Origin: a virus
IMG/VR virus record: IMGVR_UViG_3300008952_000275
Location: 1-25,412 of that record
Length of the DNA stretch: 25,412 nt
Direction: 5' to 3' (one strand)
Shown: one piece after another, positions 1 through 25,412 of the stretch
Numbering within the stretch: the first letter of the stretch is position 1
Layout: the number at the start of each line of letters is the position of its first letter
The notes under the pieces: generated by a model
Told to the model about the DNA's origin: nothing
Database searches by the model: none
Seen by the model: the letters and a program-made list of their open reading frames with translations, nothing else
Program-made: the position numbers and the translations under genes

Positions 1-2671
1 CAATATCGCCAAGACCGCCCAATCCAAACTGCACCGCTTCGACCTGATCGAGAAGGTTGTCCTCCATCGCGCTACGAAATTCCACGGATTGTTGGTCAAT
101 GGACAACAGTGCATCGACGCCTGCCTGGCCCATGCGGATCAGACCGCTTTCCGTGACCAACGCATCTTGCGTCATGCGACGGAATGCTTCTGCGGTGCCG
201 ACAGCGGTTTCGCCCAACCCCATCTCTATGCTTTCAGTTGCGGTAATAACGCCATCTGCCATCGCCTGATACGCTATATCGATGGCACCGGCACCTTGCG
301 CGATCAGTGATAATTGCCCCGCGATGTAGTTGCCTTCGACGCCGTTTTTCATCCGTTCCATGTTGGACATGAGTTTGTCGGATTCTTCAATGGCGCGAAG
401 GAACGGCGTCGCGTTGTTGATTTGGTTCCACAGTTTCGGCACATCCCGAGCGCGGGCAATCACGTTGCCAAACTCATCTCGCACGCGCACCAGTTCGTGC
501 CAGAGGAAATGCCCTTTCGACTTTGAACTACCTGCTTGATGCAAGTTGCCCATGTAGTCGTTCATGGCTTCTGAGACTTGAAGCCATGCGTGGCCACCTT
601 CTTGTTTGATGACCTTGAAGCCCGTCGTCATCTCGCCGAGGAACATTTTGGCACGCACCGTCTGATCGGCCATCAGCGCCGCGAATTCTCGCTTGTCTTG
701 TCGCCGTCGCTTCCGAATTTGCGAAAAACCATACGCCGCGAGTGCGAGTGGCGCGGCAAACCCGGCAAGGTTGCCAAGCACCGATTTGAACCCGGCCACA
801 AAAGAAGTTCCGGCACTGGTTCCGGCGGGCATAAACCCACCAACGCCATCTGGTATTAACGCGCCGGATGCTGATGATCCGAATATTTTTCCAAACCATG
901 AGCCAATCGCTTTCGCGCCGCTTGAAATAGCAGTTCCCAAAGTTGACACAAAACCTTCGCCGCTTGATTTTCCGGCTGACGTGAAAAATGAGGTGATCGT
1001 GCTAATGATTGACGAACCGTCGCCGCCGCCGGTAAATATTTCGATTATTTTTTTCTTAGTCCACTCGGCGAAGATTTCTGCAAGCGTATCGAGAAACGCT
1101 TTTTTAACCCGGTTGAGGAACTGCTTGAGAACATCCTCTGTTTTGCCGCCACCAAACAGGTCTTTCCACATATCCGTCCAGGCGTCGCTTATTTCTCCAA
1201 ACAACCCCTCAAACGCATCTTTAAATTTACTGGTCGATTCCGTCGCGTTTTTTAACTCACCGGAAAGGTCGCGCATACTCTCAGCGGCCTGGTCTGTATG
1301 CCCTATCCCTTCGCGCAGTGCTTTGTTGGCTTCTTTTTGTGCTTCGATCTCGCCGATTATCCCAACCGCGACCTCATCAATAATGTCTACTTGTTTTTGC
1401 TTTTCCTCAATTAAGTCAGAGATGGCTGACCGTGCGCGACTCGATGCCGCGCTTATGTCATCTAATGCGTCACCTACGTCATCGGCGGCTTTTTCGATGC
1501 TTTTCGAAATTTTATTGAGGCCAATCTTGTCTAGTCCTTCGACCATTTGCCGCAACATGGTGAACCACTTACTAAGGAACCAATATTTAAATTCATTCCA
1601 TATAAGTTTCATCTTTGCGACAAACATTTTCCATGCCATAGATAATCCACCAAAAGTTTTATCTATGGTTGCGGCAACAGAAACCACCAACTGCCTAAAC
1701 GTCAACGGAAAGTCTAAAAACATATCGAACAACTTTGCGCCGTTGGATATCCTTTTAAACAAATTGCTGATTTCTGTTTTTAGGATTCCAACGTAACCAC
1801 CGGCAAGGCGTAGCGCGTTAGACCACTCGCTGAACTCCGCGGCCAACCGTCCAGACTTAACCCTTCGCACTAGGGAATCAATGAACCTTGATATTGCCGC
1901 TACACCATCAGCCATCGCCCCGGTCGCGCCACCCGCCTCGTTCAATACGCCAAGCAATACCTGAAACGAGTTTTTCAGCATTTGGAACGCCCTAGCGAAC
2001 GTCATCGGCATCGCTTCAAAATCAGATTTGATCTGATCCGTCTGCCCCAGGATCGACTCAAATACCTCCTTAGACAGTACCTTGCCCTCTACCACCGCAA
2101 GGCGTAACTGCCCCACAGTCATGTCCATGCCTTCGGCAATCTTGGCCGCGATCTCGGGTGTGTTCTCGATGATCGAGTTAAATTCCTCGGCCCGGACAAT
2201 GCCTCCCGCCATCGCCTGCGAGAACTGGCGCATCGCGTTTTTGATTTCCTCTCCGGTTGCGCCTGATACCACGGCCATCATCTCAAGGGATTCAGTCATT
2301 TGAAGCACTTGATCTTTGGTCGCGCCGATATCGGGCGCGGTACGCGCCAACGCCTCAAACAGTTTCACGGTGTCTTCGAGAGCCGTTCCTGTCCGTTGCG
2401 TTATCTTAAATAACTCGCCACTGATCTTGTTGTAATCACCAAGTCCGCGGCTCGCCTTTTTGGTTCTGGCCTCAAGTAACGCAAACTGATCGGTGAAATT
2501 GACGAGTTTGGCAATGCCTCCCGCTATTACGACGGTGAAGCCGATCTTGATCGCTCTGCCTAACGCACTAAACGCTTTTTGCGTTTTATCAAGGTTGCCC
2601 TTGACCTTTTTAAATGCCTTCCCGGTTTTGTCTTGCGCGACAATCCGAATGGTTGCGTCAGCGGTTGCCAT
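1..2671 (-). CDS. Tail tape measure protein (partial, C-terminus beyond window)
   Basis: The frame stays open from the ATG at 2671 to the window edge, at least 890 codons. The N-terminal ~250 residues match the tape-measure N-terminal domain pattern, with segments such as TGTALEDTVKLFEALAR and NAMRQFSQAMAGGIVRAEEF. Long Lys/Glu/Ala-rich helical stretches follow, then a hydrophobic segment (GFAAPLALAAYGF) that could cross a membrane during DNA ejection. Tape measure proteins set tail length and are chaperoned during assembly by the G/GT proteins encoded just upstream. The ATG shares one base with the stop of the T frame (TAATG), so translation is probably coupled. The gene order of tube, chaperones, tape measure is the standard siphovirus one. 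The C-terminus cannot be judged here. Confidence 0.93.
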   Translation of the reverse strand, partial: MATADATIRIVAQDKTGKAFKKVKGNLDKTQKAFSALGRAIKIGFTVVIAGGIAKLVNFTDQFALLEARTKKASRGLGDYNKISGELFKITQRTGTALEDTVKLFEALARTAPDIGATKDQVLQMTESLEMMAVVSGATGEEIKNAMRQFSQAMAGGIVRAEEFNSIIENTPEIAAKIAEGMDMTVGQLRLAVVEGKVLSKEVFESILGQTDQIKSDFEAMPMTFARAFQMLKNSFQVLLGVLNEAGGATGAMADGVAAISRFIDSLVRRVKSGRLAAEFSEWSNALRLAGGYVGILKTEISNLFKRISNGAKLFDMFLDFPLTFRQLVVSVAATIDKTFGGLSMAWKMFVAKMKLIWNEFKYWFLSKWFTMLRQMVEGLDKIGLNKISKSIEKAADDVGDALDDISAASSRARSAISDLIEEKQKQVDIIDEVAVGIIGEIEAQKEANKALREGIGHTDQAAESMRDLSGELKNATESTSKFKDAFEGLFGEISDAWTDMWKDLFGGGKTEDVLKQFLNRVKKAFLDTLAEIFAEWTKKKIIEIFTGGGDGSSIISTITSFFTSAGKSSGEGFVSTLGTAISSGAKAIGSWFGKIFGSSASGALIPDGVGGFMPAGTSAGTSFVAGFKSVLGNLAGFAAPLALAAYGFSQIRKRRRQDKREFAALMADQTVRAKMFLGEMTTGFKVIKQEGGHAWLQVSEAMNDYMGNLHQAGSSKSKGHFLWHELVRVRDEFGNVIARARDVPKLWNQINNATPFLRAIEESDKLMSNMERMKNGVEGNYIAGQLSLIAQGAGAIDIAYQAMADGVITATESIEMGLGETAVGTAEAFRRMTQDALVTESGLIRMGQAGVDALLSIDQQSVEFRSAMEDNLLDQVEAVQFGLGGLGDI

Positions 2672-3170
2672 TACCTTATCTCTTGTTGTTGGGCCACATA
2701 CTCAAACCAACAAGCCCAGTACGTCAGTTCATCCAACGTCATCTTTTCAGCCAACTCGCCTATCGTCATACCGAGATGCTCGGCGACCCGAAACATCAAG
2801 AGGATTTCTTGGTCGCCGCTTCGGAGTTTTTTCGGGCATCCTCAATCGTTGTCTCAGGCTCGTCATTCATTGCTGAAATTATGTTGACGATTACGTCGGG
2901 ATCGACCTTCTCCATTAAGTCCTTTTTATCGGCGTTAGAGAAAAGGCGTTTCCCATCCTCGTCCAGTGCGCGAATGATTAAGGTCTGTACCAAAGACTCC
3001 AACGAGCCATCGTTGACATACCGGAATATCGTGTTGCGCTGTGCGAGGGTTGTCGGCTTGAAAAAGATGGTGGCATCCCATTCGGGAACCACCACCGATT
3101 CCATAGGCGCGACGAGTTTTCCCCGCCAATGCGTCTTGGCGTTGGCGAGGATTGGAGCACCGTTTGACAT
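2671..3170 (-). CDS. Tail assembly chaperone fusion (GT-like), made by -1 frameshift
   Basis: This is the inferred extended product. It is read as G to codon 115, slips -1 on A AAA AAC at 2832-2826, then continues 51 codons in the T frame to the TAA at 2673-2671, giving about 166 aa. The T frame has no stop between the slip site and its end. It encodes a compact helical domain (GMTIGELAEKMTLDELTYWA) typical of lambda gpT-like chaperone extensions. The T frame also has its own ATG at 2796 overlapping the G stop (TGATG), so a 41-aa stand-alone T by coupled reinitiation is an alternative. In lambda-type phages the fusion binds the tape measure and the tail tube protein, and a fixed G:GT ratio is needed for assembly. 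The frame arrangement and heptamer are visible; that slippage occurs is inferred. Confidence 0.75.
2796..3170 (-). CDS. Tail assembly chaperone (G-like)
   Basis: A 124-aa soluble, acidic protein encoded between the tail tube gene and the tape measure gene, where siphophages keep the tail assembly chaperone. It opens with a beta-rich part (VVVPEWDATIFFKPTTLAQR) and ends in helices with an acidic, flexible tail, as in the TAC families. It would coat the tape measure before the tail tube polymerises and is not part of the virion. The last ten codons overlap the -1 frame that makes the T extension, so the same RNA yields short and long forms. Family assignment is by position, size and general pattern rather than a diagnostic motif. 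Confidence 0.8.
   Translation of the reverse strand: MSNGAPILANAKTHWRGKLVAPMESVVVPEWDATIFFKPTTLAQRNTIFRYVNDGSLESLVQTLIIRALDEDGKRLFSNADKKDLMEKVDPDVIVNIISAMNDEPETTIEDARKNSEAATKKSS
2826..2832 (-). promoter_or_regulatory. Slippery heptamer A AAA AAC for -1 frameshift
   Basis: On the minus strand the G frame reads CGA AAA AAC, so the heptamer A_AAA_AAC is in the correct phase for tandem -1 slippage. The new frame is open to the stop that overlaps the tape measure start. Lambda uses GGGAAAG at the equivalent place; AAAAAAC is a known slippery sequence in other systems. No strong downstream stem-loop was obvious by eye. Confidence 0.7.
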
Positions 3171-3181
3171 TTAATCTCTCC

Positions 3182-3574
3182 TTAAGAGGCTGTTCCCCAA
3201 GTGACGCCACCGGTGGTCTGGAAACCAAAAGACCGTTCGATGATGTCGCCCATATCGACGCTCACGCCCACGCTGTTGATCAGCGCAGTCATCGTCGCGT
3301 AGGTGTCGCCGGTGTCAGCCCCTTCGGGGTACAGGTTGAGCGTGATGCTTGCGCCCACGGTCATTGCTCCTTGGCCTGAGGTATCCGTCTCATCCCAATG
3401 ACAGGTGAGCGTACCGCTTGCGTCAGTCGTACCGACGATGTAACTTTTTGCTGAGTCACCCATTGCGGTGTCCTCAACAGTGTCCGCAGACTCGTCAAGG
3501 CTCCATGATTTGATTTCAGCAACGGTGTTGGCTCCCACCTTGACCGTGCCGTCTTTTCCGTGATGTGTTGCCAT
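3182..3574 (-). CDS. Major tail tube protein
   Basis: A 130-aa, Thr/Gly/Asp-rich, predominantly beta-strand protein. Its pattern of GKDGTVKVGANTVAEIKSW near the N-terminus and TSGQGAMTVGASITLNLYP in the middle is typical of small siphophage tail tube proteins. Rings of this protein stack around the tape measure to form the tail. It sits between the tail terminator and the chaperone genes, the normal order. Its ATG at 3574 follows the stop of the small upstream gene by a few bases, so it is part of the same transcript. The family call rests on fold-like composition plus synteny. Confidence 0.82.
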   Translation of the reverse strand: MATHHGKDGTVKVGANTVAEIKSWSLDESADTVEDTAMGDSAKSYIVGTTDASGTLTCHWDETDTSGQGAMTVGASITLNLYPEGADTGDTYATMTALINSVGVSVDMGDIIERSFGFQTTGGVTWGTAS

Positions 3575-3578
3575 TAAC

Positions 3579-3743
3579 TTATTCCTCGTCGCTTGGCTTG
3601 TTGATAACTGGCTTCGGTTTTGCCTCGGCCTTCTTTACTGGCGCACCAACAGGCTTATAGCCCTTGGCCTCCATTTCTTTCACTTTGGCAGGGTGTACCA
3701 CTACCACCGTGCCGCTGTTTTCCATTTCAATCGGTTTAACCAT
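3579..3743 (-). CDS. Small hypothetical protein, 54 aa, between tail terminator and tube genes
   Basis: The ATG at 3743 overlaps the stop of the tail terminator gene as TAATG and follows GGAGC, so start and coupling are well supported. The product starts with a short beta-rich segment (MENSGTVVVVHPAKVKEMEA) and ends in a Lys/Pro/Ala-rich tail (KKAEAKPKPVINKP) that is probably disordered. I do not recognise a family. Its position suggests a tail-assembly or virion accessory role, but nothing in the sequence proves that. Confidence 0.72.
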   Translation of the reverse strand: MVKPIEMENSGTVVVVHPAKVKEMEAKGYKPVGAPVKKAEAKPKPVINKPSDEE

Positions 3744-4168
3744 TAGGTTGCTCCTTGCGTGAAGTCATATGTCACCCGCACCGTGACACGCACGGCACCC
3801 ACAGGGAAAAGCACGCCCTCATCACTTTCGATAAGAACTGTCTCAGTGTTGAGAGCGTAGCCACCGCGAGTTCTGTCAGCGTCCAATGCTTCCTCGATTC
3901 CTTCAATAAGTTCGTTTCTGGAAGTGTCGATGCTTGACCCTTTGACGTAACCCACGATGACGTAATCAATAGTGCCGCGCCGCGTTGTGCTATCCATCGT
4001 CGTGTCCTCGCGCACTTCCTCACTGCTTTGTATCCACGCGGCGGGATACTGCTGATCGGATAACTCATCAGGCTGAAAGGGATCGCGAGTGATCTTTTTA
4101 AGTTCTGGCGTGGACATCGCATCCAGAACTGTGACGATGTTTGCGGCAATGCTTTCACGCTTGCTCAT
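3743..4168 (-). CDS. Tail terminator / tail completion protein
   Basis: A 141-aa protein with alpha/beta character. It begins with a helix (RESIAANIVTVLDAM), passes a YPAAWIQ segment and ends with alternating strands (GAVRVTVRVTYDF). This is the usual shape of gpU-like tail terminators, which cap the polymerised tail tube and dock it to the head. It lies between the gpG/HK97gp10-like gene and the tube gene, as in HK97-type clusters. The ATG overlaps the upstream stop (ATGA). Sequence similarity in this family is weak, so the call leans on size and position. Confidence 0.65.
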   Translation of the reverse strand: MSKRESIAANIVTVLDAMSTPELKKITRDPFQPDELSDQQYPAAWIQSSEEVREDTTMDSTTRRGTIDYVIVGYVKGSSIDTSRNELIEGIEEALDADRTRGGYALNTETVLIESDEGVLFPVGAVRVTVRVTYDFTQGAT

Positions 4169-4626
4169 GCCCTAGCCATCTGTTTGATAAAATTGTTGCG
4201 GAACACACTGCCGACTTCTTTTTCTTCGCGGTTGTTTACGTCAAACCATTTCCGCACCGGCAGATGCCCTGCCCCGGTGTGATGCCACATCGCTCTACGT
4301 CGTGCATCCGCGTCTAAAAAGAAAACAACGCCTAAACTTGGACTCAACGCTTTTGATGTCATCGCTCCGAGCATCCGGCCAGAATCGAACAAGTCCACAA
4401 CGCCGGTCTGCCGTCCTCGCTTACCGCGGGATCGCTTGGTTGAGGCGGCATAAGGCGTAAACGAACCATTGAGGCCGCGCCCCGACGCCGTTCTGCGTTT
4501 AACCGTAAACTCGACAAACGCCGATGCTTTAGACAATGCTTTGCGCGATGCCTTCTTGATACGCTTCGGGAAAGCCTTGATCATTGCCTGGACTTCCTTA
4601 TCGTCTAAAGTGACGTGTACCTTCAT
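4165..4626 (-). CDS. Virion morphogenesis protein (HK97 gp10 / Mu gpG-like neck or tail completion)
   Basis: A 153-aa very basic protein. It begins with MKVHVTLDDKEVQAMIKAFP and a Lys/Arg-rich helix (KRIKKASRKALSKASAFVEF), then has a segment in which a polar loop precedes DLFDSGRMLGAMTSK, and finally RKWFDVNNREEKEV near the C-terminus. This order of features (helix, L/F-x-DSGRM, hydrophobic strand, W/F-x-turn) is typical of the phage virion morphogenesis and HK97 gp10 families. Such proteins act at the head-tail neck or in tail completion. It overlaps both neighbours by four bases, marking a tight translational unit. Confidence 0.75.
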   Translation of the reverse strand: MKVHVTLDDKEVQAMIKAFPKRIKKASRKALSKASAFVEFTVKRRTASGRGLNGSFTPYAASTKRSRGKRGRQTGVVDLFDSGRMLGAMTSKALSPSLGVVFFLDADARRRAMWHHTGAGHLPVRKWFDVNNREEKEVGSVFRNNFIKQMARA

Positions 4627-5045
4627 CTCACCTGTCGACCAAAGTGCAACGATTGCTTCTCGGCGTAGGCGACGGTGCCGTCCTCGTCTGCGTCGTACTC
4701 AATACCGTCTTTAAGGACTCGATCCAGTTCTTCCGCGTATGAGTCGCGGTAATACTCCATCATTTGCTGAAACCGATCCTCTGCGCCTGTTACTTCCCAC
4801 TTGGTGAGTTTCGGCAAAGCGTAGTAGCCCAGGACGCGGTATGCCGCGCACCGGGTAAACTGAGATTCGGTCAGCAGTGAGGTATCCATCTCACCGCTGA
4901 TGTTCTTGAACGGCCACCAGTGAATCCGCAGTTCGCGCTCAATGTCTGCTTGCGCTTTTGCGTGTTCCGCGGTGAACGCGCTGATACCGTAAGTGAGGAT
5001 GTCCGGCTGTAAAGCCGTCAGATCACTGTCAGCACTCATTGCCAT
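4623..5045 (-). CDS. Head-tail connector / adaptor protein
   Basis: A 140-aa, mostly helical protein encoded directly downstream of the major capsid gene. It has an acidic, Tyr-rich C-terminal half (RFQQMMEYYRDSYAEELDRV) and a central CAAYRVLGYYALPKL helix, resembling gp6/gp16-type connector proteins that sit under the portal. Two nearby ATGs (MAMSADSD) are possible starts; the first is used here. The leader before it contains mutually exclusive G/C hairpins (see 5053-5091) which could control initiation. The call is by synteny and helical pattern. Confidence 0.62.
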   Translation of the reverse strand: MAMSADSDLTALQPDILTYGISAFTAEHAKAQADIERELRIHWWPFKNISGEMDTSLLTESQFTRCAAYRVLGYYALPKLTKWEVTGAEDRFQQMMEYYRDSYAEELDRVLKDGIEYDADEDGTVAYAEKQSLHFGRQVR

Positions 5046-5052
5046 CTTGTAA

Positions 5053-5091
5053 CCCCCAAAGGGGGGAGGCGCGGTGTTACCCGCACCCCCC
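5053..5091 (-). promoter_or_regulatory. Competing G/C hairpins between capsid and connector genes
   Basis: In the minus-strand RNA, G6 (5091-5086) can pair with C6 (5066-5061) around an inner GCGG/CCGC stem. The same C-tract can instead pair with G5 (5057-5053) through a three-base loop (CCCCC UUU GGGGG). The second G-tract lies about eight bases before the connector ATG at 5045, in the ribosome-binding position. The two stems exclude each other, so this could be a terminator, an RNase block or a translation switch. There is no clear U-tract. Confidence 0.5.
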
Positions 5092-5100
5092 GGTTAGGAA

Positions 5101-5937
5101 TTAAAGACCGGCGTCGAAGTACATCTCAATGCCGTAGTTGTCTTTCAACTCACCGACGCCATAACAGGCTGTCGCGTTGAGTTCCCAACCACGGATGGAG
5201 GCATCGCGCTGTGGCTCGATGTTCACATCCCACTTGACCGCCAGACCCAAAGCCTGAGGTACGAACACTGCGCCTTTGGCATCGCCAGAACCGTCAACCG
5301 TGATGTTGGCAGATTCGAAAATGTCGATACCGGCAAGCGTTCCAACGTAGCCGTTACGCATGGCTTCGTTCTGCAGATCACCACCGTTGGGGTTAGCAAA
5401 CGTGTTGGTGAGACTGGCCTTCATGTTGTAGACCTGATACGGATGCAGAACGGCGTACTTCTGGCCGGGTGCGTTGGCGTTGTCCAACTGAGCGGCGGCA
5501 TTAAAGAAATGCGCGGCAGTCAGTTCAGTCGTGGTCGCGCCCAGAGCGGTAGAAAACCCATCAAACAGGGCGATGAGGTCTTCGTCCATCTTCTTGGCGA
5601 CGGCTTCGCCCAAGACCTTACCGAGATCAGCAGCGATATCGCGTGCAGAGGAACGAGCGGCAAGATCGGACAGAACGGCCTGTACACCAACTTCTGCGGC
5701 AGTGAGGGTCGCGCTTGTGGTCGAGACCGTGGTCGAGGACATATCCGAGCCTTCCGTCAGGGCTGATGCCGAGACTTCGGGGTAGACCGGAACTTGGATT
5801 GCTTTGCCATCGTCACCGGAAATGTCGTAGGTGGTGACGAGGTTGCGGACAAGAGAGGACTCTTGCGCGGTGAAGATTGCCTCACGGACGATACTGACGA
5901 ACAGATCGTCGAGAGTGCTTGTGGTGCTAGTTGCCAT
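5101..5937 (-). CDS. Major capsid protein (HK97-fold type)
   Basis: The protein has 278 aa from the ATG at 5937, preceded by TTGGAGG at good spacing; a longer reading from 5955 adds six residues but lacks that site. It shows typical features of small HK97-fold capsid proteins without a protease-processed delta domain. These are an N-terminal arm (TLDDLFVSIVREAIFTAQE), a P-domain-like long helix (LGEAVAKKMDEDLIALFDGF), an A-domain segment (YAVLHPYQVYNMKASL) and a C-terminal beta part (GRELNATACYGVG-like, here GWELNATACYGVG). Scaffold upstream and connector downstream support the call. The gene is isolated by structured non-coding regions on both sides, which fits separate high-level expression. 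Confidence 0.9.
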   Translation of the reverse strand: MATSTTSTLDDLFVSIVREAIFTAQESSLVRNLVTTYDISGDDGKAIQVPVYPEVSASALTEGSDMSSTTVSTTSATLTAAEVGVQAVLSDLAARSSARDIAADLGKVLGEAVAKKMDEDLIALFDGFSTALGATTTELTAAHFFNAAAQLDNANAPGQKYAVLHPYQVYNMKASLTNTFANPNGGDLQNEAMRNGYVGTLAGIDIFESANITVDGSGDAKGAVFVPQALGLAVKWDVNIEPQRDASIRGWELNATACYGVGELKDNYGIEMYFDAGL

Positions 5938-5957
5938 TAACGGCCTCCAATGCAAAA

Positions 5958-6150
5958 ACGGTTAAAAGACCCGTGATTGCAAAGGTCGGCCACGGTGCCA
6001 ACCACCCCGCTTAATTAACGTCAGTGCGGTCTGACGGCCCCGGAGAGGTTTCCTAGCCCGGTCTAGGGACGAAGCCCCGGAGTGACTGCTCCGAGGCTCC
6101 AAGAGCCACAAAAGCGAAGTCGCCGGGTTGGAGCCCATTGACCTCTAGAA
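5958..6150 (-). promoter_or_regulatory. Structured 5' leader of the capsid gene (multi-hairpin, possible ncRNA)
   Basis: This stretch has no convincing gene but holds a row of short perfect or near-perfect inverted repeats, mostly with six-base loops. They are GGTCGGC/GCCAACC (5984-5990/5997-6003, one G-U pair in the minus-strand RNA), CGTCAG/CTGACG (6019-6024/6031-6036), CGGAG/CTCCG near 6079-6094 and GGCTC/GAGCC near 6095-6107. A weaker ACGG/CCGT pair lies at 5958-5974. It lies between scaffold and major capsid genes and would form the untranslated leader of the capsid mRNA. Possible roles are mRNA stability, translation control or a stand-alone RNA. No known RNA family is recognised. Confidence 0.55.
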
Positions 6151-6153
6151 CCG

Positions 6154-6178
6154 AAAAAAGACTGTATAAAAATACAGT
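6154..6178 (-). terminator. Candidate intrinsic terminator after scaffold gene
   Basis: On the minus strand, ACTGTAT-TTTT-ATACAGT forms a perfect 7-bp stem (6178-6172 with 6167-6161) followed by C and six T (6160-6154). The hairpin with U-tract has the layout of a Rho-independent terminator, though the stem is AT-rich. It lies 30-60 bases past the scaffold stop, so it could reduce read-through into the capsid gene or mark an mRNA 3' end. Confidence 0.55.
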
Positions 6179-6209
6179 ACAGGCGATTGTACGCCCTCTC
6201 AGAGCCATG

Positions 6210-6944
6210 TCAAGCCATCTTGATGTAGCCCTTGTTGTCTGTTCTTGCTTTGCGATGTTCGGCATATCGCTCCCTGCCTGACTTGCTTTTCATTAATTCC
6301 GCAAATTGATCCTGATCCATATTATCAATGCTGTCATTCGAGATACCGCCGCCGATTGATGATTGTGATCCAGTACCGCCGGGATTGGCAGAAACGAAGT
6401 GTGGATTTTCCGACAAGAATTCATCCACCAATGTATCAGGCGTCAGCGGATCGCCTGTCTTGGCATATCGGGTCATATTATTGGCGTCGATTACCTCTAC
6501 TTCCCCGCTTTCTGTCATACGCACATTGGCGCGCAATAGATTAACCACTTGCTCTGCATTGATAGCCTTTCTGCGGCTTGCAGAAGCCAGTAACGCATCA
6601 TCAACCTTGAGTTGTTTCAGTTCAGATCGTAACTCGTCGATTGCGCTGTCCTTTACGGCAAGATCATTACTGTGCCGCTCATGGTCTGCCTTTCGGATTT
6701 GTTCAAACTCTCCGCGCTCCTTTTGCCGTTCCAGTTCTTCGGCTTCTTGCGCGGCCTTCATCGAGCGGTATTCGTCAGGGTCTACCCCTTCATACTTGCG
6801 CTCGACTTCCCTGTTACGTTTATCCAACCGTTTCTTGACGACAGCATCTATTTCATCCTGTGTAAACATCTTCTCGGTGCTTTCGCTTTCGACTGTACTT
6901 GGTTCGATCTGCGTGTCGTTTTGCTCTGTTGATTCGTCTGCCAT
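6210..6944 (-). CDS. Capsid scaffolding protein
   Basis: A 244-aa, highly charged protein with an acidic disordered N-terminus, a FTQDEIDAVVKKRL motif typical of GP20-type scaffolds, and a long coiled-coil region rich in Glu/Lys/Arg from about residue 40 to 120. The C-terminal part (MDQDQFAELMKSKSGRERYA) is a short helical domain, also common in scaffolds, which binds the capsid protein. It directly precedes the major capsid gene in transcription order. It would fill the prohead and be lost on maturation. The gene starts two bases after the MuF-like stop. Confidence 0.85.
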   Translation of the reverse strand: MADESTEQNDTQIEPSTVESESTEKMFTQDEIDAVVKKRLDKRNREVERKYEGVDPDEYRSMKAAQEAEELERQKERGEFEQIRKADHERHSNDLAVKDSAIDELRSELKQLKVDDALLASASRRKAINAEQVVNLLRANVRMTESGEVEVIDANNMTRYAKTGDPLTPDTLVDEFLSENPHFVSANPGGTGSQSSIGGGISNDSIDNMDQDQFAELMKSKSGRERYAEHRKARTDNKGYIKMA

Positions 6945-6946
6945 GT

Positions 6947-7885
6947 TTAGCCACCGGGTTGCGCCGCGTCACCGTACCAGTCGGGGTCGACCGGCATAAA
7001 GTGATGGCGGCAGTTATAGCCACCGCGAACCACAAAAGGATCGCCGGGGGCTTTGCCTTGCCAACTGCTGTTGACCCATTTCTCTCTGACCTCATCATCG
7101 CTCATCACCATTCCCTTGTGCCTGATGCACCAGTCGCGTGAATCGCGCACTAAGGAGCCATAGTATTCGTAATGCGTCAGCCCTGCCTCTTGCGCTTTGG
7201 CTTGCGTAAACGAGCCGTTAAACTGCATCAGCGCATCGTGCACCTGTTGATAGGCGTAGCGGCGTAGGTTGTTGCCAGCGCGGTCACGCGCATAGATCGT
7301 ATGCAACTGCTCCACCGCATCAGCCACCTCATCGGCGCGGCTCGGGTCATCGCGGTAACGCTTAACAAAGTCCACCAGTGCCATCGCCGCCACATCGTCG
7401 CTTTTGGCAAAGACGCCGTTGATGGCTTGCCGCATCTCGCGCACAGTCTCTTGGGCGGGTCGCCCCGCAAGGGTGTTTTGGTACAGGCCATTTGCAAGCG
7501 TATCCACAAACCTGGCGGCAATATCCTCGTACCCGGCAAAGGCGATGCGCTTTAACTGATTGACCGTCGCGGCATCGGCGGCAACAAAGCCCTCGATTGC
7601 CCCCAACTTCTGCATCATCGCCACCACACCCGCGGCCACGTTGTCGTAGTCGCGCACGGTGTCATCTGCCCAGGTTAGGAACGTGCCGCGGATAGCGGCC
7701 TCGATGGTCACGCGCTTATTGATGGCCTCAGCCGGGCTAATCTTGCCCGCGCCCACCAACCGCTCGATCTCTGCCTCAAGGCTTTCCAATACGCCCTCAA
7801 GCCGTCGCCCATGCGTAGCATCAAGCCGCTCGATCAGCCGCTCATGCGCGTCTTGCAGACGCTTGATCTCGGCAGGGCTAGGCAA
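6947..7885 (-). CDS. Head morphogenesis protein, Mu gpF/SPP1 gp7-like
   Basis: A 312-aa protein with a helical N-terminal half and a C-terminal MuF-type domain. That domain contains LTHYEYYGSLVRDSRDWCIRH and ends with GGYNCRHHFMPVDP. The Cys/His pattern (RDSRDWC then GYNCRHHF) is characteristic of the phage Mu protein F-like domain. Such minor head proteins bind the portal and are packaged in few copies. The start appears to be TTG at 7885, with GGAG about eight bases upstream, overlapping the portal stop by eight bases. A TTG start here may keep the protein scarce. Neighbours are portal and scaffold, the usual order. Confidence 0.88.
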   Translation of the reverse strand: MPSPAEIKRLQDAHERLIERLDATHGRRLEGVLESLEAEIERLVGAGKISPAEAINKRVTIEAAIRGTFLTWADDTVRDYDNVAAGVVAMMQKLGAIEGFVAADAATVNQLKRIAFAGYEDIAARFVDTLANGLYQNTLAGRPAQETVREMRQAINGVFAKSDDVAAMALVDFVKRYRDDPSRADEVADAVEQLHTIYARDRAGNNLRRYAYQQVHDALMQFNGSFTQAKAQEAGLTHYEYYGSLVRDSRDWCIRHKGMVMSDDEVREKWVNSSWQGKAPGDPFVVRGGYNCRHHFMPVDPDWYGDAAQPGG

Positions 7886-9272
7886 CCGGCAACTCCGTGG
7901 TGAACTGGCCGACTATGCGCTGATTGGCAATCTCGTCATAAGCCTGAGGCAGTTCATCGTCCTCAACCACCAACGCGGCAATCTGCCGGTCAATCGCACG
8001 TTGGAAGGTGCCGCTTTGCAGTCCGCTTGCTCGGGCCATCTGCAGGAATTCCAAATCGGCATGGTAGTCACGCAGATCAAATGAGTCGGCGTAGTCGATA
8101 ACCCCATCCCAATCTCGACCTTGCCATGCGCACCACAGCGTCCATAGTTGTTCCTCTGCCAGTTCCAAGAGGTCGGCTTTCTCCGAGAGTTTGCTGTTCA
8201 GCATCTGGAACTCGGTCTGTAATGCGACTCCGCTCTTGGCTTGTTTTTCGGTTGCCCTGACTGCTCCCAAGTGAGTAACCCGATCCACTGCTTTGATCTT
8301 GTCCTCGATGCTTGCGCGGATGCCATCAAGGTTACTGCTGTTGGGTTGCAACAGGAACGGCGTTAAACCGGGGTCAAGGTCATCCGGCATTTGGATCACG
8401 CTACCGGCTCCCGCGCTTGCCTCCGTGCCGTCGGTCTTGGCGAGCGAGGGGTGGTTGGCAATGCGGATCAACTGCTCAATCTCGCTCAACTCGTTATAGA
8501 TCGCACGCTGTATATCGGCCACGTCTGCAATGTCAGGTACGCCCACGCCGCGGATCGGTGAGCGTTGCGCGTAAACACAGACCGCGGGAATGACCCCAAG
8601 CGGGTTATCCATGCGCTCAATCAATAGCGGGTCTTTTTCCGTCTCCGCTTCCCATAACTCAATGGTGTCTGGCGTCCAGATGCGAAAGCGTCGTTTGATG
8701 ATGTCCGTGTTGCTTCTCAAAGGATGCTCAAACATCTCACGCACTTTGAGGTACACCAGTTTGTAAGCCCCTGACGGCGTGCGCTCATAACGCCAATCAA
8801 ACACGTTCTCAGGCGTGATCAGCGTGAGGTAAGGCCGGATATCTGCCGCCAGTTCCTCGGCGCGGGTCGTGGCCTCGATGCTTGGCTTATCCAACAGCAA
8901 CCAACAGTGACCGTAGACGCTAGACCACACCGTTGCTTCCCGCATCACGGTGTTAAAGGATCGCCCGTCGTGATCGGCATCCATCAGGAACGGCGCAAGG
9001 GCCGGGTCGTTTTCTATCCCGCCAAACTCCCGGGTCGGGTTATCTCGCCAGATAAACGACGAGTAGATATGCACTACGTTCTTGCACTGGTTATCGAGCG
9101 GGGTCTGTGCAAGCCGCTCCTCATAATCCTGCTCGGATTCCAGTTTGTATTTGGTCAGGTATTGCCCTCGGCGATAGTTATCGCCCCCCAGGTAAGAGCG
9201 CAACAGAAACTCCCATCTAAGTGAATGAAGGTCGTAGGTAGCACCGGTTTGCGTTATTTGCTCGTTAGCCAT
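7878..9272 (-). CDS. Portal protein
   Basis: The protein has 464 aa from the ATG at 9272, which has GGTGGAG upstream and shares one base with the terminase stop (TAATG). A GTG three codons earlier is less likely. The sequence has portal features: an N-terminal segment with Tyr/Arg-rich YLGGDNYRRGQYLTKYK, a clip/wing region with RMDNPLGVIPAVCVY, a stem helix (DIQRAIYNELSEIEQLIRI) and a C-terminal helical crown (AEEQLWTLWCAWQGRDW). It looks closest to the DUF4055-type portals. The dodecameric ring would form the DNA entry vertex and dock the terminase. It lies between TerL and the MuF-like gene. Confidence 0.88.
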   Translation of the reverse strand: MANEQITQTGATYDLHSLRWEFLLRSYLGGDNYRRGQYLTKYKLESEQDYEERLAQTPLDNQCKNVVHIYSSFIWRDNPTREFGGIENDPALAPFLMDADHDGRSFNTVMREATVWSSVYGHCWLLLDKPSIEATTRAEELAADIRPYLTLITPENVFDWRYERTPSGAYKLVYLKVREMFEHPLRSNTDIIKRRFRIWTPDTIELWEAETEKDPLLIERMDNPLGVIPAVCVYAQRSPIRGVGVPDIADVADIQRAIYNELSEIEQLIRIANHPSLAKTDGTEASAGAGSVIQMPDDLDPGLTPFLLQPNSSNLDGIRASIEDKIKAVDRVTHLGAVRATEKQAKSGVALQTEFQMLNSKLSEKADLLELAEEQLWTLWCAWQGRDWDGVIDYADSFDLRDYHADLEFLQMARASGLQSGTFQRAIDRQIAALVVEDDELPQAYDEIANQRIVGQFTTELPVA

Positions 9273-10498
9273 TAACTCCACCGTGTTGGTTGTCGTGGTT
9301 CAATATGTCGGCGCAACGGCAACTCGCCCATGACGAGGTAGCCGATTGCGTCTGCGATGTGATCTAACCCGCTTGATTTATCGGGCTGATGCGATCCGTC
9401 TATGTAGGTCAGTCCATCTAAAGATCGGATTAGGTTTGTACAGCGAGGGTTAACAAATAATCTGCGCTTATCGTCAGCGGTTTTTAACGCCGCTTGCACA
9501 GTGTTAATTCTATCAATGACAGGGTGTGCATTACGAGGCGCGCGCACTTCAAATCCTGCGTTGGACAAAATAGCGAAGTCGGTACGACCCACTGGCGCCG
9601 AAGTCTTACGAGCGCGTCCAGACGGATCGGGATATACAACGATAGGTCGTTTCGGGTATCGCTGTTTTATTTCTTCGGCCATTAGTTCCGTGTTGCTGTC
9701 TTTCAACATGATCTCGTCGATCAGGTGTAACTGGTCTGCCGCCCTAACCGAGATAACAGCACTCATCGGATCCACGTTGAAATCCATGCCGATTAATAAG
9801 GTGCCACCGTTATCGGTTACATCAGCAACGTTTTCTACGTGGTCGAAGTTGGAATAAACCCGTCCAGAAAGTGCCTCGAAGGTCGCGAGAAATTCCTGTC
9901 GAAATTCCCTCTCCCCCATATCCCGCATGGCGACTTCGATCTCGTCAGCCGACACCCGCGCTCCGTCTGCGGTGGTGAACTGGTAAGCGGCCCACCCTTC
10001 TGTATCCTGCGCGTATCGGAATAGGTCGTAGAAATGGTTGTATCCTTTCGGGGTGCCGATCCATAAAGCACGCCCTTGTCTATCTGCCAACATTGGCCGA
10101 AGGACTTCATGCCATGCATCGGGGTGCATATCAGCAAATTCGTCCATAACCAAGAAATCAAGACCAACACCGCGAAGACTGTCGTAATTATCCGCGCCCC
10201 GAAGGGATGCTGTGGCCCCATTAATTAACTCCAGACTCAGGTCAGTTTCGTTGGTGTGCGTGATTACGCTTGCCGGTGTCATCCGTTTTAACTCCTTCCA
10301 CGCAATCTGCTTTGCCTGTCTGTAAGTCGGCGCGACATACCAAGCGGTGTGATTGTCATTGGCACAAGCGTTCAGTAATTCAGTGAGGGCGAGATACGTC
10401 TTTCCGAATCTCCGACCCGCTACCAGAACCCGAAACCTCGCCTGATTCCGATGCACTTCCCACTGGTTGGTGTGTAGTATGTGTTTCCGTTCCTTCAT
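9272..10498 (-). CDS. terL: Terminase large subunit (ATPase and nuclease)
   Basis: A 408-aa terminase with a complete motif set. The Walker A motif is AGRRFGKT at residues 27-34, Walker B is LDFLVMDE at 113-120 and the coupling motif is WIGTPKG near 146-152. The C-terminal RNase H-like nuclease carries aspartates in GMDFNVDP (about D239), YPDPSG (about D291) and GLDHIADA (about D379 and D383). It would pump DNA through the portal and cut concatemers. The Walker A position so near the N-terminus supports the ATG at 10498. That start lies inside the terS gene, giving a 119-base overlap. The end is coupled to the portal gene by TAATG. Confidence 0.95.
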   Translation of the reverse strand: MKERKHILHTNQWEVHRNQARFRVLVAGRRFGKTYLALTELLNACANDNHTAWYVAPTYRQAKQIAWKELKRMTPASVITHTNETDLSLELINGATASLRGADNYDSLRGVGLDFLVMDEFADMHPDAWHEVLRPMLADRQGRALWIGTPKGYNHFYDLFRYAQDTEGWAAYQFTTADGARVSADEIEVAMRDMGEREFRQEFLATFEALSGRVYSNFDHVENVADVTDNGGTLLIGMDFNVDPMSAVISVRAADQLHLIDEIMLKDSNTELMAEEIKQRYPKRPIVVYPDPSGRARKTSAPVGRTDFAILSNAGFEVRAPRNAHPVIDRINTVQAALKTADDKRRLFVNPRCTNLIRSLDGLTYIDGSHQPDKSSGLDHIADAIGYLVMGELPLRRHIEPRQPTRWS

Positions 10499-10838
10499 CG
10501 CGGGTGATCACTAACCGTTCTATTTGATGCTGTTCGATCTGTTGTTTATCGCTCTGGCCAAGTCGGTTCTTCCCTAACCAAATCTGCATGGTGGCATTGC
10601 CTTCTTCAGCCGTTTTCCATTGCATACGGCGAAGCGATGCGTTGCCCTGTTGCTTGCCCTGTTCTACGGCTTCCGCTATCTCGGGGTCTTGTTTTTTGTG
10701 CCGTTTCCAAGTCGCATAGTTGATCCCGATAACCGATGCTATCTCTGGTTCGGTGCAACTTAGCCCTGCCAGAGTCTTCACTTGCTCCAAATTGATTTGC
10801 GCTCTCGGGCGACCACCTTTGTTTTTTGGTTCATTCAT
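10380..10838 (-). CDS. terS: Terminase small subunit
   Basis: The protein has 152 aa from the ATG at 10838, which overlaps the upstream stop as ATGA; a TTG at 10883 would add 15 residues. The N-terminal domain is a helix-turn-helix (LEQVKTLAGLSCTEPEIASVIGI then NYATWKRHKK), followed by a helical oligomerisation part (EGNATMQIWLGKNRLGQSDKQ). The WLGKN-x-LGQ motif is common in small terminases. It would recognise the packaging site and stimulate TerL. The C-terminal 39 codons, Ser/Gly/Glu-rich, overlap the terL start in another frame, so that tail is probably flexible and constrained by the terL code. Confidence 0.85.
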   Translation of the reverse strand: MNEPKNKGGRPRAQINLEQVKTLAGLSCTEPEIASVIGINYATWKRHKKQDPEIAEAVEQGKQQGNASLRRMQWKTAEEGNATMQIWLGKNRLGQSDKQQIEQHQIERLVITRDEGTETHTTHQPVGSASESGEVSGSGSGSEIRKDVSRPH

Positions 10839-11698
10839 GGCGCAAAACTCTCTGAGATAATCATCGGCACTGCTTTTCCCCAATCTATTCGATGATGTAA
10901 ACGTCTATTTTTCACTCCCATCGGCGCGATGGTTACGCATGATGGCGCGACCATGATCGTATAAAAGCTTTTAACGTATGTGCCGGAATCCAGATATAAC
11001 TCAGTCATCCCCCCTGAGTTAGATTGACTCGCCATTTGATTTAACTGAACAGGCAGATATGTGAAAAACAAACGCCCGACTCTGCCCAATCCTACATAGG
11101 TGTTTACATCTTCATTTATTCGGCCTGAAAACTGAAAAGGACGATCTACATCGCAGATAAAACTGTTCATCGCCTTTCTCTTTATTTGTTTTTTCGGCTT
11201 GCCATTGGCCCGTAATGGCCCGCCTATATGGTCGCCGCCCTGAGACATAGCAATAGTTAGCGTGGGTGTTTCCTCCATAAAACCAATAAATGCCGTTAAG
11301 ACATCGTCAAGACTTTTTATCGTCCAACCATGCCAACCATAAGTTCCATTTAATCGCCCCGGCCTACGATATGAAAAATTTGTGTAATCATCGTCCAGTT
11401 GAATGAAATATTTGCAACCTACCTCCTTTGCGAGATCAAAACACGCGTTTCTCGCCCATAGGATTGCACGACGATCTTTAAAGTTATCGAATTGATCGGT
11501 TGTTTTTGCTATTTCATCTTTTGAAAAAACCAATACTGAATCACCAAATAATTCTTTGTACTGCTCGATAGTGCTGTCTTCATCATCAACGACTATAAAT
11601 ATCTTGCCTGTATATCCAGCGCGCCTTAATGAACTAATAGTAACGACCTTATTTGGCCTTCCATGTGTGAGAATGAATGCAGCGAAATCACTACGCAT
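10835..11698 (-). CDS. TET-associated-type glycosyltransferase (TAGT-like)
   Basis: The protein has 287 aa from the ATG at 11698, with AGGA eight bases upstream; it overlaps the ParB gene by eight bases. It looks like a GT-A glycosyltransferase: FAAFILTHGRP near the N-terminus, a nucleotide-sugar strand KIFIVVDDED (32-41), a WARNACFDLAKE helix at 81-92 and a DDD metal-binding motif in FIQLDDDY (98-105). The combination of THGRP, VVDDED, ARN and LDDDY fits the phage family known as TET-associated glycosyltransferases, proposed to glycosylate hypermodified DNA bases. No TET/JBP dioxygenase or DNA methylase is in this window. Family call is from memory of the pattern; the DNA-modification role is inferred. 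Confidence 0.68.
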   Translation of the reverse strand: MRSDFAAFILTHGRPNKVVTISSLRRAGYTGKIFIVVDDEDSTIEQYKELFGDSVLVFSKDEIAKTTDQFDNFKDRRAILWARNACFDLAKEVGCKYFIQLDDDYTNFSYRRPGRLNGTYGWHGWTIKSLDDVLTAFIGFMEETPTLTIAMSQGGDHIGGPLRANGKPKKQIKRKAMNSFICDVDRPFQFSGRINEDVNTYVGLGRVGRLFFTYLPVQLNQMASQSNSGGMTELYLDSGTYVKSFYTIMVAPSCVTIAPMGVKNRRLHHRIDWGKAVPMIISESFAP

Positions 11699-12458
11699 CT
11701 GGATAATCCTGACCAAATGCTTCATCCAAATTACTTTCAAGATTAACAAAGCCGTTTTCGATTGCTTTATTAAAATCAATAACAACAAGCGCCGATTCTT
11801 CCATTAGATTTTGAATATCCTGAGATGAGTGCGCGTAAAAATCAGCGAGTTTGTCGAAACGAAATACCACATGCCGTTCTGCGGCATCGCATAAAACATC
11901 CTCTATTTCTTTACTCAGTTTTGCTTTTTTGATTTCTTTAATTAACTGATCTGCTTTAGTACGATCTCGTAGTTCCGACGGAATAGGCTTCTGATCTGAT
12001 GGCTCATATATCGGCGCATCAATCTTGCTTGTATATGGATTGTTATCCCATTCAATTAGAGCGGGGTCGATAAGATATTGAGACAACTGTTTATTGTTAA
12101 ACGCCGTTAAATCGAGATCGAATCCAAGATCATCAAGATCGCAGAGTTCAATTCCGAGCATCTTTATATCCCACGATGCGTATTCATTGGTTCGGTTATC
12201 AGCAAGCCGGTATGCTTTGGCCTGTCCCTCTGTCAGTTTATCGGCAACTTGTACCGGCACTTCATCGAAACCGAGTTTTTTCGCCGCTAACAGTCGGGTG
12301 TGGCCGACGATCACGACCATGTTTTCATCTACGACAATCGGCTGTTGCCAACCAAATGCTTGAATAGATGCCGCGACCTTATCTACAGCATCCGAGTTGT
12401 TTCTCGGGTTGTTGGCGTAGGGGATAACAGAATCAATATTGACGTTATCAATTTTCAT
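11691..12458 (-). CDS. ParB/Srx-fold domain protein
   Basis: A 255-aa protein with an N-terminal ParB nuclease-like domain. Key features are IPYANNPRNN (12-21), the helix AVDKVAASIQAFGWQQPIVVD (24-44) and the signature VGHTRLLAAKKLG (51-63). After about residue 120 the sequence is unlike partition proteins; it has a charged middle and a C-terminal domain with HVVFRFDKLADFYAHSS and ALVVIDFNKAIENGF. No methyltransferase domain is fused, unlike many phage ParB-MTase proteins. It is translationally coupled to the Cys-rich protein upstream (ATGA) and the glycosyltransferase downstream. In phages such ParB domains are often found with DNA-modifying enzymes. CTP or ATP use and DNA targeting are inferred. 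Confidence 0.85.
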   Translation of the reverse strand: MKIDNVNIDSVIPYANNPRNNSDAVDKVAASIQAFGWQQPIVVDENMVVIVGHTRLLAAKKLGFDEVPVQVADKLTEGQAKAYRLADNRTNEYASWDIKMLGIELCDLDDLGFDLDLTAFNNKQLSQYLIDPALIEWDNNPYTSKIDAPIYEPSDQKPIPSELRDRTKADQLIKEIKKAKLSKEIEDVLCDAAERHVVFRFDKLADFYAHSSQDIQNLMEESALVVIDFNKAIENGFVNLESNLDEAFGQDYPDA

Positions 12459-12673
12459 TTTTTGCTCTTTTTTTCTATAAAAATATCATCATAGATTTCC
12501 CGCGTTGCCGGGATCGGTTCAGTTTGTTTTGGTGGTTTCTGTCGGCGGCCTAAATCCACATACAGGGCAAACTGCTCACACGCCAGTTCAAAATAATCGC
12601 ATACATCCCAAAGCGGGCAGTCGTAGTCGCATGGTGCTGGTGGAATTTCAATGAATAACCTAGTGGTCGGCAT
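12455..12673 (-). CDS. Small Cys-rich hypothetical protein
   Basis: A 72-aa protein with four cysteines in the pattern C-x3-C-x5-C-x6-C (CDYDCPLWDVCDYFELAC), which may bind zinc. The C-terminal half is basic and Pro-rich (RRQKPPKQTEPIPATREIY) and ends in KKSKK. It overlaps the resolvase-like gene upstream by 14 bases and the ParB gene downstream as ATGA. I do not recognise the family. The context suggests it is expressed with, and might act with, the ParB/glycosyltransferase pair. Confidence 0.72.
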   Translation of the reverse strand: MPTTRLFIEIPPAPCDYDCPLWDVCDYFELACEQFALYVDLGRRQKPPKQTEPIPATREIYDDIFIEKKSKK

Positions 12674-13064
12674 CGATACCGCCGATGGCTCGCCAACTTA
12701 TTTCCTCGCGCACTACTTCGCACCAGTCAGCGATATCCATCTCAATAGGAAAATGATGGACGCAACCAATATCCCGAGCAAAGCACCGGACGCGCCACGG
12801 ACGATAATCCAGTCGGTAAATCAAAACCGGCCTCTCGTTTATGACGCTTGCTTGGTTTCTTGATTGCGCCCACCAATCGTTTGACCATTTCTTCGCTCGT
12901 TTAACTTCAATCGCCCATCCCGGTACGCCGAGAAGATCCGTTCGGCATATTCCACCGGACGCCTGCATCTGCCAGTTCCGCGTAATATCCAGATTCAGTT
13001 CGTCACGAAGGATTCGCGCGACTTCTTGCTCGCCCGCGCGACCCTTAGTGCGTGAGTTGGTCAA
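12660..13064 (-). CDS. Holliday-junction-resolvase-like PD-(D/E)XK nuclease
   Basis: A 134-aa protein with the layout of archaeal Hjc-type and phage resolvase-like nucleases. The N-terminus has KGRAGEQEVARILRDEL with the conserved acidic residue (about E12-E14), followed by DLLGVPGWAIEVKRA, giving the D43...E53-x-K55 active-site triad. The C-terminal half has VLIYRLDYRPWRVR, a typical core strand. It would resolve branched DNA formed during recombination-dependent replication or before packaging. It overlaps both neighbouring genes by a few bases. The DNA substrate is not shown by the sequence. Confidence 0.8.
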   Translation of the reverse strand: MTNSRTKGRAGEQEVARILRDELNLDITRNWQMQASGGICRTDLLGVPGWAIEVKRAKKWSNDWWAQSRNQASVINERPVLIYRLDYRPWRVRCFARDIGCVHHFPIEMDIADWCEVVREEISWRAIGGIDADH

Positions 13065-13252
13065 CTGGAATTGTCAGAATTGTCAACGCTGTTGTTCGAC
13101 TCATCATGGCCATCGGAACACTCTGTACCCGAACAAACATCAATACCGGTTGAACTACCTCCGACTTCGACGCAACCGAAAGAGATCGTTGCGATGAATA
13201 TCAAAGATGCGGTGATGTAGAACGTTGTCCAAAGCCTTTTAATTTTGCTCAT
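13061..13252 (-). CDS. Small predicted lipoprotein 1
   Basis: The 63-aa product has a lipoprotein signal: basic start (MSKIKRLW), hydrophobic segment to residue 23, then SFGC with the lipidation Cys at about residue 27. The mature part is Ser/Gly/Asp/Asn-rich and acidic (SNNSVDNSDNSS) with two more Cys (VCSGTEC), so it would be a short flexible, possibly disulfide-bonded, lipid-anchored peptide. It overlaps a second lipoprotein gene by 14 bases. No family is recognised. It is not in a lysis cassette, so Rz1 is unlikely; superinfection exclusion is a reasonable guess only. Confidence 0.65.
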   Translation of the reverse strand: MSKIKRLWTTFYITASLIFIATISFGCVEVGGSSTGIDVCSGTECSDGHDESNNSVDNSDNSS

Positions 13253-13418
13253 CAGGGGTTACCTCTTTGTCCAAATACACGCCTGTGCTGTATGTCGTAT
13301 CGCCGACAGTTGTCGAAACAAACGTCGAGCAACCGCTTATCAAGAACGCAACGACGAGTGTTATTCCGAATATGAAAATGAATTCCCACGTTAAGAGGGC
13401 GTTATAGAATTTCCGCAT
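13239..13418 (-). CDS. Small predicted lipoprotein 2
   Basis: The protein has 59 aa from the ATG at 13418, which follows GGAGAGAG; a longer reading from 13451 has no such site. The N-terminal hydrophobic segment (about 11-27) ends in LISGC, a good lipobox with Cys30. The mature 29 residues (STFVSTTVGDTTYSTGVYLD) are beta-prone and polar. Residue +2 is Ser, which in enterobacteria favours outer-membrane sorting. The gene overlaps the Ref-like nuclease upstream and lipoprotein 1 downstream. Function unknown; a cell-surface exclusion protein is possible. Confidence 0.7.
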   Translation of the reverse strand: MRKFYNALLTWEFIFIFGITLVVAFLISGCSTFVSTTVGDTTYSTGVYLDKEVTPDEQN

Positions 13419-13716
13419 TGACTCTCTCCAATAATTCGATTTCCGTTCCATATCGGCTCAAGAAATCGTGTGGATCGCTATGGATACCTGGGAATTCCCC
13501 CCCATAGCGGTGATGTGTCGGGCAAAGCGGGATGGTTTGATCATCCGGCGCCCTTTGTGAAAGCCCCATACCGGAGCGAATGTGATGAATTTCGGGTGGG
13601 GTATGTGGATAACCTTCGATATGACACGCGATACACCCCAATTCAGTCAGAGCGAGAAACCTTGCGTTTCTGCTCCTGCGCGAAATCGTATAGTGAGATT
13701 TTGAATTTATCTTCAA
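13402..13716 (-). CDS. Ref-like RecA-dependent HNH nuclease
   Basis: A protein of up to 104 aa with the pattern of the phage P1 Ref family. The motifs are LGCIAC, then EIHHIRSGMG, then IPLCPTHHR and FPGIHSD, then the helix YGTEIELLERVN. These give two Cys and several His for metal binding in a beta-beta-alpha HNH fold. P1 Ref cuts the displaced strand of RecA-made D-loops, so this protein likely assists host RecA-driven recombination. The start is uncertain: TTG at 13716 is the first in-frame option and overlaps the upstream overprinted gene by 74 bases, with no clear ribosome-binding site. Confidence 0.8.
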   Translation of the reverse strand: MKINSKSHYTISRRSRNARFLALTELGCIACHIEGYPHTPPEIHHIRSGMGLSQRAPDDQTIPLCPTHHRYGGEFPGIHSDPHDFLSRYGTEIELLERVNAEIL

Positions 13717-13954
13717 ACCATTCGGCCCAAGTCCTCACTCCGCTAGGTGTTTTTCGGTTTCTTTTTTTCCAGATTGATCTCGCCGCGTGATATTTGAGTT
13801 GCTCATACTCAGCCTTGATTTGATCTCGGCTAGGGTTGCTCGGGCGAGTTCGGGATCCGTTGGTGCCGGTAACCCCAGTTTTGCTATCCGGTGATACGGT
13901 GCGAGGGGTTTCACGTGGCACATTGCGAGAAACTGAGGCAGACTCGGTGGCCAT
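13643..13954 (-). CDS. Overprinted small protein overlapping the P-like gene
   Basis: A 103-aa frame starting at ATG 13954 with GGGAG four to five bases upstream. Its first 220 bases lie inside the P-like gene in another frame. The N-terminal half is Ser/Thr/Pro/Arg-rich (MATESASVSRNVPRETPRTV). The C-terminal half looks like a normal folded or helical protein (QIKAEYEQLKYHAARSIW, then VRTWAEWFEDKFKISLYDF) and extends beyond the P stop to 13643. Because that C-terminal part is coding-like, the frame must be translated somehow. Either this is its own gene or it is a C-terminal extension of P by -1 slippage on A7 at 13768-13762. No family named. Confidence 0.52.
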   Translation of the reverse strand: MATESASVSRNVPRETPRTVSPDSKTGVTGTNGSRTRPSNPSRDQIKAEYEQLKYHAARSIWKKRNRKTPSGVRTWAEWFEDKFKISLYDFAQEQKRKVSRSD

Positions 13955-14235
13955 TCGTCTCCCGATTCCACAATCTTTGAGAATCCCCGCGAGATCAGGC
14001 GCATTTGTGTCTCCTGATCGCCCAAAGACGCTAAACCCTCGGCCCAAGTCTTTGCTGCGCTCGTCAGATTGCCGTCTGAGTCTGAGCATTCGCCATACTG
14101 GCTGACCCACTTGTGTCCGTAGACTTCTGCCATTCGTGTCCATACCCTTGCGATCAGCCGGTTATGAATCCGATTTGAGTCTTTGCTCGGCGGCGAGTGC
14201 TCGTTCTGCCGCACTAGGCTTCCGATTGATTCCAT
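13735..14235 (-). CDS. Replication protein P-like helicase loader
   Basis: A 166-aa protein resembling lambda P-type replication proteins. It has LIARVWTRMAEVYGHKWVSQ, then KTWAEGLASL, then a segment with ESGDEWPPSLPQFLAMCHV. The W-x-P-S-x-x-x-FLA motif is a mark of this family. P proteins bind the host replicative helicase and bring it to the origin bound by the O-like initiator encoded just upstream. It is shorter than lambda P (233 aa), with a basic, low-complexity C-terminus (RLSMSNSNITRRDQSGKKET). A run of seven A near the end, in slippery phase, could give a 197-aa form. It overlaps the O-like gene by 74 bases. Confidence 0.78.
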   Translation of the reverse strand: MESIGSLVRQNEHSPPSKDSNRIHNRLIARVWTRMAEVYGHKWVSQYGECSDSDGNLTSAAKTWAEGLASLGDQETQMRLISRGFSKIVESGDEWPPSLPQFLAMCHVKPLAPYHRIAKLGLPAPTDPELARATLAEIKSRLSMSNSNITRRDQSGKKETEKHLAE

Positions 14236-14656
14236 GATGCCTCCGAAAATTCTCTATTGGGTTGGCAACCCTATTGTTGTTTTCAGTACTTACTATTAAT
14301 TCAGTACTTACTAGTGTGCGATTTTCGGACAGTCCGTTTTTCGGAGAGTCCGAAAACTGGTCTCTCGGTGGAGATTCATGGATAACGATCTCCGTTCCCC
14401 CGAATCGACCCCCTTTCCCGCGCGCTTTTCGATATTCCAGATATCCGGCATCCGACAGTTCCCGCAGAATTCGCCGAACTTTTGACCTACCGGCCTGTGA
14501 TTGCCTCTCAAGATGCACGACATTCACCTGCCATTTGTCTGGTTTCGACAGTAGATAGGCCATAAGACCCCGCGCATCCCAAGACAAACTGGCGTCCTCG
14601 AGAATCCGGTTGTCGATAACTGTCCATCGGTATCTGTTCGGGTTGCGCAGAATCAC
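14162..14656 (-). CDS. O-like replication protein with winged helix-turn-helix
   Basis: A 164-aa protein. The N-terminal domain reads as a wHTH common in phage replication genes. It has NRILEDASLSWDARGLMAYL, then KPDKWQVNVVHLERQS, a recognition helix (RSKVRRILRELSDAGYLEY) and a Gly/Arg wing. A hydrophilic linker follows (SENRTLVSTELIVSTENNN) and a basic C-terminal tail that overlaps the P-like gene. In lambda, O binds iterons inside its own gene; here the linker-coding DNA also carries tandem repeats (14282-14352). It would be the origin-binding initiator. A purely regulatory wHTH is the alternative. Confidence 0.7.
   Translation of the reverse strand: MILRNPNRYRWTVIDNRILEDASLSWDARGLMAYLLSKPDKWQVNVVHLERQSQAGRSKVRRILRELSDAGYLEYRKARGKGGRFGGTEIVIHESPPRDQFSDSPKNGLSENRTLVSTELIVSTENNNRVANPIENFRRHHGINRKPSAAERALAAEQRLKSDS
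14259..14352. other. Candidate replication origin: iteron-like repeats inside the O-like gene
   Basis: The stretch has TTCAGTACTTACTA twice (14282-14295 and 14300-14313, period 18). It also has TTTTCGGACAGTCCG (14322-14336) and TTTTCGGAGAGTCCG (14338-14352), one mismatch, period 16. A 13-bp palindrome GGGTTG-G-CAACCC lies at 14259-14271. The first repeat holds an AGTACT palindrome and the third repeat holds CGGAC-A-GTCCG. Short repeats at the end of the initiator DNA-binding domain resemble the layout of lambda ori within O. The repeats are visible; origin function is inferred. Confidence 0.5.
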
Positions 14657-14705
14657 TAAGAAAAAAGGGCCTTTCGACCCAATCCCAAGATGACCGGAGG
14701 AGGAG

Positions 14706-14906
14706 TCATTCGTTTCTTGGGTATATATCGGGGCGCAGTTCGTGCCGACTAACGCCAGTTACCTTTTCGACCGGAATCACGAATTCCGGGGAAATCTGGC
14801 TTTTATGAAGCCAGTTCCATACTCGTGGCTGAGAAACCCCCAACGCTCGGGCCAAACTGCTCTGACCGCCGGCTATCTCCACCGCTTTCTCAATCGCTTG
14901 ATTCAT
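14706..14906 (-). CDS. Cro/YdaS-like transcriptional regulator
   Basis: A 66-aa helix-turn-helix protein with the YdaS/Cro pattern: NQAIEKAVEIAGGQSSLARA, then LGVSQPRVWNWLHKSQISPE, then VIPVEKVTGVSRHELRPDIYP. It is the first gene of the minus-strand operon and divergent from the repressor operon, the position of cro in lambdoid phages. It would bind the operators in 14907-15030 and repress the lysogenic promoter. A -10 box lies only nine bases from its ATG and no ribosome-binding site is visible, so its mRNA is probably leaderless or nearly so. Confidence 0.88.
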   Translation of the reverse strand: MNQAIEKAVEIAGGQSSLARALGVSQPRVWNWLHKSQISPEFVIPVEKVTGVSRHELRPDIYPRNE

Positions 14907-14914
14907 GGGTGCAT

Positions 14915-14942
14915 ATTATAACCACCGTTATATTGAAGTAAA
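14915..14942 (-). promoter_or_regulatory. Candidate pR-like promoter for the cro operon
   Basis: On the minus strand TTTACT (14942-14937) and TATAAT (14920-14915) are separated by 16 bases. The -10 box is perfect consensus. Transcription would start about seven bases on, at roughly 14908, only a base or two before the cro ATG at 14906. A perfect inverted repeat, TATAAC-CACC-GTTATA (14917-14932), covers the -10 and spacer and could be an operator. Confidence 0.6.
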
Positions 14943-14944
14943 TA

Positions 14945-14966
14945 TTTTGGTTGGTTCCTACCAAAA
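14945..14966. promoter_or_regulatory. Candidate operator: TTTTGGT-N8-ACCAAAA
   Basis: A perfect inverted repeat with 7-bp arms and an 8-bp spacer in the cro-cI intergenic region. It lies just upstream of the -35 box of the cro promoter, where a repressor or Cro dimer could act. It differs in sequence from the palindrome at 14917-14932, so CI and Cro may have different sites. A TTGACT at 14973-14978 on the plus strand might be the -35 of the repressor-operon promoter, but no good -10 follows at 17 bases. Confidence 0.45.
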
Positions 14967-15030
14967 AAATAATTGACTCAAATACTGTCAGTCAGTTTCA
15001 ATAAACAGACTTATAGAGATAGGAGTCGAC

Positions 15031-15366
15031 ATGAAACCAAGCGGATGTAAACAAGTTACTGCCGCCGATGTAATCTCAGGCTGGAATTTTTCCGGGCCTT
15101 TGGCCGATCAGATCAGACGTAAAAATGGTTCGCCTGTTGCGATAGCGCAGAGCGGCCAAGATGCGCCCCCCCCCCCCGCTGTTTTCGGGATCAGCGCCGA
15201 GTCGTGGGTACGCCTCAGGTGGGGCGAAAAGTGGGCGCGGGGAAAAGTTAGGGGTTGGTCAATGAGAGCAATCGTGAAGTGGTTTTTTCGAAAACTGCAG
15301 GACCAAAACCCTAAAGACAAATATAGTATTGGTGTATGTGAGTGGTGGACAGCGCATCTGCCGTGA
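15031..15366 (+). CDS. Hypothetical protein with poly-C tract, upstream of repressor
   Basis: The 111-aa frame starts with ATG after AGGAG at five bases, a strong ribosome-binding site, so initiation is credible. A run of twelve C (15166-15177) encodes four Pro around residues 46-49. Any length change not divisible by three would shift the rest of the frame. The C-terminal half is Trp- and Lys/Arg-rich (SWVRLRWGEKWARGKVRGWS, then VCEWWTAHL). I do not recognise the family. It lies between the operators and the repressor gene, in the repressor operon, so a link to lysogeny control is possible but not shown. Confidence 0.6.
   Translation: MKPSGCKQVTAADVISGWNFSGPLADQIRRKNGSPVAIAQSGQDAPPPPAVFGISAESWVRLRWGEKWARGKVRGWSMRAIVKWFFRKLQDQNPKDKYSIGVCEWWTAHLP
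15166..15177 (+). repeat. C12 homopolymer inside a coding region
   Basis: Twelve consecutive C in the gene upstream of the repressor. Such tracts slip during replication and can switch genes on and off, and they are also error-prone in sequencing and assembly. At twelve the frame is open to 15366. Confidence 0.9.
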
Positions 15367-15387
15367 CAAAGATTTTCGGAGAGAACA

Positions 15388-15978
15388 ATGTCGTTGGGTG
15401 AAAGATTGAAAATTGCGAGATTGGAAAAAGGAATAACACAAACAGAACTCGCGAAGTGTGTAGGCGTGTCTCAGGCGGCGATAGCCGGTCTTGAGATACG
15501 TGAATCAAAACAAAGCGGATACACAAGTCAGATTGCGGAATGTCTGAACATCAATGTTCAATGGTTAGCAACAGGAACAGGGCCAATGAACAAACCGGCG
15601 CCTACCCCGGTGATCACAATTCCCTTAATTCGGTGGAGTGATATTGATGAAGGCAGTCGAGCTGATCCGATTTCAACAATTCCGTGGCATACAGGAAACA
15701 ATAACGTGTCACAAGTTTTTGCTTTAGAAATCAGTGGCGTTTCTATGGAGCCGGAATTTCATGACGGTGATTACATCGTCGTGGATCCAGACCGAACGCC
15801 GAGTCACAATGATTTTGTAATTATCAACACAGGCGAAGAACCTATGCTTCGTCAATATATAAAAGAAGGTGGACGCACATTCGCGCGTGCGCTGAACCCG
15901 GCATGGCAACCTCAGTTAGAGCAGATTCAGTCTGACGGTATAGCCGGGGTTGTACTCCAAAAAAGCCGCAATTACTGA
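15388..15978 (+). CDS. CI-like repressor, XRE HTH plus S24/LexA-like domain (likely non-cleavable)
   Basis: A 196-aa protein. The N-terminal HTH (residues about 17-36, ITQTELAKCVGVSQAAIAGL) would bind operators at 14907-15030. The C-terminal domain has the S24 fold: FALEISGVSMEPEFHDGDYI with the nucleophile Ser119. By alignment with lambda CI (TFKKLI) and LexA (TVKRLK), the catalytic Lys falls on Arg155 in MLRQYIKEGG. The usual Ala-Gly cleavage site in the linker is also absent (IPLIRWSDIDEGSRADP). This suggests it dimerises but is not self-cleaved after SOS, so induction would need another route such as an antirepressor. It follows the poly-C gene in the same direction. Confidence 0.88.
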   Translation: MSLGERLKIARLEKGITQTELAKCVGVSQAAIAGLEIRESKQSGYTSQIAECLNINVQWLATGTGPMNKPAPTPVITIPLIRWSDIDEGSRADPISTIPWHTGNNNVSQVFALEISGVSMEPEFHDGDYIVVDPDRTPSHNDFVIINTGEEPMLRQYIKEGGRTFARALNPAWQPQLEQIQSDGIAGVVLQKSRNY

Positions 15979-15986
15979 GTTTTCCT

Positions 15987-16020
15987 GCGCCCTGCTTAGA
16001 TAGAGGGCGCTTAACTCTTT
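15987..16020 (+). terminator. Candidate terminator after the repressor gene
   Basis: GCGCCCT (15987-15993) and AGGGCGC (16004-16010) form a 7-bp stem with a ten-base loop, followed by TTAACTCTTT. The GC-rich stem just after the repressor stop is terminator-like, though the T-tract is interrupted. Confidence 0.55.
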
Positions 16021-16077
16021 AATAATAAACAGAATTGTATTCGTAGCCAGAGGTATATCTTTTGTTATAAAACTGGT

Positions 16078-16083
16078 TATAAT
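16078..16083 (+). promoter_or_regulatory. Candidate -10 box (TATAAT) of the rightward early operon
   Basis: A consensus TATAAT lies about 40 bases before the first gene of the long plus-strand early operon. No convincing -35 is seen at 16-18 bases, so it may need an activator. A start near 16090 would exclude the ATG at 16093 and supports initiation at 16126. Confidence 0.35.
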
Positions 16084-16125
16084 TCTATCTCCATGACAAC
16101 AACTGAAGTTATACCGGAGATAAAA

Positions 16126-16398
16126 ATGACCAACATTTTCAAACAAATCGAAGACCCAAATATTCTGGCGTCCGAGATTACGAACTTCTGCCTCATCCCC
16201 CGTCATTACCAAGATGGGTTTGATTGGTACGTCGAAGCATACAGCACCGCTGACTTAATCGACTTCATTCTTGAAAAAGAACTGACCTCAATTAAGGGAT
16301 TCATCCAAGCAACAAAAACTTGGCGCAATTACCGCGAAGACCGCCAGAGTGAATTTCGTTGCTATATCAGCGAAAACATCATTGGGGGTGAGTCATGA
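16126..16398 (+). CDS. Hypothetical early protein, 90 aa
   Basis: First gene of the rightward early operon. The ATG at 16126 follows CCGGAG at a suitable distance; the in-frame ATG at 16093 lacks a site. The protein is acidic, with segments DWYVEAYSTADLIDFILEKE and ITNFCLIPRHYQDG and the end ENIIGGES. No domain is recognised. It is coupled to the next gene by ATGA, at a junction sequence that is repeated at the end of that next gene. As a small acidic early product it could be a host-takeover or anti-defence protein, but this is only position-based speculation. Confidence 0.68.
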   Translation: MTNIFKQIEDPNILASEITNFCLIPRHYQDGFDWYVEAYSTADLIDFILEKELTSIKGFIQATKTWRNYREDRQSEFRCYISENIIGGES

Positions 16399-16399
16399 G
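16384..16399 (+). repeat. Repeated 16-bp gene-junction sequence (copy 1; copy 2 at 16791-16806)
   Basis: GGGGGTGAGTCATGAG occurs at the end of two successive genes. It encodes the same Gly-Glu-Ser C-terminus, the ATGA overlap and the next start, and so carries both ribosome-binding-like purines and coupling. It looks like a duplicated translational-coupling cassette. Confidence 0.85.
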
Positions 16400-16805
16400 A
16401 TTCGTTCCCTTAACAGAAACGCGACTGACCGCTCTTTCAGAGAGAGCAGAAGTCGAAATGGAAACTTCCGACGATTGGCATCAAATCATCTTCCTTCGCT
16501 ATATCGGCAAAAACAATCCTCCCTTCGTTACTAACTCTGCGCACCGAATCGCGATAACCGGATTCGATGACGTAGACGTAATCGTCCTCCATGATGGTTC
16601 TTGGGATGGCGATGACTGGGTAGATATTCCTTACGCGGTTCACCTCGAAATCGACCCCTCTCAGTGGGAAGAAATTTTTTACGACGAGGAAAAAGAAACT
16701 TTACCAACGTCGAAGATCAATCCCATCAACGACTCACATTTCCCCGATGACTACGCTGATTCATGTGATCTACGCGAATACTTGTTTTTCGGGGGTGAGT
16801 CATGA
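16395..16805 (+). CDS. Hypothetical acidic early protein, 136 aa
   Basis: A strongly acidic protein with many Asp, Glu and Trp residues (GSWDGDDWVDIPYAVHLEID, then WEEIFYDEEKETL). It opens with MRFVPLTETRLTALSERAEV. No family is recognised. The start overlaps the preceding stop (ATGA) and the end repeats the same junction sequence, GGGGGTGAGTCATGAG. Highly acidic small phage proteins are often DNA mimics that block host enzymes, but there is no direct sign of that here beyond charge. Confidence 0.7.
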   Translation: MRFVPLTETRLTALSERAEVEMETSDDWHQIIFLRYIGKNNPPFVTNSAHRIAITGFDDVDVIVLHDGSWDGDDWVDIPYAVHLEIDPSQWEEIFYDEEKETLPTSKINPINDSHFPDDYADSCDLREYLFFGGES

Positions 16806-17668
16806 GTTGGTTGAGAGGGCAAGTCAGTCGCCCGAAAAAGACTGTCGAGGCCAGTTGTAATCGATGCGGAGGCGGTGGCCGGTTCTTTCATTACGGCACT
16901 TGCTTCCGCTGTGGAGGTAGCGGTAAAGACCCCTCTGAAAAAGACTGGATTCATCCCGCCGACTGGTCAGACGAGCAGATTGCGCAGTTCCATGAAAAGC
17001 GTGAGGCGAGAAACCAGAAAAGCAGAGACAAAGCCCACGAAAAACGTCTTGCTAAACGAATAGCGCAATTCGATGTAAACGCGGAGCAGTTGCCAGAGTT
17101 ATTAGCACTCAGAAAGGCGAAAGAAGATTGGTCGGAGTTATGCACTCAATACGTTAAAGATCACGGTCTTGAGTTCGACTATGTCGGTCAGTGCTTACAG
17201 GGGCGCAAAGCCGAACAGGCATATAGTGAGTGGCGCAGAAAAAACGATCCCAATCATCATCTGCTAAACGATCTTTTTAGCAAAGCATACGAATTTCTTT
17301 TAACAGAAAAACAGTGCGATCTATTTCGATCTGTTTCAGAGCAGTGGGCGAAGAAACAAGCAGATCGTCAGGCTCGTCGCGAGTCGAGTAGTCATCAAGG
17401 CGTTATCGGTGACAAGTTAGCAGTCACCGCCAAAGTCACATTCACTAAAGAGTGTTTCAACGATTGGGGATCCACCACCCTGATCAAAGCCACCGACGAA
17501 CACGGCAACGTGTTTCTCACTTTCTATAGCGGTTCCGCATACATCCCCGAAAAGGACGAGACAGTCCTGATTAAAGGGCGAGTCAAAGACCACGACGAGT
17601 ACGACGGTGTGCCACAGACAGTTCTTACTCGTTGCAAATTCATCAGCGAACAGGAGAACGCCGCATGA
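16802..17668 (+). CDS. DnaJ-type zinc-finger protein with C-terminal OB-like domain
   Basis: A 288-aa protein. The N-terminus has two CxxCGGxG half-sites as in DnaJ zinc fingers: CNRCGGGG (Cys19, Cys22) and CFRCGGSG (Cys34, Cys37), enough for one zinc. A long charged helical middle follows (about 60-200, KREARNQKSRDKAHEKRLAK). The C-terminal 80 residues look like an OB-type beta barrel: KLAVTAKVTFTKECF, then LIKATDEHGNVFLTFY, then ETVLIKGRVKDHDEY. There is no J domain. Nucleic-acid binding is the best guess, perhaps as a replication or recombination accessory, because it is in the recombination operon. Tightly coupled to both neighbours. Confidence 0.75.
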   Translation: MSWLRGQVSRPKKTVEASCNRCGGGGRFFHYGTCFRCGGSGKDPSEKDWIHPADWSDEQIAQFHEKREARNQKSRDKAHEKRLAKRIAQFDVNAEQLPELLALRKAKEDWSELCTQYVKDHGLEFDYVGQCLQGRKAEQAYSEWRRKNDPNHHLLNDLFSKAYEFLLTEKQCDLFRSVSEQWAKKQADRQARRESSSHQGVIGDKLAVTAKVTFTKECFNDWGSTTLIKATDEHGNVFLTFYSGSAYIPEKDETVLIKGRVKDHDEYDGVPQTVLTRCKFISEQENAA

Positions 17669-17817
17669 AAACACTTATCCAGAAATTGCGAGAGATGCGA
17701 AAGCAGATTCAAGAACTCAAAGATTTTCGCAACGAGTTAGACGAATTGCTTGAACAGCAATACCAGATGGCGCAACAGGCGCAAGACGACGAGTACTACG
17801 AACAGGAGGCTTACTAA
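17665..17817 (+). CDS. Small coiled-coil protein, 50 aa
   Basis: The ATG at 17665 overlaps the preceding stop (ATGA) and the stop overlaps the next ATG (TAATG). The N-terminal 35 residues form a clear amphipathic coiled coil (LIQKLREMRKQIQELKDFRN), followed by a Gln/Tyr/Glu-rich tail. No family known. Coupling on both sides shows it belongs to the operon; it may be an adaptor or dimerisation peptide. Confidence 0.75.
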   Translation: MKTLIQKLREMRKQIQELKDFRNELDELLEQQYQMAQQAQDDEYYEQEAY

Positions 17818-18200
17818 TGGCGTATTTCTCTCAAGAACGAAAGAAGGAAATGCAACCGAAGATCAAAGAACTGCTGAAAGAGTACGGACTGAAAGGGCGG
17901 TTATCAGTTCAGCATCACTCGTCTGTAGTTCTTACGGTTTTTTCGGGCGAGATGGATTTCAGCGATTACATGAATCCAGAGAAATTCGGGCCAATCAAAC
18001 AAGAGTGTATCCCGGTCAACGTGTATTGGGTTGACGATCACTGGATTGGCAAGGCGAGGGATTTTTTCAAAAAAGCACTCGCGATTCTGAATGATGGCAA
18101 TTATGACCGCAGTGACTACATGACCGACTACTTCGAGGTTGGTTGGTACGTCGATATCAACATAGGGCGTTGGGATAAACCCTACGAACTGACGAGGTAA
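17817..18200 (+). CDS. Hypothetical phage/plasmid protein, LPD29-like
   Basis: A 127-aa protein. MQPKIKELLKEYGLKGRLSV is followed by QHHSSVVLTVFSGEMDFSDY and then DRSDYMTDYFEVGWYVDINI. The H-H-S-S-VVLTV strand after a short helical start, and the Y-x-D-x-N-I end, resemble a small widespread domain of phages and conjugative plasmids (LPD29-type). The function of the family is not settled. The start overlaps the coiled-coil gene stop (TAATG) and the next gene begins four bases after its stop, so it is co-translated with the recombination genes. Confidence 0.6.
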   Translation: MAYFSQERKKEMQPKIKELLKEYGLKGRLSVQHHSSVVLTVFSGEMDFSDYMNPEKFGPIKQECIPVNVYWVDDHWIGKARDFFKKALAILNDGNYDRSDYMTDYFEVGWYVDINIGRWDKPYELTR

Positions 18201-18204
18201 TCCA

Positions 18205-19119
18205 ATGAAAAATATCGTTGAACTACAAATACCAGAACCAAGCAACCGGGGCGAATATCTAGGCTCGGGGGATGCTTCCACAGCAGTCGGTCTGAATAAA
18301 TATCAGACGCGTCAGGATTTAGTGCAGATCAAGCAAGCGATCCGCGCCGGCACTTACGATGAACCAGACTCCACCCTGCTAATGCGCTTCGGCAGTTATG
18401 CAGGGCCGTGGGTCTTGGACGAATTTACCCATCAAACCGGTCAGGTCGTGATTGACCGGGAGCGGTGGTATCGGCATCCCAAGCACCATTTCATCGGTTG
18501 CCATGTAGATGGCGTGACTAACTACAAGGGATTGCCGGCAGTAGTCGAGTCCAAGACGACGAGTCTGTACTACGACGAACTCCCTGCAGGGATTATTGCG
18601 CAAGTACAACAGCAACTTGCCTGTACCGGATTCGAACTCGCATTTGTTCCGGTTTTTCGGCAGGGCCGGGATTTCCATGTCTACGAGGTCGAAGCGGATC
18701 CGATGGCTCAAGACCATATCGTTAATTCAATGGTCGAGTTATGGGATCACATCATCAGCGACACCCTGCCCCCACCGATGACACTGGACGATATCAAGTC
18801 GCGTTATCCGGACGATCTCGGGGGTGAGATCTTAGCAAGCGAGGAAACCGAGAAATTGGTGACTCGTTTGCGCTTGCTCAAAGAGGCGATCAAGAAAGCA
18901 GATGACCAGAAAACCGCTATTGAAATGTCAATCAAGGCCGAGATGAAAGAGGCCGCGAGATTGGTGTCCGGAGACACAGGCGAGATTCTGGCAACTTGGA
19001 AAAACAGCAAGCCGAGAACCAAGTTCAACAGCACTCAGTTTCAGAAAGAGAACCCCGACATTTACGAGGTCTATCTGGAAATGGGGTCACCGGTGCGCAC
19101 TTTCAGATTAAAGGGATAA
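18205..19119 (+). CDS. YqaJ/lambda-exonuclease-type recombination nuclease
   Basis: A 304-aa protein with the YqaJ viral recombinase layout. It has an N-terminal YLGSGDASTAVGLNKYQTRQ segment, then MRFGSYAGPWVLDEF, and the PD-(D/E)XK core. The core acidic residue is in GCHVDGVTN (Asp102), and VVESKTTS carries Glu115 and Lys117. IIAQVQQQLACTGFELAF supplies the conserved Gln helix. The C-terminal third is charged and helical. It would resect 5' ends of linear DNA to make 3' single strands for the ERF-type annealing protein encoded just downstream. Exonuclease, ERF and SSB in a row form a complete Red-like system. Confidence 0.9.
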   Translation: MKNIVELQIPEPSNRGEYLGSGDASTAVGLNKYQTRQDLVQIKQAIRAGTYDEPDSTLLMRFGSYAGPWVLDEFTHQTGQVVIDRERWYRHPKHHFIGCHVDGVTNYKGLPAVVESKTTSLYYDELPAGIIAQVQQQLACTGFELAFVPVFRQGRDFHVYEVEADPMAQDHIVNSMVELWDHIISDTLPPPMTLDDIKSRYPDDLGGEILASEETEKLVTRLRLLKEAIKKADDQKTAIEMSIKAEMKEAARLVSGDTGEILATWKNSKPRTKFNSTQFQKENPDIYEVYLEMGSPVRTFRLKG

Positions 19120-19121
19120 CG

Positions 19122-19286
19122 ATGGAAAACAAATCACCAGAAACCACCAAAGCCCTGTACGACTTTCTTGAAGCATTTAAGAAAAGCGTGTCGTTACAGG
19201 CAGAGGTTATTCAAGCACTTGATAAACATACGGAGAGAAAAGACGATGACGATCAGACAGTCGAGCGAGATAAACGAACTGGCTAG
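19122..19286 (+). CDS. Small hypothetical protein between exonuclease and ERF genes
   Basis: A 54-aa frame with AAGGGA upstream of the ATG at 19122. The first 40 residues are an amphipathic helix (TTKALYDFLEAFKKSVSLQA) and the tail is very acidic then basic (RKDDDDQTVERDKRTG). It overlaps the ERF gene by 41 bases. No family is known. Position suggests a modulator of the recombination pair, or just a small operon filler. Confidence 0.6.
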   Translation: MENKSPETTKALYDFLEAFKKSVSLQAEVIQALDKHTERKDDDDQTVERDKRTG

Positions 19287-19896
19287 TGCGCTTTCAGTAG
19301 CGCAGGGCGAATTGCGTGATCCAGAGAAGGACACGCAGGGCTACAACTACAAGTACGCCGATCTGCCCTCCACCCTTCAAACCATCAGACCGGTATTCCA
19401 TAAGAACGGTTTGTCCTTCACACAGTTGCCGTCAGGTGGCGACGATAACTTTGTCCACATTACCACTCGCCTGATGCACACCTCGGGTCAGTGGATGGAG
19501 TCGACATTTTCAATGTCCATTGAGACGAAAAAGGGAATGTCATTCATGCAGTGTGTCGGTAGCACTCTCACCTATGCAAGACGCTATGCCCTTCAAGCAG
19601 TCGCAGGGATAGCGGCAGACGAGGATACCGATCATCAGGATGTTCGGCCTGATAAAGATGCGAAACCGGCTACCCCGAAACGAAAAAAGAAAGAACTGAA
19701 CATCGAAAACAAGGGTAACGGTGAGATCGAAATCAGCCTTGCTGATGAACTAATTGCGCTACTGGAAAGTGCGCAAACCAAATCTGATCTTGATCAGGTT
19801 GCAAAAAGGGCTCAAGGGATTGAAGACCCGAATGAAAAGAGCAAGGTGCGGGATGTTTACAGCATCCGCAAAAACGAAATCGACACAGTCCATTAA
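19246..19896 (+). CDS. ERF-family single-strand annealing protein
   Basis: The protein has 216 aa from the ATG at 19246, preceded by GGAGAG. It shows the ERF superfamily pattern: ELASALSVAQGELRDPEKDT, GYNYKYADLPSTLQTIRPVF, KNGLSFTQLP, then FMQCVGSTLTYARRYALQAV and GIAADEDTD. The motif S-x-L-T-YARRY is diagnostic. A Lys/Pro-rich linker and a helical C-terminal segment (ELIALLESAQTKSDLDQVAK) follow. These proteins form rings that anneal complementary single strands, working with the exonuclease upstream and the SSB downstream. They often circularise or recombine phage DNA independently of RecA. Confidence 0.93.
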   Translation: MTIRQSSEINELASALSVAQGELRDPEKDTQGYNYKYADLPSTLQTIRPVFHKNGLSFTQLPSGGDDNFVHITTRLMHTSGQWMESTFSMSIETKKGMSFMQCVGSTLTYARRYALQAVAGIAADEDTDHQDVRPDKDAKPATPKRKKKELNIENKGNGEIEISLADELIALLESAQTKSDLDQVAKRAQGIEDPNEKSKVRDVYSIRKNEIDTVH

Positions 19897-19907
19897 GGAG
19901 ATACAAG

Positions 19908-20300
19908 GTGCTAAACAAAGCAATGATCATCGGAAACCTCGGCGCGGATCCAGAAGTGCGGGTCACCCCTGCCGGAATGTCAATGGCGAAGTTTTCTGTC
20001 GCTACATCCGAAAAGTGGAAAGACAAAAAGACCGGGGAGATGAACGAAAAAACCGAGTGGCATCGCGTCACTGTATTCGGGCCGAGCGCGGAGTCATGCG
20101 GTCAGTATTTAGCCAAAGGCTCCAAGGTGTATGTCGAAGGCAAGATCGAAACCAGTGAGTACGAGAAAGATGGCGAGACACGATACAGCACCGGAATTAT
20201 CGGTCAGCGTGTCCAGTTTCTTGACAGTCGATCAAAGGATGCACAACCGAGTAAGCAAGAAAGTGTCGACAAAGATTTCGATGATGACATTCCCTTTTAA
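19908..20300 (+). CDS. ssb: Single-stranded DNA-binding protein
   Basis: A 130-aa protein with the classic SSB OB fold: NKAMIIGNLGADPEVRVTPA, VATSEKWKDKKTGE, then TEWHRVTVFG, then KGSKVYVEGKIETSEYEKDG. It ends in DFDDDIPF, the acidic tip used to recruit partners. The start is GTG at 19908, with AAGGAG seven bases before; the ATG five codons in has no site. Shorter than E. coli SSB (178 aa), as is usual for phage copies. It lies downstream of ERF in the recombination block and would coat single strands during replication and annealing. Confidence 0.95.
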   Translation: MLNKAMIIGNLGADPEVRVTPAGMSMAKFSVATSEKWKDKKTGEMNEKTEWHRVTVFGPSAESCGQYLAKGSKVYVEGKIETSEYEKDGETRYSTGIIGQRVQFLDSRSKDAQPSKQESVDKDFDDDIPF

Positions 20301-20311
20301 GGAGAGACAGC

Positions 20312-20566
20312 ATGGAAACAAGCAGAGAGTCGTATCAGAGAAGTGTGGCCGATGGTTCGATTGCGAATCAACAGCGAGTCGTTCTGGAAGCGGTTCAAAA
20401 CTTCCCAAAGCGCACATCCAAAGAACTAGCCGACATCATGCGGATCGACAGAGTAATACCGGCGCGCCGTTTATCAGAGTTGGAAGCCCTCGGCGTTGTC
20501 GTTAAAAGCGGAAAGCGAGAGTGTTCTATCGGCAACCGTAGAGCATACGTTTGGGAGCTCAAATGA
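20312..20566 (+). CDS. Small winged-helix protein
   Basis: An 84-aa protein preceded by AAGGAGAG. Residues 19-63 read as a winged helix (NQQRVVLEAVQNFPKRTSKE, LADIMRIDRVIPARRLSELE, then ALGVVVKSGKRECSIG), with a final strand YVWELK. This resembles small phage HTH proteins that regulate early operons, or N-terminal MarR/ArsR-like modules. It is coupled to the next membrane-peptide gene by ATGA. The target is unknown; it may control this operon or bind DNA in replication. Confidence 0.75.
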   Translation: METSRESYQRSVADGSIANQQRVVLEAVQNFPKRTSKELADIMRIDRVIPARRLSELEALGVVVKSGKRECSIGNRRAYVWELK

Positions 20567-20685
20567 TTAACGAGGCAATCGTATTTCTGTCGATCTTCAT
20601 TTGGTTTGGGTTAATCCTTGTAATTTGCGGAGCAATCGGAGAGTGGATATGGAAGATGAAGAAAAAGAAATTGATTTGGCGATAG
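20563..20685 (+). CDS. Small single-pass membrane peptide, 40 aa
   Basis: The ATG overlaps the previous stop (ATGA). The product has a long hydrophobic segment (residues about 5-26, AIVFLSIFIWFGLILVICGA) followed by a basic tail (KMKKKKLIWR), predicting one membrane span with the C-terminus inside. No family is recognised. Comparable small membrane peptides in early operons can act in superinfection exclusion or as regulators of host membrane enzymes. It overlaps the next gene by 37 bases. Confidence 0.68.
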   Translation: MINEAIVFLSIFIWFGLILVICGAIGEWIWKMKKKKLIWR

Positions 20686-20900
20686 ACCTTATCCGAGACG
20701 AACTAGAAAACGTCTTGACCACTTTGCATGAACAGGTGATTTGGAAAGGTAACACCGTGGGCGTAGATGATCTTTGTTTCGTGCGTGAACTTTGGAACGC
20801 GTCTTACCCGCGAATTGAGGAACAATTTAGACGAGTCGCTTTGATTGAAGGCCGGATTCAGTCTAAAGACCCACGTTTTCGGAAAGTTGGGCTTATTTAA
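20649..20900 (+). CDS. Hypothetical acidic helical protein, 83 aa
   Basis: The ATG at 20649 follows GGAGAG. The protein begins EDEEKEIDLAIDLIRDELEN and continues with helix TTLHEQVIWKGNTVGVDDLC and ends basic (IQSKDPRFRKVGLI). It is probably an all-helical small domain. No family recognised. Its stop overlaps a possible short downstream frame (TAATG). Confidence 0.65.
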   Translation: MEDEEKEIDLAIDLIRDELENVLTTLHEQVIWKGNTVGVDDLCFVRELWNASYPRIEEQFRRVALIEGRIQSKDPRFRKVGLI

Positions 20901-21052
20901 TGCTCTGCCGGTGTCGGAACTTGCGTGATATTTTAATGGTGTATTGCGTTAGTCCGGTAGGCCGCCGGCAGGGCATCTATTCCAGTGCTTACTCGGCGCA
21001 GATTACCTTAGGGTGTCGGTTTGGTCGCCGAATCTCCGTCTGTGTCGAGTAA
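20900..21052 (+). CDS. Possible small protein, 50 aa
   Basis: The ATG shares one base with the preceding stop (TAATG), the coupling mode used many times in this phage. The frame encodes MLCRCRNLRDILMVYCVSPV and then RRQGIYSSAYSAQITLGCRF, with CxC near the start and two later Cys. The same DNA forms a long inverted repeat (20901-20975), so it may be an RNA element rather than a gene. Kept at low confidence. Confidence 0.4.
   Translation: MLCRCRNLRDILMVYCVSPVGRRQGIYSSAYSAQITLGCRFGRRISVCVE
20901..20975 (+). repeat. Long inverted repeat enclosing 53 bases
   Basis: TGCTCTGCCGG (20901-20911) pairs with CCGGCAGGGCA (20965-20975), 11 pairs with one G-U in RNA. The loop is internally repetitive (TTGCGT twice). 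It lies upstream of the Xis/Int pair and could be a regulatory structure such as an RNase III site controlling Int, as lambda sib does, or a terminator without U-tract. Confidence 0.6.
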
Positions 21053-21338
21053 GCCGTACCTCACGTTAGCAGAGGCCGCAGAATATTGCGGTCTGGATCC
21101 CTCGACGTTTGAGGAAACTGCCCCAAAACTTGGGATTTTGCCCTTTGCGTTTGTCGACGTTATTCTGTATCGCACCGCTGACATTGAAATGGCAATGGAG
21201 AGGTCATGGCGAACAGCGTACGAAAGTATAAAGACGGCAGATCGTGGTATCTCGACAAAACGGAGGACGGCGTTCGGGATCGGAAGAGCATCGGCGCGGT
21301 TACCGAAGCCGAAGCCGAGGCGCAAAGGCTTGCATTAG
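21021..21338 (+). CDS. Excisionase-like HTH protein
   Basis: Up to 105 aa from a TTG at 21021; a GTG at 21042 is an alternative. The part YLTLAEAAEYCGLDPSTFEE then KLGILPFAFVDVILYRTADI reads as a MerR/AlpA-type winged HTH, the fold of small excisionases: first helix-turn-helix, then a strand ending R-T-A-D-I-E. The second half is Lys/Arg-rich and lies in another frame over the first 133 bases of the integrase gene. Position directly before int supports a directionality factor. The real C-terminus past residue about 62 may be constrained only by the int overlap. Confidence 0.65.
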   Translation: MVAESPSVSSKPYLTLAEAAEYCGLDPSTFEETAPKLGILPFAFVDVILYRTADIEMAMERSWRTAYESIKTADRGISTKRRTAFGIGRASARLPKPKPRRKGLH

Positions 21339-22222
21339 AGCGTCGATTGATCGGCGTTGTACCGGCTGCAGGGCCAACTTTCTCGGATTGGGTGGAAGAT
21401 TATGCCGAGTGGCATTCCGAGGAATACCCTTCATCCTACGCGCGCACAGAAAGCATTATCCGCTGTCACCTAGACCCCTATTTCGGAACCATAGCGACCG
21501 GGATGATCACCCCGAGAATGGTTGAAGCGTACAAGAAAGCGCGAAAAGGGGTCGTTAAGCCCTCAACCGTGACCAAAGAACTCAGAACGCTACAGGCGAT
21601 TTTGAATAAAGCAGTTGAGTGGGATGTAATCGCGCGAAATCCCATCCGAAAGAAGGTGAAACCCCCTAAAAACCTCAATAGCAAGCCCCCGAGATACTAC
21701 GAGCGCGACGAACTTGCACAGATATTTGAAGCCCCGAAGGTGACAGTGCGAGAGGATGGCGCCAAATTCAAACGAGCAGACTACAGCGACTATTGGCGAT
21801 TGTTTGCGAATACCGGTATGCGGCGAAGTGAGATTTATCTTGTGGATAAAAAGCGCGATATCGGCAAAGATGAGATGCGGATTATCTCGGAGGAAGCGGC
21901 AAGAACGAAGTCGGCAAAGTGGCGCACAATACCCCTCTCAGATGGCGCACAGGACGCTCTCAAACGGCTTGTGCGGAACGATACTCTTGCTCCCGATATA
22001 GACCCGCGCTCACTCTCAAGAGCCTTTGAAAAGGACTTGATGGCCGTAGATTTAGATGGCAGTTTGCACTGCTTACGGCACACCTATTGCAGTCATCTCG
22101 TAATGGCAGGGATACCTTTAAGAACGGTGCAAGTATTAGCCGGTCACGCGTCTATTAAGACCACCGAAAAATACTCCCACCTCGCACCCGACTACCTTAA
22201 AACTGCTGTTATAAGTCTCTGA
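21206..22222 (+). CDS. int: Tyrosine-type site-specific integrase
   Basis: A 338-aa tyrosine recombinase, ATG preceded by GGAGAGG. The N-terminal arm-binding domain is residues 1-55, the core-binding SAM-like domain is about 57-150, and the catalytic domain has Arg206 (NTGMRRSE), a beta-hairpin Lys near 238, His288 and Arg291 with His292 (HCLRHTYCSHL), His314 (LAGHASIKTT) and the nucleophile Tyr323 (EKYSHL). All catalytic positions are present. It would insert phage DNA at the tRNA-Glu 3' end; the matching core lies 53 bases downstream of its stop. It overlaps the Xis-like gene, so the two are co-expressed. Confidence 0.96.
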   Translation: MANSVRKYKDGRSWYLDKTEDGVRDRKSIGAVTEAEAEAQRLALERRLIGVVPAAGPTFSDWVEDYAEWHSEEYPSSYARTESIIRCHLDPYFGTIATGMITPRMVEAYKKARKGVVKPSTVTKELRTLQAILNKAVEWDVIARNPIRKKVKPPKNLNSKPPRYYERDELAQIFEAPKVTVREDGAKFKRADYSDYWRLFANTGMRRSEIYLVDKKRDIGKDEMRIISEEAARTKSAKWRTIPLSDGAQDALKRLVRNDTLAPDIDPRSLSRAFEKDLMAVDLDGSLHCLRHTYCSHLVMAGIPLRTVQVLAGHASIKTTEKYSHLAPDYLKTAVISL

Positions 22223-22235
22223 CACGGTTTGTCAG
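22219..22235. repeat. Inverted repeat CTGACA-N5-TGTCAG at the int stop
   Basis: A perfect 6-bp stem overlaps the integrase stop. The same half-sites recur as TCTGACA-N6-TGTCAGA at 22360-22379. The paired copies flank the att core, so they may be Int or Xis binding sites rather than terminators, as neither has a U-tract. Confidence 0.6.
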
Positions 22236-22274
22236 TATCAGTAAACGCTAATTTACCGAAAAACACTGGTATTT

Positions 22275-22321
22275 TGGCGTCCCCAAGGGGATTCGAACCC
22301 CTGTTGCCGCCGTGAAAGGGC
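22275..22321 (-). other. attP core: 3' part of a tRNA-Glu(UUC) gene
   Basis: Read on the minus strand, the 47 bases give the anticodon loop with TTC, the 3' anticodon stem, the variable region, the full T arm (AGGGG-TTCGAAT-CCCCT) and the acceptor 3' strand ending in CCA. This matches the 3' part of an E. coli-type tRNA-Glu. The 5' half is not present next to it, so it is not a working tRNA gene. Its place right after int marks it as the attachment core, which rebuilds the host tRNA upon integration. Confidence 0.85.
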
Positions 22322-22359
22322 TGTTTTTTATTCGTTAAATCAGTGTTTTATGCGTATTG

Positions 22360-22379
22360 TCTGACAACCATCTGTCAGA
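22360..22379. repeat. Inverted repeat TCTGACA-N6-TGTCAGA
   Basis: Perfect 7-bp arms, on the opposite side of the att core from the related repeat at 22219-22235. Candidate recombinase accessory site. Confidence 0.55.
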
Positions 22380-22403
22380 ATGTCGCTCTCAGATAAGGAT
22401 TTG

Positions 22404-22531
22404 GGTCAATGGTTCTTACCCATTTAACTGGGTATTTATCCTATTGACCTGTCGGTTTTATGGTAAAGAAATCTGATATTTGTTTACCTTGACAGTTGCC
22501 CTAAGGTTGCGGGCAATGTCGGTTTTATGGT
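22404..22531. repeat. attP arm region with direct and inverted repeats
   Basis: TGTCGGTTTTATGGT occurs exactly twice (22450-22464 and 22517-22531), 67 bases apart. GGTCAAT (22404-22410) and ATTGACC (22443-22449) form an outer inverted repeat around ACCCA-TTTAAC-TGGGT. These lie in the gene-free stretch 22223-22559 and look like arm-type binding sites for the integrase N-terminal domain. I see no gene in that stretch. Confidence 0.55.
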
Positions 22532-22537
22532 TACGGT

Positions 22538-22556
22538 TGATAAATAGTATTTATCA
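22538..22556. terminator. 19-bp palindrome after the 22560 gene
   Basis: TGATAAATA-G-TATTTATCA is a perfect palindrome three bases past the stop of the minus-strand gene. It may act as a transcript end or as another att accessory site; there is no U-tract. Confidence 0.4.
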
Positions 22557-22559
22557 GAA

Positions 22560-22805
22560 TTAGACCCCGAGTTTCTCCCTTTTCTTCCACCACTCATCGT
22601 CGGGGTCCGTATTGGAGTTAATACCGTGTTGCGCGGCCCATTTCAATAATGCCGCAATCGCTTCGGTTTTGGTTTTCGCTTTGATGACTTCGGCGCGAAC
22701 TTCTGGAACGCTCATCATCTTGGTTTGCACCACGATTTTCACAGGGCAGAACTTTTCCCGCTTCAGCGGGTTGGGCTCAAGATGCTCTGGATGATGTATT
22801 TCCAT
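22560..22805 (-). CDS. Hypothetical protein, 81 aa, last gene before attP
   Basis: A basic, mostly helical protein. MEIHHPEHLEPNPLKREKFC is followed by SVPEVRAEVIKAKTKTEAIA, LLKWAAQHGI and an acidic end DDEWWKKREKLG. No family recognised. The start overlaps the metallophosphoesterase end by 29 bases and has no clear ribosome-binding site, so translation probably depends on the upstream gene. Confidence 0.65.
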   Translation of the reverse strand: MEIHHPEHLEPNPLKREKFCPVKIVVQTKMMSVPEVRAEVIKAKTKTEAIAALLKWAAQHGINSNTDPDDEWWKKREKLGV

Positions 22806-23970
22806 TGCTTAACATCGAAATATCGACTCGATGCCTCTCTATTTCTCCAAAATCCTTTGAATGAACGATTGCGTACATATCCCGACCTGACCGATACCCT
22901 TGTGCCGCGTGCCATGCATCTTTCCCTGCTAGTGTGCGAAACGACTCCCAGATGACTCCCGGGAATTCGATTACCTGTTGATTATGAATATGCCCGGTGT
23001 ACCAATACCGATGCGTTGTTGATCCCCAATCCTCTGCCCGATCTGTTGCCATTATCCCCGGCAGAGCATTGGGTTTTGCGGTATCACCGTGACCGGCGCC
23101 GATAAGGACATTCCCGAATCGGTGAAACCAGAATTTTGCCGGTTGATCCTCTACGATAATTCTTGAACTGTTGTCGTAAAACAGTGATAACGCTAGTGAG
23201 AGCATTTGCGACGAGTGATCATCATGGTTGCCGATAAGATTTTTGACGATAACTTTTTCGTGACGTTTCGACGCGGATTCGATACAGCGCAACATAGCGC
23301 GAACCCCGACACGCAATACCTTTGACCATCTCGTATCAACGTCTAGTGATACCCCGCTCCTTCTGGTTTTATTGTCCATCGTATCGGCATGAAAGAAATC
23401 GCCGAGATTAAGTATCAATGCCGTTTTTGATTTCGGCGCACAAGACACTAGACGATCAACAGCCTCGCATAAATTATCTTCTGCGATCTTTAAATCAAAG
23501 TTGGTTCCGGTTTCTTCAGCGAACGCGTACATTCCGATATGCGGATCCCCCATTGGGTAAACGGTCAGAAGGTCTTCCTTTAGGTGATTCGGCGCTGAGT
23601 TAATCTTTCCCTTCCCTTTCCAATCAGAGAAAGTGTCGAGGATTGCATCTCGGAGTTCATCTTCGCGTTGCGCTTCTGCAGTAGTCTTTACCCACTGTGC
23701 GCGTTGCTCTCCGTCCGCGTTATAAAGAGTCGATACTCCTTTAACAGAAAATCCGGGTGCCGCTTTATGCGTGAGTCCGTGATCAGGAGAATAACCTTGT
23801 GATGCCGCATGCTCTTTTACGCGAGACAGGGCTTTGTAGACATTTCGCTCGGTCATCCCGAGAACGGATGCCGCTTTTGTGCGATTCCCTTGATTCTGAA
23901 TTACTGCTTCAACGACTCGTCTTTGAGAATCGCTATTACAAAAATCTAAAAGTCTGGAATCATCTGACAT
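22777..23970 (-). CDS. HTH-metallophosphoesterase
   Basis: The protein has 397 aa from the ATG at 23970; a GTG at 23982 would add four residues. An N-terminal Fis/homeodomain-like HTH (RRVVEAVIQNQGNRTKAASV, then LGMTERNVYKALSRVKEHAA) precedes a calcineurin-like phosphoesterase domain. The metal-ligand motifs are all present: DPHIG (about 142), GDFFHAD (about 190), GNHDDH (about 247), GAGHGD and TGHIHNQ. This two-domain layout is found in other phages. The substrate could be DNA or RNA, given the HTH. It lies between small late genes and attP, outside the replication block. Confidence 0.9.
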   Translation of the reverse strand: MSDDSRLLDFCNSDSQRRVVEAVIQNQGNRTKAASVLGMTERNVYKALSRVKEHAASQGYSPDHGLTHKAAPGFSVKGVSTLYNADGEQRAQWVKTTAEAQREDELRDAILDTFSDWKGKGKINSAPNHLKEDLLTVYPMGDPHIGMYAFAEETGTNFDLKIAEDNLCEAVDRLVSCAPKSKTALILNLGDFFHADTMDNKTRRSGVSLDVDTRWSKVLRVGVRAMLRCIESASKRHEKVIVKNLIGNHDDHSSQMLSLALSLFYDNSSRIIVEDQPAKFWFHRFGNVLIGAGHGDTAKPNALPGIMATDRAEDWGSTTHRYWYTGHIHNQQVIEFPGVIWESFRTLAGKDAWHAAQGYRSGRDMYAIVHSKDFGEIERHRVDISMLSNGNTSSRAS

Positions 23971-24170
23971 GAAAGAACGCACCCCATTGGGATTGCAATA
24001 ATCCCGCTGATATTTCCATCCATATCCCGTGTTCCCCCAACCTTCACGGTCTGCTCATCTTGAAATGCTTCCCAACCGACTGTTTCGATTACGGGGCATT
24101 CCAATTCTTCGTGACCTGACCAAGATGGATCTTGGATCGTGTCGCGCCATTTAACGATTATCAGTTTCAT
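23946..24170 (-). CDS. Small hypothetical protein, 74 aa
   Basis: Starts at ATG 24170, just inside an inverted-repeat region; no strong ribosome-binding site. The product has KLIIVKWRDTIQDPSWSGHE, then IETVGWEAFQDEQTVKVGGT, then GNISGIIAIPMGCVLSCQMI. It seems a small beta-rich domain. The V-x-W-x-D-T-x-x-D-P-S-W start is seen in small phage proteins of unknown role. It overlaps the metallophosphoesterase by 25 bases, so the two may act together. Confidence 0.68.
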   Translation of the reverse strand: MKLIIVKWRDTIQDPSWSGHEELECPVIETVGWEAFQDEQTVKVGGTRDMDGNISGIIAIPMGCVLSCQMIPDF

Positions 24171-24182
24171 AAGAAGGTAAGC

Positions 24183-24240
24183 CCCGGTGCGCGGACGCGG
24201 TGGTGCTAGGCCGCGATGGAGAGAAGGGAAACGCACCGGG
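24183..24240. repeat. Nested inverted repeats between lipoprotein and small-protein genes
   Basis: CCCGGTGCG (24183-24191) pairs with CGCACCGGG (24232-24240); inside, CGCGG pairs with CCGCG around a ten-base loop. It fills the only gap in this minus-strand cluster and is likely a strong transcript-end or processing structure. Confidence 0.6.
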
Positions 24241-24244
24241 ACTT

Positions 24245-24562
24245 TTATGCTTTCTTTGCCTTAACCAATCCGTTAGGAATTAAGTAACCCATAATCAGAG
24301 GGATGATAATGACTCCCGCCAATAACCATCCCCCGGCCTCCACTAACTGACCCATTAAAGGCCAGAATCCAGTGACCGCTTGTTCACACTGACTGCCGGA
24401 AGTGAGTAACGAGGTCGCTCCCGCGCCGACTGCCGCGCCTGCCGCCGCTCCCGCAGGGCCACCAACCAAACCACCTACTCCCGCCGAGACTCCCGCCACG
24501 CCGCCGGTTTTTAATGCCGCGCATCCTGAGAGCAGAGGCAACAACAAAACTAATCTTTGCAC
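24245..24562 (-). CDS. Glycine-zipper lipoprotein with C-terminal membrane segment
   Basis: A 105-aa product with a signal and lipobox MQRLVLLLPLLSGC (Cys14), then a Gly/Ala-rich zipper (GVAGVSAGVGGLVGGPAGAA) that could insert in or span a membrane. A loop with QCEQAVTGFW follows, then a strongly hydrophobic segment (LLAGVIIIPLIMGYLI) and a basic end. It lies in a row of small membrane proteins that probably forms the lysis cassette. Roles such as spanin-like, pinholin-associated or exclusion protein are possible; none is fixed by the sequence. Confidence 0.7.
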   Translation of the reverse strand: MQRLVLLLPLLSGCAALKTGGVAGVSAGVGGLVGGPAGAAAGAAVGAGATSLLTSGSQCEQAVTGFWPLMGQLVEAGGWLLAGVIIIPLIMGYLIPNGLVKAKKA

Positions 24563-24759
24563 TGCATGACATCATTTAGTCGTTTCACCGATAGCGACCC
24601 GACGTTGGTCAAAAAGAACGGCAGGAAAGCGTGAACGAAAACGATCAATGCTGTGCCTTGAAGGATAAGCGCATAGCGGAGCGCATTAAGGCAATGCCGA
24701 AAATACACTTTTCGACCATAGCCGATGTGATGCGAATCAAAGATTTTTATTTGTTCCAT
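24550..24759 (-). CDS. DUF6356-like small membrane protein
   Basis: The protein has 69 aa from the ATG at 24759. The pattern HHIGYGRKVYFRHCLNALRY, then ALILQGTALIVFVHAFLPFF, then LTNVGSLSVKRLNDVM matches the DUF6356 layout: basic aromatic first part, one hydrophobic helix with HAFxPFF, then T-x-x-GS and a helix. Proteins of this family are small and membrane-associated, of unknown function, and are seen in bacterial genomes and in phages near lysis genes. It overlaps the lipoprotein gene by 13 bases. Confidence 0.7.
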   Translation of the reverse strand: MEQIKIFDSHHIGYGRKVYFRHCLNALRYALILQGTALIVFVHAFLPFFLTNVGSLSVKRLNDVMQCKD

Positions 24760-24769
24760 CTCAGTTCCA

Positions 24770-25084
24770 TTAGCGGATTTTTGTCGCAAGCACCTTGTCC
24801 AACATTGTCTCAAGTGATTCGATGCGGTAGCCCAAAACGTCGAGACTCTTAACTGCTTGGGCGATCTGCTCTTGATCGGCGGTCAGTTGTTTTAGATTGT
24901 GAATTTCAATCGCGCTCTGTTGCGCTTCTCTCTCAAGTGCCGGGATCGCGCTCCCCTGTACTCCGGCAAGGCGCTCGACTTCTGCGGATAATCCCGATGC
25001 CCACCAGATCGCTCCGGTTGTCTGACCGACAAGGAAAATGATTGCGCCAAGCAGATAGGTCGGTATGTTCAATGCGACAACCAT
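24770..25084 (-). CDS. Membrane-anchored coiled-coil protein (lysis-associated candidate)
   Basis: A 104-aa product with an N-terminal hydrophobic segment (PTYLLGAIIFLVGQTTGAIW) and a long charged helix from about residue 32 to the end (AEVERLAGVQGSAIPALERE, then IEIHNLKQLTADQEQIAQAV). One membrane span plus periplasmic or cytoplasmic coiled coil resembles an i-spanin-like layout, though i-spanins are usually longer. It overlaps the XhlA-like gene by 16 bases. Confidence 0.62.
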   Translation of the reverse strand: MVVALNIPTYLLGAIIFLVGQTTGAIWWASGLSAEVERLAGVQGSAIPALEREAQQSAIEIHNLKQLTADQEQIAQAVKSLDVLGYRIESLETMLDKVLATKIR

Positions 25085-25275
25085 TTAGTGAGTAGCGATG
25101 CACCGGACGCTGTGATTGTTGTGATGGCGACGAGGATTCCGATGCCGAGGCCGCGCTGTGTGTGAATCTGAGCCTCAAGCCGGGTCATGCGAACAGACAT
25201 ATCTTGCATCATCCTTTCGGTGTTCTCGACCTTTTCGATCAGTCGCCCGATCTCTTGAGGCGTCAGGTCAGTCAC
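25069..25275 (-). CDS. XhlA/holin-like small membrane protein
   Basis: The protein has 68 aa from the GTG at 25275, preceded by AAGGA and overlapping the upstream stop (GTGA). The first 40 residues form a coiled coil (IGRLIEKVENTERMMQDMSV then MTRLEAQIHTQRG), followed by one hydrophobic segment (GLGIGILVAITTITASGASL). This order resembles the haemolysin XhlA-type family, which sits next to holins and endolysins. A stand-alone holin role is possible. A longer reading from 25371 would be out of step with the upstream gene and lacks a site. Confidence 0.65.
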   Translation of the reverse strand: MTDLTPQEIGRLIEKVENTERMMQDMSVRMTRLEAQIHTQRGLGIGILVAITTITASGASLLTKWLSH

Positions 25276-25412
25276 ATTTCCGTTCCTTCTTTTGGTTCTG
25301 GCGGGAACTGCGGATCGGGTGCTACTGAAAACGCCATACCCGAAGGTGAAGAACCGCTCCACGCCATACAAGCCTGTTCGCCACGCTTGGATCGCTTCGT
25401 GATTACGATGGT
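25272..25412 (-). CDS. C-terminal end of an unidentified gene (partial)
   Basis: The last 46 codons of a gene entering from the right edge. The tail is Pro/Ser/Gly-rich (MAWSGSSPSGMAFSVAPDPQ) and ends just at a GTGA overlap with the XhlA-like gene. Composition and context suggest a late gene, but the fold and function cannot be judged from this end. Confidence 0.6.
   Translation of the reverse strand, partial: TIVITKRSKRGEQACMAWSGSSPSGMAFSVAPDPQFPPEPKEGTEM

Follow-up and report, generated by a model that had tools for sequence, protein, structure and literature searches.

What does a glycosyltransferase of the TAGT family do when its gene is wedged between one for a ParB-domain protein and those for the terminase? 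The name of the family implies an association with TET/JBP enzymes (not a feature of its profile), and the locus described here raises the questions of whether the ParB-domain protein is a functional partner of the enzyme and of which molecule is glycosylated.

Organization of the locus and features of the two proteins

The window (the whole 25.4-kb stretch of DNA that was analyzed) coincides with the entire virus record. Pfam scans revealed an integrase, a CI-like repressor, ERF/YqaJ recombination genes, SSB, capsid, portal and terminase, i.e., part of a temperate phage; because most tail genes are absent, the record is probably incomplete. YdaS-like/CI-like regulators and an S24-type repressor, at 14706-14906 and 15388-15978, represent its lysis–lysogeny region. 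The genes of interest run on the minus strand, in the order PDDEXK-like endonuclease, 72-aa ORF, ParB, TAGT, TerS, TerL:

12660..13064, minus strand: PDDEXK-type endonuclease/resolvase-like ORF, head of the gene run (PF24608, 8e-11; phrog_244)
12455..12673, minus strand: 72-aa ORF with several cysteines, directly upstream of ParB (no family match)
11691..12458, minus strand: ParB-fold protein, 255 aa (PF02195, phrog_620, AF2, Foldseek Noc/ParB)
12057..12458, minus strand: ParB N-module, residues 1-134 (phrog_498; identity to the EJ-1 N6_N4 methyltransferase N-terminus)
11709..12047, minus strand: ParB private helical C-terminal domain, residues 138-250 (own-domain searches)
10835..11698, minus strand: TAGT-family GT-A glycosyltransferase, 287 aa from the conserved ATG (PF20691, phrog_842, AF2, Foldseek, DDD/NED/HH motifs)
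10380..10838, minus strand: terminase small subunit, TerS (phrog_309, 2.4e-18)
9272..10498, minus strand: terminase large subunit, TerL, Terminase_6N/6C (PF03237, 6e-16; PF17289, 4e-11)

The TAGT ORF is open from 11788, and its conserved ATG, at 11698, lies within the end of ParB (junction ...CCAGATGCGTAG; the letters of the 8-nt overlap are ATGCGTAG). The TAGT stop codon, TGA, falls within the TerS ATG at 10838 (ATGA, a 4-nt overlap; junction ...CCATGAATGAA), and the start of ParB in turn overlaps the preceding 72-aa ORF by 4 nt (ATGA). A preliminary description of this DNA had placed the two ORFs at these positions, directly upstream of the terminase genes, and had proposed co-translation through overlaps of eight and four bases; the gene order, with TerS and TerL next in the run, and the junction letters bear out both points.

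The same description had assigned the downstream product to the TAGT type and the upstream one to the ParB-domain proteins, and profile searches agreed on both counts. TAGT scored 108.3 bits against PF20691 (E 6.5e-31; curated cut-off, 27.5), which makes it a member of the family, and matched phrog_842 with E 3.6e-75. The four motifs pointed out earlier (THGRP, here as LTHGRP, VVDDED, ARN and LDDDY) are all present and are conserved across 85 aligned relatives, in which D133, D134 and D227 are invariant. A PDB sequence search with TAGT gave no match. The AF2 model (pLDDT 91.8, pTM 0.87) was matched by Foldseek to GT-A enzymes such as chondroitin polymerase, ppGalNAc transferases, SunS and SpsA (E 1e-5 to 1e-3); judging from the model and from the three invariant aspartates, which supply a DXD-type motif, TAGT is a GT-A enzyme. 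The matched structures are protein, lipid and polysaccharide glycosyltransferases, with TM about 0.4, and at the level of the model they do not fix the acceptor.

ParB gave 29.4 bits against PF02195 (cut-off, 26.3) and 8.8e-58 against phrog_620. Its AF2 model (pLDDT 88) was matched by Foldseek to Noc/ParB, and the box II arginine, R55, is kept in 46 of 52 sequences, so that profile, fold and arginine all identify a ParB-CTPase fold. This fold, together with the 'partitioning protein' names found in public records, might suggest a prophage partition or regulatory factor that TAGT merely modulates, with no nucleic-acid modification involved. We regard such a role as extremely improbable. The protein reaches only 29.5 bits against TIGR00180, whose cut-off is 58.45, and its C-terminal domain is different from that of canonical partition proteins and private to this family; no ParA family member was found in scans of the window; most hosts carry integrated prophages, and the gene belongs to the late gene order.

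ParB is rather a two-part protein. Residues 1-134 matched phrog_498 (1.2e-42) and are 49% identical to the N-terminus of a protein of phage EJ-1, the rest of which is an N6_N4 methyltransferase. In EJ-1, CR191 and Javan576, the ParB fusion sits directly before TerS/TerL. The remark in the preliminary description that the present protein lacks a methylase is thus correct and also informative, since the module elsewhere fused to DNA methyltransferases is here joined to a private, TAGT-linked C-terminal domain. The protein of Streptococcus phage Javan576 (L400:3998-5086), annotated as 'DNA modification methylase', was rejected as a ParB-methylase: it consists of ParB_N and DUF4417, in the same pre-terminase slot, and DUF4417 may be another DNA-modifying effector.

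The helical C-terminal domain is better conserved than the DNA-binding part of ParB, with Y142, P149, Y151, R195, A205, Y208, E220, L224, D228 and G236 invariant. Over residues 138-250, we found no PDB fold match other than spurious ones to repeat proteins. The simplest reading of this architecture is that the N-module targets DNA and that the effector varies, being a methyltransferase in cis or, presumably by docking onto the private domain, TAGT in trans.

The acceptor might instead be a protein (ParB itself, the terminase, the capsid or a host protein), in which case the module would act as a late protein-glycosylation switch. The strong conservation of the C-terminal domain relative to the DNA-binding part would fit such a role, as would its many invariant polar residues (R195, Y208, E220, D228), which recall a substrate or an active interface; moreover, the best folds for TAGT include the protein glycosyltransferases ppGalNAcT, SunS and glycogenin, and no base-hydroxylating enzyme is encoded. 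Still, all kinds of GT-A folds match equally weakly, the N-module is otherwise found joined to DNA methyltransferases that occupy the same slot, and the TAGT that has been characterized, from phage T6, works on DNA. On these grounds, a protein acceptor seems to us rather unlikely.

Occurrence of the ParB–TAGT pair

Searches of IMG/VR with TAGT only returned more than 500 relatives, from which we derived a non-redundant set of 150 TAGTs with upstream sequence (80% identity clusters). An ORF with the ParB C-terminal domain (ParB-C) was present within 3 kb upstream in 147/150 cases, and in 107 it was directly upstream or overlapping; the remaining three are extra copies in tandem arrays. Conversely, a search with the ParB C-terminal domain alone yielded 266 ParB-C ORFs that adjoin TAGT. 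Among the further ParB-C ORFs, all 11 with sufficient room were followed by TAGT 0.4-2.4 kb on, and two ran off the contig. The top matches of this reverse search are biased towards the query family, and the 40 matches from bacterial genomes, down to 37% identity, behave alike. As far as sequence searches can tell, the private domain is found only with TAGT, and the pair does not appear to be a stray from a TET pathway, it being the ParB partner that is conserved instead.

A simple sequence search found TerL within 4.5 kb downstream in 61 of 94 non-redundant loci; given the diversity of terminases, this figure is a minimum. Among the hosts are Escherichia, Lactobacillus, Porphyromonas, Nocardia and Haloarcula, and the same order occurs in the Lactobacillus phages phi jlb1 and c5, Salmonella SPF_0923, Nocardia NTR1, Porphyromonas phage005a and the archaeal virus HHTV-2, where a longer stretch precedes TerL. 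In phage c5, the pair adjoins the cos site. The pair is therefore real and widespread. We found no description of it in the literature searched; the 2013 paper that defined TAGT may contain part of one.

Escherichia coli offers a familiar example. In strain 8600, trkG is followed by a full ParB, TAGT (named 'GREB1-related protein'), TerS and TerL, and ParB/TAGT overlaps of about 8 nt recur in the species. The Rac prophage of E. coli C600/K-12 shows the order trkG-ynaK-ydaY, ynaK being a truncated ParB of the same module (87 aa; L407:4004-4607, from C600); the adjacency of ydaY, together with the lack of TAGT and terminase, agrees with a remnant left by deletion. In ATCC 8739, a broken ynaK is accompanied by a TAGT of full length. 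At least 80% of the pair is present in 887 of 5426 complete E. coli genomes (about one in six), which, with the K-12 remnant, makes for a tractable model.

Donor, acceptor and proposed mechanism

In relatives of the window's module, accessory genes are inserted on one side of TAGT or the other, separating it from ParB or from TerS (the locus counts that follow are not de-duplicated). CDP-type nucleotidyltransferases were found at 81 loci, 74 of them as a fusion of a histidine phosphatase with a cytidylyltransferase, His_Phos+CTP_transf, and seven as a lone CTP_transf. The nearest solved relative of the C-terminal part of the fusion is glycerol-3-phosphate cytidylyltransferase; the gene lies between ParB and TAGT in a large branch (L231:2942-3895, L212, L324-L390 and others), and the resulting three-gene module probably uses a CDP-type donor. 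Other loci carry UDP-galactopyranose mutase (3 loci; E 1e-72 in L281), an epimerase (2), CofD plus NTP_transf_3 (1) and class I methyltransferases (3).

A radical-SAM enzyme was found at 19 loci, and in prophages of Clostridia and gut bacteria it directly follows TAGT (L264:9171-10112, L270, L272, L274, L276, L277, L279, L283-L288); possible roles are preparation of the acceptor and tailoring of the sugar. Two or more TAGTs occur at 13 loci, with up to five in L397, and arrays of three to five tandem genes (L397:868-5837; L261:6230-9219; L289:3321-5855) suggest a sugar chain that is built stepwise. A P-loop (GPSCSGKST) protein of about 186 aa with no Pfam match, fused to TAGT in L280:6498-7901 and separate in L289:2744-3304, is possibly a kinase of the same pathway.

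On a TAGT tree (FastTree, some long branches), at least seven changes were needed for the nucleotidyltransferases, at least eight for radical SAM and at least seven for the sugar-nucleotide genes, implying that accessory genes were recruited repeatedly. Overall, the accessory genes speak for sugar chemistry; none occurs in the branch of the window, which would therefore depend on a host donor.

Since UDP-galactopyranose mutase and GalE-like genes also have a part in making envelope glycans, and temperate phages often encode surface glycosyltransferases, we considered whether TAGT might glycosylate a surface or cytoplasmic glycan, as in serotype conversion or superinfection exclusion, its ParB/terminase neighborhood being incidental. 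This we deem very unlikely, given that almost every relative, whether from a Gram-negative, a Gram-positive or an archaeal host, has TAGT co-translated with ParB; seroconversion genes would not need ParB, and in the cassettes examined we saw neither a flippase nor a partner membrane gene.

The acceptor is the more difficult problem. Pfam scans found neither TET/JBP nor C5-methylase among the window proteins, as the preliminary description had stated, and in particular PF00145 (C5-methylase) was absent from the window; it was positive in two of 41 records. The thymidylate-synthase family (PF00303), which would include the hydroxymethylase of a T-even hydroxymethylcytosine pathway, was absent from the window and from 39 of 40 other records, the single positive among the 41 being Vibrio phage pv27. 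Controls were positive for both profiles. PF12851 (TET) matched none of two sets of 44 and 30 records (0/74) and none of 399 genomes, controls included, which is not proof of absence; the absence of TET rests on the Pfam scans. The window thus shows neither the TET/JBP association implied by the TAGT name nor the cytosine C5-methylase of a C5-methylase and TET pathway.

The earlier suggestion that such enzymes are encoded elsewhere in the genome found no support. Lactobacillus phage c5, which is complete (31.8 kb), shows in Pfam scans of 38 proteins no dioxygenase, C5-methylase or thymidylate-synthase-like enzyme. A classical hydroxymethylpyrimidine pathway, in which TET/JBP acting on 5mC or a nucleotide-level hydroxymethylase supplies the acceptor from outside the window or from the host, would agree with the name and history of the TAGT family, with the incompleteness of the window record and with the thymidylate-synthase-type gene of pv27. 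Against it stand phage c5, the rarity of both enzyme families in the 41 records and the conserved pairing with ParB, not TET, although PF12851 matched no control. We consider this origin of the acceptor unlikely.

On balance, we favor a ParB-guided, TET-independent glycosylation, most likely of phage DNA, as a reasonably probable, if by no means secure, function of the pair. ParB and TAGT would then act as a single two-component modification module, encoded where the late/packaging genes begin. Phage DNA would be recognized or clamped by the ParB N-module, the private C-terminal domain of ParB would serve TAGT, most likely by docking, and TAGT would move a sugar from a nucleotide donor onto the DNA. 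In the basic form, as in the window, the donor would be a host sugar nucleotide; relatives would synthesize their own donor or add further sugars via tandem TAGTs. With no TET, C5-methylase or hydroxymethylase used, the acceptor would be either an ordinary base or a group that the module or the host produces. The likely purpose would be to shield the genome against host nucleases around the stages of replication and packaging, and a sugar-marking step near packaging, as first proposed for this locus, is plausible.

DNA glycosylation is supported by the near-universality of the pair, by the N-module shared with ParB–DNA-methyltransferases in the same slot, by the presence of the DNA-acting T6 TAGT in the family and by the repeated gain of donor genes in the cassette. 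ParB-domain genes also adjoin the phage cytosine carboxymethyltransferase CmoX (PMC12783734). On the other hand, no known nucleophile for O-glycosylation is made in ParB–TAGT phages, and T6 TAGT, no more than a remote relative, extends a sugar that the DNA already bears. In the literature, we found neither virion nucleoside data for ParB–TAGT phages nor reports on whether HHTV-2 or L. delbrueckii phages resist restriction.

A more specific version, which we offer tentatively and would not be surprised to see fail, is that the ParB-guided enzyme attaches sugars straight to phage DNA that is ordinary and non-hydroxylated; the donor would be exchangeable (host UDP-sugars, UDP-galactofuranose, CDP-activated compounds), and short chains would arise where TAGTs repeat. 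If so, the pair would define a class of TET- and hmC-independent glycosylation in bacterial and archaeal viruses, laid down beside the packaging start. More generally, a large share of solitary TAGTs is explained as one conserved module, a second likely type of DNA modification becomes associated with ParB domains, and donors are predicted that range from UDP-galactofuranose to CDP-activated compounds. Should DNA be the acceptor, the module would offer new DNA-glycosylating enzymes and represent a counter-defense layer common in temperate phages.

Comparison with known systems

The TET/JBP-associated TAGT systems, reportedly described by Iyer et al. in 2013, share with the window pair the glycosyltransferase family and a predicted role on DNA bases; in the window, however, a private ParB partner domain takes the place of TET/JBP and C5-methylase. 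The Rac ynaK–ydaY region has the gene order of the window system, trkG-ParB-(TAGT), but its K-12/C600 copy has lost most of ParB, TAGT and the terminase.

T6 TAGT (beta-glucosyl-HMC-alpha-glucosyltransferase) adds a second glucose onto glucosyl-hmC DNA (PMC13216743). Like the window TAGT, it is phage-encoded and belongs to PF20691 (37 bits), PHROG 842 and the GT-A fold, although a direct comparison of its profile with that of the window family gave no alignment (hhalign E 0.42). It differs in acting after alpha-GT and dCMP hydroxymethylase, in being located with replication genes and in having no ParB partner. TAGT homologues without alpha-GT or beta-GT were counted in 288 of 753 phage genomes and considered possible novel transferases, their function being left open (PMC13216743).

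A survey of the ParB fold (PNAS 2025) reported methyltransferase and DUF4417 fusions in phages; the words 'glycosyltransferase' and 'terminase' do not occur in it (PMC12704722). These fusions have in common with the window pair the N-terminal ParB module and the slot directly before TerS/TerL, but they carry their effector in cis, whereas the window pair has a separate, overlapping TAGT gene and a TAGT-specific ParB C-terminal domain. Finally, the CmoX/CmoY carboxymethylcytosine hypermodification likewise provides a non-TET handle on cytosine, with ParB-domain genes nearby (PMC12783734), but it proceeds through a methyltransferase and a ligase, with no role for a glycosyltransferase.
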